Shown here: piece by piece, positions 1 to 64,000 of the stretch
How positions within the stretch are numbered: the stretch's first letter is position 1
Layout: the number at the start of each line of letters is the position of its first letter
Assembly (NCBI RefSeq): GCF_026626705.1
Contig: NZ_JAPNKC010000001.1
Span: forward strand, 12,277,001 to 12,341,000
Length of the DNA: 64,000 nt
DNA from: Pyxidicoccus sp. MSG2
GTDB lineage: Bacteria > Myxococcota > Myxococcia > Myxococcales > Myxococcaceae
Direction of reading: 5' to 3'
Program-made: the position numbers and the translations under genes
Notes under the pieces: generated by a model
The model's input: the letters and a program-made list of their open reading frames with translations, nothing else
Databases searched by the model: none
Told to the model about the DNA's origin: nothing

Positions 1-856
1 TCGCCGCCGCGCTCTTCTCCATCCGCTTCGTAAACCCGGGGTCCGCCAGGGTGTCCACGGTTCCTGCCGCAGCCGGCGCTGGCTGCGTTTCCTTCTCTAC
101 GATTTCCCGGTGCTCCTGCGTCAGCTCGTGGAACTCACGCAGCGTGGGCAGGGCCGACAGGTCCTTCAGGGCGAAGAACTCCAGGAACTCTCTCGAGGTC
201 CCGTAGAGGATGGGACGCCCCACCTCTTCGCGCTTGCCCAATATCTTCACCAGCTTGCGGTCCATCAGCGCCTTGAGGACCGCACCGCAGTCCACGCCGC
301 GGATGTCTTCAATCTCCGGCCGCGTCACCGGCTGCCGGTACGCGATGATGGCCAGCGTCTCCACCGCCGCGCGCGTCAGCCGCTGCGGCTTCACCCGCAG
401 GTAGCGCCGCACGTACTCGCCCGAGTGCGGGTCCGTCCGGAACTGCCACCCCCCGGCCACCTCATACAGGACAATCCCGCTGATGCCGTCACGGTGGATG
501 CCGGAGAGCTGGTTGATCGCCTCGGCGATGAGCGCCCGGTCGATGCCGGTGGCCATGAACAGCTCGTCCACCGACAGCGGCCGCTCCGCCACGAAGAGCA
601 CGCTCTCGATGACGGTGCGGATGCGGTCCGGCGACAGCTTCCGGCTCTTGGTGATGAGCTTCTCGAAAGACGTCTCGAGGTCCGGAACGGTGTCGTCCGA
701 GTCCTCTTCAATCGCGACGGCTTCCACCTCGTCGAGGTCATCCGCCGGGCCGGGGCCGGTGACGGCGGCGATCTCGTCCTCGGAGAACGGGCCGGGGCCT
801 CCGGGCGTGCCAGGGGCGGGCGTCTCGTCCTCGGGGCCGTTGCTACCGGTAGTCAC
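1..856 (-). CDS. scpB: Segregation and condensation protein B (partial, C-terminus beyond window)
   Basis: ScpB is the winged-helix subunit that binds ScpA and bridges the SMC heads in the bacterial condensin complex. From the GTG at 854-856 the minus-strand frame stays open to the window edge, giving about 285 visible residues. The first 60 or so residues are an acidic, Gly/Pro-rich extension beyond the usual core. Winged-helix sequence follows, including the family signature LTRAAVETLAIIAYRQPVTR at about residues 160-179 and EIEDIRGV just after it. The start codon lies inside the end of scpA (14-bp overlap), which points to translational coupling. The 3' end is missing, so total length is unknown. 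Confidence 0.93.
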   Translation of the reverse strand, partial: MTTGSNGPEDETPAPGTPGGPGPFSEDEIAAVTGPGPADDLDEVEAVAIEEDSDDTVPDLETSFEKLITKSRKLSPDRIRTVIESVLFVAERPLSVDELFMATGIDRALIAEAINQLSGIHRDGISGIVLYEVAGGWQFRTDPHSGEYVRRYLRVKPQRLTRAAVETLAIIAYRQPVTRPEIEDIRGVDCGAVLKALMDRKLVKILGKREEVGRPILYGTSREFLEFFALKDLSALPTLREFHELTQEHREIVEKETQPAPAAAGTVDTLADPGFTKRMEKSAAA

Positions 857-1712
857 TGTCGTCGACCTCCGTGGGGGCCAGCTTCTCCAGCGCGTCCCCG
901 TTGGGTAGGAGCAGGATGGGGCCGAGCGGCTCGTCCTGCACCACCCGGATGAGCCGCCGCTTCACCATCTCCAGGATGGCCAGGAAGGTGATGACCACCT
1001 CCTGCCGCGTCCGCGTTTCCTGCTCGTTGAACAGGCTCTCGAAGAGGACCTGTCCGTGCGGCCGCAGGCGCTCGATGATGCGGAGGATGGCCTCGGAGAG
1101 CGTCACCCGCTCGCGCACCACCTCATGCTGCAGCTTGGGCGTCAATCGCTCCAGCACCCGGTCCAGCGCCTCGATCAGCTTGAGGACGCTGAACTCCTGG
1201 AGGCCCACCTCCTCCTCGGGGATGGGCACCGCCTCCACCGGCACGTTGCGGGTGAAGACGTCGCGGCCAAGGATGTCCTGCGTCGCGAGGTGCTCGGCGG
1301 AGTCCTTGTACTTCTGGTACTCCAGCAACCTGCGCACCAATTCCGCGCGCGGGTCGCCCGCCTCCTCGATGGCCGCGAGCGCCTCCGCGCCCTCCTGCAC
1401 CGCCGCCGCGTCCTGCCGGGGCAGCAGCATGCGGCTCTTCAGGAGGGCCAGCGTGGAGGCCATCACCAGGAACTCACCGGCGATGTCCAGGTTGATCTCC
1501 CGCATCTTCTCCAGGTGCTGAAGGTACTTCTCGGTGATCAGCGCCAGGGGGATGTCGAAGATGTCGACCCGGTGCTCCTTGATGAGATGGAGCAACAGGT
1601 CCAGCGGACCCTCGAAGCTGGGCAGCGCGACGCGGAAGGCGTCACCCGGGCTGCGGGGCAACTCCCCATCACCGAGGCCCTCTTCGGCCGGTGCGCGGCG
1701 GCCCTCACTCAC
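843..1712 (-). CDS. scpA: Segregation and condensation protein A
   Basis: ScpA is the kleisin that closes the SMC ring together with ScpB in chromosome segregation. The 289-residue product carries the family hallmark FEGPLDLLLHLI at residues 33-44, then the helical N-terminal domain that includes EYQKYKD. The C-terminal region, FLAILEMVKRRLI onward, is the winged-helix part that contacts the SMC head. The start used is GTG at 1712; the first 25 residues are polar and poorly conserved, so a start slightly downstream is possible. The gene overlaps scpB by 14 bp, as expected for an scpAB operon. Confidence 0.95.
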   Translation of the reverse strand: MSEGRRAPAEEGLGDGELPRSPGDAFRVALPSFEGPLDLLLHLIKEHRVDIFDIPLALITEKYLQHLEKMREINLDIAGEFLVMASTLALLKSRMLLPRQDAAAVQEGAEALAAIEEAGDPRAELVRRLLEYQKYKDSAEHLATQDILGRDVFTRNVPVEAVPIPEEEVGLQEFSVLKLIEALDRVLERLTPKLQHEVVRERVTLSEAILRIIERLRPHGQVLFESLFNEQETRTRQEVVITFLAILEMVKRRLIRVVQDEPLGPILLLPNGDALEKLAPTEVDDSDYR

Positions 1713-1879
1713 CGGAGGTCCTTGGGCTGCCTTCGAAGGTGTGTGAGGGACGGCTCGTCATCGCGCAAAGGCCCGACTTTCCTTGGCCTGAGGCGCGAGT
1801 CGGGGGGACACACCTCCTTAGCAGTGCCCCTCTGGTGGGTCAAACAATCGGCAGTGAAAGCCCGTTCAGTCACTCCACC

Positions 1880-2962
1880 TCAGGGGATGCCCACGGCGCG
1901 GCGGACCTTGTCCATCAGCTGGGTCGCCTCGGCGCGGGCGCGGGTGGCGCCGTCCTGGAGGATGCGCTCCAGCTCGGCCGGGTCGCCTGCCAGCTCGGCG
2001 TACCGCTTGCGCGCCGGGCCGAAGGTCGCATGGAAGGCCTCCAGCAGCAGCTTCTTGTACTCCCCGTAGCCCTTGCCGCCCGCCCTCCAGGACGCGTCCA
2101 CGTCGCGGAACTCGGACTCGGGCAGCATCACCTTCATGAGGTCGTAGAGCGGCACCTCGGAGACGAGAGCCCCCTCCCCCGGCTGGGGAGCTCCAGGGGA
2201 CTCGGACGCCACCTTCCCGTTGGCCCCGGGCACCGGCTTGGGCGCCTCCACCGGTGTGGAGTCCGTCTTGATGGACATGATGCGCTTCTTCAGCTCCTTG
2301 TCGTCCCCGAACAGGTCGATGGTGTTCCCATACGACTTGGACATCTTCCGCCCGTCGATGCCGGGCACCGTCTGGGTGGAGGACTGGATGCGCGCCGAGG
2401 GCAGCTTGAGGATGCCGGGCGCGTGGCCCCGCTCCTTGCCGTCCGGGTCGGCCGGGTCGTACCCCGGCACGTACTGCACGTTGAACTTCACCGCCCAGTC
2501 GCGGGCGAACTCGATGTGCTGGATCTGGTCCTTGCCCACCGGAACGGCGTCCGCGCTGTAGAGCAGGATGTCGGCGGCCATCAGCACCGGGTACGCGAAG
2601 AGGCCGAAGTCCGGGCTCTTCCCCTGAGCCACCTTGTCCTTGTAGCTGTGCGCCCGCTCCAGGTGGGCCACAGGCGCGACCACGCCCAGCAGCCAGTACA
2701 GCTCGAGCACCTCTTTCACGTCGCTCTGGCGGAAGAGCACCGCCTTCTTCGGATCCAACCCGAGCGCCAGATAGGACACCGCGGCGTCGCGCGTCAGCTC
2801 CAGGGCCCGCTTCGGATCCCTCACCTCGTTGAGCGAGTGGTAGTTCGCGATGAAGTAGTACGAATCGGCCTCGTCCTGGAGCTGCACGAACTGGCGAATC
2901 GCGCCGTAGTAGTTGCCGATGTGCAGCTTTCCGGACGACTGGACGCCTGAGAGAATCCGCAT
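1880..2962 (-). CDS. trpS: Tryptophanyl-tRNA synthetase
   Basis: This class I aminoacyl-tRNA synthetase charges tRNA-Trp in the cytoplasm. The ATG at 2960-2962 gives 360 residues beginning MRILSGVQSSGKLHIGNYYG, with the HIGH-type motif as HIGN at residues 14-17. The KMSKS signature is intact at residues 206-210. The Trp-binding region contains the expected VLMAADILLY and VGKDQIQHIE segments. Residues about 238-268 form a Pro/Gly/Ala-rich insertion not usual in short bacterial TrpS, placed just before the C-terminal helical domain. The frame extends upstream of this ATG, but the extra residues do not resemble a TrpS N-terminus. Bases 2963-3229 separate it from the divergent gene downstream; I see no obvious tRNA-like leader there. 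Confidence 0.96.
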   Translation of the reverse strand: MRILSGVQSSGKLHIGNYYGAIRQFVQLQDEADSYYFIANYHSLNEVRDPKRALELTRDAAVSYLALGLDPKKAVLFRQSDVKEVLELYWLLGVVAPVAHLERAHSYKDKVAQGKSPDFGLFAYPVLMAADILLYSADAVPVGKDQIQHIEFARDWAVKFNVQYVPGYDPADPDGKERGHAPGILKLPSARIQSSTQTVPGIDGRKMSKSYGNTIDLFGDDKELKKRIMSIKTDSTPVEAPKPVPGANGKVASESPGAPQPGEGALVSEVPLYDLMKVMLPESEFRDVDASWRAGGKGYGEYKKLLLEAFHATFGPARKRYAELAGDPAELERILQDGATRARAEATQLMDKVRRAVGIP

Positions 2963-3229
2963 ATCGATTCCAACTCGAGTGACGGGTGGTGGACGCGGCT
3001 GGTTCGCACACCCGCCGCGACCCTGCAACCTTCCGTTGCGGCTGCGGTGCTTCCGTCCGCTTCTGGAAACCCACCCCATCCTTTCGTGAAATTTTGCGGC
3101 GCCCTGGAAAATTCCCAGGAAATCCGGGCACTTGCAATGAGAAGGTGGTGGGTGGGACGATACCCTGGCAGCACCCCCTGCGAGCACGCGTGGGCACTTC
3201 GTTGAGCTACCTCGGGAGGATGCACCGGC

Positions 3230-4414
3230 ATGGAGTCATTCAACGGGAGTCTCGCCAGCTATCGCCTGCAGATGGTGATGCCACCGCTCTTCACGGGGGC
3301 CGGCGTGGAGGGAACGCTGCGGGTGGAGCGAGGAGCCATCCGCCGGTGCTTCCAGGTGAAGGACGGCTTCCTGGTGGGCGAGAGCTCGAATGACGCGCGC
3401 GAGCACCTGGCGCAGGTGCTCGTGAATCTGCGCATCCTGGACGCCCCTCGGGCGGCGGCGGCCTTCGAGGCGGCCGAGGGAGCCGGCGTGCCCTACGGCA
3501 CCTTCCTGGTGCAGCGCTGCTTCGTGGAACTGCCCCGGCTCATCGAGGCCATGGAGCACAAGGCGCGCGAGGCGCTCTTCGACTGCTACGACTGGGAGTC
3601 GGGCGAGGTGGAGTTCACCCCCGGGCTGCCGGTGATTGGCCGGGCGGTAGGGCTGAAGCTGCCCTTGTCCACGCTGCACCGGGACGCGGTGTCGCGGCTG
3701 CGCGAGTGGGGGGTGTTCCGGGACATCTTCCCCCGGCAGGACGTCACGTTCCGCGTGTTCCGTGAGTTCGCGGTGGAGACGTTCTCCGAGGAGGAGGACG
3801 TGCTGCTGGACCTGGCGTCGGGCGGGGCCACGCTGGGGGAGATGCTGGCGAACACGAAGGAGGGGCCGCTGTTCGCCGCGCGCTGGGTGCTGCACCTGTA
3901 CCGGCGCGGAGCGCTGGCGCCGCAGCGGCCCAAGGGCCCGAAGGTGGGCGAGGCGGCGGAGTTGGCGGAATTGCTCAACCTGGTGAAGCGCTTCCTGGAG
4001 ACGGGGAAGTACGACCACGCGGTGGCGCTGGCGGCGCAGGTGCTGGAGCGCGGCCCGGTGCCGGAGGCGCACGCGCTGTACCGCGAAGCGGAGGTGCGGC
4101 TGACGCTGGCGCTGAGCGACGAGCTGTTCGCGCTCGACGGGCGGCTCGTCTTCGAGCCGATTCCGCGCCCCACCCCGCCGGACCTGACGGCGGATGACCT
4201 GTACTTGTATTCGAAGCTGCGGGGCAGCCGGAGCATCCGGCAGGCGCTGCGCACGGCAGCCATGGGAGAGCTGGCGGCGTCGCGCTCGGTGCACCGGCTG
4301 ATGGCGACCGGGCTCATCCGCGTGGCGTCCCTGCCCGGGAGCGAGTCGGCCTCCGCGACGCGGCGCGCGAGCACGGACCCGTACGGCATTCCGGTGGTCG
4401 GCGTGGGCACCTGA
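3230..4414 (+). CDS. DUF4388-like (PATAN-type) protein
   Basis: The 394-residue soluble protein starts with an arrangement typical of DUF4388 proteins, which are common in myxobacteria. A short strand-rich segment (residues 1-50, ending near FLVGESSNDAREHLAQVL) is followed by helices and the phrase FDCYDWESGEVEFTPG at about 118-133. A second helical region around residues 240-290 looks TPR-like. DUF4388 proteins are often linked to gliding motility, Ras-like GTPases or two-component systems, but the exact role here is unknown. The ATG at 3230 has a GGAGGA Shine-Dalgarno at 3215-3220. The gene stands alone and faces the next gene across a strong bidirectional hairpin. Family placement is by motif impression only. 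Confidence 0.75.
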   Translation: MESFNGSLASYRLQMVMPPLFTGAGVEGTLRVERGAIRRCFQVKDGFLVGESSNDAREHLAQVLVNLRILDAPRAAAAFEAAEGAGVPYGTFLVQRCFVELPRLIEAMEHKAREALFDCYDWESGEVEFTPGLPVIGRAVGLKLPLSTLHRDAVSRLREWGVFRDIFPRQDVTFRVFREFAVETFSEEEDVLLDLASGGATLGEMLANTKEGPLFAARWVLHLYRRGALAPQRPKGPKVGEAAELAELLNLVKRFLETGKYDHAVALAAQVLERGPVPEAHALYREAEVRLTLALSDELFALDGRLVFEPIPRPTPPDLTADDLYLYSKLRGSRSIRQALRTAAMGELAASRSVHRLMATGLIRVASLPGSESASATRRASTDPYGIPVVGVGT

Positions 4415-4438
4415 GCCCTGCCTGACGGGCGAAACGGA

Positions 4439-4472
4439 AAGGGCCACCCCCGCGTGCGCGGAGGTGGCCCTT
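4439..4472. terminator. Bidirectional terminator hairpin between convergent genes
   Basis: GGGCCACC at 4441-4448 pairs with GGTGGCCC at 4463-4470. Inside, CCGCG and CGCGG pair around a tiny loop, and flanking AA/TT extend the stem. It lies between the stop at 4414 and the stop at 4499 of convergent genes, so it can serve both. No long T-tract follows on either strand. Confidence 0.75.
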
Positions 4473-4498
4473 CCTCACTCAGACTCCAGCGTTGGCGG

Positions 4499-7400
4499 CT
4501 ACTGCTTCGCCGTCACACGCCACGTCACGCTCTCGGAGCTGGCACCCTTCCCGTCCTCGGCGATGACCTTCCAGAGGTAGTCCCTGCCGGACTCCAGCGT
4601 CACCGTCCTGGCGGTTTCGCGCGTCGGCTTCGACTCGCACGTCTGGAAGGTGAAGTCCTCATCCACACTCCAGACGCAGTGCCGGTAGAGGACGGTGTCC
4701 TGGTCCTTGTCGAAGGTGCCCTCCCACTGGAAGGTCATCGTCGCGGAGGCGATGGCAAAGTCCCTCGGGAACACCAGCCCCGGAATGCCGGGCGCGTTGT
4801 TGGCTTCAATCGTCTCGGACTCCACGAACGTGTGCGCGAAGATCGGGTCGCCCGTCCCCGCCACGTCCTGCGCGCACTGCAGGCGCCGGTCTCCGTTCAC
4901 GACGGCGTGGCAGATCTCGAAGGCCTGCTCCATCGGAATCGACTTCAGCGCGTCCTTGACCGGAACCCCGACGGGCGGCTTGGTGACCTTGCACACGTCC
5001 GCCTTGTACTCCGGCCATTCCTTGATCGTGTACGAGTCGGTGGAGTACCCGGGCAGGTAGTCGAACAGCGACGTGGCGTTCGTCACCCGCCAGGAGTCCT
5101 CGAACTTCTCGTACAGCTGGATGTAGCGATCGTACAGGTTCGTCGGGCGAGGCCCCAGCTGCGTCCCGTCGGAAAGCGTCGGCAGCCAGTTGCCCTGGGC
5201 GATGGGACCGAGGATGCCCTCCGTGGCGCGCGCCTGCTGCACGCTGACGTTCATGTAATAGACCTGATAGTACGCCCAGAAATCGACGGTGATGATGATG
5301 CGCGTCCCACCCGGGCCTTCGATCTGGATGCCACCCTGCGAGGGCGTCCGGACGATGCGCCCGCCGCCGGCGAGCAGGAGCTCCGTGCCGAGCTGCACGG
5401 GCTTGCCATTGACGCGCAGCTCCAGCCCGTCTCGCCACTCGGGATTCAGGTGGTAGGTGATTCGGTTGTTGCCAACGCGTACCGCCACCGCCGTCATGAT
5501 GCTCACGCACGAGGTCAGCCCGGTGTGCGCGTCCGGCCCCACGGGGCCTTCGGTCTGCACGGGCATGTGCCGCGCCTGGATCTCCATCCCCGGATCACGC
5601 AGCAGCACGAACTCGCCCGCGCTCTGGAAGTCGTAGCGCACGCCGTCGATGGTCGTCAGGTGCGGGTCACCCCACGTGGAGGGATTGCCACCCACGATCC
5701 AGCGGCGAATCGTGTCGATGTCCGCCTGGCTCAGCGCGGGCCCGCCACACGGCATCAAGCCGCCCGGGCAGGCTTCCGACGTGGCCGTGATGCGGCTGTA
5801 CAGCGGTCCCGTCAGGGTGGTGGCCCGGGCCAGGGCATCGGCGTGCGGCGCCGTGAGCGGATTCACGAGCAGGCCGGACTGGTCCTCGGCGAGGTTCAGG
5901 GCCGTCCCGTAGTTGGAGTACGGCGGATAGTTGAGCCCGCCGTGGCACTCGACGCAGCTCTTGTTGAAGATGCGCTGCACGTCCGTGTACGTCGGCACGG
6001 CGTTCGCCGGAGGCAGCGACGCCAGCGTGGAGTTCACGTACGGAATCAGGCTGGCGCAGGCGTAGGGCGACGTGAGGCCGGGGATGGGGTCGGCGGTCAG
6101 GTTGGCCTGGATCGCAGTCTGGAGGGCGGAGTTGTACGTTGGGAAGATGTCGGCGAAGGCATAGGTGCGCGACCGGCCGCGCACGCCCATGGACCACTTG
6201 TCCACCGAGATACCGAGCGGCTCGAGGAGATAGCGGTACAGGGCCATGGGCGTCGTGTTCTGGCTGTAGATCTCACGGTCCACGAAGAGGCCGCCCATGT
6301 TCGTCGCGTCAGCGCCGCCGGCATCGATGATCCGGCGGAACACCTCGCTCCGCAGGCGGGGGAACGAGGCACTCGTCCCCGCGGTGGTCGCGGCGCCGTA
6401 CTGCGGGACCAGACCGTTCACCGCGGGCCCGCTCGTGACCACGTACTGGTCTCCGTTCCGGTCGAGGTTGAACTTCTGGATGTCCACCTTCCGGCGCGGC
6501 ACGCTCTTCTCGCGGATGTCCGTGTCGGTGCGGATGGCGTTGATGTTGTTGCCGCCGTGGCGCGACGTGAAGAAGGTCTGATCGAACGTCAGGGCCCCGT
6601 AGGGGCTGGTGACCGCTCCCGAGCCGATGGTGAGGCAGTTCTTCGCGATGGCCAGGGCCACCGGCCGGGGGTCGATGAACACGTTGCCGGTCGCCCAGCG
6701 GTGGCTCGCGATCTCATCCGCGACGCGCTGCTGGTTGAGGGTGCCGTCGAGGCCGCCGAGCAGGTCGAACAGCTGGACGCCGCGTCCCTCGCCCGCGGTG
6801 AATCCCGAGTGGTGGAACAGCGTGATGAACGTGCCCTGGCGGATGATGGAGCTGGTCGGACCCGAGGGGGGCGTGTTGTTGAAGTTGTACGCGGAGGAGA
6901 CCGCCGGGCTGGAGCCCACCGGAGCCGGCTCGGCCGTAATCGGAGCCGACGCGTCGAACGAGAACTGGGGCGTGCCGTCGCCCGCACCACCGCGGAAGCG
7001 GGTGATCTTGTCGGCGGCGGGCAACCCGCCCAGCGGGGGCTGCAGGCGCAACTGCTCGATCAGGGAGCGGATGGCGTGGTTGTTGCGCCACGTCCAGGGG
7101 TTGTAGAGCTTGCGGTACGCGGCCGTGTCCAGCGAGCCCTGATACAGCCGGTCCCGGTTGAACGGCATCATGCCGCCCCAACTGTCATAGGGGTCCCAGT
7201 TGGGCTTGTTCTTCGTCTTGATGATACCCACGGGCAGGCCGTCCGTGCCCGGGAGGGTCGACCGGTTGAGCACGTTCCGCGTCGAGTGGCAGCTCGAGCA
7301 CTTCAAGTCATCCACTTCGACCGTGCGCACGCGCGGCGGGATGGCGCCCATCGCGGGGATGGGCTTCAGGATGATTTCGTGGAAGCGGAAGTTCTTCGTG

Positions 7401-8101
7401 GCCGCGTCCCACTGCATGTATTCGATGACGTCCGGATGCGAGCCCGGGTAGGCGGTGTGCTGCATGGGTCCGATGGAGAAGACGGACTTCGCGTTGATGC
7501 TCGACAGGAGGATGCGCGGGTACTCGGCGGTGCCCGTCTGCAGGCTCTCCGAGCGCGTCATCATGATGGGGCTGTACTTGAACGGGGCGGGCAGCGCGGC
7601 GACGAAGCGGGCCACGGTGTCGACGCTGGGGTTGAGGGAGAGGTACGTCTGGATTTCGGCGGCCGTGATGTTGGTCGGGTCCGCGGCCGTGATGGTGGGG
7701 ACGGGGGTCGTGAGGTTGAAGACCGGCCTCACCGACTTCGCCGTGGCCATGTTCAGGGTGCAGGTCAGCGCCATGCCCGTGCAGTCCGAGGGGGGCCCGG
7801 TGGTGGCTCCATCGGCGTCGGTGTCCCATCCACCGAAGGTGGACAACGCACCGGGCGTGGCGGTGAGCGTCACGGTGACGGACCCATAGGGTTCGTCACA
7901 GTCGGGGCCACCGGATTCATTGCAGTTGATGGTGCCCGACACGGACGAGGTGACCGTGCCCGTGCCGAGTCCCATGGTCACGACCTTGAGGGGGGCGGCC
8001 TCCGCGGTGAGCGCGAACAGCGAGGACGCGACGAGCAGTGCGCCCATGCCCGCTCGACGGTGGATGGGTGGGAAAGCTGGGAAGAATCTCTTGAGTCTCA
8101 T
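4499..8101 (-). CDS. Large secreted diheme cytochrome c-like protein with VWD domain
   Basis: The product has 1200 residues and begins with an N-terminal signal peptide (MRLKRFFPAF, then a hydrophobic core ending near TAEA at 31-35). The ATG at 8099-8101 has a GGAG seven bases upstream. Residues about 38-128 resemble a Cys-containing InlB-type B-repeat domain (VTVTLTATPGALSTFGGW). Two heme c motifs follow, CSSCH at 268-272 and CVECH at 716-720. From about residue 810 a von Willebrand factor type D domain starts with WGDPHLTTIDGVRYDFQSAG. The C-terminal 90 residues look like a fibronectin-type sandwich. The likely location is the periplasm or cell surface, with an electron-transfer role, but the substrate is unknown. 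No partner redox gene adjoins it. Bases 8102-8387 upstream contain no gene. Confidence 0.85.
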   Translation of the reverse strand: MRLKRFFPAFPPIHRRAGMGALLVASSLFALTAEAAPLKVVTMGLGTGTVTSSVSGTINCNESGGPDCDEPYGSVTVTLTATPGALSTFGGWDTDADGATTGPPSDCTGMALTCTLNMATAKSVRPVFNLTTPVPTITAADPTNITAAEIQTYLSLNPSVDTVARFVAALPAPFKYSPIMMTRSESLQTGTAEYPRILLSSINAKSVFSIGPMQHTAYPGSHPDVIEYMQWDAATKNFRFHEIILKPIPAMGAIPPRVRTVEVDDLKCSSCHSTRNVLNRSTLPGTDGLPVGIIKTKNKPNWDPYDSWGGMMPFNRDRLYQGSLDTAAYRKLYNPWTWRNNHAIRSLIEQLRLQPPLGGLPAADKITRFRGGAGDGTPQFSFDASAPITAEPAPVGSSPAVSSAYNFNNTPPSGPTSSIIRQGTFITLFHHSGFTAGEGRGVQLFDLLGGLDGTLNQQRVADEIASHRWATGNVFIDPRPVALAIAKNCLTIGSGAVTSPYGALTFDQTFFTSRHGGNNINAIRTDTDIREKSVPRRKVDIQKFNLDRNGDQYVVTSGPAVNGLVPQYGAATTAGTSASFPRLRSEVFRRIIDAGGADATNMGGLFVDREIYSQNTTPMALYRYLLEPLGISVDKWSMGVRGRSRTYAFADIFPTYNSALQTAIQANLTADPIPGLTSPYACASLIPYVNSTLASLPPANAVPTYTDVQRIFNKSCVECHGGLNYPPYSNYGTALNLAEDQSGLLVNPLTAPHADALARATTLTGPLYSRITATSEACPGGLMPCGGPALSQADIDTIRRWIVGGNPSTWGDPHLTTIDGVRYDFQSAGEFVLLRDPGMEIQARHMPVQTEGPVGPDAHTGLTSCVSIMTAVAVRVGNNRITYHLNPEWRDGLELRVNGKPVQLGTELLLAGGGRIVRTPSQGGIQIEGPGGTRIIITVDFWAYYQVYYMNVSVQQARATEGILGPIAQGNWLPTLSDGTQLGPRPTNLYDRYIQLYEKFEDSWRVTNATSLFDYLPGYSTDSYTIKEWPEYKADVCKVTKPPVGVPVKDALKSIPMEQAFEICHAVVNGDRRLQCAQDVAGTGDPIFAHTFVESETIEANNAPGIPGLVFPRDFAIASATMTFQWEGTFDKDQDTVLYRHCVWSVDEDFTFQTCESKPTRETARTVTLESGRDYLWKVIAEDGKGASSESVTWRVTAKQ

Positions 8102-8387
8102 GGTTGAGCTCCGTGGGGGTGTGCGCCCATGTCCCTGTCGTGCGTGCGCGTTGGGGCGGGCGTGAATGCTGCAAAGGCGCGGCCGTCCCGAACCGCGTGG
8201 AAACACCCTGCGACGCACGGCGGCATGTAGCCCCGAGGGTTACAGCGCCTCGTTCAGAGTGGCGTCGCGGGCCACAGGGGCCCGCCGCCACGTGCCGCGC
8301 GTGTGAAGGAAGCGCGCGGCGGCGGCGGATCATTCCGAGCGCACGGCACATGACCTGGCAGGGCACCCACTCCCGCAAGGCCGCGCT

Positions 8388-9656
8388 CTACGCCCCCGCG
8401 TCGCTCAGCCGCGCCGCCTGCGTGATGAGGTAGTTGCGCTCCGGAATGCTCGTCGTCCGGCCAGCCGCCTTGCGGTAGTTCGCGATGGCCGCCTCCGTCT
8501 CCCCTGCCCGCTCCAGCAGGTGTGCGCGAACGGCATCGAGCCGGTGATGCCCCGCCAGGCGCCCGTCGGCGTCGAGCGCCTTCAGCAATGCAAGCCCTGC
8601 TTGCGGCCCGTGCACCATCGCCGTGGCGACGGCGTGGTTGAGCGCCACCATGGGGTTGTCGGACATCCCCATCAGCACCTCGTACAGCGCCAGGATCTGC
8701 GGCCAGTCCGTGTCCTCGGCGCGCGCCGCCTCGTCGTGCACGGCGGCAATCGCGGCCTGCAATGGGTACTCCCCCGTCGAGCCCTTCGACAGCGCCGCGG
8801 TGACGAGCGCGATGCCCTCGGCGATGGCCTCCGGGTTCCACAGGCCCCGGTCCTGCTCGGGGAGTGGAATGGGCATCCCGTCCGGCGCGGTCCGAGCCGC
8901 GCTCCGGGCATCCGTCAGGAGCATCAGCGCGAGCAGGCCCATGACATCGCCATCGTCGGGCAGACGGGAATGCAGCATGCGCGTGATGCGGATCGCCTCG
9001 CTGGACAGGTCCGTGCGCTGCAGCTCGGGGCCGGAGCTCGTCGTGTAGCCCTCGTTGAAGATGAGGTAGAGCACGTGCAGCACCGCGCCGAGCCGCTGCG
9101 CGGTCTCCTCAGGCGTGGGCAACTGGAACGGGACGCCGGACGTCTTGATGCTCTGCTTCGCCCGGCTGATCCGCTGCGCCATCGTCGCCTCGGGCACGAG
9201 GAACGCCTTGGCAATCTCGGCCGTCGTCAGGCCGCCCACCGCGCGCAACGTGAGCGCGATGGCGGACGCCGACGTGAGCGCGGGATGGCAGCACATGAAC
9301 AGCAGGACGATCGTGTCGTCCCGCCCCGCCGCCTCGTCGCTGTCGGCGCCGAACACCAACTGCAGCTCCGGTGGCACCAGGCTGACCACGAACTCCTCGC
9401 GGCGGCGACGCGCCGCCTCGGCCCGGACGTGGTCGGTGATGCGCCGCGCAGCGACTTGAATCAGCCACGCGCGCGGGTCATCCGGCACGCCGTCGCGAGG
9501 CCACTGCGTGGCCGCCGCGAGCAGGGCCTCCTGGACCGCGTCCTCCGACGCCGCGAAGTCACGGAACCGGCGGATGACCACGCCGAGCACCTGCGGCGCC
9601 AGCTCGCGCAGCAGGTGCTCGTTCCGGGGGTCGGGTGACGCGGGCCTCACGTGCAC
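8388..9656 (-). CDS. ECF42-type RNA polymerase sigma factor with C-terminal extension
   Basis: This 422-residue ECF sigma factor has an N-terminal region 2 (SEDAVQEALLAA, then DDPRAWLIQVAARRITDHVR) and region 4 (LTTAEIAKAFLVPEATMAQR). A roughly 200-residue C-terminal extension of TPR-like helices follows, from NEGYTTSSGPELQRTDLSSE onward. That extension, and the DGPF/YCII gene next to it, define the ECF42 group, which lacks a classical anti-sigma factor. The extension is thought to control activity. The start codon GTG at 9654-9656 follows directly on the TGA of the upstream DGPF gene, so the two are co-translated. No anti-sigma gene is present. Confidence 0.92.
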   Translation of the reverse strand: MHVRPASPDPRNEHLLRELAPQVLGVVIRRFRDFAASEDAVQEALLAAATQWPRDGVPDDPRAWLIQVAARRITDHVRAEAARRRREEFVVSLVPPELQLVFGADSDEAAGRDDTIVLLFMCCHPALTSASAIALTLRAVGGLTTAEIAKAFLVPEATMAQRISRAKQSIKTSGVPFQLPTPEETAQRLGAVLHVLYLIFNEGYTTSSGPELQRTDLSSEAIRITRMLHSRLPDDGDVMGLLALMLLTDARSAARTAPDGMPIPLPEQDRGLWNPEAIAEGIALVTAALSKGSTGEYPLQAAIAAVHDEAARAEDTDWPQILALYEVLMGMSDNPMVALNHAVATAMVHGPQAGLALLKALDADGRLAGHHRLDAVRAHLLERAGETEAAIANYRKAAGRTTSIPERNYLITQAARLSDAGA

Positions 9657-10043
9657 TCAGACTTGCGGCGCGCTCATCACCTGCCGCACCTCGATGGCCA
9701 TGTTGATCGGCTTGCCGCCAGGGCCGGGCGCGGCGGACGCCTCGGCGGCGATGGCGTAGGCGCGCTCGGTGCTCTCGACGTCCACGATCCAGTAGCCGAC
9801 GAGGAACTCCTTCGACTCGGCGAACACGCCGTCGGTGATGGGCTTGCCGTCGTTCCCCGCGCGGATGATCTTCGCCTGGTCGGGCCCGGCCAGGCCCTCG
9901 GCGGCCACCAGCTCGCCCGCCGCGCCAAGCTTCCTGGCGAAGCTCTTCATGAACTCGATATGCGCCTTGAAGTCAGCCTGCGACCAGCTGGAGATCTGGT
10001 ACGGCCCCTTGCCCGGGTGGTTCATCATCAGCATGTACTTCAT
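9657..10043 (-). CDS. YCII-related (DGPF domain) protein
   Basis: This 128-residue protein of the YCII/DGPF superfamily has a ferredoxin-like dimeric alpha/beta-barrel fold. The start MKYMLMM and the central KPITDGVFAESKEFLVGYWI, with TDGVF standing for the DGPF-type signature, are diagnostic. The C-terminal helix (STERAYAIAAEASAAPG) and strand (INMAIEVRQV) complete the fold. Members are often encoded beside ECF42 sigma factors and may be their targets or modulators; the biochemical activity is unproven. A GGGAG lies seven bases before the ATG. It is the first gene of a two-gene operon whose second gene starts directly after its stop. Confidence 0.92.
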   Translation of the reverse strand: MKYMLMMNHPGKGPYQISSWSQADFKAHIEFMKSFARKLGAAGELVAAEGLAGPDQAKIIRAGNDGKPITDGVFAESKEFLVGYWIVDVESTERAYAIAAEASAAPGPGGKPINMAIEVRQVMSAPQV

Positions 10044-10196
10044 GGTCGACTCCCTTTCGGTACCAGCGACCCGTCATCGGGCGCGCTGTCATGGGTATGT
10101 CGAAGCCGGGCGCGCGCTCTCTACATGCCCCATGACGATTCTTTTTCGGCCGATTTTCCGCTGACACAACCCACTGGAATCATTGGGCTTCTGCAC

Positions 10197-11126
<930 letters not shown>

Positions 11127-11274
11127 GGCCGCCACCGTACCGGAGGCCCGCGCCGAGGCAACTCAGCGTCCCACGGCCGGCGGCCTACAAGGCCCCCGGC
11201 CACACACCGGAACAGCCCACCGAGGCCCACCCGCCGCCCTACAGACCCCGGCACGCGGAGGCCCAGCCACCGTC

Positions 11275-12225
11275 TCAGCTCCGTGGCTCCGTCGCCCCAT
11301 TCCCCGAGGCCGCCTCCAACGCCTGCACCACCCACGGCCACCCCACCAGGATGTTGCCCGGCGAGCGCAGGCACGCATCCGCCACGGCCAGCACCTCCGC
11401 CGGCCGCGAGCGCACCGCCAGCGCCAGGTGCCGCCCCAGGAAGGGGTGCGGCAGGTAGCTGAGGTTGTGGTGGCGCACCGGCACCCAGCTCAGCGTGGGC
11501 TTCCCGGTCCACCGCTCCACCGCGTACGCCACCGCCGACGCCAGCACCTCCAGCGCGTACAGCGGCAGCCGGAAGGCGCTCACCAGGAAGGCCACCAGCG
11601 AGCTCGCGGCCACCGCCCCCGCGAAGGACACGTTGGACGCGCCGCTCCACACCAGCATGGGAATCACGCTCGTGAAGATGGCCGCCACCTGCACCCGCAC
11701 CACGGACGGGCCGCGCCCGCCGGAGATGCTCGCGATGCTGCCCGACGCCAGCCCCGCCACCACGCCCAGGCACGTGCCCACCGCCACGCCGGCCATGCCG
11801 CCCAGCAGCGGCCCGAAGGCGCCTCCCGCCGTGGCATGCAGCCCCACCAGCATGGACAGGCTCGCCAGCGAGCCCAGCAGCACACCCGACGCCAGCCCCG
11901 ACACCAGGGCCAGCGTCAGTCCCGCCGCCGAGCAACACAGCGCCGACAGGCCCCACCCGCGCTGCAGCGGAATCCCCGCGCCGAAGAGCACCAGCGCCAG
12001 CACCCCCGTCATCAGCGGCGAGCCCACCACCAGCAACAGCAACAGGCGCTTCACGTAGAGGCCCGCGGCCCTGCCCCCCTCCGCCTGCTCACGCCAGAGC
12101 TGGCCGATACGGCCGCCCGGCACGCGGATGCCCGCGGCCCGCAGCCGGTAGTGCAGGTCCACCGGTCGGAAGAGTAACAACAGTAACAACTCGAGCAGCC
12201 CAGGTACCTGTTCCGGTACATCCAC
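11275..12225 (-). CDS. Polytopic membrane protein of unknown function
   Basis: The frame is open from a TTG at 12255; I use the GTG at 12223-12225, giving 316 residues. A Leu-rich stretch (LLELLLLLLF) is followed by several membrane segments rich in Gly, Ala, Leu and Val, from about residue 60 to 245. The soluble C-terminus contains LSWVPVRHHNLSYLPHPFLG. That phrase resembles the region that joins the membrane part to HEAT-like repeats in some bacterial NACHT-type NTPase proteins, but no NTPase motif is present and the protein ends about 60 residues later. It could be a trimmed relative of such proteins. It lies 50 bases (20 if the TTG is used) after the YciO-like gene on the same strand. No function is assigned. 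Confidence 0.6.
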   Translation of the reverse strand: MDVPEQVPGLLELLLLLLFRPVDLHYRLRAAGIRVPGGRIGQLWREQAEGGRAAGLYVKRLLLLLVVGSPLMTGVLALVLFGAGIPLQRGWGLSALCCSAAGLTLALVSGLASGVLLGSLASLSMLVGLHATAGGAFGPLLGGMAGVAVGTCLGVVAGLASGSIASISGGRGPSVVRVQVAAIFTSVIPMLVWSGASNVSFAGAVAASSLVAFLVSAFRLPLYALEVLASAVAYAVERWTGKPTLSWVPVRHHNLSYLPHPFLGRHLALAVRSRPAEVLAVADACLRSPGNILVGWPWVVQALEAASGNGATEPRS

Positions 12226-12274
12226 GGCTCCTGGCGCTGTTCCCCCCTGTGCCAAGACTTCCCCCCTTTGTCGG

Positions 12275-12886
12275 TCAATCCCCTAGCCTACCCTTGCCTT
12301 GCCTCAGGATTTCAAGCGTATCGCCGATGAGTGAAATCACGGTGGAGGGCTCGTTGAGTGTGACGCCCCCGTCAAGGATGAGGTCCAGGCCGTGTCCGAG
12401 CTCGGCCTTGATGTCCTTCGCGTCCGTGAGCGGCACACCCTCCGTGCTGGTCGCGGACGTGGTCACCAGAGGGCGGCCCAGCAACCGGGCCAGCTCGCGC
12501 ACCAACGGAGCGTCCGGCACGCGGATGCCCACCTGCTTCTGCTTGGACATCATCAAATCCGGCACCAGCCGCGTCGCCTCCATGATGAAGGTGAACGCAC
12601 CCGGAGTGAGTCCCTTCATGGTCCGGTACGCGAAGTTGCTCACGTGCGCGTACCGCGCCACGTCCGACAGGTCCGGGCACAGGAAGGACAGCGGCTTCTT
12701 CTTGTCGCGCCCCTTGAGCTGGTACAGCCGCTCGATGCCCTTCTTCGAGCTGAGGTCACACCCCAGGCCGTAATACGTGTCCGTGGGGTAGGCCAGCAGC
12801 CCGCCGCGCTCGAGCACCTCCACCGCGCGCTGCAGGTGGCGCGGCGACGGGTGCTCCATGTCCACCTCGAGGATGGGTGCGGCCAT
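12275..12886 (-). CDS. YciO/Sua5/YrdC-family threonylcarbamoyl-AMP synthase-like protein
   Basis: This 203-residue protein of the YrdC/Sua5/YciO superfamily makes, or resembles enzymes that make, threonylcarbamoyl-AMP for the t6A modification of ANN-decoding tRNAs. Visible motifs are YPTDTYYGLGCDL, LKGRDKKKPLSFLC (the nucleotide/phosphate-binding Lys cluster), PGAFTFIM and VGIRVPDAPLVRELA, followed by TSATSTEG. The absence of a C-terminal Sua5 domain and the spelling of these motifs place it closer to YciO than to essential TsaC, so the precise activity is uncertain. It is the first gene of a likely minus-strand pair with the membrane protein downstream. Confidence 0.9.
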   Translation of the reverse strand: MAAPILEVDMEHPSPRHLQRAVEVLERGGLLAYPTDTYYGLGCDLSSKKGIERLYQLKGRDKKKPLSFLCPDLSDVARYAHVSNFAYRTMKGLTPGAFTFIMEATRLVPDLMMSKQKQVGIRVPDAPLVRELARLLGRPLVTTSATSTEGVPLTDAKDIKAELGHGLDLILDGGVTLNEPSTVISLIGDTLEILRQGKGRLGD

Positions 12887-12932
12887 GATGTCTCCGTGGT
12901 TCCAGTAGCTGCCCGGTGAGATGCGGATCAGC

Positions 12933-14231
12933 CTATGCCGTTCCGGCCGCCTCGTCCGTGCGGATCTCCCCGCTGGCGGCCAGCGCCCGCCGCGTCAGCA
13001 CCGGCCCCACCAGCTCGTGCGCGGTAATCATCGCGACGATGAGCACCTCCACCTGAGACCCGAACGTGGGGAACGTGCGGGACACCAGCGCCGCCAGCCC
13101 GAAGGTGACGCCTGCCTGGGAGATGAGCCCCATCCACAGGTGGCTCTTGAGGCGCGGGTCATCCACGGGCGCGAGCTTGCGGCACGAGAACCAGATGGCC
13201 CCGCCGCGCAGGCCCACCAGCAGCAGCGCCACCGGACCCACCGTCACCAGCGCGTCCAGCTTCAGCCCCGCGCCGGCCGCGGCGAAGAAGAGCGCGAACA
13301 CCGGCAGGCCCGCCTGCTGAATCGCATGGTGGATGCGCTCGCCCGCGTGCTCGTCCAGGTTGGCGATGAGCGCCCCCGCCGCCAGGGACACCAGCAGCGG
13401 GGACAGGTGCAGCCGCGCGCCGCCCTCGGCCGCCGCGAAGGACAGGCCCACCAGGAACAGCGGCAGGTCCCGCTTCACCCCTCGCATGTAGACGAGCACC
13501 GCCACCGCCAGCACGCACCCCACGCCCACCGAGCCGAACAGCTCCCACCCCACCCCGCCCAGCAACTCCGCCACGTCCAGCCCGCCGCCGAAGCTCGCCT
13601 TCGTCACGCCCGCCGCCAGCGCGAAGGCCACCATGACGAACAGGTCGCCGATGATGACCAGCGCCATGAGGAACTCGGTGAAGCTGCCCCGCGCGCGCGT
13701 CTCCTGAACGATGGCGATGGTGACGGTGGGCGAGAAGGACACCACCACCGTGGACACCAGGGCGCTGACGGCCAGCGCCTGCGACACCGTCATGTCCGCC
13801 ATGAATGGCAGGAGCGGCTTGAAGAGGAACGTGGCCCCGAAGCACACCACGAAGGTCAGCCCGCACACGCCCGCGCACAGGAGCGCCACCCGCGTGCCCA
13901 CCCGGCGGATGAGCCCCAGCCGCAGCTCCGTGCCCGCCACCAGCGCGATGAGGCTCACCGCCAGCCCCTTCACCAATTCCAGCCCCTTCACGCCCGCGTT
14001 GGGGATGAAGCCCAGCGCGTACGGGCCCACCGCCACGCCCACCAACAGGTAGCCCGTGAGCCGCGGCAGCCCCAGTCCCTTGGCCACCTTCCCCGCGAAC
14101 AGGCCGCACAGCAGCAGCGCGCCCGCGGCCAGCGTCACCGGCGTGCCCGCGTCCGCGCGCAGCACCTGCGCCCGGCTGATGATGGCCAGCAGCACCACCA
14201 GCAACCCCAGCCGGATGACGGCGCCCTTCAT
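12933..14231 (-). CDS. CPA2-family cation/proton antiporter, second copy
   Basis: The product is 432 residues with about 12 membrane segments, of the monovalent cation:proton antiporter-2 (KefB/NhaS-type) superfamily. Typical segments are LPRLTGYLLVGVAVGPYALG, then VAGTELRLGLIRR and the unwound-helix region SALVSTVVVSFSPTVTIAIV. The C-terminus is short and lacks an RCK/TrkA-N regulatory domain. The start is the ATG at 14229-14231, which overlaps the stop of the upstream antiporter as ATGA; the open frame continues upstream, but that part runs through the neighbour out of phase. It is the last gene of a three-gene operon: PII-like protein, antiporter 1, antiporter 2. Whether the two antiporters form a heteromer is not known. 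Confidence 0.9.
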   Translation of the reverse strand: MKGAVIRLGLLVVLLAIISRAQVLRADAGTPVTLAAGALLLCGLFAGKVAKGLGLPRLTGYLLVGVAVGPYALGFIPNAGVKGLELVKGLAVSLIALVAGTELRLGLIRRVGTRVALLCAGVCGLTFVVCFGATFLFKPLLPFMADMTVSQALAVSALVSTVVVSFSPTVTIAIVQETRARGSFTEFLMALVIIGDLFVMVAFALAAGVTKASFGGGLDVAELLGGVGWELFGSVGVGCVLAVAVLVYMRGVKRDLPLFLVGLSFAAAEGGARLHLSPLLVSLAAGALIANLDEHAGERIHHAIQQAGLPVFALFFAAAGAGLKLDALVTVGPVALLLVGLRGGAIWFSCRKLAPVDDPRLKSHLWMGLISQAGVTFGLAALVSRTFPTFGSQVEVLIVAMITAHELVGPVLTRRALAASGEIRTDEAAGTA

Positions 14232-15445
14232 GTCGCCACCTCCACGCCCGGCTGTGCCCGCGCGGGCACCTGCGTGGGGCCCAGCACCTGGCGGAAGGCC
14301 TGGCCGGCGAGCAGCTCGTTCACCACCGCGCCCACCACCACCACGTCCAGCACGCGCTGCGACAGCCCGCCCGGCACCAGCATCCCGTACTCGGCGACGA
14401 GGCACAGCGCCAGGCCGCCCTGCGCAATCAGCGCGTAGCCCAGCCGCGGGGGCAGCTCCAGCGCGCTCCCCGCGAGCCGCTGCGCCAGCCTCCCGCCCAG
14501 CACCTTGCCCAGGAAGCGCAGCCCCACGAAGCCCGGCACCAGCGCCCACGCGCCCCAGTCCCGCGCGTGCACCCCGCAGCCCACCAGGAACACCAGCACC
14601 AGGAACGCGGGCCGCTCCACCCGGGCCAGCGCGCGCGACACCCGCTCCGCCGTGCGCCCGCCCACCAGCGCCAGCGTGGCACCGCACGCCACCCCCGCCA
14701 GCAGCGCGGACACGCGCAGGTACGCCGCCGCGCCCGCCACCAGCGCCACCCCGCCCAGCGTCACCGTGGTGAGCTCCGCCAGGTCCTTGAGTGAGTGCGT
14801 GAGGAAGGCCAGCAGCGCCCCGCACAGCACGCCCAGCAGCACCGCCAGGCACACCAGTCCCAGGCCCTCGCCGAGGTTGCTCGCCGCGCCCAGCACCAGC
14901 GCCAGCGCCAGCACGCCCATGCCCACCGCGTCGTCCAGCATGGTCAGCAGCGCCACGCCCAGCCCGCGCGCGCGGTCCATCCGCCCGGCGCGGTACGCCA
15001 GCACCGCGAAGTGGCCGGAGGACAGGCTCGCCGCGGCGCCCAGGAGCGCCGCCGCCCCCACCGCCGCCTGCGGGGACAGGTTGAAGGCGAAGAGCAGCGG
15101 CGCCACCAGCGGCAGCGCCACGAAGAAGAAGGCCGTGCCCGCGTGCGCGAGCGCCGCCGAGTACACCGGCCGGGGCAACAGCCGCAGCAGCCGGGGCTCC
15201 AGGTTGAGCCCGAGGATGACGCCCGCGATGCCCAGGCCGAGCGCCATCACCGGGCGCAGGCCCTCCAGGTTGCCCGGGGTGAGCAGCCCCACCACGGACG
15301 GGCCGAGGAGGACGCCCATGAGCAGGAAGAGGAAGCCGCTGGCCGCCAGCCTCGCCAGCGCCGGGAAGCGCCCGGGGTCCAGCACGCGGCTGGAGGCGAG
15401 CAGCGACAGCGCCGCGATGGAGAGGAGGACGAGCAGCGCTTGCAC
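14228..15445 (-). CDS. CPA2-family cation/proton antiporter, first copy
   Basis: The product is 405 residues and strongly hydrophobic throughout, with an antiporter-like layout. Visible segments are FLFLLMGVLLGPSVVGLLTP, the Gly-rich VMALGLGIAGVILGLNLEPR, and MLDDAVGMGVLALAL, where an Asp pair sits in a membrane helix as in transport sites. The spelling differs clearly from the downstream antiporter, so this is an old duplication or a distinct subfamily rather than a recent copy. The stop overlaps the start of the next antiporter by ATGA. The start is 31 bases after the stop of the PII-like gene, consistent with one transcript. Ion specificity cannot be read from the sequence. Confidence 0.88.
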   Translation of the reverse strand: MQALLVLLSIAALSLLASSRVLDPGRFPALARLAASGFLFLLMGVLLGPSVVGLLTPGNLEGLRPVMALGLGIAGVILGLNLEPRLLRLLPRPVYSAALAHAGTAFFFVALPLVAPLLFAFNLSPQAAVGAAALLGAAASLSSGHFAVLAYRAGRMDRARGLGVALLTMLDDAVGMGVLALALVLGAASNLGEGLGLVCLAVLLGVLCGALLAFLTHSLKDLAELTTVTLGGVALVAGAAAYLRVSALLAGVACGATLALVGGRTAERVSRALARVERPAFLVLVFLVGCGVHARDWGAWALVPGFVGLRFLGKVLGGRLAQRLAGSALELPPRLGYALIAQGGLALCLVAEYGMLVPGGLSQRVLDVVVVGAVVNELLAGQAFRQVLGPTQVPARAQPGVEVAT

Positions 15446-15476
15446 AGGATGTGCTTACACCGCTCCGTCCCTCACG

Positions 15477-15815
15477 TCACGAGCGCCGGTGCGTGGGCGC
15501 CGAGATCACCGGTAGGGCGACCAGGCGGCCCATGGGCGGGTCGTCCGCATCCATCTCCAGTTGTACGCGCTGCACCAGCCGCTCCATCTCCTCGGCGGAG
15601 ATGGCGGGCAGCAGGCTCACCAGGAGGACGCGATCCTCGTCCGCGCCCAGCGCGAGGCTGCGAAGGCCCGCGAACACGGGCACCTCGGCGGACAGCGCAG
15701 CCGCCGCGCTCCGAGCACGAACCACCAACGGCTCCGGAATGCCAAACTCCCGGAGCCGGCGGATGGCCCGCTCGGTCCCCTCCAATTGTTCGAGGAACGT
15801 GATGACCAGGTACAC
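15477..15815 (-). CDS. PII-like protein (nitrogen-regulatory PII superfamily fold)
   Basis: This 112-residue protein has the beta-alpha-beta pattern of PII-like trimers: MYLVITFLEQLEGTERAIRR, then EFGIPEPLVVRARS, EVPVFAGLRSLALG, DRVLLVSLLPAISAEEMERL and a final strand MGRLVALPVI. The phrase VPVFAGLRSL followed by LPVI is characteristic of PII-like sequences that sit beside transporters. The T-loop region is short, and the classical uridylylation Tyr is not recognisable, so it is not GlnB/GlnK. As first gene of an operon with two antiporters it may sense a nucleotide or ion and gate them, by analogy with SbtB or AmtB-GlnK. That role is inference from context. Confidence 0.75.
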   Translation of the reverse strand: MYLVITFLEQLEGTERAIRRLREFGIPEPLVVRARSAAAALSAEVPVFAGLRSLALGADEDRVLLVSLLPAISAEEMERLVQRVQLEMDADDPPMGRLVALPVISAPTHRRS

Positions 15816-15852
15816 GCGGCCGTCTTACCGGGTCCGCGCGCCTGACGCCACG

Positions 15853-16311
15853 CTACTCGTTGCCCTGGCCCTGACCGGTCGGCTCGGAAGCCGGAGGAGG
15901 CGCCACGGGAGCCGCGCCTTCCTGCGGGGCCTGGCCCTCACCGCCGGGGGCGGCAGCCATCGCGGCGCGAGCCGCGCGCTTGCCCTCTTCGATGAGCTTC
16001 TTCACCTTCTGCCCGCCCTTGCGGCCGATCTCCTCGTAGAAGTTCGGCCCGCGGGTGGCCTTGACGCGGTCACCACCCTTCTTGCCGATCTCCTCGTAGA
16101 ACTTCGCGCCGCGCTCGGCCTTCACCGTCTCGCCGCCCTTGCGGCCAATCTCCTCGTAGAAGGAACGGCCCCGCTCGGCCTTCACCGTCGCGCCGCCCTT
16201 GCGGCCGATGGTCTCGTAGAACTCCCGGCCTCGCTCGTTGCGGACAGTCTCGCCGCCCTTACGGCCTGCCTCGGCCACCGTCATGCTGCCCTTGTTGTCC
16301 TTGTCCGACAT
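15853..16311 (-). CDS. KGG-repeat general stress protein (GsiB/Con-10-like)
   Basis: The product is 152 residues. From residue 10 onward it consists of tandem repeats of about 20 residues with the core GRKGGETVKAERGREFYEEI. There are five full units and a partial sixth ending at GRKGGQKVKKLIEEGKRAAR, then an Ala/Pro/Gln-rich tail. This is the stress-induced KGG repeat found in Bacillus GsiB, fungal Con-10 and plant group 1 LEA proteins, which are hydrophilic and linked to desiccation and general stress. The ATG at 16309-16311 has GAGGAG eight bases upstream. In a spore-forming myxobacterium a role in dehydration or development is plausible but not shown. A 311-base divergent intergenic region lies upstream. 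Confidence 0.92.
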   Translation of the reverse strand: MSDKDNKGSMTVAEAGRKGGETVRNERGREFYETIGRKGGATVKAERGRSFYEEIGRKGGETVKAERGAKFYEEIGKKGGDRVKATRGPNFYEEIGRKGGQKVKKLIEEGKRAARAAMAAAPGGEGQAPQEGAAPVAPPPASEPTGQGQGNE

Positions 16312-16622
16312 GTCGCCATCTCCTCTCGTGACTGCCACCCGACCCTCGCCTCGGTGTCCCTTGCCTGAAACCTTGGGACGGAAGCGCCCCGATGCAAGCA
16401 AGCTCCGTACACCGCCAGCCGTTCGCGTCTGACACACCACACAAAAACCCGAGCAATTTCGGGGAGTTGGATGCGCTTGCCCAGCATTCGTGCCGGGCGG
16501 TGGCACGCCCGGCAGGACGCTTCATTGTTTGAAACACCGCACTGCACATTGCCGATTCCCGATCCACCTCCCACCTTCTGCCAACGGCGCGTCCGGCGAT
16601 CGGGCCGCGGGGGAGGCACGGC
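16312..16622. other. Divergent intergenic region, 311 bases
   Basis: This stretch lies between the starts of the KGG-repeat gene (minus) and the VTT-domain gene (plus) and must hold both promoters. I found no convincing gene. It contains the inverted repeat listed separately and is somewhat less GC-rich in the middle (around 16431-16460). I tested it by eye for a sigma-54 promoter and did not find a matching -24/-12 pair. Confidence 0.6.
16491..16514. repeat. 24-bp inverted repeat between divergent promoters
   Basis: TGCCGGGC at 16491-16498 and GCCCGGCA at 16507-16514 are perfect inverted repeats separated by eight bases (GGTGGCAC). The site sits mid-way between divergent starts at 16311 and 16623. 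It could be an operator for a dimeric regulator; no regulator gene is adjacent, so the assignment is open. Confidence 0.45.
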
Positions 16623-17399
16623 GTGGCGCAGTCGGCGAAGAGTTGGCTCCGGGTCCTGGCACCGATGCTCGTCTCGGTGGGAGGCCTGGTGATGCTCCGG
16701 CTCCTCGGGCCGGACTTCATCGACCAGAAGCGCATCGCCTCCGTCCTGGAGCCGTTTGGCGACGCAGCTCCCCTGGCCTACGTCGCCTTTCTCGCGATCC
16801 GCCCGGTGACGCTGCTGCCCGGTCAGCTCCTGACCGCGGTGGGCGGGATGATGTTCGGGACGCTCGCAGCGACCCTCTATTCACTAACGGGCAGCTTCCT
16901 GTCTGCCATGTTGCTCTTCGGGGTGGCGCGCAAGCTGGGCACCCGGCCGATGAAGCGCCTGGCTGGCGGCAAATATCCGGCGCTGGTGCGGGCCGCGAGG
17001 CGGCACGACTTCCTCTTCGCGCTGATGGCGTGCATCAACCCGCTGTGCCCCACGGACGTCATGCTGGTGGCGGCGGCGGCCAGCGGCGCGCGGCTGTGGC
17101 CCCTGCTCGCCGGCGTCATGCTGGGCACCATTCCCGGCACCTTCCTCACCGCGCAGTTCGGCAGTGGACTGGCGCAGGGCCGCACGGTGATGACGGCCGT
17201 CTCGGCGGTGGGGCTGGTGGTGTCGCTGGTGCTGGGAGTGTTCATCGGCAGGCGCTTCTACAAGGAAATCAACGACGCGCCGGAAGAGGACCCGGACGCG
17301 CCGGCCCACGCCGCGTCGGGTGCCGCCCAGGACGACAGTCCCGGGACACCGGTGCGCCCGGGGCATTCGAAGCAGGATGGCGTACCCGCCACCTGGTAG
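16623..17399 (+). CDS. TVP38/TMEM64 (VTT-domain) membrane protein
   Basis: The product is 258 residues with about six hydrophobic segments. The central part, FLAIRPVTLLPGQLLTAVGG then MMFGTLAATLYSLTGSFLSA, matches the VTT/SNARE-associated domain of the TVP38/TMEM64/DedA superfamily, including the reentrant-loop region rich in Gly and Pro. The later segment FLFALMACINPLCPTDVMLV is the second half of that domain. Such proteins are scramblase- or transporter-like inner-membrane proteins; a specific substrate is not known. The start is the GTG at 16623 with GGGGGAGG five to twelve bases upstream. The C-terminal 40 residues are hydrophilic. It is probably monocistronic. Confidence 0.85.
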   Translation: MAQSAKSWLRVLAPMLVSVGGLVMLRLLGPDFIDQKRIASVLEPFGDAAPLAYVAFLAIRPVTLLPGQLLTAVGGMMFGTLAATLYSLTGSFLSAMLLFGVARKLGTRPMKRLAGGKYPALVRAARRHDFLFALMACINPLCPTDVMLVAAAASGARLWPLLAGVMLGTIPGTFLTAQFGSGLAQGRTVMTAVSAVGLVVSLVLGVFIGRRFYKEINDAPEEDPDAPAHAASGAAQDDSPGTPVRPGHSKQDGVPATW

Positions 17400-17448
17400 G
17401 GCCCCGGCTCATCTCGTTGGACGCGCCTGACGGCTGAAAGGTTCCCGA

Positions 17449-18351
17449 CTACGCGCGGCCCCCGGGTCGCAGCTCCTCCGACAGCAGGTGCAGGAGCGCC
17501 TGCACGCGAGGCACGGACTGCCTCCCGGGGAGGCACAACGCATGGACGGGAGGCCCCTCGGCGGAGTGCTCCGCGAGCACCTCCACCAGCCGCCCGTCCC
17601 GCGCGCGCTCATCGAGCATGAAGTCCAGCACCTGGCACAGGCCGGCTCCGGCCGCGGCGAGGTCCAGCAGCGCGGGGCCGTGATTCACGTCCATGGCCAG
17701 GTGCGTCCGCACGACTTCCGGCGGGCCTCCGGGTGCGCGGCGGAAGACCCACTCGCGCGCCAGGCCGCGCGGATCCACGAACTTCAGGCACGGGTGGCGC
17801 GCCAGGTCCTCCGGATGCGTCGGGGTGCCATGACGCGCGAGGTGCGCGGGCGCGACCAGCGTCACCCAGCGCGTGGACAAGAGCCGCCGCGCCACGAGGC
17901 TGGAGTCCTCCAACCCGCCCACGCGGATGGCCACGTCGATGTGCTCGTCCACCATGCGGCTGAAGCGATCATCCAGGCGGACGTGGAGCGTGAGCTGCGG
18001 GTAGCGGGCCTGGAGTCGCGCGAGCCGGGGCAGCACCACCGGCGCCAGGATGTGCGTCAGCGTCACCGTGAGCGGCCCCCGGGGGGCCTGCTGCGCCCGG
18101 GCCACCGTCTCCCTCGCCGCCCGCACCTGCGCCACCGCCTCGCGGGCGCGCTCGAGGAACTCCGCGCCCTCGGGCGTGAGGGCCACCTGCCGGGACGTGC
18201 GCTCCAGCAGCCTCGCACCCACGTCCTCCTCCAGCTTCCGCACCGCCTTGCTCACCGCCGCCGTGGTGACGCCGAGCCGCTCCGCCGCCTTCCGGAAGCT
18301 GCGCTCCTCGGCCACGTGGAGGAATGGGAGGATGCCCGCGAACAGGTCCAT
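17449..18351 (-). CDS. LysR-family transcriptional regulator
   Basis: This is a 300-residue LysR-type regulator with the N-terminal winged helix (EERSFRKAAERLGVTTAAVS at about 14-33, then KAVRKLEEDVGARLLERTSR) and a periplasmic-binding-like effector domain (GPLTVTLTHILAPVVLPRLA onward). The ATG at 18349-18351 fits the usual LysR N-terminus, MDLFAGILPFLHVAE. A TTG 15 bases upstream is possible but would add no conserved residues. It is divergent from the NAD(P)-binding oxidoreductase at 18457, the classic arrangement for a LysR gene and its target. The 105-base gap contains palindromes listed separately. The effector is unknown. Confidence 0.93.
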   Translation of the reverse strand: MDLFAGILPFLHVAEERSFRKAAERLGVTTAAVSKAVRKLEEDVGARLLERTSRQVALTPEGAEFLERAREAVAQVRAARETVARAQQAPRGPLTVTLTHILAPVVLPRLARLQARYPQLTLHVRLDDRFSRMVDEHIDVAIRVGGLEDSSLVARRLLSTRWVTLVAPAHLARHGTPTHPEDLARHPCLKFVDPRGLAREWVFRRAPGGPPEVVRTHLAMDVNHGPALLDLAAAGAGLCQVLDFMLDERARDGRLVEVLAEHSAEGPPVHALCLPGRQSVPRVQALLHLLSEELRPGGRA

Positions 18352-18456
18352 GGGCCGGATTGTCAACCTGGAGTTGATGATGGTTCAACTCCCGCGTGCT
18401 CGATGCGCGCCGGGTTGACGGTTAGGTTGGCCCCAACCACGAAGCAGGAGGACCTC
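18352..18456. promoter_or_regulatory. LysR divergent operator region with palindromes
   Basis: Between the divergent starts lie TCAAC-N5-GTTGA (18363-18377), an overlapping TTGA-N7-TCAA (18374-18388) and the palindrome GGTTGGCCCCAACC (18425-18438). All share the TTGA/TCAA or GGTTG/CAACC half-site flavour. Dyad sites of about 15 bp near the regulator start are typical of LysR autoregulatory boxes. No clear -10 element stands out, so promoter positions are not assigned. Confidence 0.55.
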
Positions 18457-19107
18457 ATGAAGATTGCCATCCTGGGCACGGGCATCGTCGGCGAGACGCT
18501 GGGCAGCAAGCTGGTGGAGGTGGGCCACGAGGTGCGCATGGGCTCGCGCACGGCGAACCACGAGAAGGCGGTGGCGTGGACGAAGAAGGCCGGGGCCCGC
18601 GCGTCGCAGGGCACCTTCGCGGACGCGGCGGCCTTCGCGGAGCTGGTCTTCAACTGCACCTCCGGCACGGCCTCGCTGGAAGCGCTGAAGCTGGCGGGCG
18701 AGAAGAACCTGAACGGCAAGGTGCTGGTGGACGTGGCCAACCCGCTCGACTTCTCCAAGGGCTTCCCGCCCACCCTCTCCGTCTGCAACACGGACTCGCT
18801 GGGCGAGCAGCTCCAGCGCGCCTTCCCGGACGTGAAGGTGGTCAAGAGCCTCAACACCGTCACCGCCAGCGTCATGGTGAATCCGGCGAAGCTGCCCGCG
18901 CCGACGGACATCTTCGTCGCCGGCAACGACGCGGGGGCGAAGAAGCAGGTGACGCAGCTTCTCACCGAGGGCTTCGGCTGGAAGCGCGTCGTGGACCTGG
19001 GGGACATCACCGCGTCTCGCGCCACCGAGGGCCACATGTTCATGTGGCTCCGGCTCTACGGGGCGTTCGGCAACGCGGACTTCAACGTGCAGATCGTCCG
19101 GGCCTGA
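18457..19107 (+). CDS. NADPH-dependent F420-reductase-like NAD(P)-binding oxidoreductase
   Basis: The product is 216 residues with an N-terminal Rossmann fold, MKIAILGTGIVGETLGSKLV, whose GTGIVGETLG gives the dinucleotide-binding glycines. SRTANHEKA follows at the end of the second strand, where an Arg favours NADP(H). The rest (VFNCTSGTASLEALKL, LVDVANPLDFSKG, KVVKSLNTVTASVMVNP) matches the F420H2:NADP oxidoreductase-like family, which includes many enzymes that do not use F420. The substrate is unknown. The ATG at 18457 has AGGAGG six bases upstream. It is transcribed away from the LysR gene and is its probable target. Confidence 0.88.
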   Translation: MKIAILGTGIVGETLGSKLVEVGHEVRMGSRTANHEKAVAWTKKAGARASQGTFADAAAFAELVFNCTSGTASLEALKLAGEKNLNGKVLVDVANPLDFSKGFPPTLSVCNTDSLGEQLQRAFPDVKVVKSLNTVTASVMVNPAKLPAPTDIFVAGNDAGAKKQVTQLLTEGFGWKRVVDLGDITASRATEGHMFMWLRLYGAFGNADFNVQIVRA

Positions 19108-19119
19108 GCAGCGTCAGCT

Positions 19120-19878
19120 TTACGGAGTCCGCAACATCCGCCACGCCGTCAGGGCTCCCGCCGCGGAGACGAAGGCGCCCACCGCGGCGCCGGTGAAGTC
19201 CACCGCGAACTGCAGCGTACCCAGCACCAGCCCCAGCGCCGCGACGGCGGCGAAGCCACGGCGGACCCACGGCCGGGCCTTCCGGCCCCGGCCCAGGGTG
19301 ACAGCGGAGACCCAACCCAGGCCGTTGGCCAGGAGCAGGCCCGAGGCCACGAACTCCGGGCCCAGTGCCCGGAACGCGAGCTCCAGTCCGGTGCGAGGCC
19401 TCGGCGCCTGGCCCGCCAGGGCCTCGGCGGAAGGGGGCCAGTGCCGCCCGGGCTCGTGTCCCATCGTCACGAAGGAGAGCTGCAGCAGGGCCGCGAAGAA
19501 GAGCGTGGCGGTGAGCGCCAGCCACGGCACCGGCAGCGACCAGAGCTCCCACCTGCGCATGGCGACCAGCCGCTCCGGAGGCACGCGCAGCGCGTGGGGG
19601 TAGCCCAGGTTCAGCAGGGTCCGCGTGGCCACGATGCTGGGCTGCTCCCCGACCTCGTCCATGAGCCCATCCAGGGCACCCGCCTCCAGCAGTCGCTGGA
19701 GCCCGGCCGAGGTCTCCTCCGTCCCCGCCTCCGCGGGCAGTCGCTCGATGAGCGCATTGATGGCCCCGGCCATGCCGGGCCGGCGCAGGTCCGGCGCCGT
19801 CGACGCCTCACGGGCGAGCGAGGTGATGAGGCCCATCAAGCCGCCGTGCGACGCTTCGACCTCGGACGCGGAACGCAT
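19120..19878 (-). CDS. Hypothetical membrane protein
   Basis: The predicted 252-residue protein starts at the ATG at 19876-19878. The first 110 residues are soluble and helical with a Glu-rich segment (LPAEAGTEETSAGLQRLLEA). About four hydrophobic segments follow, including LPVPWLALTATLFFAALLQL and FVASGLLLANGLGWVSAVTL. I do not recognise the family. The stop is 12 bases from that of the oxidoreductase gene, which is convergent. The open frame continues upstream for 25 codons, but these are Arg/Gly/Pro-rich and unlike protein, so the later ATG was chosen. No Shine-Dalgarno is evident. Confidence 0.6.
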   Translation of the reverse strand: MRSASEVEASHGGLMGLITSLAREASTAPDLRRPGMAGAINALIERLPAEAGTEETSAGLQRLLEAGALDGLMDEVGEQPSIVATRTLLNLGYPHALRVPPERLVAMRRWELWSLPVPWLALTATLFFAALLQLSFVTMGHEPGRHWPPSAEALAGQAPRPRTGLELAFRALGPEFVASGLLLANGLGWVSAVTLGRGRKARPWVRRGFAAVAALGLVLGTLQFAVDFTGAAVGAFVSAAGALTAWRMLRTP

Positions 19879-20015
19879 GAACCGTGAGCGGCCCCCTCGC
19901 GCCGGGAGCGGCGCACCGCGCCATCCTACCGGGGCGCAACCACCCTCGCGCAACGCCGGTGCCCGGACCCTGGTGGAAACGCGGCGGGCCGGAGAACATC
20001 CCAGGGGCGACCGCC

Positions 20016-20849
20016 ATGTCCCAGCCCCTCTGCGCCTACGAGACGCCCGACAGTCCCCACGCCCGGCCCCCGGGCATCGAGCGCTTCTTCATCCACGGCC
20101 GCCGCTTCGCCGCGGACATGCACGACCACCCCGTCTGGGAGATTGGCCTCCTGGAGGCCGGCGTCGTCACCACGGAGACGGACTCACGCCTGTACACGCA
20201 GGGCGCGGGCTCACATGGCGCCCTCTTCTTCGTCCCTCCTGGAGCGCCGCACGCGGCCTCGGCGGATCCGCGCCACCTGCCCATGCTGCGCAGCCTGCAC
20301 CTGGAGCCCCGCGTCGTCACCCGGGCGCTGGAGGGCCTCTCCCGCATTCCCCTGCGGTTGCCCTCCGAAGTCACGGCCCTGGAGGACGCCCGCGCCGCGC
20401 ACAGCTTCCTGCGCTTCCACCAGCGCCTGGGCGAAGGCGCGTCCGCGCTCGAGTGGGAGACGTGGCTGGTGGAGGCGCTGGTGGACCTCTTCGTCCTGCA
20501 TGACGGAGAGGCCGTGCTCTATCCCGTGGGCCTGGAGGCCCGGGCCGTGCGCCGCGCCCGCGAGTACCTGCACGCCCACGCCAACGAGCGCGTATCTCTG
20601 GAGGACCTGTCCGGCGCAGTGGGGCTGAGCAAGTACCACCTGGCTCGCGTCTTCGCGCGGGAGACGGGCCTGCCGCCGCATACGTACGTGCAGCGGCTGC
20701 GGCTCGCGCGCGCCCTGCCCCTCCTGCGTCAGGGAGCGCCCGCGGGAGAGGTTGCATACGAACTGGGCTTCGCCGACCAGGCCCACTTCGCGCGCACCTT
20801 CAAGGACTCGTACGGCCTGACGCCCCGGGCCTATGCACGAGGCGCCTGA
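20016..20849 (+). CDS. AraC-family transcriptional regulator
   Basis: This 277-residue regulator has an N-terminal cupin-like sensor domain (IHGRRFAADMHDHPVWEIGL, then ALFFVPPGAPHAASADPRHL) and a C-terminal pair of helix-turn-helix motifs. The first HTH is VSLEDLSGAVGLSKYHLARV and the second is in PAGEVAYELGFADQAHFART, ending in the AraC signature FKDSYGLTPRAY. The start is the ATG at 20016; the frame is open further upstream without similarity. The next gene on the same strand is a lipoprotein with a propeller fold, 94 bases downstream, a possible but unproven target. The effector is unknown. Confidence 0.92.
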   Translation: MSQPLCAYETPDSPHARPPGIERFFIHGRRFAADMHDHPVWEIGLLEAGVVTTETDSRLYTQGAGSHGALFFVPPGAPHAASADPRHLPMLRSLHLEPRVVTRALEGLSRIPLRLPSEVTALEDARAAHSFLRFHQRLGEGASALEWETWLVEALVDLFVLHDGEAVLYPVGLEARAVRRAREYLHAHANERVSLEDLSGAVGLSKYHLARVFARETGLPPHTYVQRLRLARALPLLRQGAPAGEVAYELGFADQAHFARTFKDSYGLTPRAYARGA

Positions 20850-20943
20850 GCCTCGCGAAAACGAGGCAGCAAGATTCTTCAATAACGCCCGCGCCCCCGC
20901 TGACACCTTGCCTCCCGTTCGCTCATGAACGCGGAGGCAGACC

Positions 20944-21951
20944 ATGAAGGCATCGAGTGTGAGCATCCTGGGCAGTGCGCTGTGCATCCTGGCGTGTGGC
21001 GGAGTCCTCGGGTGCTCGGAAAAGGAAGAGCCGCAGCCCACGCCGTCGCGCGACGGGGTGACGGAGATTGTGCTGCCGGGCAATGACTTCTACCCGGAGG
21101 GCATCGCCGCCAGCGCGGACAACACCCTCTACGTGGGCAGCCTGATGACGGGCCAGATTGTCCGCGTGCGCCCGGGCAGCAGCGAGGCGGAGGAGTTCGT
21201 CGCCCCGCGCTCCATCGTCACCGGCACCGTGGGCCTGCACGTGCAGGAGGACAAGCAGTACCTGTGGCTGTGCAGCAACGTCTTCGGCACCTCCAACGCG
21301 CCGGAGCTCATCGCCGTGAGCCTGTCCACGGGACAGGCCGTCCACCGGCACGTCTTCCCCGCGCAGGAGGGCGCCGGCTCCGGTTTCTGCAACGAGATTG
21401 CGCAGGACAAGGCCGGCAACCTCTACGCGACGGACAGCTTCCTCGGGCGCATCGTCCGCGTGCCCTCGGGGAAGCTGGACACCGACAACCCGGCGGAGGT
21501 CTGGGCTCGCTCCGATGCCTTCTATGGGCCGCAGGGACAGTTCGGCCTCAACGGGCTCACCTACGACGGAGCGTCCACGCTCTACGCGGTGAAGACGGCG
21601 GACGGGAAGCTGTTCCGCATCCCCATCGGCGCGGGCGGTGCGGCGGGCACCGTGCAGGAGGTGGTGCTGGACCGGCCGCTGGCGGGGCCGGATGGGCTGA
21701 AGTACTCCGCGTCGGCGGGGCTCGTGGTGTCCGAGCAGTACGCCACGGCCGTGTCGCGCATCGCCCTGTCGACGGACGGACGCGGCACGGTGACGAAGCT
21801 CCTGGAAGGGCTCAAGGACCCCACCTCCGTGGAGCTGGCCGAGGGCAGCGCGTGGGTTTCCGAGAGCCAGCTGACGCACCTCACCAGCGCCAACCCGCCG
21901 CCGCTGACGCTGCCCTTCTACGTCCGCCGCGTGTCCCTGCCCCAGCAGTAA
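20944..21951 (+). CDS. Lipoprotein with SMP-30/NHL-type beta-propeller
   Basis: The product is 335 residues with a lipoprotein signal: hydrophobic h-region, then the lipobox VLGC with Cys at residue 24, followed by an acidic/Pro linker. The mature part is a six-bladed propeller of the SMP-30/gluconolactonase/NHL class, judged from repeats such as YPEGIAASADNTLYVGSLMT, NEIAQDKAGNLYATDSFLGR and GLNGLTYDGASTLYAVKTAD. Several members are calcium-dependent lactonases, but catalytic residues cannot be confirmed by eye here. The likely location is the inner leaflet of the outer membrane or the periplasmic face. It is transcribed in the same direction as the AraC gene. Confidence 0.85.
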   Translation: MKASSVSILGSALCILACGGVLGCSEKEEPQPTPSRDGVTEIVLPGNDFYPEGIAASADNTLYVGSLMTGQIVRVRPGSSEAEEFVAPRSIVTGTVGLHVQEDKQYLWLCSNVFGTSNAPELIAVSLSTGQAVHRHVFPAQEGAGSGFCNEIAQDKAGNLYATDSFLGRIVRVPSGKLDTDNPAEVWARSDAFYGPQGQFGLNGLTYDGASTLYAVKTADGKLFRIPIGAGGAAGTVQEVVLDRPLAGPDGLKYSASAGLVVSEQYATAVSRIALSTDGRGTVTKLLEGLKDPTSVELAEGSAWVSESQLTHLTSANPPPLTLPFYVRRVSLPQQ

Positions 21952-21960
21952 CGGAGACGG

Positions 21961-22911
21961 CTACGCATGCAGCGGGGGCACCGAGTACGGCCCCGGCTGC
22001 TGGGGCGCTCGCTCGCCCGGGCCCACACCCGTGGGCTGCATGGCGGAGCGGGCCATCTCCTCGCCGTGCCGCATGCGCATGCGAATCATCTCCGGCGAGA
22101 AGTCGAGCGTGTTCCCCAGCGGCTTCGCCGGCTCGATGACGGTGATGCGGCAGTACCGGTAGGGCGTGCCGTCGGGACGGCGCAGCGACACGCCCTCGTC
22201 GTACGCCTGGCGGACGATGTCGTTGATGCGGATGAAGGTCTCCACGTCGTTGAGGAGGATCTCGTTGATGGTGATGTCGGTGAGGGCGCGCACGGCCACA
22301 TCGAGGATGTTGTTCGGGGCCTTCGCCGGCTCGACCTTCTGCGAGGAGCAGGAGATGACGACGATCTCCGTCGGGCCGTACTCCAGCGCGTCTCCCAGCG
22401 GCGTGACGTTGCGCAGGCCGCCGTCGACGAGGTAGGTGGAGCCGATGGGCTCCCAGATGACGGGCATGGTGGCGCTCTGCCACACGGCGTCCAGGAAGTC
22501 CTTCGCGTCACTGGAGACCAACTCGTACAGCCCGGACGTCAGCGACACGCGGCCCACGTGCGCGGGCACCACGTAGGGGCGACCCGTGGCGTTCTTCAGG
22601 ATGAAGTCCCGCAGCGGCGTGCCGTCGTACAGCCCCAGCTTGCGCAGCAGCCCGATGCGGATCGCGATGACGGCCCAGGGAAACCGCCGGTACACGTCCG
22701 ACTCGCGGATGTTGAGCCAGATGTCGTTCAGCTCCTTGTAGGCCTGCTGCGCCACCAGCGTGGCGTTGAGCGCGCCGACGGAGACGCCGAAGACGCGCTC
22801 CCACTGGAAGCCATGCACCTCGCGCAGGACGCGCTCGGCCCCCACCTGGAAGGCGCCCTTCGCGCCACCACCTGAGAGCACCAGCGTTGCGGGACGGTCC
22901 GTCATGGCCAT
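21961..22911 (-). CDS. Patatin-like phospholipase
   Basis: The product is 316 residues. The patatin catalytic elements are all present: the oxyanion hole SGGGAKGAF near residue 14, the nucleophile elbow GVSVG near 43, and the Asp of YLVDGGLRNVTP. The enzyme is expected to be a serine acyl hydrolase acting on phospholipids via a Ser-Asp dyad. There is no signal peptide, so it is cytoplasmic or exported by other means. The C-terminus is Pro/Gly-rich. The ATG at 22909-22911 has GGAGG six bases upstream; a second ATG two codons later is also possible. It is convergent with the lipoprotein gene, nine bases apart. Confidence 0.93.
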   Translation of the reverse strand: MAMTDRPATLVLSGGGAKGAFQVGAERVLREVHGFQWERVFGVSVGALNATLVAQQAYKELNDIWLNIRESDVYRRFPWAVIAIRIGLLRKLGLYDGTPLRDFILKNATGRPYVVPAHVGRVSLTSGLYELVSSDAKDFLDAVWQSATMPVIWEPIGSTYLVDGGLRNVTPLGDALEYGPTEIVVISCSSQKVEPAKAPNNILDVAVRALTDITINEILLNDVETFIRINDIVRQAYDEGVSLRRPDGTPYRYCRITVIEPAKPLGNTLDFSPEMIRMRMRHGEEMARSAMQPTGVGPGERAPQQPGPYSVPPLHA

Positions 22912-23089
22912 GTGACACCTCCAACGAGTGGAGAAGGGATAGGCGCGGGGCGCGGGCGCGGAAATCGCCCCCGGGCGCGGCCTCGTGTCCACCGCGAACC
23001 AGGCGCCCCTCCCGGGGGCCCGGGGGTGCGATGCTGCGCGAGTCAGGACGGCCCCGACCGGACGTCCTGTCCGGCCGGTGGTGCCCCCC

Positions 23090-24742
23090 ATGCGCGACGA
23101 CGACGACCTTCACCAGCAGCGACACGGAGCACGGCCGGACGACCTCGCGTCCCTCCGGCGCCTGGATGCCGCGATGGTGCGCGCCGGCTTCCGGGTAGCG
23201 GGCAAGACGGTGCGCGAGTGGGTGGCCGACTTCGCCCGCGTGCGCGCGCGGTGGTTCGACAACGGCGAGGCCGTGAGCCACGTCATCGCAGCGGGCCTGG
23301 GCGCGGTGCCGGTGCTCGTGGACACCCTTCGGGCGAAGCGGCTGGACGTCCCTCCGAAAGCGGACTCGAGCGTCCGCGCGCAGTGCATCGAGGCTCTCGG
23401 GAGCATCGAGCCTCTGCCCACGTGCGCCATCCCCGCGCTCCTCGAGACACTGCGCACGCCGAGCGCCCGCGTGCGGTGGATGGTGCTCGCGGTGCTGGAG
23501 CGGATGCGCCCTCGGCCCACCGCCGCCGTCATCCGGGCCCTCCTCCCCTGCCTCCAGGACAAGCACGACGCGCAGTCGCGGAGCAGGGCCGCGCGGGTGC
23601 TGGCGCAAGTGGATGGAGCCCTCCCGGCGGAGGTCCGTCGCGCCGCGATGGCCCGCCTGATGGACTCCGACCGGAGCGTGCGCCGCCAGGCCCTCCAGGT
23701 GCTCGGCCGCTTCCCCGGAGACGCGGAGGTGCTCACCGCGCTGGAGGAGCAGGCCCTCCTGGATGACGTCAACCGCCTCGAGGCCCTGCGCATCCTCGCG
23801 GACCTGGAGCCTTCCCGAGCGTTCCCGCTGCTGCTGGACGTGGCGCGCAGGGCGGCGGAGGACCGGCCCGGGGACCAGCGCCTGGGTCAGATGGATGCCT
23901 TCGTCACGGTGCTGGCGCGGCGCGAGGAGGGCATGCGGGCGCTGCTCCTCATCGCCCGGCTGGGCGAGCGGGCCGTGTCCACGCTCCCGGAGCTCGTCGG
24001 ATTGCGTTCGCTCACACCGATGGCGACCTACGCGAACGCGGCCATCGACGACCTCGCGAGAGACGTGCTCCGCCGCCGCGCTCCACCCCTCGCGCCCGAG
24101 CGGTTCCACGGCGCGCACGTCACCGCCCTGCTCCGGGATGTGCCACCCCCACGGGAGCCCGACGAAACCCCGGGGAAGGCGCTGGCGCGCTGGGCGGAGG
24201 ACCTGCGGGAGCAGGGCCCCGACCTGATTGTCCGCGTCGCCCTGGCTGCCGCGCGACGGGTGCTGGGGCTGTGGGAATACCAGCAGCCGAACACCGAGGG
24301 AGTCCGGCGCGCCGTCATGGCCATGGACCGCTGGGTGTGCCAGCCCGCCGAGGCGCTCGTCCAGGACGCCCGGCTCGCGGGGTACACCGTCCCCAGTCAG
24401 TTCTCGTCGCCAGACGCGTTCTCCGCGGCCTGGTCGGTGACGTATGCCACGCGGTGCCTTCCCTCGGACGCGCCCGGGGATGCACAGCGGGAAGAGAACG
24501 AGGGCGACGCGCTCGGCGCATGTGTCAACGCCGCGTGCCGCGCCCTGAGCCGCCAGTCCGTCATCACCTGGGCCCTGGGCTCCAGCGAGGAGTCCCCCAC
24601 ACCGCTCCAACCCCGACAGGCGGCACAGGAGGTCCGGCGAGCCATCCTGGACGAGGTGCTCCCGTGGGCGCTGGGCACCTGGGACCCGGTCAAGGACGTC
24701 GTCCGGCTCGCGGACACACTGCGGGCCGGCGGCGCCCCCTGA
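23090..24742 (+). CDS. HEAT-repeat protein
   Basis: The product is about 550 residues from the ATG at 23090 (the frame continues upstream but those residues are low-complexity). Residues about 60-330 are tandem helical HEAT-type repeats: SVRAQCIEALGSIEPLPTCA, then RVRWMVLAVLERMRPRPTAA, SRAARVLAQVDGALPAEVRR, and SVRRQALQVLGRFPGDAEVL. Such arrays act as protein-binding scaffolds. The C-terminal 200 residues are helical and not recognised (AARRVLGLWEYQQPN onward). No signal peptide or membrane segment is present. It starts 178 bases from the divergent patatin gene. The function is unknown. Confidence 0.8.
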   Translation: MRDDDDLHQQRHGARPDDLASLRRLDAAMVRAGFRVAGKTVREWVADFARVRARWFDNGEAVSHVIAAGLGAVPVLVDTLRAKRLDVPPKADSSVRAQCIEALGSIEPLPTCAIPALLETLRTPSARVRWMVLAVLERMRPRPTAAVIRALLPCLQDKHDAQSRSRAARVLAQVDGALPAEVRRAAMARLMDSDRSVRRQALQVLGRFPGDAEVLTALEEQALLDDVNRLEALRILADLEPSRAFPLLLDVARRAAEDRPGDQRLGQMDAFVTVLARREEGMRALLLIARLGERAVSTLPELVGLRSLTPMATYANAAIDDLARDVLRRRAPPLAPERFHGAHVTALLRDVPPPREPDETPGKALARWAEDLREQGPDLIVRVALAAARRVLGLWEYQQPNTEGVRRAVMAMDRWVCQPAEALVQDARLAGYTVPSQFSSPDAFSAAWSVTYATRCLPSDAPGDAQREENEGDALGACVNAACRALSRQSVITWALGSSEESPTPLQPRQAAQEVRRAILDEVLPWALGTWDPVKDVVRLADTLRAGGAP

Positions 24743-24847
24743 CTCAGCACCGGGCGGGCCTTGGGAGGAACGATGTGTCGCGTGGCCCGGCCCCCGCACT
24801 CGCTGCTGCTGGTCGGGGAGCCCTGCGACGGCTAGCGTGCGCGCTCA

Positions 24848-25636
24848 ATGAAGTCCGCGCGTTCACCGCTGAGCATCCACCGCAACTCCCCCTGGGTCGT
24901 CGTGGGGGCCTTTTTCTTCTTCCTCTCCCTTTCGGCGGTCTACGCCTTCATCACGTTTCGGACTCCCTCGACGTGGCTCGAGGTCATCATCTCGGTAGGA
25001 GTGGCCGCCGTCGTGTGGGGAGGCTTCTTCGCCGTGCTCGTGCGCTTCCGTCAGGAGTGGGTGGAGTTGCACGCGGACGGCCTCGTCCACCACAAGCGGG
25101 ACGGCGAGGTGCGACTGCCCTGGGAGCAGGTCACCCAGTACAAGGTGGACCTGTTGGAGAATCCCCATGCGGGAGGCAAGGTGCTCCAGTCCATCTGGTC
25201 GCGGCTGGCGGAGAACGGCAAGCGTCGCTTCTCCGGGGGGCCTTCCCTGACGTCGCTGACGCTGTACGGCCAGGACGGAGACGCCATCACGTTGCAGCCC
25301 CGGCTGCTCGGCTTCTTCGTCCTCGCGGAGAAGTCGCTGGACCGCGTCGACGCGGTGCTCACCCTGCGCCATGACGCGCAGCTGCGCGACGGTCGGCCGG
25401 TGGCGTTCGGCGAGGAGGTCCTCCTCACGGCGCAGGGGCTGTCGGTCCGCGGGGAGCTCCTGCCGCTGGCGGAGATTGCGCAGGTGCACGCCATTGACGG
25501 GCAGGCGCGGGTGCAGCGGCGCAGCGGCGGCTGGGTGGACCTGGGCCGCATTCCCAATGCCTACGCGCTGATGTCCACGCTGCGCGCCCTGCGCACGAGC
25601 AACCGGACCAAGACGTCTCCGGGCCTGCGCGGGTAG
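24848..25636 (+). CDS. Membrane-anchored PH-like protein (DUF6585-like)
   Basis: The product is 262 residues. Two hydrophobic segments near the N-terminus (VVVGAFFFFLSLSAVYAFIT and EVIISVGVAAVVWGGFFAVL) form a hairpin in the membrane. The rest has strands alternating with turns as in bacterial PH domains (RLPWEQVTQYKVDLLENPHA, then SLTLYGQDGDAITLQPRLLG, LTAQGLSVRGELLPLAEIAQ). This layout resembles the myxobacterial family described as DUF6585, but I am not certain. No catalytic motif is visible. Bases 24743-24847 upstream hold no credible gene. Confidence 0.65.
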   Translation: MKSARSPLSIHRNSPWVVVGAFFFFLSLSAVYAFITFRTPSTWLEVIISVGVAAVVWGGFFAVLVRFRQEWVELHADGLVHHKRDGEVRLPWEQVTQYKVDLLENPHAGGKVLQSIWSRLAENGKRRFSGGPSLTSLTLYGQDGDAITLQPRLLGFFVLAEKSLDRVDAVLTLRHDAQLRDGRPVAFGEEVLLTAQGLSVRGELLPLAEIAQVHAIDGQARVQRRSGGWVDLGRIPNAYALMSTLRALRTSNRTKTSPGLRG

Positions 25637-25711
25637 CGGCTTCCCGCGACGTCGTAAGGCTTCCTCCGGCGCTCCGCTTCGACGATGCTCCGGCCCCTCT
25701 CTGGAGGCCTC

Positions 25712-26332
25712 ATGACGCGGACCCTCGGCGGTGTGGTGGCGGTGCTGCTCTCGTTGCTCGCGACACCCGTGTGGGCCCAGGACGCCGCGGCGGGCGGCGC
25801 TCCGGCGGACGTGGAGGCGACGCACAACGCGCTGCGCGCCCTCAAGCAGGACATGGAGGACGCGCTCAACACGCAGGACGTGGACCGGCTGGTGAAGCAC
25901 CTGACCCCGGACGTCGTCTTCACCACCATGAACAACGACGTGCGCGTGGGCAAGGACGCCATCCGCGCCTACTACGACGAGATGATGCGCGGGCCGAACC
26001 GCGTCGTGGAGAAGCTCACCGCGAAGTTCGAGGTGGATGACCTCACCCACCTCTACGGCAACACGGGCGTCGCCTGGGGCTCGTCGAAGGACCACTACGT
26101 GCTCACGGACGGCACGGACATCGTCATCGACAGCCGGTGGACGTGCACCCTGGTGCGCCAGGGCGACCAGTGGCTGATTTCCGCCTTCCACTACTCCACC
26201 AACGTGTTCGACAACCCGCTGCTCTCGAAGCTGAAGTACTACGGGGCCATCTTCATCTCCGTCGCGACGCTCGGTGCGCTCCTGGCGGGCTTCGTCATCG
26301 GCCGGACACGGCGCCCGAAGGCCACGGCTTGA
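25712..26332 (+). CDS. Exported SnoaL/NTF2-like protein with C-terminal membrane anchor
   Basis: The product is 206 residues with a signal peptide (MTRTLGGVVAVLLSLLATPV, then cleavage after WAQ). An NTF2-like cone domain follows: LKQDMEDALNTQDVDRLVKH, DVRVGKDAIRAYYDEMM, then GNTGVAWGSSKDHYVL and CTLVRQGDQWLISAFHYSTN. The C-terminus has one membrane helix, YYGAIFISVATLGALLAGFV, and a short basic tail, so the domain would face the periplasm. The ligand or enzyme activity is unknown. The ATG at 25712 has GGAGG five bases upstream. Its 3' end overlaps the 3' end of the convergent gene by 38 bp. Confidence 0.8.
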   Translation: MTRTLGGVVAVLLSLLATPVWAQDAAAGGAPADVEATHNALRALKQDMEDALNTQDVDRLVKHLTPDVVFTTMNNDVRVGKDAIRAYYDEMMRGPNRVVEKLTAKFEVDDLTHLYGNTGVAWGSSKDHYVLTDGTDIVIDSRWTCTLVRQGDQWLISAFHYSTNVFDNPLLSKLKYYGAIFISVATLGALLAGFVIGRTRRPKATA

Positions 26333-27812
26333 CCTCGGCCGGCTCGCGGAGGAACGGCAGGCGGCGTGGCAGCCGCCTCGCCCGGAAGCCCTCGATGGAG
26401 CGGTGAAACAGGCGCAATAGCGGCATCCCGGTGCGCCCTTCGAGGGCGGACAGCTCCTCGGCGGAGCGCTCCAACAACACACGGGCGCGGCCGTACTCCG
26501 CGACCACCCAGGCCCGCCCCGCGTTCGAGCCCAGCAGGGCGTCGTAATCACCCGGTTCCGCGCCCTCTCCCCTCACCTCTTCCGCGACCTCGGCCGGCAC
26601 GTTGTAGAGCCCCGCTTCCAGGTCCTCGCGCAGGTCGCGCAGGGTGGAGCACCAGCCGAACGCGTCGATGAGCGACGGCACGTCCGAGGCGCGCACGTCG
26701 GCGCTGGCCACATGCAGCATCAGGTCCACCGACAGCCGGAAGGTGTCCCGGTGCTGCGCGAGCAGCGCGTCGGCGGACAGCCACCGCCGCGCGCGCACCC
26801 GCTCCCGGTCCCTTCGCATGGTGCGCATGAGCGCGAAGACGTGCGCCCGCGCCTCCGGAGCCTCCAGGCTGTCGAGCAGCTCGCGCCCGAGCGTGGCCGC
26901 CGTCCCGGTGTCCTTCCCCTGCCCCGTCTCCAGCTCCGCGAGCAGCGCGTCCACCCAGTCGAGTGGCTCGCCCTTCACGGCCCGGTCTCCGTCCAGCACG
27001 TCGTCCACGAGCTGGAGGAAGCAGAATCCCACCCGGGCCACGCGGGCCTGACGCCGCCAGCGGCCCAGCGAGTAGCGATAGAGCACCAGACCGATCAGCG
27101 CATAGCGCAGGTGCCTGCGGGAGAAGCGGAACAGCTCGCGGGCACAGAGCGCCTCCACGCGGAGCGCGGCCAGGAAGTCTTCACGGCGGGCCCGGGGGGC
27201 GACGAACCGCCACGTGCCCCAGGCGAGCAGCGCGCCCGCCACCACGTCCACCACGTGGTGCTCGTGGATGAGCAGTGTCGACGCGGCGATGGCCGTGGCC
27301 CAGAGGCCCCAAAGCGCCCGCGCCCACCCGCCCGAGCGCTCCGCGTACGCCAGCGCGGCCGTGCACGCGAAGGCGACGTGGAGCGACGGCAGGTAGTTGC
27401 GCTCCAGGTTCAGGGTGTCGGCCACGAAGAAGATGTCGGCCCAACCGCCCTGCACGACGCGCGTGGGCCAGGCGACCTCCACGGGCAGCACCAGGTAGCC
27501 CACCGCGCCCACCACCGTCTCCGCGCAGAGCGCGAGCGCGAAGGGCACCATGTCCCTCCAGGTGCGGAAGACGAACAGGGACAGCAGCAGCAGCACGTCC
27601 ATGCTCACGTAGACCGCTGCCCACGCTGGGACGAACGGGATGTGCCGCTCGAAGGGCAGGTCCACGCGAAGGCCGCCGGAGTAGAAACCCGTCACCCAGC
27701 TCGCGCCGCCGTACACGGCGAGGAAGAACAGCGCGAAGCCGAGCGCGAGCGAGCCCGTGAGCAGCAACTCCCCGCGCCGGGGCAGACCGAACAACGCCGG
27801 ACGCCCGCTCAT
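26295..27812 (-). CDS. Fusion: PAP2-family phosphatase + class I isoprenoid-synthase-like domain
   Basis: The product is 505 residues. Residues 1-205 form a polytopic PAP2-type phosphatase: PSLH at 142-145 carries the second motif, and HHVVD (H185 with D189) the third. Residues about 215-490 are all-helical and look like the squalene/phytoene-synthase branch of class I isoprenoid synthases: first Asp-rich motif LQLVDDVLDGDR with D270-D274, second motif LRDLREDLEAGLYNVP at 391-406. In such enzymes both motifs hold Mg-diphosphate. The fusion suggests that a prenyl (di)phosphate is condensed or cyclised and the phosphate group removed at the membrane; this is inference. The start ATG at 27810-27812 overlaps the desaturase stop (ATGA). 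It is the third gene of the operon. Confidence 0.8.
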   Translation of the reverse strand: MSGRPALFGLPRRGELLLTGSLALGFALFFLAVYGGASWVTGFYSGGLRVDLPFERHIPFVPAWAAVYVSMDVLLLLSLFVFRTWRDMVPFALALCAETVVGAVGYLVLPVEVAWPTRVVQGGWADIFFVADTLNLERNYLPSLHVAFACTAALAYAERSGGWARALWGLWATAIAASTLLIHEHHVVDVVAGALLAWGTWRFVAPRARREDFLAALRVEALCARELFRFSRRHLRYALIGLVLYRYSLGRWRRQARVARVGFCFLQLVDDVLDGDRAVKGEPLDWVDALLAELETGQGKDTGTAATLGRELLDSLEAPEARAHVFALMRTMRRDRERVRARRWLSADALLAQHRDTFRLSVDLMLHVASADVRASDVPSLIDAFGWCSTLRDLREDLEAGLYNVPAEVAEEVRGEGAEPGDYDALLGSNAGRAWVVAEYGRARVLLERSAEELSALEGRTGMPLLRLFHRSIEGFRARRLPRRLPFLREPAEVKPWPSGAVSGR

Positions 27813-28798
27813 CGCGCCTCCACGGTGAGGGGCAGTGGCTCCTCGCGCGGCTGCGTACCGAACGATGCGGGCCCGCTCGTCGCATCCTCCACGGTGGCGG
27901 GCAGCGGTCGGGGCCCACGCCACATGGACAACCAGACGCGCAGGAACGACGGCCGGGGAGCGCTCGAATCCACGAAGCGGCCCAGGTGGAGCCAGGGCAC
28001 GTGCGGGTGTCGGTGATGCGCGCGGTGGTAGTGGTAGTTGAGGAACAGCCAGCGCACGGGCGCGGCCACGCGCAGATCCCACGCCCCGTCGCGCACGTGT
28101 AGCGGAGACCACGCATGGTCCGCGTACTGCAACCCGCTCCAGTTGACGGCGAAGGCCGCGTAGCACAGCGCCTGGCCCGTCACGGTCAGGTCCAGTGCAG
28201 AGACGAGCCCGGCCTGCACCGCCACTGCCAGCAACACCTCCCACCGGATGGCCGCCCCCGGGGCGACCTCCAGCCGGCCCAGGTACGCATCCGCGCCCGT
28301 CTGCTCCCCATAGTGCGTACCCGTGCCGCGCAGTCGGTGCAGCAACCCGGGGATGAGGGCGAAGGCCACCGCGCCCACCGGCACGAAGAGCCAGTAGAGG
28401 CCACTGAGGATGGAGTACCACTGCGCGCGCTTGAGGAAGCGGTTGTCCCCGGGCCGGAAGTAGTCGAACTGCTCCAGCCGCGTCCGGTTGTGGCGGTGGT
28501 GGTTGAGGTGGAAGGCGCGCTGCATGGTGAAGGACGTGGGGAACAGCGTCGCCGCCACGCGCCCGAGCCCATCATTCACGCGGCGCGACGGGTGCAGCAC
28601 CCCATGCGTCGCCTCGTGCAGCAGCGAGAAGACGGTGTTGTTCACGAACGAGAACACCCCCGCCGCCATGAGCCGCACGGCCCATGCGTCCGCATGAGAG
28701 GCCAGCCAGAGACACCCGGCGCACGCGGTCATCGCGGAGGCCAGGAGCACGACATTGAGGGTGGCCGGGATGGGCGTGTCCCTACCCTCGCTCGTCAT
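27809..28798 (-). CDS. Fatty-acid-desaturase-family membrane diiron enzyme
   Basis: The product is 329 residues and polytopic. It carries the three His boxes of membrane desaturases/hydroxylases: HEATH at 61-65, HLNHHRH at 97-103 and HYHRAHH at 256-262, with H228 (ADHAW) as a possible extra ligand. Members desaturate, hydroxylate or ketolate acyl chains or carotenoids. The box spelling alone does not decide the substrate. The start overlaps the end of the Rieske gene by 17 bp and the stop overlaps the start of the PAP2-synthase gene, so all three are translationally coupled. The Rieske protein could act as its redox partner or as an independent oxygenase. Confidence 0.88.
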   Translation of the reverse strand: MTSEGRDTPIPATLNVVLLASAMTACAGCLWLASHADAWAVRLMAAGVFSFVNNTVFSLLHEATHGVLHPSRRVNDGLGRVAATLFPTSFTMQRAFHLNHHRHNRTRLEQFDYFRPGDNRFLKRAQWYSILSGLYWLFVPVGAVAFALIPGLLHRLRGTGTHYGEQTGADAYLGRLEVAPGAAIRWEVLLAVAVQAGLVSALDLTVTGQALCYAAFAVNWSGLQYADHAWSPLHVRDGAWDLRVAAPVRWLFLNYHYHRAHHRHPHVPWLHLGRFVDSSAPRPSFLRVWLSMWRGPRPLPATVEDATSGPASFGTQPREEPLPLTVEAR

Positions 28799-29753
28799 CG
28801 CGGTCCTCGGGCAGGCTGGCGGTGAAGGCCATCAACTGGCGCAGGATCGGGTCCTCCGCGGCGCCGGCCGGGTTGAAGCGCATGCCGTGGAGCACGGACA
28901 GGTCCCTGCGCAGGAACGACGTGAAGAGCCACCGGGACACCGCGAGCGACAGCCGCTCCAGGCCCGGGATGCGGCCCCGGCGCGCGGCGAAGGCTAGCCG
29001 CACCGCCATGCCCGCCTCGGTCTTCCGGATGCCAGCGACGAGGGCGCTCCGCGTCCGGCCGAGGTCGCTCTCCACGGAGAGCAGCGTTCCGCCATGCACG
29101 GTGATGGTGACGCGGATGTGGTTGCCGGACAGCGTCTTCATCAGCCAGTCACTGGCCCCGGTGCCGGTGACGCGCGAGGTGTAGCGCAGGCGCAACGTGA
29201 ACGGGTCCGGCCGCTCCACCACGGGCGCGTCCCGCAGTTCGCGGTGGTGCACGGTGCGCAGGTGCTCGATGTCGAACGAGTTGGCCACCAGCGGCAGCCA
29301 GTCACAGCGCACGGTGACTTCGCGTCCGGTGCGCCAGGACAGGTCCGCGGCACCCACCTCCGGCGGAGGACAGAGGACCACGGGTCCGTTGAAGACGAGG
29401 ATGGCGCCGTAGCGCTCCACCACGGGGAACGGCCGCTGTCCGGGCCTGCCGCCCACGTCCGCCTGGCAGGCGCCGCTGCCGTCGAAGCGCCAGTGGTGCA
29501 GCGGGCAGCGCAGACAGTCACCGACGACGGTGCCGCCCGCGAGGTGCGTGCCCATGTGCGCGCAGTGCGCGGACAGCGCGTGCGCGCCGCCGCCCTGTCC
29601 CCGGAAGAGCACCAGCTCCCTTCCGCCGAGGCTGAAGCCCATCACCTGTCCGCGCCGGAGCGACTCGGACGGGCACACGAGGTGCCACGCCCGGAGCCGG
29701 CCCGGCTCGGGTTGACGGACCGGGTCCGCCCACGCCACGACATTCACCGCCAT
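28782..29753 (-). CDS. Rieske [2Fe-2S] oxygenase (KshA/aromatic-ring-hydroxylase-like)
   Basis: The product is 323 residues. The Rieske cluster motif is C64-x-H66 (CAHMGTHL) and C83-x2-H86 (CPLHHW). A mononuclear iron site follows in the catalytic domain as NSFDIEHLRTVHHREL (H164 and H169, with D161). The layout matches terminal oxygenase components of the Rieske non-heme iron family that act on steroids, fatty or terpenoid rings, such as KshA or cholesterol 7-desaturase. No ferredoxin or reductase gene is nearby, so electrons must come from elsewhere. It is the first gene of the three-gene operon. The short gap to the next gene upstream (29754-29819) should contain the promoter. The substrate is unknown. 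Confidence 0.88.
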   Translation of the reverse strand: MAVNVVAWADPVRQPEPGRLRAWHLVCPSESLRRGQVMGFSLGGRELVLFRGQGGGAHALSAHCAHMGTHLAGGTVVGDCLRCPLHHWRFDGSGACQADVGGRPGQRPFPVVERYGAILVFNGPVVLCPPPEVGAADLSWRTGREVTVRCDWLPLVANSFDIEHLRTVHHRELRDAPVVERPDPFTLRLRYTSRVTGTGASDWLMKTLSGNHIRVTITVHGGTLLSVESDLGRTRSALVAGIRKTEAGMAVRLAFAARRGRIPGLERLSLAVSRWLFTSFLRRDLSVLHGMRFNPAGAAEDPILRQLMAFTASLPEDRDDERG

Positions 29754-29819
29754 GGCGCGAGGCTAACGGACGGTACGGCCCGCTCGCCACCCGCCCGAAC
29801 ACCGTCTGTCACCGCGCGC

Positions 29820-30593
29820 TCACGCCGCCGGAAGGAACATTCCTTCCAGCCGGGGCTGCCACCGGGCCCGGAGCGCCTCGACGGCGGGCGCGTCCAGCCC
29901 CCAGGTGAGCAGGCAGACCCAGGCCTGCACCTCGCCATCGCAGCCGTTGATGTCCACGGTGATGCGCGCGTCGTTCCAGTTCTTCACGGTGATGCCGAGC
30001 GCGCGCGGAGGCATCCACAGGTCCACATTCCCTTCCAGCGCCTCGCCCGTGACGGCGCGGGCCTGGAAGGTCCGCTCTCCGGTGCGCTCCAGGCCGAGCA
30101 CGCCCGGCCCCAACAGCCGCTGCCACGCCTGCTCCAACGACACGCTCCCCACCGGCACGGGCACCATCACCTGCTGCCCGGGGACGCCCGGGTGCCGCTC
30201 CAGCATGTGCTTGAGGTTCTGGAAGAACACCTCCCAGCCGCGGTCCAGCGCGTCGTACTCGGCCTCCCAGTCCGCGCCCTCGCCAAAGCCCGAGTGGACG
30301 AGCCGCAGCGTCGTCTCCCCGCCCTCGCCTTCGACATACCAGTCGGTGGCGACCTGCGGTCGCCCGGGGCTGCGCGTCTGGAAATGCTTCCCCTGCTCCC
30401 AGACCTCGATGCGCGACTGGTCCGCCATGCCGGGCCAGCTCAGCCACACGTAGCCGCCGACGCCTGGCTGCACCTTCGCGTCGAGCGCGAACCAGCGGAC
30501 GATCTGGTCCGCCTCGGTGATGGCGCGCCAGACGGCATCGCGAGGGGCGTTGATCTTCACCTGCTTCTCGAGGCGCGTCTTGTCCTGGCTCAC
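29820..30593 (-). CDS. SRPBCC/AHSA1-family protein
   Basis: The product is 257 residues. The first 150 are an AHSA1-type START/SRPBCC helix-grip domain: QVKINAPRDAVWRAITEADQ, then IVRWFALDAKVQPGVGGYVW, TDWYVEGEGGETTLRLVHSG, and HMLERHPG. The C-terminal 100 residues repeat a strand-rich pattern (RTGERTFQARAVTGEALEGN, then ALGITVKNWNDARITVDING) and may be a second, diverged helix-grip domain. The ligand is unknown. The GTG at 30591-30593 overlaps the TGA of the ArsR-type gene, a very common pairing in which AHSA1 proteins sit directly after an ArsR regulator. Confidence 0.88.
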   Translation of the reverse strand: MSQDKTRLEKQVKINAPRDAVWRAITEADQIVRWFALDAKVQPGVGGYVWLSWPGMADQSRIEVWEQGKHFQTRSPGRPQVATDWYVEGEGGETTLRLVHSGFGEGADWEAEYDALDRGWEVFFQNLKHMLERHPGVPGQQVMVPVPVGSVSLEQAWQRLLGPGVLGLERTGERTFQARAVTGEALEGNVDLWMPPRALGITVKNWNDARITVDINGCDGEVQAWVCLLTWGLDAPAVEALRARWQPRLEGMFLPAA

Positions 30594-31168
30594 TCGGGGC
30601 TCTCCTTCTCGGGTGCGGCTGCGGGGTGAACGCCGAGGAAGAGGCGGTAGTGGCGCCCTCCCTCGGCCCTGTCGTCGTGGTAGCGGGTGACGAGCCGGGC
30701 GACGGTCTCCGCCAATTCCTCCGCGAAGGCATGTCGCGCCTTCGCGTTGGGGAAGCGCACGTCGGCCTGCAGGGAAAAGGTCGGCAGCGTCTTGCCCGCC
30801 GCCTGCGCGCGCTCGCGCAGGGAGGCCACCTCACGCACGCTGCGCGCGGCGACGGCGATGAGGTACGCGGACGAGAAGCGGTCCACCGCCGCGGCGGGGT
30901 CCGGGGCCAGCGAGGCCAGGGCCTCGGCGGACACGAGGTAGGCGCGCGAGCTGGCCTTCACCAGCCGCTCCACCACGTTGCCCTTGCGGCGCTCCTCGAC
31001 CAGCTCGACCAGGCCCTGCTGCTCCAATTCGCGCAGGTGGTACCCGACCTTCTGCCGCGAGGTGTCCAGCTCGCGCGCGAGCGCCGCCGCCGTGATGGGC
31101 GTCGCGAGCCGCTCCAGGATGCGCGCCCGCATCGGCCGGGCCTTCGCCGCGCTGCTGTCCTTCGCCAT
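30590..31168 (-). CDS. ArsR-type winged-helix transcriptional regulator
   Basis: The product is 192 residues with an N-terminal winged helix: RARILERLATPITAAALARE, then LDTSRQKVGYHLRELEQQGL and a wing at VELVEERRKGNVVERL. The C-terminal half is helical and carries no metal-binding Cys set, so it is probably not a metal sensor. The ATG at 31166-31168 is placed just downstream of a palindromic operator. With the -10-like TACAAG at 31175-31180 the transcript could start at or within a few bases of the ATG, that is, be leaderless. It is co-transcribed with the AHSA1 gene and probably represses the pair. The inducer is unknown. Confidence 0.85.
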   Translation of the reverse strand: MAKDSSAAKARPMRARILERLATPITAAALARELDTSRQKVGYHLRELEQQGLVELVEERRKGNVVERLVKASSRAYLVSAEALASLAPDPAAAVDRFSSAYLIAVAARSVREVASLRERAQAAGKTLPTFSLQADVRFPNAKARHAFAEELAETVARLVTRYHDDRAEGGRHYRLFLGVHPAAAPEKESPE

Positions 31169-31174
31169 GCCCGC

Positions 31175-31223
31175 CTTGTAGCTCCGACAAACTTTCCAGG
31201 TCAAGACAAAGAAAGTTTGTCGG
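31175..31223 (-). promoter_or_regulatory. Promoter and palindromic operator of the ArsR-AHSA1 operon
   Basis: CCGACAAACTTTC (31184-31196) and GAAAGTTTGTCGG (31211-31223) form a perfect 13-bp inverted repeat with a 14-bp spacer. On the minus strand a -35-like TTGACC (31199-31204) sits between the arms and a -10-like TACAAG (31175-31180) follows 18 bases later. One arm lies between -35 and -10, so binding would block the promoter. A third partial half-site, GTTTTGTCGG, lies at 31232-31241. Confidence 0.75.
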
Positions 31224-31317
31224 TGGCCAGGAGGTTTTGTCGGCGCCAGGCTGGAACCCGTCCGGCGGCCCTGCTGTCCTGCGCGCGGACACGAAGAGGC
31301 TGGCTCCGGGAGATGGA

Positions 31318-34227
31318 ATGAAGCGGAACGCACTCGTGCTGGTGGCAGTGCTGGCGGTCCTCGCGGTGAGCGGACTCTGGTGGGCCGGCAGGTCGGACGA
31401 CGCCGGGCCGACTCCGTCCCGGGACACCGCTCCATCCACGACGGCCCCCGTCCCTGGCGGCGCATCGTCGCCAGGCGGAACGGCGACCACGGAGTCCCGA
31501 GGCGCGACTCCCGGCGAGAGCACCGTGGGCGGGACGCCCCTCGTCGACGAGCCGATGCGTGAGGAGGAAGGCACCCTGCGCGCCGAGGTGCACACCGCCT
31601 CGGGGCCGCGCTCGGGAGCGCGCGTGACGCTCTACTTCCGGGGGCTCGGTGCCTCCGGCGTGGGGAAGCCCGGTTGGTTCGTCGCGGGCAGCGGCGTCAC
31701 CGACGCAGCGGGCGTCGTCGTGCTGCCCGCGCGGCCGGGCAACTACCTCGTCACGGCGCAGGCGGAAGGCCTCGCCAGGGCCCGCGCCTACGTCACCCGC
31801 CCGCGAGGTGAAGCCACGACGGCGGTGCGGCTCACGCTCGACGCGGGCGGCACCCTTGAAGGCGTCACGGTGGAGCGGGGCTCGAAGACGCCGGTTCCAC
31901 TCACGGAGATCACGCTGACGCCTCGCACGTCCGCCGATGGCCTCGTGCTGCCCCCCACCCTCTCGGCGGGTGCGTCGGTGCCGGAGGAGGAGCGTTCCAC
32001 CACCACCAGCGACGGGCGCGGCGACTTCCGCTTCCAGGGACTGGCACCCGGTGAGTACCAATTGGACGCCCGCGCACCGGGGCATGCACCCAAGCGACTC
32101 GGACGCGTGCACGTGCCCACCTCGGGGCTCACCGTGGAATTGGAGGGCTCGGCCTTCATCGAGGGCTTCGTCGAGCGGCCCGACGGCAAGCCCGCCCCAG
32201 GAGCGCAGGTCATCGCCTCGGGCACGGGAAACGCCGTGGAGACCGACACGAGCGAAGGAGGCGCGTTCTCGCTCGACGTGCCGCCGGGCGTGTACCAGGT
32301 CGCCGCGCGCCAGGGAGAGCTGACCGGCGCATCCCCCGCGCGCATCGTCGTAGGCGCGGGCATGACGGTCCGCGACGTGCGCATCCGCCTGGGCTCCCAG
32401 GCCTCGCTCGTCGGAGTCGTCCGGCGCAAGGACACGGGCGAGCCCATCAGCGGAGCGAGGGTCTCCGTCGCACCGGGCGCCCTCACCTTCAACTTCGATG
32501 AAGACCCGACCGAGGTCGCCAGCGCCACCTCCGGAGCGGATGGCCGGTTCGAAGCGGGCGCGCTCGCGTCGGGGATGTACGCGGTGACGGTGCGAGCGAA
32601 GGGCTTCAAGAAGTGGTCGCGAAGCGGCGTCAGCGTGCTGGACGGCCAGCGCTTCGACCTCGTCGCCGAACTGGACGCCCACGGCCGCATCGAGGGAACG
32701 GTGGTGGACGGAGCCGAGAAACCGCTGGCGGGCATCCACGTCACGCCCGAGTCGCGCTGGCGGATGGCGCCGCTGGAGGGCGCGCTCGAGACGGTGACGG
32801 ACGCGCAGGGCGCCTTCGTCCTCGAGGGGCTCCCACCCGGAGACATCTACGTCGCGGCCCGACGCCCCGGCAGCGAGACGAACACCCGCGAAATGGTGAA
32901 GGTCGCCCCGGGCGAGACGAGTCGGGTCCGCATCCAGCTCCAGGAAGAGGGGCAGCTCGAAGGCACCGTCCGGCTCCAGGGAGGCCGCGTTCCCCCCAGG
33001 CCCGTCACCGTCTCCGCGCTGCGGGTCGGCGCGCCCTACTCCGAGTCCTTGAAGGTCGCGGCCACGCCCGACGGCGCATGGTCGATGAAGGTTCGCGCGG
33101 GCCGCTACCGGCTCACCGCGTGGATGACGGACACCGGCAACCAGAACGGCGACCAGGAGAAGGTGGTGGAGCTGGAGGCCGGCGGCTCGAAGCACGTGGA
33201 CCTCGAAGTGCGCGAGGCGAGCCGCCCCATCGTCGTCACGGTGCTCGAGCCCAACGGCGCGCCCAGCGTCTCCGCCACGGTGATGGGCAGCGAGCCGGGC
33301 AAGAACGAGGTGCTGCTGGAGGACACCACCGACGCCTCCGGCCAGGTGACGATGGTGGCGGACGCGGTGGGCGGCCCCTCCGTGCACTTCTGGGCCACCA
33401 ACGGCGGACGCCGGGGAGACCTGCCCTCGGTGCCGTCGTCTCGCACGGCCGTCACGCTCCAGCTCGTCGCGGGCGGGCGGCTGACGGGCACCGTGCGCTC
33501 GGCGGGAGGCCGCGCCGTCGAAGGCTTCCGCCTGGTGGTGACCTCCCTTCGCACCGACGACGACTTCCTCACCCGGCAGGAGCTGGACTTCGCGGGGGAC
33601 CGGTTCGTCGTCGAGGACATGCTGGCCGGGAGGGTCGCCCTCACCGCCACGCTCCCGGATGGCCGCGCCGGCAAGGCGGAGGCCACCGTCACCGCTGACG
33701 GCGTCACGCAGGTGGACGTCGTCGTGGAGGCCGGAGGCGCCCTGACGGGCCGGCTGGTGGATGTCTCGGGCGCGCCGCTCGCGGGCGGGTTCGTGGACGT
33801 GGACGGCGTCTTCTCTCCGACGGCGGGAGCGGATGGCCGCTTCCGGGTGGAGGACCTCGCGCCGGGCCCCCACCGCGTCATCGCCTGGGGACGACGCGGA
33901 CAGCTCGCGGACCGGCAGGTGACGCTCGTGTCCGGCAAGCCGGTGGACCTTGGTGACTGGCGAATGGGGCCCGGCCGCGTGGAGCCCGGGCGCCTGGGGC
34001 TCTACTTCGGCATGAGTGGTGACGACGTCACGGTGAGCCTGCTCGCGGAGGGAGGCCCCGCGACGTCACTGCGCGTGGGCGACGTGGTGCGGTCCATTGA
34101 CGGCGCCACCGTGCGCGACGCGGGAGAGGCCCGCCAGCGAGAGCTGGGCGCACCGGGCAGCCCGGCCACGCTCGTCATCCTCCGCGAGGGGCGCACGTAC
34201 CCCGTCACCCTCACCCGCGCCCTGTAA
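31318..34227 (+). CDS. Secreted or anchored multidomain protein with regulatory-like repeats and PDZ domain
   Basis: The product is 969 residues from the ATG at 31318, which has GGGAG five bases upstream. An N-terminal signal or anchor (LVLVAVLAVLAVSGLWWAG) is followed by a Pro/Thr/Gly/Ser-rich linker. At least eight tandem carboxypeptidase-regulatory-like (CNA-B-like) beta-sandwich domains come next, each with a phrase such as GRGDFRFQGLAPGEYQLDA, GAFSLDVPPGVYQVAARQGE, GRFEAGALASGMYAVTVRAK or GAFVLEGLPPGDIYVAARRP. The last 80 residues look like a PDZ domain (GLYFGMSGDDVTVSLLAEGG, LRVGDVVRSIDGATV). It is probably periplasmic or surface-exposed. The function is unknown. It is divergent from the ArsR gene. 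Confidence 0.82.
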   Translation: MKRNALVLVAVLAVLAVSGLWWAGRSDDAGPTPSRDTAPSTTAPVPGGASSPGGTATTESRGATPGESTVGGTPLVDEPMREEEGTLRAEVHTASGPRSGARVTLYFRGLGASGVGKPGWFVAGSGVTDAAGVVVLPARPGNYLVTAQAEGLARARAYVTRPRGEATTAVRLTLDAGGTLEGVTVERGSKTPVPLTEITLTPRTSADGLVLPPTLSAGASVPEEERSTTTSDGRGDFRFQGLAPGEYQLDARAPGHAPKRLGRVHVPTSGLTVELEGSAFIEGFVERPDGKPAPGAQVIASGTGNAVETDTSEGGAFSLDVPPGVYQVAARQGELTGASPARIVVGAGMTVRDVRIRLGSQASLVGVVRRKDTGEPISGARVSVAPGALTFNFDEDPTEVASATSGADGRFEAGALASGMYAVTVRAKGFKKWSRSGVSVLDGQRFDLVAELDAHGRIEGTVVDGAEKPLAGIHVTPESRWRMAPLEGALETVTDAQGAFVLEGLPPGDIYVAARRPGSETNTREMVKVAPGETSRVRIQLQEEGQLEGTVRLQGGRVPPRPVTVSALRVGAPYSESLKVAATPDGAWSMKVRAGRYRLTAWMTDTGNQNGDQEKVVELEAGGSKHVDLEVREASRPIVVTVLEPNGAPSVSATVMGSEPGKNEVLLEDTTDASGQVTMVADAVGGPSVHFWATNGGRRGDLPSVPSSRTAVTLQLVAGGRLTGTVRSAGGRAVEGFRLVVTSLRTDDDFLTRQELDFAGDRFVVEDMLAGRVALTATLPDGRAGKAEATVTADGVTQVDVVVEAGGALTGRLVDVSGAPLAGGFVDVDGVFSPTAGADGRFRVEDLAPGPHRVIAWGRRGQLADRQVTLVSGKPVDLGDWRMGPGRVEPGRLGLYFGMSGDDVTVSLLAEGGPATSLRVGDVVRSIDGATVRDAGEARQRELGAPGSPATLVILREGRTYPVTLTRAL

Positions 34228-34363
34228 CGCGTCGCACCGCGCCCGCGGGACGATGGACGGACGACCAGCCCGCGTGGCCGGCTCCGAATGATGTGAAGGG
34301 GAATTCACCCGGCCGCTGGGGCCCGGAAGGGGCCGCTGGCGGCGCCACGTCACAGGAGCCGTC

Positions 34364-35053
34364 ATGACCGCCAGCACCCTCTCCGCGCCACAGCTCGTCA
34401 CCAACAGCCGCATGCTCTATTCGAGCTGGATTCCCGCGGACCCGAAGGCCGCCGCCGCGCTGCTGCCGAAGGGCCTGTCGCCCGCGACCAATCGCGCCCT
34501 CTTCATGAACCAGTACGTCGTGGACTCGGCGGACCAGACGTCGGGCTTCGGCGCGTACTCGCTGACGTACATGGGCCTGGACCTCGAAGGTCACAAGGCG
34601 CCGGACGGCGTGACGCCGGGCCGCTTCTTCACGCACTACCTCAACTCCTCGCAGACGGTGCGCGACTACGTGAGCGAGCGCGGCGTCCCCGCGTCCGCGG
34701 GCACCACCACGCTGGAGCTGGAGGACGGAAAGCTGGTGGCGACGACACGCGTGGACGGTATCCCCATCATCCGCACGGTGGCGCGCGTGGGCTCGCAGGT
34801 GGCCTCGGTGGCGCGCGGCCAGCTCATGTACGTGACGCAGGTGAAACACAAGCTGATGGCCGGCAACTATCCCTACGTCGGCGACATCGCCTCCGGCTTC
34901 GAGCTGCTGTCCCTGGAGTTCCTCGCGCCGGACCACCCGGTGTACGCCCTGCGCCCGGAGAGCACGCTGCGCAAGGTGGAGGCCTGGTGCTGGTATGCAC
35001 CCCGCGACTCGTTCGTCTACCCGGGCGGTGAGTACGAGCTGAAGGCGAAGTAG
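34364..35053 (+). CDS. Acetoacetate-decarboxylase-like protein
   Basis: The product is 229 residues. The start RMLYSSWIPADPKAAAALLP and the central LELEDGKLVATTRVDGIPII resemble the acetoacetate decarboxylase (ADC) fold, as does FELLSLEFLAPDHPVYALRP near the end. The catalytic Lys of true ADC cannot be located with confidence, so this may be one of the many ADC-like proteins with other activities. An AGGAG lies six bases before the ATG. The 136-base gap upstream separates it from the large repeat protein. It is convergent with the hydrolase gene, four bases apart. Confidence 0.65.
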   Translation: MTASTLSAPQLVTNSRMLYSSWIPADPKAAAALLPKGLSPATNRALFMNQYVVDSADQTSGFGAYSLTYMGLDLEGHKAPDGVTPGRFFTHYLNSSQTVRDYVSERGVPASAGTTTLELEDGKLVATTRVDGIPIIRTVARVGSQVASVARGQLMYVTQVKHKLMAGNYPYVGDIASGFELLSLEFLAPDHPVYALRPESTLRKVEAWCWYAPRDSFVYPGGEYELKAK

Positions 35054-35057
35054 CCCC

Positions 35058-35810
35058 TCACCGCGCCCCCGCGACGAAGCGGGCCATCCACTCCACCGCG
35101 CCGCGGATGGCCTCTTCCCAGTCCTGGAGCGGCATCATGTGCCGGGCGCCGGGGAACTCCCGGTGCCGCAGCCGCCCGGGTGCCGCCGCGTAGACCGGGG
35201 CCAGCCGCGCGTGGAAGTTCCGGGCGCGCTCAGCGGGCACCAGCTCGTCCGCGCCCGCGTTCTGGCTGAACAGGGCCACCGGGAAGAAGCGCTCGCCGTG
35301 CAGGTGCGGGCTCTCCGGCAGCGGCAGGTTCCACTCGGGCGAGCCGAGCAGCGGCGCGGCGGCCGCCAGGCGCCGGTCCTCGAGCACGGCCGCGTAGGTG
35401 ATGAAGCCGCCCAGGGAGACACCGCAGATACCCAGCCGCTCGGGCGCGGCCCCCTGCCCCACCAGCGCATCCAGGAGGGCCGGCACCTCCCGCGCGCTCG
35501 CGCGGACCACGGTCAGGAACTCCTCCTCCCGGCGCTGGAAGTCGGCGTAGCTGAAGCGCACGTCGAAGTCCGGATAGCGCCGCGCGCCGTGCCCCACCGC
35601 GTCCACGCCCACCGCGTAGAGCCCGCGCGCCGCGAAGGCGGACAGCTCCGCCGTGTTCACCTCCTTCGACACGCCGAGGCCGTGGAAGAAGAGCACCGCG
35701 CCCCGGCGCAGCGCCTCCTCGCGCGAGTCCACGTGGACGGCCAGGGCGGGCGCGCCCGCCAGCGAGAGTTCATGCGTGTGGAAGTGCACGAAAGCAGTCT
35801 GCCTGCCCAT
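35058..35810 (-). CDS. Alpha/beta hydrolase
   Basis: The product is about 250 residues. It has the oxyanion-hole region VLFFHGLGVSKE, the nucleophile elbow GICGVSLGG, and a C-terminal His in FPGARHMMPLQD, with an acidic residue in NAGADELVPA. These fit a dienelactone-hydrolase- or acyl-esterase-like alpha/beta hydrolase. There is no signal peptide. The ATG at 35808-35810 is used; a GTG five codons upstream (35823-35825) is equally open. The substrate is unknown. Confidence 0.85.
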   Translation of the reverse strand: MGRQTAFVHFHTHELSLAGAPALAVHVDSREEALRRGAVLFFHGLGVSKEVNTAELSAFAARGLYAVGVDAVGHGARRYPDFDVRFSYADFQRREEEFLTVVRASAREVPALLDALVGQGAAPERLGICGVSLGGFITYAAVLEDRRLAAAAPLLGSPEWNLPLPESPHLHGERFFPVALFSQNAGADELVPAERARNFHARLAPVYAAAPGRLRHREFPGARHMMPLQDWEEAIRGAVEWMARFVAGAR

Positions 35811-35948
35811 GCACGTCCCATCCACCCGGCAACACCCCGCGCGCCTCGAGCGTTGTCAGGTTGACGCCGCGCATCGCGCGCGCCCCCATGCCTCCAGTCC
35901 GGCCCCATCTTCCCCGCGCTGACGTGTGACTCACGCGGGAGGCCCACC

Positions 35949-38900
35949 TTGGGAGTGCTCGACCTGCTCGGCCGCTGGCCCGTATTCCGGCAGTTGCGGA
36001 AGGGAGACGCCACCGCGCTCGGGGACACGGCGATGAGCGAGCGCAGTCGTACGCTCGAGCCGCGCACCGTGCGGGCCGACCGCGTCGTGAAGTCCGTCTG
36101 CCCCTACTGCGCGGTGGGCTGTGGGCAGGACGTGTACGTGAAGGACGGCCGCATCCTCGACATCGAGGGCGACTCGGACTCGCCCATCTCCCGTGGCCGC
36201 CTGTGCCCCAAGGGCGCGGCCACCTTCCAGCTCGTCACCGGCAACCACCGCGTCCGCGACGTGCTCTACCGCCGGCCCGGCGGCACCGAGTGGGAGAAGC
36301 TCCCGCTGGAGCAGGCCATGGACATGGTGGCCGAGCGCGTGAAGCGCACGCGCGACGCCACGTGGGAGGCCAAAGACGTCAACGGCCTGGACGTGAACCG
36401 CACCCTGGGCATCGCCCACCTGGGCGGGGCCACGCTGGACAACGAGGAGAACTACCTCATCAAGAAGCTCTTCACCGCGCTGGGCATCGTGCAGGTGGAG
36501 AACCAGGCTCGAATATGACACTCGTCCACGGTGCCCGGTCTGGGCATCTCGTTCGGTCGAGGCGGCGCGACGACGTTCCAGCAGGACCTGCGGAACGCGG
36601 ACTGCATCGTCATCCAGGGCTCCAACATGGCCGAGTGTCACCCCGTGGGCTTCCAGTGGGTGATGGAGGCGAAGGAGCGCGGGGCGACCCTCATCCACGT
36701 GGACCCGCGCTTCACGCGCACCAGCGCCATGGCGGACCTGCACGTGCCCATTCGCGCGGGCTCGGACATCGCCTTCCTGGGCGGGCTCATCCACTACGTG
36801 CTGGAGCACGAGCGCCACTTCAAGGAGTACGTCCTCCACTACACCAACGCCGCGAACATCATCCGTGAGGGCTTCCAGGACACGGAGGACCTGGACGGGT
36901 TCTTCAGCGGCTACCAGTCGGAGGACGGCAAGTACGACATCGCCACCTGGCAGTACGAGGGCGTGGGCGGCACCGTGCCCGCGGGAGGCCACAAGGAGCT
37001 CTACGCCGAGCCCGGCGCCGGCAAGGGCGGTGACGAGAGCGGCTCCGCCCGGTTCGATGCAAAGAAGGACCCGACGCTCCAACACCCGCGCTGTGTCTTC
37101 CAGCTCCTGAAGCGCCACTTCCGGCGCTACACGCCGGCCATCGTTGCGAAGGTGTGCGGCGTGCCGGAGGAGCAGTTCCTGAAGGTGGCGGAGGCGCTGT
37201 GCGCCAACTCGGGCCGAGAGCGCACCACCGCGTTCTGCTACGCGGTGGGGTGGACGCAGCACACGGTGGGCGTGCAGTACATCCGCACCGCGTCCATCCT
37301 CCAGCTCCTGCTGGGCAACATCGGCCGGCCCGGCGGCGGAATCATGGCGCTGCGCGGCCACGCGTCCATCCAGGGCTCGACGGACGTCCCCACCCTCTAC
37401 AACCTGCTGCCCGGCTACATGCCCATGCCGCACGCAAAGCAGGGCCTGGACCTGGACGAGTACCTGGAGGACCACTCGGCCAGCACCGGCTGGTGGAGCA
37501 ACCTGCCGAAGTACGCCGTGTCCCTCCTCAAGGCCTGGTTCGGCGACGCCGCGACGAAGGAGAACCACTTCCTCTTCGGCCACCTGCCCCGGCTCACGGG
37601 GAACCACTCACATATGCAGACGGTGGCGGACATGGCGGACGGCCGCGTGAAGGGCTACTTCGTCATGGGAGAGAACCCCGCCGTGGGCTCCTCCCACGGC
37701 TCACTCCAGCGCAAGGGCCTGCGCGAATTGGACTGGCTCGTGGTGCGGGACTTCACCCTCATCGAGACGGCCGAGTTCTGGCGCCGCGCACCCGAAATCC
37801 AGCGCGGCGACGTGAAGATGGAGGACATCCGCACCGAGGTCTTCTTCTTCCCCGCCGCCGCGCACACGGAGAAGGAGGGCACCTTCACCAACACGCAGCG
37901 CCTGCTCCAGTGGCGAGACAAGGCGGTGGAGCCGCCCGGCGACGCGCGCAGCGAGCTGCACTTCGTCTACCACCTGGGCCGCAGGCTGAAGACGCTCTAC
38001 GCCGGCTCGAAGGAGCGCAAGGACCAGCCGCTTCACGACGTGACGTGGGACTACCCCACGCGAGGCCGGGACGCGGAGCCGAGCGCCGAGGCGGTGCTCC
38101 AGGAAATCAACGGCTACACCGTGGCCGACCGGAAGCCGGTGAAGGGCTTCTCCGAATTGAAGGACGACGGCAGCACGGCCTCGGGCTGTTGGATCTACTC
38201 GGGCTGCTACGCGGACGGCGTGAACCAGACGGCGCGCCGCAAGCCCGGGCGCGAGCAGACGTGGGTGGCGCCCGAGTGGGGCTGGGCGTGGCCGGCCAAC
38301 CGACGCATGCTCTACAACCGCGCGTCGGCGGATCCGGACGGCAAGCCGTGGAGCGAGCGGAAGAAGTACGTCTGGTGGGACGCGGAGCAGCAGCGGTGGA
38401 CCGGCGAGGATGTGCCGGACTTCATCGCGGACCGGCCGCCCGACTACCGCCCCCCGGAGCACGCGCGGGGCGTGGATGCGCTCGGTGGGACGGACCCGTT
38501 CATCATGCAGGTGGACGGCAAGGCGTGGCTCTTCGCGCCCAGCGGAATGATGGACGGTCCGCTGCCCACGCACTACGAGCCGCAGGAGTCCCCGGTGGAG
38601 AACGCGCTCTACGGGCAGCAGTGCAACCCGGCGCGGCTGGAGTGGCGTCGCCGGGACGTGCCGCTGCACCGTGCGTGGGCAGACCCGCGCTACCCCTTCG
38701 TCATCACCACCTACCGCGTGACAGAGCACCACACGGCGGGAGGCATGAGCCGCTGGCTGTCCTGGCTGAGCGAGCTGCAGCCCGAGCAGTTCTGTGAGGT
38801 GTCCCCGGAGCTCGCCGCGGAGCGCGGCCTGACGAACGGCGGCTGGGCCACGGTGCGCACCGCGCGCGGAGACCTGGAGTGCCGGGTGCTCGTCACCGAG

Positions 38901-39221
38901 CGCCTGCGCCCGCTGAAGCTCAACGGGACGTGGGTGCACCAGCTTGGCCTGCCCTACCACTGGGGCGTGACGGGGCGCATCCGCGCGAGCGGGGCCAATG
39001 ACCTGCTGCCCATCGTGGCGGACCCCAACGTGGAGATTCAGGAGTCCAAGGCCTTCACCGGCGACATCGTCGCGGGCCGGCACGCCACCGGCGAGCGTTC
39101 CGCCACGAGTGCCGTGACGCCGGCGCTGCCGGCGGGAACGCCCGAAGCGCGGCGCGACAGCCTCCGCGTTTCCGAGCACGCGCACGACACGCAGCAGGAG
39201 AAGCTGGAACAGGAGCGGTAG
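35949..39221 (+). CDS. fdhA: Selenocysteine formate dehydrogenase, catalytic subunit
   Basis: The gene encodes 1090 residues if UGA at 36516-36518 is read as selenocysteine 190. The flank reads VENQARI-U-HSSTVPGLGISFGRGGAT, exactly the context of Sec in FdnG/FdoG-type formate dehydrogenases, and a SECIS hairpin follows. A [4Fe-4S] site is formed by Cys 51, 54, 58 and 86 (CPYCAVGC onward), and the molybdopterin domains (GFQWVMEAKERGATLIHVDP, GRPGGGIMALRGH) are intact. No twin-arginine signal is seen, so the subunit is probably cytoplasmic, unlike FdnG. The start used is TTG at 35949 with GGGAGG six bases upstream; an ATG at 36033 is the alternative. It heads the fdh operon. Confidence 0.93.
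36516..36561 (+). promoter_or_regulatory. Selenocysteine UGA with SECIS hairpin
   Basis: TGA at 36516-36518 is followed 18 bases later by the loop GGTCT (36537-36541), flanked by GTGCCC (36531-36536) and GGGCAT (36542-36547), which pair with one G-U. CTCG at 36521-36524 can pair with CGAG at 36558-36561 to lengthen the stem. In E. coli fdhF the SelB-binding loop is also GGUCU, and it lies 18 bases after the UGA. The reading frame continues unbroken past the codon. Confidence 0.9.
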
Positions 39222-39224
39222 GCC

Positions 39225-40022
39225 ATGGGACAGAAGGGCTTCTTCACCGACACCTCCCTCTGCATCGGCTGCAAGGCGTGCGAGGTGGCGTGCAAGCAGT
39301 GGAACCAGCTTCCGGACGACGGCTTCCACTTCACCGGCATGTCCTACGACAACACCGGCGCGCTGGGCTCCTCGACGTGGCGGCACGTGGCCTTCGTGGA
39401 GCGGCCGGTGCCGCTGCAGGGGCAGACGACGGGCGTGGGGGACTTCTCGTGGCTGATGATGTCGGACGTGTGCAAGCACTGCCAGCACGCCGGGTGTCTG
39501 GAGGCGTGCCCCACGGGCGCCATCATCCGGACGGAGTTCGACACGGTGTACGTGCAGCCCGACGTGTGCAACGGCTGCGGCTACTGCGTGGTGGGCTGCC
39601 CCTTCGGCGTCATCTCCCGACGCGAGGACGACGGGCGCGCATGGAAGTGCACCCTCTGCTACGACCGGCTCGGCGAGGGCATGACGCCGGCCTGCGCCAA
39701 GGCGTGCCCCACCGAGTCCATCGTCTTCGGGGACCTGGATGAATTGCACGCGCGTGCGGAGAACCGCGTCCGCGCGCTGCACGAGCGGGGCGTGACGGAC
39801 GCGTACCTGTACGGGAAGGACGCGAAGAGCCAGCCGGGCACGGGCGGGCTCAACGCCTTCTTCCTGCTGCTGGACAAGCCGGAGGTCTACGGCCTGCCGC
39901 CGGACCCGGTGGTGCCGACGAAGAAGGCGGGACGGACCTGGGGTGCGGTGGCGCTGGGCGCGCTGGGCATGGCGGCGGTGGCGCTGGGCTCCGTGCTGCT
40001 CGGACGGGAGGCGCGCCCATGA
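39225..40022 (+). CDS. fdhB: Formate dehydrogenase iron-sulfur subunit
   Basis: The product is 265 residues with four [4Fe-4S] clusters of ferredoxin type. Cys motifs are CIGCKACEVACKQW at about 13-26, CKHCQHAGCLEACP, CNGCGYCVVGCPFG and CTLCYDRLGEGMTPACAKAC. It transfers electrons from the catalytic subunit to the membrane subunit, like FdnH/FdoH. The C-terminus ends in one membrane helix (AVALGALGMAAVALGSVLLG). It begins three bases after the stop of the catalytic gene, and its stop overlaps the start of the next gene as ATGA, so all three genes form one operon. Confidence 0.95.
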   Translation: MGQKGFFTDTSLCIGCKACEVACKQWNQLPDDGFHFTGMSYDNTGALGSSTWRHVAFVERPVPLQGQTTGVGDFSWLMMSDVCKHCQHAGCLEACPTGAIIRTEFDTVYVQPDVCNGCGYCVVGCPFGVISRREDDGRAWKCTLCYDRLGEGMTPACAKACPTESIVFGDLDELHARAENRVRALHERGVTDAYLYGKDAKSQPGTGGLNAFFLLLDKPEVYGLPPDPVVPTKKAGRTWGAVALGALGMAAVALGSVLLGREARP

Positions 40023-41179
40023 GCCCTCCGCCCATCGGAAACGAGCCGACGTTCCTGGACCGGCTGCAGCGCAAGCGCGACGGCCGCAACGTGGACCCGG
40101 CGCTGGGCGTCCTCTCCGGCGAGGCCGCGCAGCAGCGGGTGAAGGACCCGGAGGACCCGCACCCGGAACGGCGGCCCATGCCCACCCTGCCCTCGCAGCT
40201 CGCGACGGAGCGCGAGGCGGCACCGAGCTACTACGGGCTGCCGGCCGTGAGGGAGCCGGTGTGGATCTGGTCCATCCCCACGTATCTCTACGTGGGCGGC
40301 GTCGCGGGCGCGGCGAGCCTCCTCGGCTTCGCGGCGGACGTGGCCGGCGGCCCGGAACTGGCGCGGCTGGGGCGGCGCGGCCGGTGGGTGGGCACGGTGG
40401 GCGACATGCTCAGCGCGGGGCTCCTCATCAACGACCTGGGCCGGCCTTCCCGCTTCCTGAACATGCTGCGCGTGTTCCGCCCCACGTCGCCCATGAGCAT
40501 CGGCTCGTGGGTGCTGGCCACCTCGGGCGGGCTGAACACGCTGGGGCTGCTGCTGGGCCAGCGGCGCGGCTGGCCAGGGGTGGTGGGACGGTGCGCCACG
40601 GCGGGCGCGGGAGTGCTGGGCATGCCGCTGGCGGGTTACACGGCGGTGCTGCTGTGCAACTCGGCGATTCCCGTGTGGCAGGCCACGCACCGCACGCTGC
40701 CGCTGTTCTTCATGTCCTCGGCCACGGCGGCCGCCGGCAGCCTGCTGTCGCTCCTGCCGCATGGGCCCGCCGAGGCGCGAGTGCTGCGGCCCTACCGCCT
40801 GGCGGGCAAGGTGGCGGAGCTCGTCACGGGCGTCGCCGTGGCGCGCGACGCGGCACGGGCGCCCGAAGTGGCGCGTCCGCTGCACGAGGGCTTCTCCGGG
40901 ACGCTGTGGAAGACGTCGCGCGTGTGTTCGGCGGCGGGGCTGGTGCTGGACGCACTGCCCGGCCGGGCGCGGTGGAAACAGGTGACGGCGGACGTGCTGA
41001 CCACGGCGGGAGCACTGGCGGCACGCTTCGCCATCTTCCACGCGGGCAAGGCGTCCGCGCGCAATCCCCAGGCGACCTTCCAGGGACAGCGCCAGGGGCT
41101 CGGCGCCGCGGAGGTGGTGGGCAACACCGTGGCCTCCGACGGCAGGCCGCTGAAGTTCCCGCTGCCCGTGCTGCGCTGA
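40019..41179 (+). CDS. NrfD/PsrC-type membrane subunit of formate dehydrogenase
   Basis: The product is 386 residues. After a soluble N-terminus of about 80 residues come about eight hydrophobic segments with family phrases WIWSIPTYLYVGGVAGAASL, then LLINDLGRPSRFLNMLRVFR, PMSIGSWVLATSGGLNTLGL and CNSAIPVWQATHRTLPLFFM. These match the NrfD/PsrC quinone-interacting family, which has no heme, rather than cytochrome b556 (FdnI). The complex would therefore reduce or oxidise the quinone pool via NrfD. The start overlaps the fdhB stop by four bases. A hairpin at 41192-41218 follows the gene. Confidence 0.92.
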   Translation: MSPPPIGNEPTFLDRLQRKRDGRNVDPALGVLSGEAAQQRVKDPEDPHPERRPMPTLPSQLATEREAAPSYYGLPAVREPVWIWSIPTYLYVGGVAGAASLLGFAADVAGGPELARLGRRGRWVGTVGDMLSAGLLINDLGRPSRFLNMLRVFRPTSPMSIGSWVLATSGGLNTLGLLLGQRRGWPGVVGRCATAGAGVLGMPLAGYTAVLLCNSAIPVWQATHRTLPLFFMSSATAAAGSLLSLLPHGPAEARVLRPYRLAGKVAELVTGVAVARDAARAPEVARPLHEGFSGTLWKTSRVCSAAGLVLDALPGRARWKQVTADVLTTAGALAARFAIFHAGKASARNPQATFQGQRQGLGAAEVVGNTVASDGRPLKFPLPVLR

Positions 41180-41191
41180 GCGACTCCCCTA

Positions 41192-41218
41192 CTCCTTGCC
41201 GCCCTTGTGCGGCAGGAG
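41192..41218. terminator. Hairpin between fdh operon and symporter gene
   Basis: CTCCTTGCCGC (41192-41202) pairs with GCGGCAGGAG (41209-41218) except for one bulged T, with a six-base loop. It is placed just after the stop at 41179 and before the convergent stop at 41273. The same bases also encode an in-frame extension of the symporter (see findings), so the terminator role is uncertain. Confidence 0.5.
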
Positions 41219-41272
41219 CGTGTCCACCATGCCCTTGAAGGACTGCTCGAGGATGCCGCCCGGGTCAGGCAG

Positions 41273-42553
41273 TCACTCCGCCTCCGCCACGTCCTTCTCG
41301 AGGCCCACGTTGGTGGCGGCGCGGTTGTAGACGGCTTCGTCGAGCAGCCCCTCCTCGCGGGCCACCAGCACCGGCACGAGCATCTGCCCGGTGACGTTGG
41401 TGAGCGTGCGCATCATGTCGAGCACGCGGTCGATGGCGAGGAGGTAGCCCAGGCCCTCCAGCGGCAGACCGGCGGAGCTGAGCACCACGGTGGCCATGAC
41501 CACCGCGGTGCCGGGCACGCCCGCGGTGCCGAAGCTGCCCAGCACCGAGGCGAGGAGGATGATGAAGTACTGCGACGCGGACAACTGCAGGCCGAAGTAC
41601 TGCGCGACGAAGAGCGAGGCGATGGCCGGGTAGATGGCGCCGCAGCCGTCCATCTTGATGCTCGCGCCCAGCGGCACGGCGAAGGCCGCGTAGTCCTTGT
41701 TGACGCCCAGGTTGTGCGTGACGCTGCGCAGGGCCACCGGCATGGACGCGAAGCTGGACGAGCTGACGAAGGCCACCTGCATGCCGGGCGCGGCGCCGCG
41801 GAAGAAGCGCAGCGGGTTGAGCCCGTGCGCGAGCAACAGGCCGCCGTAGACGAAGAGGACGTGCAGCGCGCACGCGAGGTACAGCGCGAACACGAGGCGA
41901 CCCAGGGGCAGCAGGCGCTCGAAGCCGTAGGTTCCGACGAGGGCGGCGATGAGGCCGAAGGTGCCCAGCGGGGTCAGCTCCAGCACGAAGCGGGTGACCT
42001 GAATCATCGCGTCGCTGGCCTCGCGGACCAATTCGCGCAGGCGCGCCGTCTTCGCGCCCAGCTTGACGAGGGCGAAGCCGAGCAGGCCGGCGAAGAAGAT
42101 GACCTGGAGGATCTTCCCACCGGCGAGCGCGGCGAAGGGGTTGGTGGGCACGACGTCGAGGAGGACCTGCACGGGGCCGGGGACTTCGCGAGGGGTATAG
42201 GACTCGGCGAGCTGGAGCTGGCCCACGCCGACGCCGGGCTTCAGCAGGGTGCCGGTGCCGAGTCCCACGCCGACGGCGAGCGCGGCGGTGATGGCGAACC
42301 AGAGGAACGTCTTCCCGCCGAGCGCGGCCACGCTCTTCTGCCCGTGGAGCGCGGCCACCGCGTTGATGACCGCGAAGAACACCAGCGGCGTGGCGATCAT
42401 CTTGATGAGGTTGACGTAGAGCGTGCCCAGCGGCTGGAACCACGGCCCCGCGGGAGGCCCCACCAGCCAGCCGACCAGCGCCCCGAGCACGAAGCCCCCG
42501 AGCACACGCTGCCAGAAGGGAATACGGAACCAGGCGGAGAAGAGCGTCTTCAC
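41273..42553 (-). CDS. Dicarboxylate/amino acid:cation symporter (DAACS/GltP-DctA family)
   Basis: The product is 426 residues with the DAACS/SLC1 fold. Family marks are the Ser-rich hairpin SSSSFASMPVALRSV, the GASIKMDGCGAIYPAIASLF segment (equivalent to the NMDGT region that binds Na+ and substrate) and the final GLGYLLAIDRVLDMMRTLTN. Substrates are likely glutamate/aspartate or C4-dicarboxylates, driven by Na+ or H+. The start is the GTG at 42551-42553 with GAGG eight bases upstream. After its TGA the frame continues for 27 sense codons to a TAG, which is unusual. It is divergent from the Uma2 gene. Confidence 0.9.
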   Translation of the reverse strand: MKTLFSAWFRIPFWQRVLGGFVLGALVGWLVGPPAGPWFQPLGTLYVNLIKMIATPLVFFAVINAVAALHGQKSVAALGGKTFLWFAITAALAVGVGLGTGTLLKPGVGVGQLQLAESYTPREVPGPVQVLLDVVPTNPFAALAGGKILQVIFFAGLLGFALVKLGAKTARLRELVREASDAMIQVTRFVLELTPLGTFGLIAALVGTYGFERLLPLGRLVFALYLACALHVLFVYGGLLLAHGLNPLRFFRGAAPGMQVAFVSSSSFASMPVALRSVTHNLGVNKDYAAFAVPLGASIKMDGCGAIYPAIASLFVAQYFGLQLSASQYFIILLASVLGSFGTAGVPGTAVVMATVVLSSAGLPLEGLGYLLAIDRVLDMMRTLTNVTGQMLVPVLVAREEGLLDEAVYNRAATNVGLEKDVAEAE

Positions 42554-42797
42554 GGTGGGCACCTCGGCGGAGCGACGGCGGACGATAACGGAGTGCTCCG
42601 AGGCGCGCAGGGGTTCACGGGCGAGCTGGAGTTGAAGTGTCCGTGGACGGGGACACCGCCTCTGAATCTGGATGGAGGCTGGGCCCGGAAAGCGCGAAGT
42701 GCCCGAGTGAAGCGGGCCACGGTGGCCCGGCCCGTCGCTTGCTGAGGGAGCCGTGGGGGCATTGACGACCGTGGCCGTGCACAGCACGCTTCAGGGC

Positions 42798-43586
42798 ATG
42801 GGACGGCACGCGAACGAACGTGGAGAGGCCTTCCCCCGGGCCCCCACGCAAGCGGAGTGGGATGTGATGGGACCGGAGGAGCGGGCACGGGTGGTGGAGT
42901 CCCTGCCCGATGAGGTGACGGACGCAGAGCTGGCGATGCCGGAGGGAGACCTCCACTACTACGCCAAGGCGGAGACGCGGGACGCGCTCCTGGGCTACTT
43001 CGGCCGGCAGAAGCGCAAGGTCTATATCGGCTCGGAGCTGCCCATCTACTACCCGGGGGAGCGACGCTTCGCCCCGGACCTGCTGGTGGTGCTCGATGCC
43101 GAGCCCCACAAGCGAGGCAAGTGGATGGTCAGCAAGGAGGGCAAGGGCCTGGACTGGGTCATGGAGGTCCACGTCGGTGGCGACCGGAAGAAGGACGCCG
43201 AATACAACGTGGAGCGCTATGCCCGGCTGGGCATCCCCGAGTACTTCATCTACGACCGCTCGAAGGAGGCGCTGCTGGGGTATCGGCTCGCGACCCCCGA
43301 TGCGCGGACGTACACGCCCGTAATGCCCAGGCAGGGGCGCTTCGACTCGCAAACGCTGGGCCTGGAGCTGGAGGTCGTGGACGAGAAGCTGCGACTGTGG
43401 GCGGGAGACGAGCTGCTGCTCGAATCCGCGGAGCTACTGGAGCAGATGCAGGGGATGATGGAACAGGTCCAGCGCCGCGCGGATGAGGCGGAGCGCCGCC
43501 TGGCAGAAGAGGCCCGCCGCCGCGAGGACGCCGAGCGGCGGCTGGCCGAGCTGGAAGCCCGGCTGGGCCAGCGCCCGCCGCACTGA
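42798..43586 (+). CDS. Uma2-family (DUF820) PD-(D/E)XK nuclease-like protein
   Basis: The product is about 262 residues from the ATG at 42798; a GTG at 42753 could add 15. The Uma2/DUF820 core has an Asp-containing strand (RRFAPDLLVVLDAEPHKRG), the Glu-containing strand LDWVMEVHVGGDRKKDAEYN, and ERYARLGIPEYFIYDRSKEA. Asp and Glu with the Lys pair make up a PD-(D/E)XK-type site. The C-terminal 60 residues form a coiled coil rich in Glu, Arg and Ala (EERRLAEEARRREDAERRL-like), an addition seen in many myxobacterial members. The function is unknown. A rho-independent terminator follows at 43592-43609. Confidence 0.82.
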   Translation: MGRHANERGEAFPRAPTQAEWDVMGPEERARVVESLPDEVTDAELAMPEGDLHYYAKAETRDALLGYFGRQKRKVYIGSELPIYYPGERRFAPDLLVVLDAEPHKRGKWMVSKEGKGLDWVMEVHVGGDRKKDAEYNVERYARLGIPEYFIYDRSKEALLGYRLATPDARTYTPVMPRQGRFDSQTLGLELEVVDEKLRLWAGDELLLESAELLEQMQGMMEQVQRRADEAERRLAEEARRREDAERRLAELEARLGQRPPH

Positions 43587-43591
43587 CCTCC

Positions 43592-43609
43592 CCGGCTGAG
43601 CCGGTTTTT
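43592..43609 (+). terminator. Rho-independent terminator
   Basis: CCGGC (43592-43596), a three-base loop TGA, and GCCGG (43600-43604) are followed directly by TTTTT (43605-43609). It lies six bases after the stop of the Uma2-family gene and is one of the few classical intrinsic terminators in this window. Confidence 0.85.
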
Positions 43610-43725
43610 CCCCCTGCCCTCCCACACCGGGGGCAGGTAGGAGGCGGTCGCCTCCCTGGCTGTTGGGGCCCATCCCCCACCAGGGTCTCCCCTTCGGGCC
43701 CGAGGAGCGATACACCTTGGCCACC

Positions 43726-44832
43726 ATGGCCGAGACCTCTTCGCTCAACATCCCCACTGTCGACCTCGCCGACCTCGCGTCGGAAGACCCGGCGCGCATC
43801 GAGCGCGGCGCCGCGGCGCTCCGTGAGGCGTTTGGCGTCTTCGGTCTCGTGTACCTGAAGAACCACGGCGTCGACACGCAGGCCCTCAACCGCTACTACG
43901 ACGCGTTCGCCGAGTTCATCGCCCGCCCCGCCGAGGCCAAGAAGCCCTACGGCCGCGCCGACATCTGGTACCAGCGCGGCTGGACGCCGCCGAACACCGA
44001 GGTTGCCGTCGCGGGCAACGGCCAGCCGGACTTCAAGGAGTGCTACTTCGTCGCGCCGTACCCCAACGACGAGCAGGCCGCCCTGGAGTTCCCCGAGCTG
44101 TACCCGGAGAACGTCTGGCCCCCGGACGCGCCCGCCTACTTCCAGGAAGGCCTGCTGCAGCTGGGCCGCTCGCTCCACGAGGCCGGACTGAAGCTCCTGC
44201 GCGGCGCGGCCCTGGCGCTGGGCCTGCCGGAGACGGTGTTCTCCGACTACTGCCAGCGCGCCCCGCACGTCACGCGAGCGCTCCAGTACCTGCCGCTCAC
44301 CGCGTCGCAGGTGAACACGGACATCGTCTGGGGCGAGGAACACACCGACTTCAACCTGCTCACGCTGCTGCCCGGGGGCCGGTTCCTCGACCCGACCGGA
44401 CGCGCGGCACCGGGCCCCGACAACAAGAGCGGCCTGTACCTTCGCACGCGCGCGACTGCGGAGGACCCGAAGGGGCAGATGGTGCGCGGCACCGCGCCCG
44501 CCGGCTGCATCGTGGCCCAGGTCGGCCAGCAGCTGGAGATCCTCACGGGCGGCACCTTCCTGGCCACGCCCCACGTCATCACCGCCCCGGGTGCGCCGGG
44601 CTGGCAGCGCCAGTCCGCCGCGCACTTCATGCACGTTCACACGAGCGCGGTGCTCTACCCGCTGCCGAAGTTCCGCACCCCCGACGCGGTCCGGAACTAC
44701 GCGCCGCCGGTGCTCGCGGGCACGTACGACATCAAGACGCTCGTGGACATCGGCCTCGCGCCCCCGAGCGCGCTCGACAAACTGGGCTACCGCCACTACG
44801 ACCGCCTCAACCGCCAGCGCTCCGAGTCGTAG
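43726..44832 (+). CDS. Isopenicillin N synthase-like 2OG-Fe(II) dioxygenase
   Basis: The product is 368 residues and resembles the isopenicillin N synthase / 2-oxoglutarate-Fe(II) oxygenase family. The N-terminal DIOX_N part reads AALREAFGVFGLVYLKNHGV. The double-stranded beta-helix carries the iron ligands H-x-D in WGEEHTDFNLLTLLP and a distal His in TFLATPHVITAPG, with R in GWQRQSAAHF about ten residues later for the 2OG carboxylate. Substrates of this family range from antibiotics to hormones; here unknown. The ATG at 43726 is used; a TTG at 43717 is in frame. It ends before a very long hairpin at 44861-44919. Confidence 0.88.
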   Translation: MAETSSLNIPTVDLADLASEDPARIERGAAALREAFGVFGLVYLKNHGVDTQALNRYYDAFAEFIARPAEAKKPYGRADIWYQRGWTPPNTEVAVAGNGQPDFKECYFVAPYPNDEQAALEFPELYPENVWPPDAPAYFQEGLLQLGRSLHEAGLKLLRGAALALGLPETVFSDYCQRAPHVTRALQYLPLTASQVNTDIVWGEEHTDFNLLTLLPGGRFLDPTGRAAPGPDNKSGLYLRTRATAEDPKGQMVRGTAPAGCIVAQVGQQLEILTGGTFLATPHVITAPGAPGWQRQSAAHFMHVHTSAVLYPLPKFRTPDAVRNYAPPVLAGTYDIKTLVDIGLAPPSALDKLGYRHYDRLNRQRSES

Positions 44833-44860
44833 GCGTCACTGATACACGAAACACAATCAC

Positions 44861-44919
44861 AGCTCACGCAATCACAAACACAGACATTTTACGTCTGTGT
44901 TTTTGATTGCGTTTGAGCT
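44861..44919 (+). terminator. Long AT-rich hairpin terminator after the dioxygenase gene
   Basis: The arms 44867-44885 and 44893-44911 are inverted repeats of 19 bases with one mismatch, around the seven-base loop ATTTTAC. Outside them AGCTCA (44861-44866) and TGAGCT (44914-44919) pair after a two-base bulge. The element is much richer in A and T than its surroundings. It is 28 bases after the dioxygenase stop and can act as a terminator on either strand. Confidence 0.65.
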
Positions 44920-44970
44920 TCGCTGCGTCCGGCGTGCCCCCATCCGGGGCACCTGTCGCTCGCGAAATTG

Positions 44971-45156
44971 ACTGATAATCCGTTCATGTAGGCATTGCCA
45001 CTCTCCGTGCCGCGCCAGCGCCGGTGCACGCTCGCGGCCCGCCCACCAGGACTAACTGAATATTCGTTCATGTAGGCGTTGCCCTCAGGGAGCCCTCTCC
45101 GGACCACGCCGCGCCCCCCGGAAAAATGGCTGAAGACTCGTTCATGTAGGCACGCC
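44971..45156. repeat. Three short direct repeats of about 29 bp
   Basis: Copies lie at 44971-44999, 45055-45083 and 45129-45156, starting 84 and 74 bases apart. All share CGTTCATGTAGGC near their middle, preceded by a CTGA and an A/T-rich stretch, with a GCC end. The third copy lacks one base. Spacing and copy number do not fit CRISPR. They lie 200-380 bases upstream of the hybrid kinase ATG. Confidence 0.7.
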
Positions 45157-45353
45157 ACTTACTGCATGGACGGCGGTGGGCGGTGGCGACTGTCATTGAG
45201 GCAACAGGTCCCTACGTCTTCAGGGCCTCCTGCTCAACGGTTCGAGCCATCTCGACTGTTCACCGTCGCATCGTGTGGCGCCCCCACGCTAAGGAGCCCC
45301 ACGCCCGGCCGGCGCGGTCAGCAGCGGGACGACGAGCGCCACCTCCCAGCACG

Positions 45354-47951
45354 ATGCCCGACCTCATCGACTTCAAGTCGCTCTTCGACGCCTCGCCGAA
45401 TCCCTACATGCTGCTGGACCGCGAGCTGAGGTACGTCGCGGCCAACGCCGCCTACCTGCGGGTGACGGCGAGCCGGCTCGATGACCTCCTCGGGCGCTAC
45501 GTCCTGGATGCGTTCCCGAACGATCCGGACGACCCCGAGAACGCCAGTGCGCGCCTGCTGCGGGAGTCCTTCAACCGGGTTCTCACGGAGCGTGTCCCCG
45601 ACAGCCTCGCGCTGATTCCCTACCGCGTGCCCCGGGAAACGGACCAGGGCACGGTCCTCGAGGAGCGGTACTGGAGCGCCACCCACACGCCCATCCTCGA
45701 TGCGGCCAGGGAAGTGGCCTTCATCCTCCAGCACACCGTGGAGGTCACCGAGCTGCAGCGGCTGAAGCAGGCCGTGCGGGATGCGGAGCAGGCGCGAGAC
45801 CTAGCCCACGCCTCGCGGGAGCAGGACGAAGCGGGCGTCCTCCAGCGCGCCCGGTTCGTCCAGGAGGCCAACCTGACGCTGGACGCCGAGCGGCGCCACC
45901 TGCGCCGCCTCTTCGAGCAGGCCCCCGGCTTCATGTGCTTCCTCCGCGGTCGGGAGCACGTCTTCGAACTCGTCAACAAGGCCTACTCCCAGCTCGTCGG
46001 GCACCGGGAGATCATCGGCCTGCCCGTCCGGGAAGCGCTACCCGAGGTGGAGGGCCAGGGCTACTTCGAGCTGCTCGATGGCGTCATCACCACGGGCAAG
46101 GCCTTCGTCGGCCATGGCCTGAAGGCCCTCCTCCAGCGGCAGCCCGGCGCCCCGCTCGACGAGGTCTACATCGATCTGATGTACCAGCCCGTCATCGAGC
46201 CGGACGGTCGCATCTCCGGCATCTTCGTCCAGGGCCACGACATCACCGAGCAGAAGCGCGCGCAGGACGAGCTGCGCCGCTATCGCGACCACCTGGAGGA
46301 CCTGGTCCGCGAGCGCACCCGCGCACTCGAGGACAGCGAGGCCGAGCGCCGACAGACCGAGGCCGCGTTGCGGCAGGCCCAGAAGATGGAGGCCGTGGGC
46401 AAGCTCACCGGCGGTGTGGCGCACGACTTCAACAACCTGCTCCAGGTCATCGGCGGCAACCTCCAGCTCCTGGACCGGGAGCTGGGCGGAAACGGTCCGG
46501 CCCGGCGGCGCGTCACCACCGCCATGGGCGCCGTCGAGCGCGGCGCCAGGCTCGCGGCCCAGCTGCTCGCCTTCGCCCGGCAGCAGCCGCTGGAGCCCAC
46601 CGTCGTCAACCTCGGGCGCCTGGTGCGCGGCATGGACGACCTGCTGCGCCGCGCGCTCGGGGAGGACGTCGAGCTGGAGACCATCATCGGCGGCGGTCTC
46701 TGGAACACGTTCGCCGACCCCAACCAGCTCGAGAACGTCATCCTCAACCTGGCCATCAACGCCCGCGACGCCATGGAGAGCGAAGGCAAGCTGACCCTCG
46801 AGGCTGGCAACGCGATGCTGGATGACCACTACGCCCAGCTGCACCCGGAGGCTGCGGCCGGCCAGTACGTACTGCTGGCCGTCTCCGACACCGGCTGCGG
46901 CATGACGCCGGAAGTGATGGAGCGCGCCTTCGAGCCCTTCTTCACGACCAAGCCCGAGGGCCGGGGTACGGGGCTCGGGCTGAGCATGGTGTATGGCTTC
47001 GTCAAGCAGAGCGGCGGCCACATCAAGATCTACAGCGAGGTCGGCCACGGGACGACCATCAAGATCTACCTCCCCCGCTCGCTCCAGGTCGAAGTCGCGC
47101 GCACCGATACCGTCGTGGAACAGGTGGAGGGAGGCACGGAGACGCTGCTCGTCGTCGAGGACGACCCCGAGGTGCGCGCCACGGCCGTGGAACTGCTGAT
47201 GGAGCTGGGCTACCACGTGCTCAAGGCCTCGGACGGCGTCAGCGCGCTCGCGGTGCTCCAGAGCGGCATCCCCATCGACCTGCTCTTCACCGACGTGGTG
47301 ATGCCGGGCCCGCTGCGCAGCCCCGAGCTGGCGCGGCAGGCCCGGGCGCTGCTGCCGGATATCGAGGTGCTCTTCACGTCGGGCTACACGGAGAACGCCA
47401 TCGTCCACGGCGGTCGGTTGGACCCCGGCGTCCACCTGCTGAGCAAGCCCTACCGGCGGGAGGACCTGGCCCGCAAGGTGCGCCAGTTGCTCCGGCCCCG
47501 CCAGCAGCGGCTCGCGGACCGCGAGGCGCTCGCGGCGGCGGCCGGGCGCACCGGGCCGGAGCGTGCTCCCTCGAAAGCGGCGCCGCTGCGCATCCTCTTC
47601 GTGGAGGACGACGAGCAGATCCGCCTCCCCGCGAGCGAGCTGCTGGAGAGCCTGGGGTACGACGTGCTGGCCGTCGCGACCGCGGAGGAGGCCCAGGAGG
47701 TGCTGGCCAGCTCGCACGTCGACGTCCTCTTCACCGACGTGAGCCTGCCCGGCATGTCGGGCGTTGAATTGGCGCGCCGGGCCCTCACCGCGGAACCCGG
47801 CCTGGGCGTCATCATCGCCTCCGGCCACGGCGGCGCGGTGACGCAGGCGAGCGGAGACGTGCTGGCGCGGGCGGTGGTGCTGCCGAAGCCGTACGACATC
47901 GCCCGGCTGGAGCGGGCCCTCGAGAAGATGGGGCGCTCGCGCTCAGAATGA
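45354..47951 (+). CDS. Hybrid histidine kinase with PAS domains and two receiver domains
   Basis: The product is 865 residues and soluble. Order: PAS (FDASPNPYMLLDRELRYVAA), a coiled coil of 60 residues, a second PAS (FEQAPGFMCFLRGREHVFEL, ending at HDITEQKRAQDELR), then HisKA with phospho-His in LTGGVAHDFNNLLQVIGGN. The HATPase_c domain shows the N-box LNLAINARDAM, G1 SDTGCGM, F-box and GTGLGLSMVYGFV. Two receivers follow, with phospho-Asp in LLFTDVVMPG and VLFTDVSLPGMSG. The HDFNN spelling fits the PAS-hybrid kinases common in alpha-proteobacteria and myxobacteria. Its last nine bases overlap the end of the convergent LytTR gene. The output partner is unknown. Confidence 0.93.
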   Translation: MPDLIDFKSLFDASPNPYMLLDRELRYVAANAAYLRVTASRLDDLLGRYVLDAFPNDPDDPENASARLLRESFNRVLTERVPDSLALIPYRVPRETDQGTVLEERYWSATHTPILDAAREVAFILQHTVEVTELQRLKQAVRDAEQARDLAHASREQDEAGVLQRARFVQEANLTLDAERRHLRRLFEQAPGFMCFLRGREHVFELVNKAYSQLVGHREIIGLPVREALPEVEGQGYFELLDGVITTGKAFVGHGLKALLQRQPGAPLDEVYIDLMYQPVIEPDGRISGIFVQGHDITEQKRAQDELRRYRDHLEDLVRERTRALEDSEAERRQTEAALRQAQKMEAVGKLTGGVAHDFNNLLQVIGGNLQLLDRELGGNGPARRRVTTAMGAVERGARLAAQLLAFARQQPLEPTVVNLGRLVRGMDDLLRRALGEDVELETIIGGGLWNTFADPNQLENVILNLAINARDAMESEGKLTLEAGNAMLDDHYAQLHPEAAAGQYVLLAVSDTGCGMTPEVMERAFEPFFTTKPEGRGTGLGLSMVYGFVKQSGGHIKIYSEVGHGTTIKIYLPRSLQVEVARTDTVVEQVEGGTETLLVVEDDPEVRATAVELLMELGYHVLKASDGVSALAVLQSGIPIDLLFTDVVMPGPLRSPELARQARALLPDIEVLFTSGYTENAIVHGGRLDPGVHLLSKPYRREDLARKVRQLLRPRQQRLADREALAAAAGRTGPERAPSKAAPLRILFVEDDEQIRLPASELLESLGYDVLAVATAEEAQEVLASSHVDVLFTDVSLPGMSGVELARRALTAEPGLGVIIASGHGGAVTQASGDVLARAVVLPKPYDIARLERALEKMGRSRSE

Positions 47952-48773
47952 CTGTCGCAGCAGGGCCTCCACCGCGGCCTTGCGGCCGGGGCTCAGCCGC
48001 AGGCGCGTGTTGTCGCGCAGCACCACCACCCAGCCCTTGTCGACGTCCGGCTCCAGCTCGCGGATGCGCTCGACGTTGACGAGCGTGGAGCGGTGCACCC
48101 GCACGAAGCGGCGCGGGTCCAACCACTGCTCCACCTGGTTCAGCGTCTCGCGCAGCATGGGGCTGCGGCTGCCCGCGTGCAGCACCACGTAGTTGCCCTC
48201 CGCCTCGCACCAGTCCAGCTCGTGCACCGGTAACAGCAGCACCTTGCCGTTCGTCTTCACGGCGATGCGCTCGATGTAGCCGCCCTCGGGTGGCGCAGGC
48301 ACCGTGCGCTCGGGCTCCGGCGCGTGGCCCCGGTGGAGGTCGAGCAGCGCGGACAGCCGCTCCAGCAGCGCCTTGTCCCGGCCCTGGGCGCGCTGGCGTC
48401 TCGCGCGCTCCAGCGCCTCCTCGAAGCGCCGGTCGCCGAAGGGCTTGAGCAGGTAGTCGAGCGCGTTCGCCTCGAAGGCCTTCACCGCGTACCGGTCGAA
48501 CGCCGTCACGAAGATGACCGGCGGCATCCGCTCCGGCCCCACCTCGCGCAGCACGCCGAAGCCGTCCACCTCCGGCATCTGCACGTCGAGGAAGACGAGG
48601 TCCGGCCGGTCGCGGAGGATGACCTCCACGGCCTCGCGTCCTCCCTCGCACTCGCGCACGTCCGTGACGTCCGGCGCACGGGCCAGCAGGTGCTTGACGT
48701 TGTCGCGCGCCAGCGGCTCGTCATCCACCACCAGCACGCGCCAGCCGGCCTGCTCTCCATTGCCCTCACGCAC
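47943..48773 (-). CDS. LytTR-family response regulator
   Basis: The product is 276 residues. The N-terminal receiver contains VLVVDDEPLARDNVKHLLAR, phospho-Asp in LVFLDVQMPEVDGFG and the conserved Lys in YLLKPF. A Pro/Glu-rich linker leads to the LytTR DNA-binding domain (IERIAVKTNGKVLLLPVHEL, then CEAEGNYVVLHAGSR, PRRFVRVHRSTLVNVERIRE). It is of the AlgR/LytR type. The start GTG at 48771-48773 overlaps the kinase stop by eight bases, so the pair is coupled. Its target promoters are unknown. Confidence 0.95.
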   Translation of the reverse strand: MREGNGEQAGWRVLVVDDEPLARDNVKHLLARAPDVTDVRECEGGREAVEVILRDRPDLVFLDVQMPEVDGFGVLREVGPERMPPVIFVTAFDRYAVKAFEANALDYLLKPFGDRRFEEALERARRQRAQGRDKALLERLSALLDLHRGHAPEPERTVPAPPEGGYIERIAVKTNGKVLLLPVHELDWCEAEGNYVVLHAGSRSPMLRETLNQVEQWLDPRRFVRVHRSTLVNVERIRELEPDVDKGWVVVLRDNTRLRLSPGRKAAVEALLRQSF

Positions 48774-49920
48774 GGCTCCGCACCTCCTCGTCCGTCATGT
48801 CTTCACGGGACTGCACGAAGGGCAGCTCCACCCTCGCGAGCACGCCTCCCTCCGCCAGATCCTCCAGCGTCAGACCGTAGGGCGCACCATAGCGCTGACG
48901 GATGCGGTCTCGCGTGTTGGCCACGCCGATGCCCGTGCCCCCTGCCCCACCCGCCCTGAGCCCCGGGCCGTCATCGCGCACCTCCAGGCGCAGCACGTCG
49001 CCAACGCGCACGCTGCGCACGAGGATGTGGCCCCGGCCGGCGCGGCGCGCGGTGCCGTGCTTGATGGCGTTCTCCACCAGCGGCTGGAGGATGAGCGACG
49101 GCACGAGCGCGCGCAGCGTCCCGGGCTCCGGCTCCAGGCGCACCTCCAGGCGGCCGCCGAACCGGAGCTGCTCGATTCCCAGGTAGCGCCGCACCAGCTC
49201 CAGCTCCTCCTCCAATGGCACCTCGTGGTCGCCGCGCCCCTCCAGGCTCGCGCGCAGCAGGTGTCCCAGCTCCACCAGTGCCTCCACCGCTTCCGGGTTG
49301 CGCTGCTGGCGCACCAGGCCCGTGACGGCGTTGAGCGTGTTGAAGAGGAAGTGCGGGTCGAGCTGCGCGCGCAGGGCCCGCAGCCGGGTCTCCGCGAGCT
49401 GCACCGCGAGGCGCGACTCCGCCAGCTCCCGCTCGCGCGCCCGCCTCGCGGCCCGGAGCGCGGCCCAGGCGGCGAGGAAGAGCAGGTACTCGAAGTAGCC
49501 CACCGCACCGCGCGCCAGGAGCACCTCCCACAGGCCCGCCGCGAAGGACAGGCCGCGCGCGCTCCACTGCTGGAGCACGGCCATGACGGGCGCGAGGAGC
49601 AGCACGTGGAGCTGCGCGAAGCCCGCGCCGGCCACCAGCAACACGCCCAGGTGGCGCCCCAACCTGGGCCCCTCCGGAGGCACGCGTTGGAAGACGGCCA
49701 GCACCAGCGGGCCCAGGAGCGCCCAGGCGCTGTAGGGCACCAGTTCCAGGGCCAGCTTGAAGAGGAAGTCGCGCGGCTCCTGGGCATACGCGCGCATGGC
49801 ATGTGGCAGCGCGCCCAGGGTGCCCGCCGCCATGCCGAGCGCCCACACCTTCAGCGTCGCGGACCACCGCGCCTGGCGCTCCGGGGCCTCCACCGTCTCC
49901 CATGCGCCGCCGTGGCTCAT
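48766..49920 (-). CDS. LytS-like sensor histidine kinase
   Basis: The product is 384 residues with four to five membrane helices in the first 165 residues, then a coiled coil and the LytS-type kinase core. The phospho-His region is ALRAQLDPHFLFNTLNAVTG, and the ATPase has LVENAIKHGTARRAGRGHIL, DDGPGLRAG and GIGVANTRDRI. No extracellular sensor domain is evident, so the signal is probably sensed in the membrane. The ATG at 49918-49920 is used; a GTG four codons upstream is possible. It is followed directly by its LytTR partner. Confidence 0.93.
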   Translation of the reverse strand: MSHGGAWETVEAPERQARWSATLKVWALGMAAGTLGALPHAMRAYAQEPRDFLFKLALELVPYSAWALLGPLVLAVFQRVPPEGPRLGRHLGVLLVAGAGFAQLHVLLLAPVMAVLQQWSARGLSFAAGLWEVLLARGAVGYFEYLLFLAAWAALRAARRARERELAESRLAVQLAETRLRALRAQLDPHFLFNTLNAVTGLVRQQRNPEAVEALVELGHLLRASLEGRGDHEVPLEEELELVRRYLGIEQLRFGGRLEVRLEPEPGTLRALVPSLILQPLVENAIKHGTARRAGRGHILVRSVRVGDVLRLEVRDDGPGLRAGGAGGTGIGVANTRDRIRQRYGAPYGLTLEDLAEGGVLARVELPFVQSREDMTDEEVRSRA

Positions 49921-50018
49921 GACCTCTCGCACCCTCGATGGACCCAGCGTAGCGGACGAACCACCTCACGCGCCGTTCTCAAGAAGGGGGCTCCCTTGCG
50001 CTATGCTCTCGCGGCGCT

Positions 50019-51341
50019 GTGACTACCGGTACCCTGGGCTCCGAGCCCGAAGACGACCCACCCGCCCCGCCCACGCCTCCGTCCCGGGTGCGAGGAGGCA
50101 CGCTGTACGTGGTGGAAGAAGAGGACGCCCCGGAACCGCCGTCCGGCCACCGAGCCACGCGCGGACTCCGTCCCTCCACGGTGCTCACCGCACTGCTGGT
50201 CGCGGCGGGGCTGGCACTGCCCGGAGTCGGCGCCTTCCTCCTGCGCCCTGAACCCGTGCCAGCCCCGGAGACGGCCGGCACCGGTGCCACCGGTGAATCT
50301 CCGGCGCGTCTCGCAGCCGCTCCTCCCAACAGCGCTGGCATGACCGGCGCGTCGCCTTCTCTTCCCGCGTCCTCGCCCATCAACAGTCCCGGCATCACCG
50401 GCGCGTCGCCTTCTCCCCTCGCGCCTGGTCGCACCAACGTCGGCGGCACCACGGGCGACTCCCGCGTCCCCAGAAACCGCCCCGCCACCAGCGCGTCGCC
50501 GGCTCCCCTCGCGCCTCCTCCCGCCAGACGACAGGACCTGGCCCGGCTCGACACACCCCGCACGGGACATGCGAGCGAGATGCTGCCCACCCACGACTTC
50601 CAGGAGGCGGAGCTGCGCGCCCTGCTCGACGACCCGAGCCAGCCCGCCGAGGAGCGCTCGGCCGTGGCGCTGGAGCTGATCGACGGCTACATCATCCGCA
50701 GACGCCCGCGCTCCCTGGCGCGGGAGGCGGAGCGCATCTTCCGGATGGACCTGCCCCGTCACCTGGGTCGGCTTCCCGCCGCGGAGGCCGGGTGGCAATG
50801 GATGAACGCGCTGTACACGCTGGGCCAACCGGAGAAGGTGCCCGAGGTGGGAGAAGCCTTCCTCCGGCGCTTCCCGGACAGCCCCCTCGCTTCCGCCGTC
50901 GACAGCCTCGCGAGGACCACCGCGATGAGGGTCGCCACCGAGCAGCGCGACCGGCAGGAGCAGGAGGCCTCGCTGCGCGAACTGGAGGCGAAACTGTCGA
51001 TGGAGCGCGTCCGTCTCGAGAGCCGCGGCGAGCCCACCACGCGGGTGAGCTGGGAGCTCGCCTATGCACGCTGCGACAGGCCGGCGCATTCGCGCTTCCA
51101 TGATGTCTCCGCCGTGACGTGTCGCGCCTTCTTCGACGCCTGGGCCCCCGGAGAGACCCGGGAGGAGCGCGTCGCGGTGCGAAAGGCCCGGGAGGCGGAG
51201 ATCATCGCCCTCGTTGGCCTGCGCCGCTACGCCGCGGCCCGCGAACGACTGGCCGCGTTCCGCGCCGCCGACCCCGAGGGCGAGCGGCAGACCATCGCCA
51301 GCAACATCGTGGCCACCATTCCTTCCGGCGAGGAGGAATGA
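50019..51341 (+). CDS. Membrane-anchored protein with tandem linker repeat and helical C-terminus
   Basis: The product is 440 residues from the GTG at 50019. Residues 1-50 are acidic and Pro-rich, and one membrane helix follows (STVLTALLVAAGLALPGVGA). A Pro/Ala/Ser/Thr/Gly linker comprises four copies of an 18-residue unit and then a similar stretch. The C-terminal 250 residues are helical and TPR-like (AGWQWMNALYTLGQPEKVPE, then LRRYAAARERLAAFRAADPE). Such single-helix proteins with a TPR-type end occur beside sigma factors and kinases in myxobacteria. I do not recognise a specific function. It is divergent from the LytS gene. Confidence 0.72.
   Translation: MTTGTLGSEPEDDPPAPPTPPSRVRGGTLYVVEEEDAPEPPSGHRATRGLRPSTVLTALLVAAGLALPGVGAFLLRPEPVPAPETAGTGATGESPARLAAAPPNSAGMTGASPSLPASSPINSPGITGASPSPLAPGRTNVGGTTGDSRVPRNRPATSASPAPLAPPPARRQDLARLDTPRTGHASEMLPTHDFQEAELRALLDDPSQPAEERSAVALELIDGYIIRRRPRSLAREAERIFRMDLPRHLGRLPAAEAGWQWMNALYTLGQPEKVPEVGEAFLRRFPDSPLASAVDSLARTTAMRVATEQRDRQEQEASLRELEAKLSMERVRLESRGEPTTRVSWELAYARCDRPAHSRFHDVSAVTCRAFFDAWAPGETREERVAVRKAREAEIIALVGLRRYAAARERLAAFRAADPEGERQTIASNIVATIPSGEEE
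50274..50489 (+). repeat. Tandem 54-bp repeat, four imperfect copies in a coding linker
   Basis: Copies start at 50274, 50328, 50382 and 50436, each 54 bp (18 residues). The second and third are the most alike, sharing the ACCGGCGCGTCGCCTTCTC core, and encode units of the form NSxGxTGASPSxxAxxxx. The repeat keeps the reading frame, so copy-number change would alter linker length without frameshift. Confidence 0.8.
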
Positions 51342-51378
51342 CGGCGCGGCGAGCCCCGTGTTCCAGGCCGCCGCGCCG
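51342..51378. terminator. GC-rich hairpin between convergent genes
   Basis: CGGCGCGGCG (51342-51351) and CGCCGCGCCG (51369-51378) are perfect inverted repeats around a 17-base loop. The element begins right at the stop of the plus-strand gene (51341) and ends eight bases before the minus-strand stop (51387). No T-tract follows. Confidence 0.6.
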
Positions 51379-51386
51379 CGCTTCCA

Positions 51387-53234
51387 CTACGGCTTCGGAA
51401 TCTTCGTCACGAAGCCGTCGGGGTCTCCCATCACCGTGTTCCCACCGAAGTGCCCGCTGGTGAAGCCGCCGATGTAGAGGTTCCCGTCCCAGTCCACGGC
51501 CACCCCGTTGCTGTACACGCCCTCGTCCGTCCCGTTGAGCCGCGCCGCGTCCTGCTGGGCGACCCACGCCCGGGTACCGGCCACGTCGAACTTCGCGACG
51601 AAGTTGTGCACCGGTGCGCCAGCGCCCGCGACGTTGCCGATGTCACCCGAGCCGCTGCCCGTCAGGTACACGCCGCTGTCGTCGATGAAGAGCCCCGTGC
51701 CCCAGGTGTTGCCCGAACCGCCGACCTCCCGCGTCCACTGCCGCACGCCGGACGGGTCGTACTTCGTCACGTAGGCATCCCCGCTGGCTGTCGGGTTCGG
51801 ATTGCCGTCCAGGCCGCCGCCGCTGGAGCCCGCGAGGTAGACGTTGCCCGACACGTCCACCGCCGAGCCGTACAGCGACACGCCCGCGCCGGCCAACCCG
51901 AGCTGCCGGGTCCACTGCTTGACGCCAGCGCCGTTGTACTTCACGACGAACATGTCCTGCGTCCCCATGCGCACGTTGCCGTCCAGGGCCGCGTCCGTCC
52001 AGCCAGAGACGTACACGTTCCCCGCGACGTCCGCGGAGGCCCGCCGCCCGTGCGTCCGCGTGCCCGCCGCGCCACCCACCTTCCGCGTCCACAGCCGGTT
52101 GCCGGCGGCGTCGTACTTCGCGACAAAGGCGTCCGACGCGCCGATGGCGGGATTGCCGTCCAGGGCGCCCTCCACCGTCCCGGCCACGAAGGCGTTGTCC
52201 AGGCCATCCACCGCCACCGCATACCCCTCCGTGCTGGAGCCCACGTTTCCGAGCTGCCGGGTCCACTGCCTCACGCCGGTGTAGCGGTACTTCGTCAGCA
52301 GGGCCTCCCGGTAGCCCGTCGTCGGAGTCCCGTCCACGGACCCGTCCGCGAAGCCGGCCACGTAGATCTCCTCCCACGTCCGGTTGCGCGCGACGCCGTA
52401 GCCCAGGGCGATGCCGCCGGGCGCGCCAATCTGCACCGACCAGAGCTTCGCCCCGCTCGTGTCCCGCGCCTGGAGGAAGGCGTCCATCAGCCCGATGAGC
52501 GGAGCGCCGTCCAGGCCCGGCTGCGTCATGCCCGTGACGTAGGTGCGCCCGGCCGGGTCGCCGACGATGTCATGCACGCGGGTGAAGCCCGCCGGCGCGC
52601 CGGTGGTCCGCGTCCACGCGGCCTGCTTCGTCGGGTAGGTCGCGGTGGTGCAGTTGAGCAGCTCCAGCTTCCCAATCGACACCACGACGATGCCGGAGCG
52701 CGTGTCGTTGTCGTCCGTGACGTTCAGCCGGTAGCGGGTGTACGCGCCGGGCGAGGGCACCGCGTACTCGCGCCGCTCGAAGCCCGCCCAGTTGACCTGG
52801 TTCGTCCGGGTATCCAGCACCACCCAGGCGGAGCCGTTCCAGCCCTCGAACGTCCACTGCTTGGGCGACCGCGTGGTGATGGAACCGTTGGTGTAGGTGA
52901 TGGCGTAGCGCTGGATGGTCTTCGCCCCATTGAACCACTGGTAGCCAATCCACGCCGGCGTCTGATTCTCCAGGGAGAGCCACATGGAGTTGGTGCCGTC
53001 GAACGCCTGCCAGGCCTCATACGACGTGCTGAAGACCCCGGAGCGCGACACGAGGCCAGAGGGCGTGGAGGCCCCCGTCATGACAGGAACCATGTTCTCA
53101 CAGGCCAGCGCCTGCTCCTGGCTGCCCAGCGCGGCCTCGGGGGACGGGGACGTCTCACCCCCGCAACCCGGCGCGGACACCAGCACCAGCGCGGACGACA
53201 GAAAGATGCTTTGGATGGACTTCAGGACTCTCAC
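51387..53234 (-). CDS. Lipoprotein with discoidin (F5/8 C) domain and SBBP-type propeller repeats
   Basis: The product is 615 residues from the GTG at 53232-53234, with AGGAGG four bases upstream. The N-terminus is a lipoprotein signal with lipobox VSAPGC (Cys about 24). Residues about 48-200 are a coagulation factor 5/8 C-like domain (VFSTSYEAWQAFDGTNSMWL, then ENQTPAWIGYQWFNGAKTIQ). The rest is five to six repeats of about 50 residues, each with a phrase like LDGNPAIGASDAFVAKYDAA and GNRLWTRKVGG, as in SBBP (beta-propeller) repeats. The likely role is surface carbohydrate or protein binding. Longer reading frames upstream of this start are artefacts of the GC-rich opposite strand. Confidence 0.88.
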   Translation of the reverse strand: MRVLKSIQSIFLSSALVLVSAPGCGGETSPSPEAALGSQEQALACENMVPVMTGASTPSGLVSRSGVFSTSYEAWQAFDGTNSMWLSLENQTPAWIGYQWFNGAKTIQRYAITYTNGSITTRSPKQWTFEGWNGSAWVVLDTRTNQVNWAGFERREYAVPSPGAYTRYRLNVTDDNDTRSGIVVVSIGKLELLNCTTATYPTKQAAWTRTTGAPAGFTRVHDIVGDPAGRTYVTGMTQPGLDGAPLIGLMDAFLQARDTSGAKLWSVQIGAPGGIALGYGVARNRTWEEIYVAGFADGSVDGTPTTGYREALLTKYRYTGVRQWTRQLGNVGSSTEGYAVAVDGLDNAFVAGTVEGALDGNPAIGASDAFVAKYDAAGNRLWTRKVGGAAGTRTHGRRASADVAGNVYVSGWTDAALDGNVRMGTQDMFVVKYNGAGVKQWTRQLGLAGAGVSLYGSAVDVSGNVYLAGSSGGGLDGNPNPTASGDAYVTKYDPSGVRQWTREVGGSGNTWGTGLFIDDSGVYLTGSGSGDIGNVAGAGAPVHNFVAKFDVAGTRAWVAQQDAARLNGTDEGVYSNGVAVDWDGNLYIGGFTSGHFGGNTVMGDPDGFVTKIPKP

Positions 53235-53534
53235 GATGCCTCCTCGGAGTCCGTGCGTGAATGCACGGAAACGCCCGAAGGCATACCGACGCCTGCCCAT
53301 ACGCCCGGTATCAATGTGATGAAACAGCCGGAGCCAGGGACGAAGCCGCCCCCAGAGGGGACGAAGCCCTGACGCCGCGCCGCGTCTTGACCCGCAGGGC
53401 GTCCCGGGCGGATAGCCTGTCTGTCCGGACCTGAATGCTGATTCATATCTCACGCGCCCTCGCAAGGGGCGGCACCCTCCCCGGCACGGTGCATGGCCCT
53501 TGCTCCACGACCCGTTAGGTCCCTTAATCCCCCT
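53235..53534. other. Divergent intergenic region, 300 bases
   Basis: This gap separates the discoidin lipoprotein (minus) and the MFS transporter (plus). It should contain both promoters. I see no gene, no strong inverted repeat and no convincing -35/-10 pair; there is a TTGACC on the plus strand near 53388 without a well-spaced -10. Confidence 0.55.
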
Positions 53535-54803
53535 ATGAAATTCCTGAGAGATCTCCGCTCGGTCCTGAATCTGACCGTCGTGGTCGCCGGGCTTGGGTAC
53601 TTCGTCGACCTCTTCGACATCACGCTGTTCGGCGTGGTGCGCCGCGCGTCGCTCATCGACCTCGGCATCACGGACCCGGCGGAGATCCTCCAGAAGGGCC
53701 TGCTCATCTACAACGCGCAGATGGTGGGCATGATGTTCGGCGGGCTCATCTGGGGCGTGATCGGCGACAAGCGCGGGCGCCTCTCGGTGATGTTCGGCTC
53801 CATCCTCCTGTACTCGTTCGCCAACCTGGCCAACGCGTTCGTCTGGGACGTGAATGGCTACGCCATCTGCCGCTTCCTCGGCGGCGTGGGCCTCGCGGGC
53901 GAATTGGGCGCGGCCATCACCCTGGTCGCCGAGTCCCTGCCGAAGGACAAGCGCGGCCTGGGCACCACCGTCGTCGCCACACTGGGCATGCTCGGCATCG
54001 TCGCCGCCGCCTTCCTCGGCCAGCACCTGAGCTGGAAGACGGCCTACATCTCCGGCGGACTGATGGGCCTCGCGCTGCTGTTCACGCGCTTCAAGGTCTC
54101 CGAGTCGGAGCTGTTCACCAAGAAGATGGACCCGTCGCGCGCCAACCCCTTCCTCCTCCTGCAGGGCGGGCGCTTCCTCAAGTACATCTGCTGCATCCTC
54201 ATCGGCGTGCCCATCTACTTCACCACGGGCATCCTCTTCACCTTCGCCCCCGAGCTGACGGCGGGCCTGGGCGTGCAAGGCACGGTGACGGCCGGCAACG
54301 CCATCCTCTACGGCTCCATCGGCCTGACGGTGGGCGACCTGCTCGCGGGCGTCTTCAGCCAGTGGCTCAAGAGCCGCAAGCGCGCGGTGGCCCTCAACCT
54401 CCTCGCGGGCTTCTCGCTGATGCTCCTCTACGGGCTCGTCCCCGGGCTCACCAGCACGATGGTGTACGTCCTCAGCTTCTTCATGGGCATCACCGTGGGC
54501 TACTGGGCGGTGCTGGTGACGATGGCGGCCGAGCAGTTCGGCACCAACATCCGCGCCACCGTGGCGACGACGGTGCCCAACTTCGTGCGCGGCTCGGCGG
54601 CGCTCGCGGCCACCGGCTTCGCCTGGCTCAAGGGCCTGGAGGGCCTCACCGTGGCGAACGCGGCCCTCATCGTCGGCAGCCTCTGCTTCGGCCTCGCGCT
54701 CCTCGCGCTGCTGCGCATCGAGGAGACCTTCCACCGCGACCTCGACTACGAGGAGACCGCCGGCAGCCCGCAGCCCGCCGCCCAGTCGCACTCCAGCACC
54801 TGA
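53535..54803 (+). CDS. MFS transporter, sugar/metabolite:proton symporter type
   Basis: The product is 422 residues with twelve predicted membrane segments. The MFS motif between helices 2 and 3 reads GGLIWGVIGDKRGRLSVMFG, and its counterpart between helices 8 and 9 is GDLLAGVFSQWLKSRKR. The N-terminus FLRDLRSVLNLTVVVAGLGY is cytoplasmic and basic, then an acidic residue pair in DLFDITLF occurs in helix 1. The substrate is unknown. The ATG at 53535 fits the membrane topology; a start 14 codons upstream is open but not supported. A small hairpin (54812-54827) follows the gene. Confidence 0.88.
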   Translation: MKFLRDLRSVLNLTVVVAGLGYFVDLFDITLFGVVRRASLIDLGITDPAEILQKGLLIYNAQMVGMMFGGLIWGVIGDKRGRLSVMFGSILLYSFANLANAFVWDVNGYAICRFLGGVGLAGELGAAITLVAESLPKDKRGLGTTVVATLGMLGIVAAAFLGQHLSWKTAYISGGLMGLALLFTRFKVSESELFTKKMDPSRANPFLLLQGGRFLKYICCILIGVPIYFTTGILFTFAPELTAGLGVQGTVTAGNAILYGSIGLTVGDLLAGVFSQWLKSRKRAVALNLLAGFSLMLLYGLVPGLTSTMVYVLSFFMGITVGYWAVLVTMAAEQFGTNIRATVATTVPNFVRGSAALAATGFAWLKGLEGLTVANAALIVGSLCFGLALLALLRIEETFHRDLDYEETAGSPQPAAQSHSST

Positions 54804-54811
54804 CGCGGGCC

Positions 54812-54827
54812 GGGCACGCAGGTGCCC
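54812..54827 (+). terminator. Short hairpin after the MFS gene
   Basis: GGGCAC (54812-54817) and GTGCCC (54822-54827) pair around the loop GCAG, nine bases after the stop at 54803. The following bases are TTGCG, without a T-tract, so it is a weak terminator candidate. Confidence 0.4.
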
Positions 54828-54955
54828 TTGCGTCCGATATCCGCCTGCCGCGCGCACCCCGGCCGGGCCACCCGTCGCGGATCAGCGCCCTAAAGGCGAC
54901 GTTCCGTCCGTGAACGGTTGCGCCCGGGTGTGGGGAGTGACTAACAGCGCGCGAT

Positions 54956-57900
54956 ATGGCCCTCCCTCTCCTGAAGCCCATCCAGAAGGTGCTGTGCGCC
55001 AACCGCGGTGAGATTGCCATCCGCGTGTTCCGCGCGTGCAACGAGCTGGGCATCCGCACCGTCGCCATCTACAGCGACGAGGACCGCACCCACGAGCACC
55101 GCCACAAGGCGGACGAGGCGTACCTCGTGGGCCGCGGCAAGCGCCCGGTGGAGGCGTACCTCGGCATCGACGAGATTCTCGACGTGGCGCAGAAGGCCGG
55201 CGTGGACGCCATCCACCCGGGCTACGGCTTCCTGTCGGAGAACGCCGACTTCGCCGAGGCGTGCGAGCGCCGGGGCATCCGCTTCATCGGCCCGCGCTCG
55301 CCGGTGGTGCGGACCATGGGTGACAAGGTGGCCGCCAAGACGCTCGCCCAGAAGGTGGGCGTGCCGGTGGTGCCCGGTGTCACCCTGGAGGGCAACGACG
55401 CCCGGGTGCTGGAGCAGGCCCGCGCCTTCTTCACCCAGCACGGCGGCCCCGTCCTGGTAAAGGCCGCGCATGGCGGCGGCGGCCGCGGCATGCGCGTGGT
55501 GCGCGAGGAGAAGGAGTTGGAGGCGGCGCTTGCCTCCGCGCGCTCGGAGGCGAAGAGCGCCTTCGGCTCGTCGGCGGTGTTCCTGGAGAAGTTCCTGGAG
55601 CGCGTGCGCCACATCGAGGTGCAGCTGCTCGGCGATTTGCACGGCAACCTCGTGCACCTGCACGAGCGTGACTGCTCGGTGCAGCGCCGCCACCAGAAGG
55701 TCATCGAGATTGCCCCCGCGCCCAACCTGTCCCCGGTGCTGCGCACCGCCATCTGCGACGCGGCGGTGCGGCTGGCGCGCGAGGCGGGCTACTCCAGCGC
55801 GGGCACGGCCGAGTTCCTCGTCTCCGGCGACACGTACTACTTCATCGAGTGCAACGCGCGGCTCCAGGTGGAGCACACCGTCACCGAGCAGGTGACGGGA
55901 GTGGACCTGGTGCAGAGCCAGATTCGCATCGCGGAAGGCTACCGGCTGGACTCGCCGGAGGTGGGCATCCCCTCGCAGGAGGCCATCGTCCCGCGCGGCT
56001 ACGCGGTGCAGCTGCGCGTCACCACCGAGGACCCTGCGAACAACTTCATGCCGGACGCGGGCGTCATCACCGCGTGGCGCGCGGCCCATGGCTTCGGCAT
56101 CCGGCTGGACGGCTCCAACGGCTACACGCAGGCTCACATCTCGCCGTACTACGACTCCATGCTGGTGAAGGTCATCGCCTACGCGCCCACGTTCCAGGGC
56201 GCGGTGATGAAGGGCCAGCGCGCGCTGCGCGAGTTCCGCATCCGCGGCGTGAAGACGAACCTGCCCTTCCTGGAGAACGTGCTGCACCACCCCGCCTTCC
56301 AGAAGGGCGAGACGTACACGCGCTTCATCGACGAGACGCCGGAGCTCTTCCAGCTCGCGCCCCGGCGGGACAGGGCCAGCAAGCTGCTGCACTACCTGGG
56401 TGACGTCATCGTCAACGGCCACCCCACCATCAAGAAGCACCAGCGACTCAAGCCCACGCAGTTCCTGGAGCCGCGCCTGCCGGTGACGCCGTCCGAGCCC
56501 GTGCCGCGCGGCACCGCGCAGATCCTCGCGGAGAAGGGCCCCCGGGGCCTGGCCGAGTGGGTGCTCGCCCAGAAGCGCGTGCTGCTCACCGACACCACCA
56601 TGCGCGACGCACACCAGTCGCTGCTGGCCACGCGCATGCGCACCCGCGACGTGCTGCGCGTGGCGCCGGCCACCGCGCACCTGGCATCGGACCTCTTCAG
56701 CCTGGAGAGCTGGGGCGGTGCGACGTTCGACACCGCCTACCGCTTCCTCAACGAGGACCCGTGGGCCCGCCTGCGCGCGCTCAAGGCCGCGGCGCCAAAT
56801 CTCCTGCTCCAGATGCTCCTGCGCGGCGCCAACGCCGTGGGCTACACGAGCTACCCGGACAACGTGGTGGAGGCCTTCATCGACGAGGCGGCCGAGGCGG
56901 GCGTGGACGTCTTCCGCATCTTCGACAGCCTCAACGACCTGGGCAGCATGGAGGTGTCCATCCGCCGCGTGCTCAAGACGGGAAAGGTGGCGGAGGTGGC
57001 CATCTGCTACACGGGCGACGTCGCCAACCCCAAGCGCAAGAAGTACACGCTGGACTACTACGCGGACCTGGCGAAGCGCATCGAGGACTCGGGCGCCCAC
57101 TTCCTGTGCATCAAGGACATGGCGGGCCTCCTGCGCCCGCGCGCCGCGGCCATGCTGATGGACAAGCTGCGCGAGGTGACGCGCCTGCCCATCCACCTGC
57201 ACATGCACGACACCGCGGGCAACGGCATCGCCAGCTACCTGGAGGCCATCGAGCACGGCGTGCACATCGTCGACGTGGCACTTGGCAGCATGGCGGGGCT
57301 CACCAGCCAGCCCAGCCTGAACGCGCTGGTCAGCGCGCTGCGTGGCCACCCGCGCGAGACGGGGCTGGCCAACGCGCGCCTGCAGCCGCTGGCCAACTAC
57401 TGGGAGGACGTGCGCGAGTACTACGCCCCCTTCGAGAGCGGCCTCAAGAGCACGACGAGCGAGGTCTACTACCACGAGATTCCGGGCGGTCAGTACTCCA
57501 ACCTCCGGCCCCAGGTGGCGGAGATGGGGCTGCTGGGCCGGTGGAACGACGTGAAGGACGCCTTCGCGCTCGTCAACGCGCTGGTGGGGGACATCCCCAA
57601 GGTGACGCCGTCATCGAAGATGGTGGGCGACTTCGCCATCTTCCTCCTGAAGAACGACCTGGCCGTGCGCGGCGCGGACATGGGTGACAGCGCGGCGCTC
57701 ACCCGCGCGAAGCTCATCGCCGAGGCGCCGCGCCTGGACTTCCCCTCCAGCGTGGTGGGCTACTTCCGCGGCGAATTGGGCCAGCCGCCCAATGGCTTCC
57801 CGGAAGATTTGCGCGCCGCGGTGCTCAAGGGCCTGCCGCGCGTGGAGGGCCGGCCGTCCTCCAACATGCCGCCGCTGGACCTGGGCAAGCTCCAGCAGGA

Positions 57901-58459
57901 GCTGTCCCAGAAGGCGGGCCACCCGCTCACCCGCGTGGATGCCATCTCCGCCGCGCTCTACCCGCGCGTCATGGCGGGCTTCCTGGAGGACCAGGCGAAG
58001 TACGAGGACGTGTCCATCCTCGACACGCCCAACTACTTCTACGGCATGGAGGTGGGTCAGGAAATCTGGGTGGACATCGAGCCGGGCAAGACGCTGGTCA
58101 TCAGCCTGTCGGCCGTGGGCGAGCCAGACGATGACGGCTGCCGCACCGTCTACTTCGCGCTCAACGGGCACAACCGCTCGGTGCTGGTGAGGGACCGCAG
58201 CCTCGCGGCGAAGGTGGAGGCCCGCCGGCAGGCGGACCGCTCCAACCCGAACCACGTGGCGGCGAGCATGCCGGGCACCGTCATCGCCCTGCACGTCAAG
58301 CCGGGCGCGCGCGTGGAGGCCGGCGCGCCGCTCGTCACGCTGGAGGCGATGAAGATGGAGACGGTGGTCCGCGCCCCTCGCGCCGGCACCGTGGCGGAGG
58401 TGGTGCCCTCGCTCAAGGGCGCGGTGCAGGGCGGTGATTTGCTCGCGGTGTTGCAGTAG
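54956..58459 (+). CDS. pyc: Pyruvate carboxylase
   Basis: The product is 1167 residues, the full length of a single-chain pyruvate carboxylase, which makes oxaloacetate from pyruvate and bicarbonate. Order: biotin carboxylase with ATP-grasp (VLCANRGEIAIRVFRACNEL, then AAHGGGGRGMRVV and ECNARLQVEHTVTEQVTGVD), carboxyltransferase (DTTMRDAHQSLLATRMRTRD, then DIFSLESWGGATFDTAYRF-like and HMHDTAGNGIASYLEAIEHG), and a biotinyl domain with EAMKMETVV, the biotinylated Lys at 1133. All catalytic regions are intact. A GGGAG lies well upstream of the ATG. It follows the MFS gene by 152 bases and probably has its own promoter. Confidence 0.96.
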   Translation: MALPLLKPIQKVLCANRGEIAIRVFRACNELGIRTVAIYSDEDRTHEHRHKADEAYLVGRGKRPVEAYLGIDEILDVAQKAGVDAIHPGYGFLSENADFAEACERRGIRFIGPRSPVVRTMGDKVAAKTLAQKVGVPVVPGVTLEGNDARVLEQARAFFTQHGGPVLVKAAHGGGGRGMRVVREEKELEAALASARSEAKSAFGSSAVFLEKFLERVRHIEVQLLGDLHGNLVHLHERDCSVQRRHQKVIEIAPAPNLSPVLRTAICDAAVRLAREAGYSSAGTAEFLVSGDTYYFIECNARLQVEHTVTEQVTGVDLVQSQIRIAEGYRLDSPEVGIPSQEAIVPRGYAVQLRVTTEDPANNFMPDAGVITAWRAAHGFGIRLDGSNGYTQAHISPYYDSMLVKVIAYAPTFQGAVMKGQRALREFRIRGVKTNLPFLENVLHHPAFQKGETYTRFIDETPELFQLAPRRDRASKLLHYLGDVIVNGHPTIKKHQRLKPTQFLEPRLPVTPSEPVPRGTAQILAEKGPRGLAEWVLAQKRVLLTDTTMRDAHQSLLATRMRTRDVLRVAPATAHLASDLFSLESWGGATFDTAYRFLNEDPWARLRALKAAAPNLLLQMLLRGANAVGYTSYPDNVVEAFIDEAAEAGVDVFRIFDSLNDLGSMEVSIRRVLKTGKVAEVAICYTGDVANPKRKKYTLDYYADLAKRIEDSGAHFLCIKDMAGLLRPRAAAMLMDKLREVTRLPIHLHMHDTAGNGIASYLEAIEHGVHIVDVALGSMAGLTSQPSLNALVSALRGHPRETGLANARLQPLANYWEDVREYYAPFESGLKSTTSEVYYHEIPGGQYSNLRPQVAEMGLLGRWNDVKDAFALVNALVGDIPKVTPSSKMVGDFAIFLLKNDLAVRGADMGDSAALTRAKLIAEAPRLDFPSSVVGYFRGELGQPPNGFPEDLRAAVLKGLPRVEGRPSSNMPPLDLGKLQQELSQKAGHPLTRVDAISAALYPRVMAGFLEDQAKYEDVSILDTPNYFYGMEVGQEIWVDIEPGKTLVISLSAVGEPDDDGCRTVYFALNGHNRSVLVRDRSLAAKVEARRQADRSNPNHVAASMPGTVIALHVKPGARVEAGAPLVTLEAMKMETVVRAPRAGTVAEVVPSLKGAVQGGDLLAVLQ

Positions 58460-58470
58460 CCGTCACGGCC

Positions 58471-58502
58471 GCCGCCCCCCACGCACAGGCGTCGGGGGCG
58501 GC
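58471..58502. terminator. Bidirectional GC-rich hairpin after pyc
   Basis: GCCGCCCCC (58471-58479) and GGGGGCGGC (58494-58502) form a perfect nine-base stem with a 14-base loop. It lies between the stop of pyc (58459) and that of the convergent lipoprotein (58518). No T-tract is present. Confidence 0.65.
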
Positions 58503-58517
58503 GCGAGCCTCCGGCCG

Positions 58518-59765
58518 TCAGCAGTCCTGGCCGTACTGCTCCTCGAACACCAGCACGCGGTGCGACTCCGGGAAGAAGATGACGTCCAGCTCCCAGATCG
58601 TGCACGCGTCCGGCCACGTCATGTACCCGAACCGGTAGCCGCCCACCTGCACGCTCTCCGTGCCGTTGCTGTACTCATTGAGCAGGTCCGGGGCCAGCGA
58701 GTTGAACTGGGGCCGCAGGTGAAAGCGCGTGAAGTCCGCGTAGCTCATGGCGTCGAACTGCGAGCCGTAGAGCGCATAGCTCTGGGAGATGGCGGCCACC
58801 GCCTCCACGGCCTTGTCCAGGCTCGGCGGCAGGGCGTGGTTCCACGGGAAGGAGTAACCGTGGGCCGCGCCCTTGCACATCTCGTTCTGGCCGCAGGCGG
58901 TGTTGATGGACGCCAGCTCCGCCTGGAGCCCCGCGCTCAACGGCTGGGCGCTGAGGGATAGCGAGTACAGGCCGTAGCCCACCGTGTAGTGGTTCAGGCA
59001 CTTCGACCACATCCACTGCGTCCACTGCGCCTCGCCACCCGCGCACCACGCGGGCTTGAAGGGGTTCGCCGCGTAGCAGTTGTTCTCGTAGATGGTGTGC
59101 GAGTCATCCGCGCCGAAGCACCGGCTGAAGGCCTCGTCGGTGGGGACGCCCTCGGCGTTCCAGTGGGACATGCAGTCCTCGACGTAGGGCCCCACGCGGG
59201 CCGTGTCGCACGTGGCGTACACGGCCGGGTCCACCGCGTTGCAGGTGCCATTGAGACAGTCGAGCTGGAGGCGGAACTGCTTGCCCACGCCCGTGCCGGT
59301 GCTGACGACGACGAGGTACTCACCGCCCTGGGCGAAGGTCACGGACGCGAGCTTGCTGAGCTGGCCGTAGCCGGACTCGTCGTCCTGCGCCAGCACGGTG
59401 GTGCCATAGCTGCCGCTGGTGTTCTTCGGGCCGTACACGAAGAGGCCCGTGTCCAGGTACATGCTGCTGCCCAGGTGCGTCACCTCCAGCTTCGCCTGCG
59501 CGCCGGCGCTGACGTTGATGCCGAAGGAGAAGTACTGCGGGTTCATCGTGAAGGTCGTCTGCACCGCGCCGGGCACGGGCACCTGGCCCATGTACGTGGT
59601 GCTGTCGAGGATGTTGCCGCTGGCTGGCGCGGGGGGCGCGTAGAGCACGCCCTGCGTCACGGTGTCGACGGTGGAGGACTCCGCGTCCACGGGGGCTTCG
59701 GTGGGAGCGCAGGCGCCCAGGAGGAGCGCGGAGAACAGCCAGAGGGACTTCGGGGAACGGCGCAT
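58518..59765 (-). CDS. Cys-rich lipoprotein of unknown function
   Basis: The product is 415 residues starting at the ATG at 59763-59765 with GAGG seven bases upstream. The signal ends in the lipobox LLLGAC, Cys at about 19. Residues about 60-180 look like a beta-sandwich pre-peptidase (PPC-like) domain (FGINVSAGAQAKLEVTHLGS, then LASVTFAQGGEYLVVVSTGT). The rest has many Cys (CLNGTCNAVDP, YATCDTARVGPYVEDCMSHW, ACGQNEMCKGAAHG), likely in disulfides, and no catalytic motif I recognise. It is probably an outer-membrane or surface lipoprotein. Confidence 0.78.
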   Translation of the reverse strand: MRRSPKSLWLFSALLLGACAPTEAPVDAESSTVDTVTQGVLYAPPAPASGNILDSTTYMGQVPVPGAVQTTFTMNPQYFSFGINVSAGAQAKLEVTHLGSSMYLDTGLFVYGPKNTSGSYGTTVLAQDDESGYGQLSKLASVTFAQGGEYLVVVSTGTGVGKQFRLQLDCLNGTCNAVDPAVYATCDTARVGPYVEDCMSHWNAEGVPTDEAFSRCFGADDSHTIYENNCYAANPFKPAWCAGGEAQWTQWMWSKCLNHYTVGYGLYSLSLSAQPLSAGLQAELASINTACGQNEMCKGAAHGYSFPWNHALPPSLDKAVEAVAAISQSYALYGSQFDAMSYADFTRFHLRPQFNSLAPDLLNEYSNGTESVQVGGYRFGYMTWPDACTIWELDVIFFPESHRVLVFEEQYGQDC

Positions 59766-59941
59766 GAACGAGCCTCGTTGATTGGGGTGTCGGGGTAGGC
59801 CCACTTCCGCCCCACGCCGCCGCCCTACCCGCCCGGAGCAGGCCGCGCGCAGCATAGGACGGCAACCATTGAATTCCCGACAACCGTGTCAGCCCTTACG
59901 CGGGGTATGGCCGCACGCAGGGGCGATGTACAGTCGTGGAC

Positions 59942-62926
59942 ATGAGTCCTCTTCGGCCCAGGGGGGCGACCGACGTCAACGCTCCTGAAGAGACGCTCAC
60001 CCTGGGGGGGCCACCCTCCGCCCCGGGTCGGGAGGGATCCGCGCACCCGACGCCGGGCGACACGCACGACACCGTCCGCCCGGGGGGCGCCATCGCCTCG
60101 CCGCCTCCGGGGCGGGTGCTGGCGGAGCGCTACACCGTGCTGGACATGCTGGGCCATGGCGGCATGGGGCTCGTCCTCTCCGCCTACGACGTGCGGCTCA
60201 ACCGGCGCGTGGCGCTCAAGGTGCTGCGCCCCGTCTGGGGCCTCGACACGAGCGAGGACGCCCAGGTGCGCCTGCTGCGCGAGGCCCAGGCCATGGCGCG
60301 GCTCAACCACCCCAACGTGGTGCACGTCTACGACTCCGGCCGGCTGGAGGACGAGTCCGTCTTCATCGCCATGGAGTACGTGGAGGGGCGGACGCTGCAG
60401 CAGTGGATCCGCCAGCAGTCGCGCCCCTGGCGCGAGGTGCTGCGCGCCTTCCTGGACGCGGGCCGGGGCCTGGTCGCCGCACACGCGGCGGGCCTGGTGC
60501 ACCGCGACTTCAAGCCGGACAACGTGCTCGTCGGCGAGGACGGCCGCGTCCGGGTGACGGACTTCGGCCTCGCGCAGGCCGTGCACGGCGCCGGCCTGGA
60601 GGACGCGGCGCCGGAGGCCCCCGCGGCGCCGTTGCCGAGGACGTTCATGGAGCCGCTCACCGAGTCCGGGAAGGTGCTCGGCACGCCGCGCTACATGGCC
60701 CCCGAGCAGCTCCAGGGCCACGCCGTGGACGCGCGCAGTGACTTGTACGCCTTCTGCGTGGCCCTCTACGAGGCCCTCTACGGCGTGCGGCCCTTCGCGG
60801 GTGACACCTTCATCGCGCTGCTCGACGCCCGCGCCGCCGAGCGCATCATCCCCCCACCGCCGCACAGCGACGTGCCCGCCTGGGTGGCGCGCGCCGTGCT
60901 GCGCGGACTCAAGGCGGACCCGCTCCAGCGCCCGGGCTCCATGCGCGAGCTGCTGGCGGAGCTGGAGAACGACCCGGAGCAGCGGCGGCGGGCCCGCTTG
61001 CGCGCGGGGGCGCTCGCGGGCGGCGTGGCGCTGCTGGGCGTGGCGGCCGTCTGGGGCTGGGTGCGCCAGGAGACGCCCGCCTCCGCCTGCGTCGGCATGG
61101 ACCAGCGCCTGGAGGGCATCTGGGACGCACGCCTGGGTGCGCAGCTGGAGCAGGTGATGGTGGGCACGGGGCTGCCGCAGGCGAAGGACACCGCCGCCCG
61201 CGTGGCCCGGATGCTGAATGCCTACTCCGAGGAGTGGGTGAAGCAGCGGACGGAGGCGTGCGAGCTGGCGCGGCAGGACGGCGCGGCGCAACCCCAGCGG
61301 CTCGCGGCGCTGCGCGAGTACTGCCTGGAGCGGCGGCGCGGGCAGCTCGGCGCGCTCACCGACCTGCTCGTCAAGGAGTCCGACGCGAAGCTGGTGGACA
61401 CGGCCGCGCAGGCCGTGCAGTCGCTGCCGTCCTTGAGCGACTGCGCGGACACGCGCCTGCTCACCGCCGCCGTGCCGCCGCCCGAGGACCCGGCGGTGCG
61501 CGCCCGCGTCGAGGCCTTCCAGCCCCTGGAGGACCGGCTGGAGGCGCTCCACCGCGCCGGCCGGTACAACGAGGGCCTGGCCCTGGCGGAGGAGCTGCGG
61601 CCCCGGCTGGTGACGCTGGGCTACCCACCTGCCCAGGGACAGGCGCTCTTCTGGCACGCGATGCACCGCGACGGGGCCGGCGACTACAAGGGCGCGGAGC
61701 TCCTGCTGCGCGAGGCGCTCATCCAGGCAGCGCAGGGCCGGGACGCGGTGCTGGAGTCGCGGGCCTGGAGCTTCCTCGTCACGGAGGTGGGCGCGCGACA
61801 GTCCCGCTACGCCGAGGCCGCGTGGCTGGAGCTGGCGATGATGGCGTCCGCGGAGCGGCTGGGAGACGAGCAGCTCCTCGCACTGGCGCTGGAGACGGTG
61901 GGCAACGTGCGCTGGATGACGGGCGACTACGCGCACAGCCGCGAGTCCTACGAGCGCGCATTGACGCTCCTGGAGCGGTCCCCGAAGCCGGAGCGCCTCA
62001 ACCTGTCGCGCGTGCTCAACGGCCTGGGCAACGTCCTCATGGACCAGGGGCGGTACGCGGAGGCCCGCGGGCACTTCGAGCGGGCCCTCGAGCTGAAGGA
62101 GGAAGCGCTCGGCGCCGAGCACCCGGCCATCGCCGTGACGCTGAACAACCTGGGCATCATCCACGAGGAGCTGGGCGAGTACGCGCAGGCCCAGAGCCTG
62201 TACGAGCGCTCGTTGGCCATGCGGCGCAAGCTGCTGGGCCCCGAGCACCCCATGGTGGCGTCCTCGCTCGCCAACCTGGGCGACGTCCTGCTCGCCCGCG
62301 GCCGCCTGGAACAGGCGCTGGAGCACCACGAGCGCGCCCTCGCCCTGAGGCGCGAGACACTGGGCGACGCGCACCCCAGCGTCGCCCACTCGCACGCCAG
62401 CATCGGCGAGGTGTGGGCCGCGATGGGGCAGGACGCGCGGGCGCGCGAGGAGCTGGAGCGCGCCCTGGCGCTGCACGAGAAGGTAGCGGGTGGAGACCCC
62501 TCCGACGCCGCCCAGGTGTCCGCGCTGCTGGGCCGCACGCTGGTGAGGCTGGGCCGCTGGGATGACGCCGCCCGCCAGCTCCAACGGGCCCGCGACACCG
62601 GAGAGCGGCAGGCGGCCGCCGACCCCCGACTCCTCGCCCTCGCGCGGCTCGGGATGGGCGAGCTGAGCCTGGCCCGCCACCAGCCCGCCGTGGCAGTGCC
62701 CCTGCTGGAGCAGGCTCTCGAGCACATTCCCATCCGCGCGCGCACCGAGGCCCGGTGGGCGCTGGCCCGGGCGCTGTGGGAGGCGAACGCCGACCGCGCT
62801 CGCGCTCGCGAGCTGGCTTCCCAGGTCCGCGAGGATTACGGAAATATTGGTCAGGAGCGGAAGGTCACCGAGATATCTCAGTGGCTTTCGTCACATCCCC
62901 CCTCCACGGCCGCGGAGATCCGATAA
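59942..62926 (+). CDS. Membrane-bound serine/threonine protein kinase with TPR domain
   Basis: The product is 994 residues from the ATG at 59942 (GTG two codons earlier is possible). The kinase domain spans about 62-345: G-loop LGHGGMGLV, Lys93 in VALKVLRP, catalytic loop VHRDFKPDNVLV, DFGLA and APEQL. After one membrane helix (ALAGGVALLGVAAVWGWV), 540 residues of helices include tandem TPRs of the kinesin-light-chain type (FERALELKEEALGAEHPAIA, then YERSLAMRRKLLGPEHPMVA, HERALALRRETLGDAHPSVA). This Pkn-type layout is frequent in myxobacteria. Regulated targets are unknown; the sigma-54 activator next door is a candidate. Confidence 0.93.
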   Translation: MSPLRPRGATDVNAPEETLTLGGPPSAPGREGSAHPTPGDTHDTVRPGGAIASPPPGRVLAERYTVLDMLGHGGMGLVLSAYDVRLNRRVALKVLRPVWGLDTSEDAQVRLLREAQAMARLNHPNVVHVYDSGRLEDESVFIAMEYVEGRTLQQWIRQQSRPWREVLRAFLDAGRGLVAAHAAGLVHRDFKPDNVLVGEDGRVRVTDFGLAQAVHGAGLEDAAPEAPAAPLPRTFMEPLTESGKVLGTPRYMAPEQLQGHAVDARSDLYAFCVALYEALYGVRPFAGDTFIALLDARAAERIIPPPPHSDVPAWVARAVLRGLKADPLQRPGSMRELLAELENDPEQRRRARLRAGALAGGVALLGVAAVWGWVRQETPASACVGMDQRLEGIWDARLGAQLEQVMVGTGLPQAKDTAARVARMLNAYSEEWVKQRTEACELARQDGAAQPQRLAALREYCLERRRGQLGALTDLLVKESDAKLVDTAAQAVQSLPSLSDCADTRLLTAAVPPPEDPAVRARVEAFQPLEDRLEALHRAGRYNEGLALAEELRPRLVTLGYPPAQGQALFWHAMHRDGAGDYKGAELLLREALIQAAQGRDAVLESRAWSFLVTEVGARQSRYAEAAWLELAMMASAERLGDEQLLALALETVGNVRWMTGDYAHSRESYERALTLLERSPKPERLNLSRVLNGLGNVLMDQGRYAEARGHFERALELKEEALGAEHPAIAVTLNNLGIIHEELGEYAQAQSLYERSLAMRRKLLGPEHPMVASSLANLGDVLLARGRLEQALEHHERALALRRETLGDAHPSVAHSHASIGEVWAAMGQDARAREELERALALHEKVAGGDPSDAAQVSALLGRTLVRLGRWDDAARQLQRARDTGERQAAADPRLLALARLGMGELSLARHQPAVAVPLLEQALEHIPIRARTEARWALARALWEANADRARARELASQVREDYGNIGQERKVTEISQWLSSHPPSTAAEIR

Positions 62927-62974
62927 GCCGTCGTAGGGATTGCTGATACAGGACGAGGAGCCTCGGGAAGGACC

Positions 62975-64000
62975 ATGCAGCAGAAGATCTCCGACGACAT
63001 GTCGCAGACCGCCGAGCACTCGCATGGACGGGAGACTCCCGCCCAGCGCGTGATTCCTGCGCTGACCGTCATGTCCCATCCGCATCCCCAGCGCATCGGC
63101 GAGCAATTGCTGCTGGAGACGCTGGCCTCCTCCGGGAGGACGGCGTCCCTGTCGCGCAACGCGCCGGAGTTCACCCGTCCGGGCGGGCTGGTGACGCAGC
63201 CGCTGGGGGACCCGTTCATCAGCCGCACGCCCATCCAGCTCGAGCCGGGGCCGCGGGGTGCCCTGCGCCTCGTGGTACCGGAGGGCGGGACGCGGGTGTG
63301 GGTGGCGGATGCGCCCGTGCAGGGCGTCCGGGAGTTCTCCCTCGAGGAGCTGACCGCGGGCGTGCCGCTGGTGCTCGCCGAACGCGTGGTGCTGCTGCTC
63401 CACCTGGCCGCGAGCCACCGCGAGCTGACGAAGGCGGACCTGGGCATCGTCGGCCAGGGCGAGGGCATCCGCCAGGTGCGCGAGGACATCGCCCGTGTCA
63501 CCGACCTGAACGTCCCCGTGCTCATCCGCGGCGAGACGGGCACGGGCAAGGAATTGGTGGCGCGCGCCATCCACGAGCAGGGCCCCCGCCGCGCGGGTCC
63601 CTTCGTGAGCGTCAACCTGGGCGCGCTGGCCAAGGAGCTGGTCTCCGCCGAGCTGTTCGGCGCGCAGAAGGGCGCGTACACCGGCGCCACACGGGACAGG
63701 GAGGGCTTCTTCCGCGCCGCCCAGGGCGGCACCCTCTTCCTCGACGAGGTGGGCGAGGCTCCGCCCGAGGTCCAGGCCGCGCTGCTGCGCGTGCTGGAGA
63801 CGGGCGAGGTGTACCCGGTGGGCGGCCACACGCCGGTGCCCGTCGACGTGCGGCTCGTCTCGGCCACGGACTCGGACCTGGAGGCGCGCATCCAGGAGCG
63901 GCTCTTCAAGGCACCGCTGCTGCACCGGCTCGCGGGCTACGAAATCCACATGCCGCCCCTGCGCGCGCGCCGCGAGGACATCGGTCCGCTGTTCATGTAC
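62975..64000 (+). CDS. Sigma-54-dependent transcriptional activator (partial at window end)
   Basis: The frame from the ATG at 62975 is open to the last base of the window, giving 342 residues. Residues about 70-145 may be a diverged FHA-like sensor domain. The AAA+ domain starts near 155: Walker A GETGTGKE (186-193), the sigma-54 contact loop as GAYTGA (233-238, standard GAFTGA with F to Y) and Walker B GGTLFLDE (251-258). The C-terminal Fis-type HTH would lie beyond the edge. FHA-type activators are phospho-Thr readers and often pair with Ser/Thr kinases; the kinase gene is 48 bases upstream. The pairing is inferred. Confidence 0.9.
   Translation, partial: MQQKISDDMSQTAEHSHGRETPAQRVIPALTVMSHPHPQRIGEQLLLETLASSGRTASLSRNAPEFTRPGGLVTQPLGDPFISRTPIQLEPGPRGALRLVVPEGGTRVWVADAPVQGVREFSLEELTAGVPLVLAERVVLLLHLAASHRELTKADLGIVGQGEGIRQVREDIARVTDLNVPVLIRGETGTGKELVARAIHEQGPRRAGPFVSVNLGALAKELVSAELFGAQKGAYTGATRDREGFFRAAQGGTLFLDEVGEAPPEVQAALLRVLETGEVYPVGGHTPVPVDVRLVSATDSDLEARIQERLFKAPLLHRLAGYEIHMPPLRARREDIGPLFMY

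What the first reader, a model, noticed from the sequence alone, without database searches (positions are those of the whole stretch)
26295..29753. Three-gene operon: Rieske oxygenase, desaturase and PAP2/isoprenoid-synthase fusion
The three genes overlap by 17 and 4 bp and read in one direction, so they almost certainly act in one pathway. Seen directly: a Rieske cluster plus mononuclear iron site, three His boxes of a membrane diiron enzyme, and a protein with a PAP2 phosphatase fused to a class I isoprenoid-synthase-like domain with both Asp-rich motifs. From family knowledge, the set could build and oxidise a terpenoid or prenylated lipid at the membrane. I know of no described pathway with this exact set. 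The absence of a ferredoxin, reductase or cyclase gene nearby suggests that it uses shared redox partners.
Basis: partly seen in the sequence, partly recalled or inferred. Interest (0 to 1): 0.82.

Follow-up and report, generated by a model that had tools for sequence, protein, structure and literature searches.

The report
Myxobacterial lipid-tailoring operon with fusion enzyme
Four neighbouring genes that are almost always inherited together in some myxobacteria look like the modifying half of an undescribed route to an unusual membrane or signal lipid, and one of them joins two lipid enzymes that probably work on opposite sides of the cell membrane.

Summary
In detail: a Rieske oxygenase, a membrane diiron desaturase/hydroxylase and a PAP2 fusion protein, overlapping by 17 and 4 bp. 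The fusion's C-terminal half is a divergent squalene/phytoene-synthase-fold domain. Pfam PF00494 misses it, but profile comparison (E 3e-6) and fold (HpnC, Z 17.6) support it, and both Asp-rich motifs are invariant. Its PAP2 half is closest to ceramide head-group transferases, only narrowly ahead of LpxE.

Fusion, Rieske and DUF4440 occur in exactly the same 36 of 96 family genomes (desaturase 35).

The module also depends on a second locus with a GH3 amide-synthetase-type gene and a second Rieske gene: the latter is in all 36 module genomes but only 17 of 60 others. Relatives of both loci sit together in one Burkholderia cluster, and PAP2, DUF4440, desaturase and GH3 together on a Citrobacter plasmid. 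I therefore read the operon as the tailoring arm of an undescribed GH3-dependent amide-lipid pathway, with the synthase-like domain as a Myxococcaceae addition. Activities and product are inferred.

The parts
28782..29753 (-). Rieske-type oxygenase, 323 aa, first gene of the operon (R1)
   Evidence: Pfam Rieske 71.7 bits; nearest solved relatives KshA, SxtDIOX/SxtT and DdmC; ligand residues invariant in 16 of 16 rows
27809..28798 (-). membrane diiron desaturase/hydroxylase, 329 aa (DES1)
   Evidence: Pfam FA_desaturase 88.3 bits; best NCBIfam match is the carotenoid ketolase CrtW, far below its cut-off; three His boxes invariant in 16 of 16 rows
26295..27812 (-). fusion protein, 505 aa: PAP2 membrane domain + squalene/phytoene-synthase-like domain
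27177..27812 (-). PAP2 membrane domain of the fusion (aa 1-212)
   Evidence: PAP2_3 and PAP2 just above cut-off; own model matches SMSr Z 14.0, IPC synthase 13.6, LpxE 12.9, Aur1 12.9, PgpB 12.0
27378..27389 (-). PAP2 motif PSLH (aa 142-145)
   Evidence: P142, S143 and H145 invariant also in the stand-alone paralogues, 17 of 17 rows
27246..27266 (-). PAP2 motif HEHHVVD (aa 183-189) with H185 and D189
   Evidence: H185 and D189 invariant in 17 of 17 rows
26298..27176 (-). squalene/phytoene-synthase-fold domain (aa 213-505)
   Evidence: hhalign E 3.3e-6 against 15 myxobacterial PF00494 members; fold match HpnC Z 17.6, LvqB4/CqsB4 17.5/17.4
26991..27005 (-). Asp-rich motif 1, DDVLD (aa 270-274)
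   Evidence: invariant in 19 of 19 rows; aligned with PF00494 members
26622..26639 (-). Asp-rich motif 2, RDLRED (aa 392-397)
   Evidence: R392, D393 and D397 invariant in 19 of 19 rows; aligned with PF00494 members
25712..26332 (+). convergent DUF4440/NTF2-like gene, 206 aa; signal-like N-terminus and C-terminal membrane segment by eye; overlaps the fusion gene by 38 bp
   Evidence: Pfam DUF4440 44.3 bits, SnoaL_2 37.3; present in the same 36 of 96 genomes as the fusion; homologue next to PAP2 on a Citrobacter plasmid

Best explanation
The operon plus the convergent DUF4440 gene is a four-gene tailoring module of a larger, undescribed lipid pathway. A second locus on the same chromosome would assemble an amide-linked lipid: a GH3-type ATP-dependent amide synthetase, a GNAT-like protein, a second Rieske enzyme R2 and an RnfD/FG-GAP protein, with a second desaturase beside them in this genome. 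In the module, the diiron enzyme DES1 (membrane) and the Rieske enzyme R1 (cytosol) oxidise or desaturate the lipid. The PAP2 domain would act on its phosphorylated head or phosphate at the periplasmic face, as ceramide head-group transferases and lipid phosphatases do. The anchored NTF2-like protein would act on, or bind, the product on that same side. The synthase-fold domain hangs on the cytosolic side and keeps the metal-binding Asp motifs, so it probably binds a prenyl diphosphate and adds a prenyl or terpenoid part, as the squalene-synthase-like carbazole prenyltransferases do. Shown here: gene order, domain identity, conserved motif residues, co-occurrence, and cross-phylum clustering. 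Inferred: topology, every reaction, the substrate and the product.
For: Operon order is conserved across genera. Orthologues of fusion, R1 and DUF4440 occur in the identical 36 of 96 family genomes and DES1 in 35 of those 36 (set check). R2 of the second locus (E <= 1e-100) is present in 36 of 36 module genomes against 17 of 60 others. GH3 matches (E <= 1e-10) occur in all 36. DES1-family genes, orthologue or paralogue: R2 in 42 of 43 genomes with and 11 of 53 without. In Burkholderia arboris one cluster holds relatives of R2 (41%), DES2 (40%), GH3 (36%), DES1 (35%), the double-GNAT-like protein (34%) and a PAP2-type/desaturase fusion recognised by weak similarity. A Citrobacter plasmid holds PAP2 (36%), DUF4440 (30%), DES1 (41%), GH3 and two GNAT-like genes. 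Trees group the Citrobacter genes with the module copies (local support 0.98 for DES1, 0.82 for PAP2). A relative, G011, has a site that lacks the whole block. The PAP2 model is closest to SMSr and IPC synthase. The synthase-fold domain is closest to HpnC and the LvqB4/CqsB4 prenyltransferases, with CrtM tied.
Against: No activity or product is known. Co-occurrence is not phylogenetically independent: in the own genus one clade of 11 genomes lacks both loci, and only a few further losses separate them. The two loci are about 6.3 Mb apart in this genome. Seventeen genomes have R2 without the module. The synthase-fold domain was not seen in the Citrobacter and Burkholderia clusters, so its role cannot be read from them. 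PAP2 similarity to SMSr is only 1.1 Z above LpxE, and no Foldseek E-value was below 0.001. The GH3 protein is far below the OlsH cut-off (28 against 620 bits), so 'amide lipid' rests on the superfamily. The 257-aa and double GNAT-like proteins of this genome have no Pfam match; the label is by eye and by weak similarity to a Citrobacter protein just above the Pfam GNAT cut-off. The Burkholderia PAP2 part is weakly placed, and I ran no Pfam scan of that protein.
Confidence: 0.48

Rival explanations
1. Free-standing terpenoid pathway: the synthase-fold domain condenses or cyclises a prenyl diphosphate, PAP2 removes phosphate, and DES1 and R1 oxidise the terpenoid.
For: Synthase fold with both Asp motifs. 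Phosphatase-terpene synthase fusions exist: bacterial drimenol synthases, a HAD domain fused to a beta domain (PMC9128629, abstract). The desaturase scores best with carotenoid enzymes; the Rieske enzyme is nearest KshA among solved structures and SdmA, a sterol enzyme, in NCBIfam.
Against: PAP2 and DES1 occur as a pair, even fused, without the synthase-fold domain, so their shared substrate need not be a terpenoid. Six positions invariant or nearly so in 15 PF00494 members are changed in 19 of 19 rows. By inferred topology PAP2 and the synthase domain face opposite sides. It does not explain the dependence on the second locus.
Confidence: 0.25
2. Remodelling of ordinary or ceramide membrane lipids: DES1 and R1 modify acyl or sphingoid chains, PAP2 exchanges the head group, and the synthase-fold domain is a non-catalytic lipid-binding part.
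For: PAP2 model nearest SMSr and IPC synthase. Accessory residues of squalene/phytoene synthases are lost: Y to F263, R to Q267, N to S389, R to L402.
Against: All four motif Asp residues (D270, D274, D393, D397) and R392 are kept in 19 of 19 rows. In G122 the synthase-fold domain survives without PAP2 and DES1, stop-free, with dN/dS 0.33-0.50 against 0.24-0.50 among its relatives. No sphingolipid genes were searched for.
Confidence: 0.17
3. Carotenoid tailoring: DES1 is a ketolase/hydroxylase of myxobacterial carotenoids.
For: Best NCBIfam match CrtW, E 8e-7.
Against: 28.6 bits against a cut-off of 350. PF00494 genes of any type occur in 91 of 96 family genomes, so they do not follow the module.
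Confidence: 0.04

Closest known systems
Squalene/phytoene synthase family (PF00494: HpnC, CrtM, CrtB) and SQS-like carbazole prenyltransferases CqsB4/LvqB4
   Same: Fold over residues 212-488 (HpnC Z 17.6, LvqB4 17.5, CqsB4 17.4, CrtM 16.9: ties), two Asp-rich motifs in the same order.
   Different: Below PF00494 detection; fused to PAP2; six family-invariant or nearly invariant positions changed; no terpene cyclase or carotenoid gene seen beside it.
Ceramide head-group transferases of the PAP2 superfamily (SMSr, IPC synthase/Aur1) and LpxE
   Same: Fold of residues 12-212 (Z 14.0, 13.6/12.9, 12.9) and conserved PSxH / H...D motifs.
   Different: Sequence only just reaches the Pfam cut-off; C-terminal synthase-fold fusion; substrate unknown.
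OlsH-type bacterial GH3 amide synthetases (ornithine-lipid pathway of planctomycetes)
   Same: GH3 superfamily; the only NCBIfam match of the second-locus GH3 at E <= 0.01 is OlsH. The paper's abstract states ATP-dependent N-acyl ornithine formation (PMC12493201).
   Different: 28 against a cut-off of 620 bits. 'myxo', 'Rieske', 'desaturase' and 'PAP2' occur nowhere in the paper's main text. No OlsI-type hydrolase was looked for here.
Bifunctional drimenol synthases (HAD phosphatase fused to a terpene synthase domain)
   Same: A phosphatase-type domain fused to a terpene-synthase-type domain (PMC9128629, abstract).
   Different: HAD-like domain instead of a membrane PAP2; beta domain instead of an SQS-like fold.
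KshA / SdmA Rieske monooxygenases
   Same: Nearest solved relative of R1 is KshA, E 1e-24 by profile; best NCBIfam match is SdmA.
   Different: The matches cover mainly the N-terminal Rieske part; SdmA cut-off 600 bits against 44; no reductase gene recognised beside it.

Membership tests
Squalene/phytoene synthase (PF00494) | Pfam model above its curated cut-off | tested here: not met
   no PF00494 match at E <= 1; own genome matches only at C1:3900232
Squalene/phytoene synthase (PF00494) | SQS/PSY fold | tested here: met
   best PDB matches HpnC, LvqB4/CqsB4 and CrtM, Z 17.6-15.8; human SQS 15.8-14.9 overlaps general class I synthases (up to 15.5); Foldseek best E 0.0056
Squalene/phytoene synthase (PF00494) | two Asp-rich metal-binding motifs | tested here: met
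   19 of 19 rows, aligned to family motifs
Squalene/phytoene synthase (PF00494) | other residues invariant or nearly so in 15 members (Y26, R30, Q172, N175, R188, Y190 of P0004) | tested here: not met
   all six differ: F263, Q267, G386 (A in one row), S389, L402, N404; P192 is kept as P406; Y137 and G146 were not mapped
Squalene/phytoene synthase (PF00494) | turnover of prenyl diphosphates | not testable with these tools
   needs enzymology
PAP2 superfamily | Pfam cut-off and catalytic His/His-Asp | tested here: met
   the best 33 rows are PAP2-type or haloperoxidase structures
SMS/IPC synthase branch of PAP2 | closer to these than to lipid phosphatases | tested here: inconclusive
   Z 14.0/13.6 against LpxE 12.9 and PgpB 12.0; differences of about 1 are near ties
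Rieske non-haem iron oxygenase | 2Fe-2S ligands and 2-His-1-carboxylate site | tested here: met
   16 of 16 rows; assignment of H164, H169 and D301 as iron ligands rests on recalled family knowledge
Membrane FA_desaturase (PF00487) | Pfam cut-off and three His boxes | tested here: met
OlsH lyso-ornithine lipid synthetase (second-locus GH3) | NCBIfam equivalog cut-off | tested here: not met
   28.2 against 620 bits
DUF4440/NTF2-like | Pfam cut-off | tested here: met
   44.3 against 25.2 bits

The most novel reading that the evidence does not exclude
A new class of bacterial lipid: an amide-linked, ceramide-like lipid assembled by a GH3 synthetase. In Myxococcaceae it is also prenylated or terpenoid-linked by a two-faced membrane enzyme whose cytosolic half is a squalene-synthase-like prenyltransferase and whose periplasmic half is a head-group transferase. 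Reduced or altered versions of the pathway occur in Burkholderia and Citrobacter, and a GH3 core with GNAT-like genes in Acinetobacter.
Probability: 0.2. Interest if true: 0.85.

Novelty: new variant of a known kind. Interest (0 to 1): 0.62.

Why it matters
Each part belongs to a known enzyme superfamily, but the set is new to me. Ten full-text searches of the held library listed no paper that I could see describing it. Seven of these lists were cut to 10-20 rows of longer results, and the library holds open-licence PubMed Central papers only.

If the reading is right, it points to an unexplored amide-lipid pathway shared across phyla. It also gives a concrete list of genes at two loci whose deletion should remove the same compound in a tractable laboratory organism, Myxococcus xanthus. 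The fusion would be a rare case of a squalene-synthase-like domain tied to a membrane head-group enzyme.

Tried and rejected
Sequence search of the fusion against solved structures: nothing meaningful. DES1 profile against solved structures: 0 matches.

Weak PAP2 matches elsewhere in the order (G030, G031, G036, G040) were looked at. In G031, G036 and G040 the ORF there is another PAP2 protein without a recognisable synthase domain; in G030 my gene caller listed no ORF at the match. Upstream SRPBCC gene as a module member: rejected, as it occurs in only 6 of 96 genomes, one of them without the module. Defence role: 0 PADLOC matches for the four proteins. Structured RNA in window 20000-45000: 0 Rfam matches at gathering threshold. 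The Rhodococcus plasmid Rieske hit has a PDR/VanB reductase, not the module, and the Streptomyces GH3 hit lies beside polyketide genes.

Carotenoid role: considered and set low. The whole-collection pattern scan of 84,980 genomes returned only 7 loci, six titled as myxobacteria and one titled Comamonas that matches G024, a same-genus genome, in contig length and position; the scan finds close relatives only. The co-occurrence searches scored at most 12 candidates per genome.

The second fold search lists only what Foldseek ranked first; families absent from it are not excluded. In one search I read the wrong frame of the formate dehydrogenase; one search is the right one. The Fisher values ignore relatedness and are not used as probabilities. 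In one search the trees shown are FastTree; an IQ-TREE run for DES1 finished but I did not print its tree. Gene calls in unannotated loci are from my own script.
Full report
1. OBSERVATION. The window is G000:C1:12277001-12341000 of a 13.3 Mb genome, myxobacterial by its relatives. The three minus-strand ORFs have the stated ends and overlaps. Pfam supports Rieske, FA_desaturase and PAP2_3/PAP2. PF00494 does not match the C-terminal half and finds only an unlinked gene in the genome (C1:3900232).

2. THE C-TERMINAL DOMAIN. A profile of 14 orthologous C-terminal domains (A2) aligned to 15 PF00494 members of the phylum (A6) with probability 88%, E 3.3e-6, 188 columns, both Asp motifs in register. 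The same profile weakly finds the genome's own PF00494 gene (E 0.0024). The AlphaFold model has pLDDT mostly 77-95 over this part. Its best solved matches are HpnC (Z 17.6, rmsd 3.8, 251 aligned), the SQS-like carbazole prenyltransferases LvqB4 and CqsB4 (17.5, 17.4) and CrtM (16.9), which are ties; then human squalene synthase (up to 15.8) and general class I terpenoid synthases (about 14-15.5). Foldseek's own E-values were weak (best 0.0056). D270, D274, R392, D393 and D397 are invariant in 19 of 19 rows. Six positions invariant or nearly so in A6 are replaced: F263, Q267, G386 (A in one row), S389, L402, N404. I take this as a likely metal- and diphosphate-binding domain with altered substrate use. 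NzsG and CqsB4 show that phytoene-synthase-like enzymes can prenylate a carbazole (PMC7466098, passages read).

3. THE PAP2 DOMAIN. Folded alone (mean pLDDT 81.6), its nearest solved structures are human SMSr with ceramide (Z 14.0), IPC synthase (13.6), LpxE (12.9), Aur1 (12.9) and PgpB (12.0); in Foldseek SMSr, Aur1 and IPC synthase also come first, with E 0.002-0.004. The order among these is too close to name a subfamily. P142, S143, H145, H185 and D189 are invariant, also in stand-alone paralogues (17 of 17 rows). With six long helices, motifs between helices 3/4 and 5/6, and basic residues at both ends, the active site should be periplasmic and the synthase-fold domain cytosolic. This is inference from the model and from recalled PAP2 topology.

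4. A FOURTH GENE. The convergent gene 25712-26332(+) encodes a DUF4440/SnoaL-type (NTF2-like) protein with, by eye, a signal-like N-terminus and a C-terminal membrane segment. I read 19 loci (L032 and L096 are the same region, so 18 distinct). The gene lies beside the operon in 18 of 19: directly convergent in 14 (in one of these, L093, the operon is truncated), and one gene away in four of the five loci of genus g20 (L089, L090, L091, L101). The fifth, L092, is a short contig without it; that genome has it on another contig. In that script the gene caller did not list the Rieske gene of L091; one search finds it there.

5. CO-OCCURRENCE. Fusion: 36 of 195 phylum genomes, in 4 of 90 genera, all one family. 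DUF4440: 36 of 96 family genomes at E <= 1e-20. R1 orthologues (E < 1e-170): 36; ten further genomes have distant matches at E <= 1e-30. DES1 orthologues: 35; nine further genomes have only paralogues. The sets of fusion, R1 and DUF4440 are identical. The exception for DES1 is G122, where an in-frame deletion removed nearly all of DES1 and the PAP2 half and left R1 plus the synthase-fold domain. That remnant is open, keeps the motifs and has dN/dS 0.33-0.50, against 0.24-0.50 among relatives. G122 keeps a separate PAP2-desaturase pair elsewhere. Control: the upstream neighbour SRPBCC is in 6 of 96 genomes. One of these, G011, lacks the module. There SRPBCC is followed by a 155-aa ORF, a 517-aa ORF that by eye resembles the window gene at 23090, and a 74% homologue of the window gene at 21961, with operon, DUF4440 and the gene at 24848 absent.

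6. PARALOGOUS PAIR. The own genome also has a stand-alone PAP2 followed by a desaturase (33% and 39% identical to the module's) at C1:6054201-6055719. In G157 the two are fused.

7. THE SECOND LOCUS. At about C1:6027000-6036000 lie a second desaturase (DES2), a 206-aa protein, a 943-aa protein (RnfD-like domain, FG-GAP repeats, UnbV_ASPIC), a 257-aa protein that I call GNAT-like (no Pfam match), a GH3 protein and a second Rieske enzyme R2. The run 943-aa protein, GNAT-like, GH3, R2 is found in six further genomes read (L131, L133, L134, L135, L137; L143). DES2 was listed in three of these six (L133, L134, L135). In one more, L136, GH3 and a GNAT-like gene are apart and R2 is on another contig. 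The only NCBIfam match of GH3 at E <= 0.01 is OlsH, far below cut-off. R2 (E <= 1e-100) occurs in 53 of 96 genomes: 36 of 36 with the module and 17 of 60 without. GH3 matches (E <= 1e-10) occur in all 36. For any DES1-family gene (E <= 1e-10), R2 is present in 42 of 43 genomes with and 11 of 53 without. These are not independent: on a tree of one conserved gene (window 54956-58459; 27 genus members; midpoint root), one clade of 11 lacks both loci, G011 lacks both, and G019 keeps the second locus but not the module. The consistent point is one-way: the module was never seen without R2.

8. OTHER PHYLA. A Citrobacter portucalensis plasmid carries GH3, five genes annotated radical SAM (three scanned; B12-binding above cut-off in two), two GNAT-like genes (one just above the Pfam cut-off), PAP2, a DUF4440 homologue annotated 'hypothetical' (E 7e-23 to the window protein), and a desaturase 41% identical to DES1. 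By megablast the cluster is in no other plasmid record and in no E. coli genome of the collections. Burkholderia arboris carries, in one cluster, relatives of DES1, DES2, GH3, R2, the double-GNAT-like protein and a fused PAP2-type/desaturase protein; its PAP2 half is identified only by weak similarity. An Acinetobacter record has a GNAT-like gene, GH3, a gene for what looks like an outer-membrane channel, and a double-GNAT-like gene. In the trees, Citrobacter groups with the module copies rather than with the paralogous pair (local support 0.98 for DES1, 0.82 for PAP2).

9. READING. PAP2, desaturase, DUF4440 and GH3 recur together. The Rieske enzyme R1 and the synthase-fold domain look like additions in Myxococcaceae; a 36% relative of R1 does occur in another GH3-containing cluster (L103 in G139). 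The bacterial GH3 enzyme OlsH makes N-acyl ornithine (PMC12493201, abstract, passages and section 8). I therefore prefer an amide-linked lipid that is oxidised by DES1 and R1 and processed at its head by PAP2, over a free-standing terpenoid pathway. The confidence is moderate because no product is known.

10. LITERATURE. Ten searches of the held library listed no paper that I could see describing this set; several lists were capped (for example 20 of 1,064). Of the four papers opened, I saw one passage of PMC6997564, abstract, passages and section 8 of PMC12493201, the abstract and outline of PMC9128629 and passages of PMC7466098. Of the rest I saw listings only.

Noticed in passing
window 35955-39221: Formate dehydrogenase-like alpha chain (label by eye) interrupted by an in-frame TGA in the context RIUHSS, typical of selenocysteine (recalled, not from a call); the stretch 36450-36608 is open when TGA is read as Sec.
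   Followed up: partly
L129:11137-13968 (G000:C1 about 6029136-6031967): 943-aa protein joining an NQR2/RnfD-like membrane domain to FG-GAP repeats and UnbV_ASPIC, placed before GNAT-like, GH3 and R2; possible electron carrier for the Rieske enzymes.
   Followed up: partly
L093:6634-7545 (G122): In-frame deletion joins the start of the desaturase gene to the synthase-fold domain, leaving a stand-alone, apparently intact domain.
   Followed up: yes
L103 (G139:C209:12500-26051): Another cluster with GH3, a GNAT-like gene, a ferredoxin-like protein (by eye) and two Rieske enzymes, the second 36% identical to R1 over 300 aa.
   Followed up: partly
L036:8780-10672 and L018:1198-2907: Long PAP2 proteins (630 and 569 aa) in another family of the order, with further membrane regions around the PAP2 part by eye.
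   Followed up: no
   Followed up: no
L138 (NZ_CP104448.1): Record called an Acinetobacter plasmid is 4.09 Mb, the size of a chromosome; it holds GNAT-like, GH3, a channel-like protein and a double-GNAT-like gene beside what look by eye like efflux genes.
   Followed up: no
PMC6997564, table 2: A PAP2 family protein of the studied myxobacterium is listed with 14-fold decreased transcription on methyl jasmonate (one passage); whether it is this fusion was not checked.
   Followed up: no
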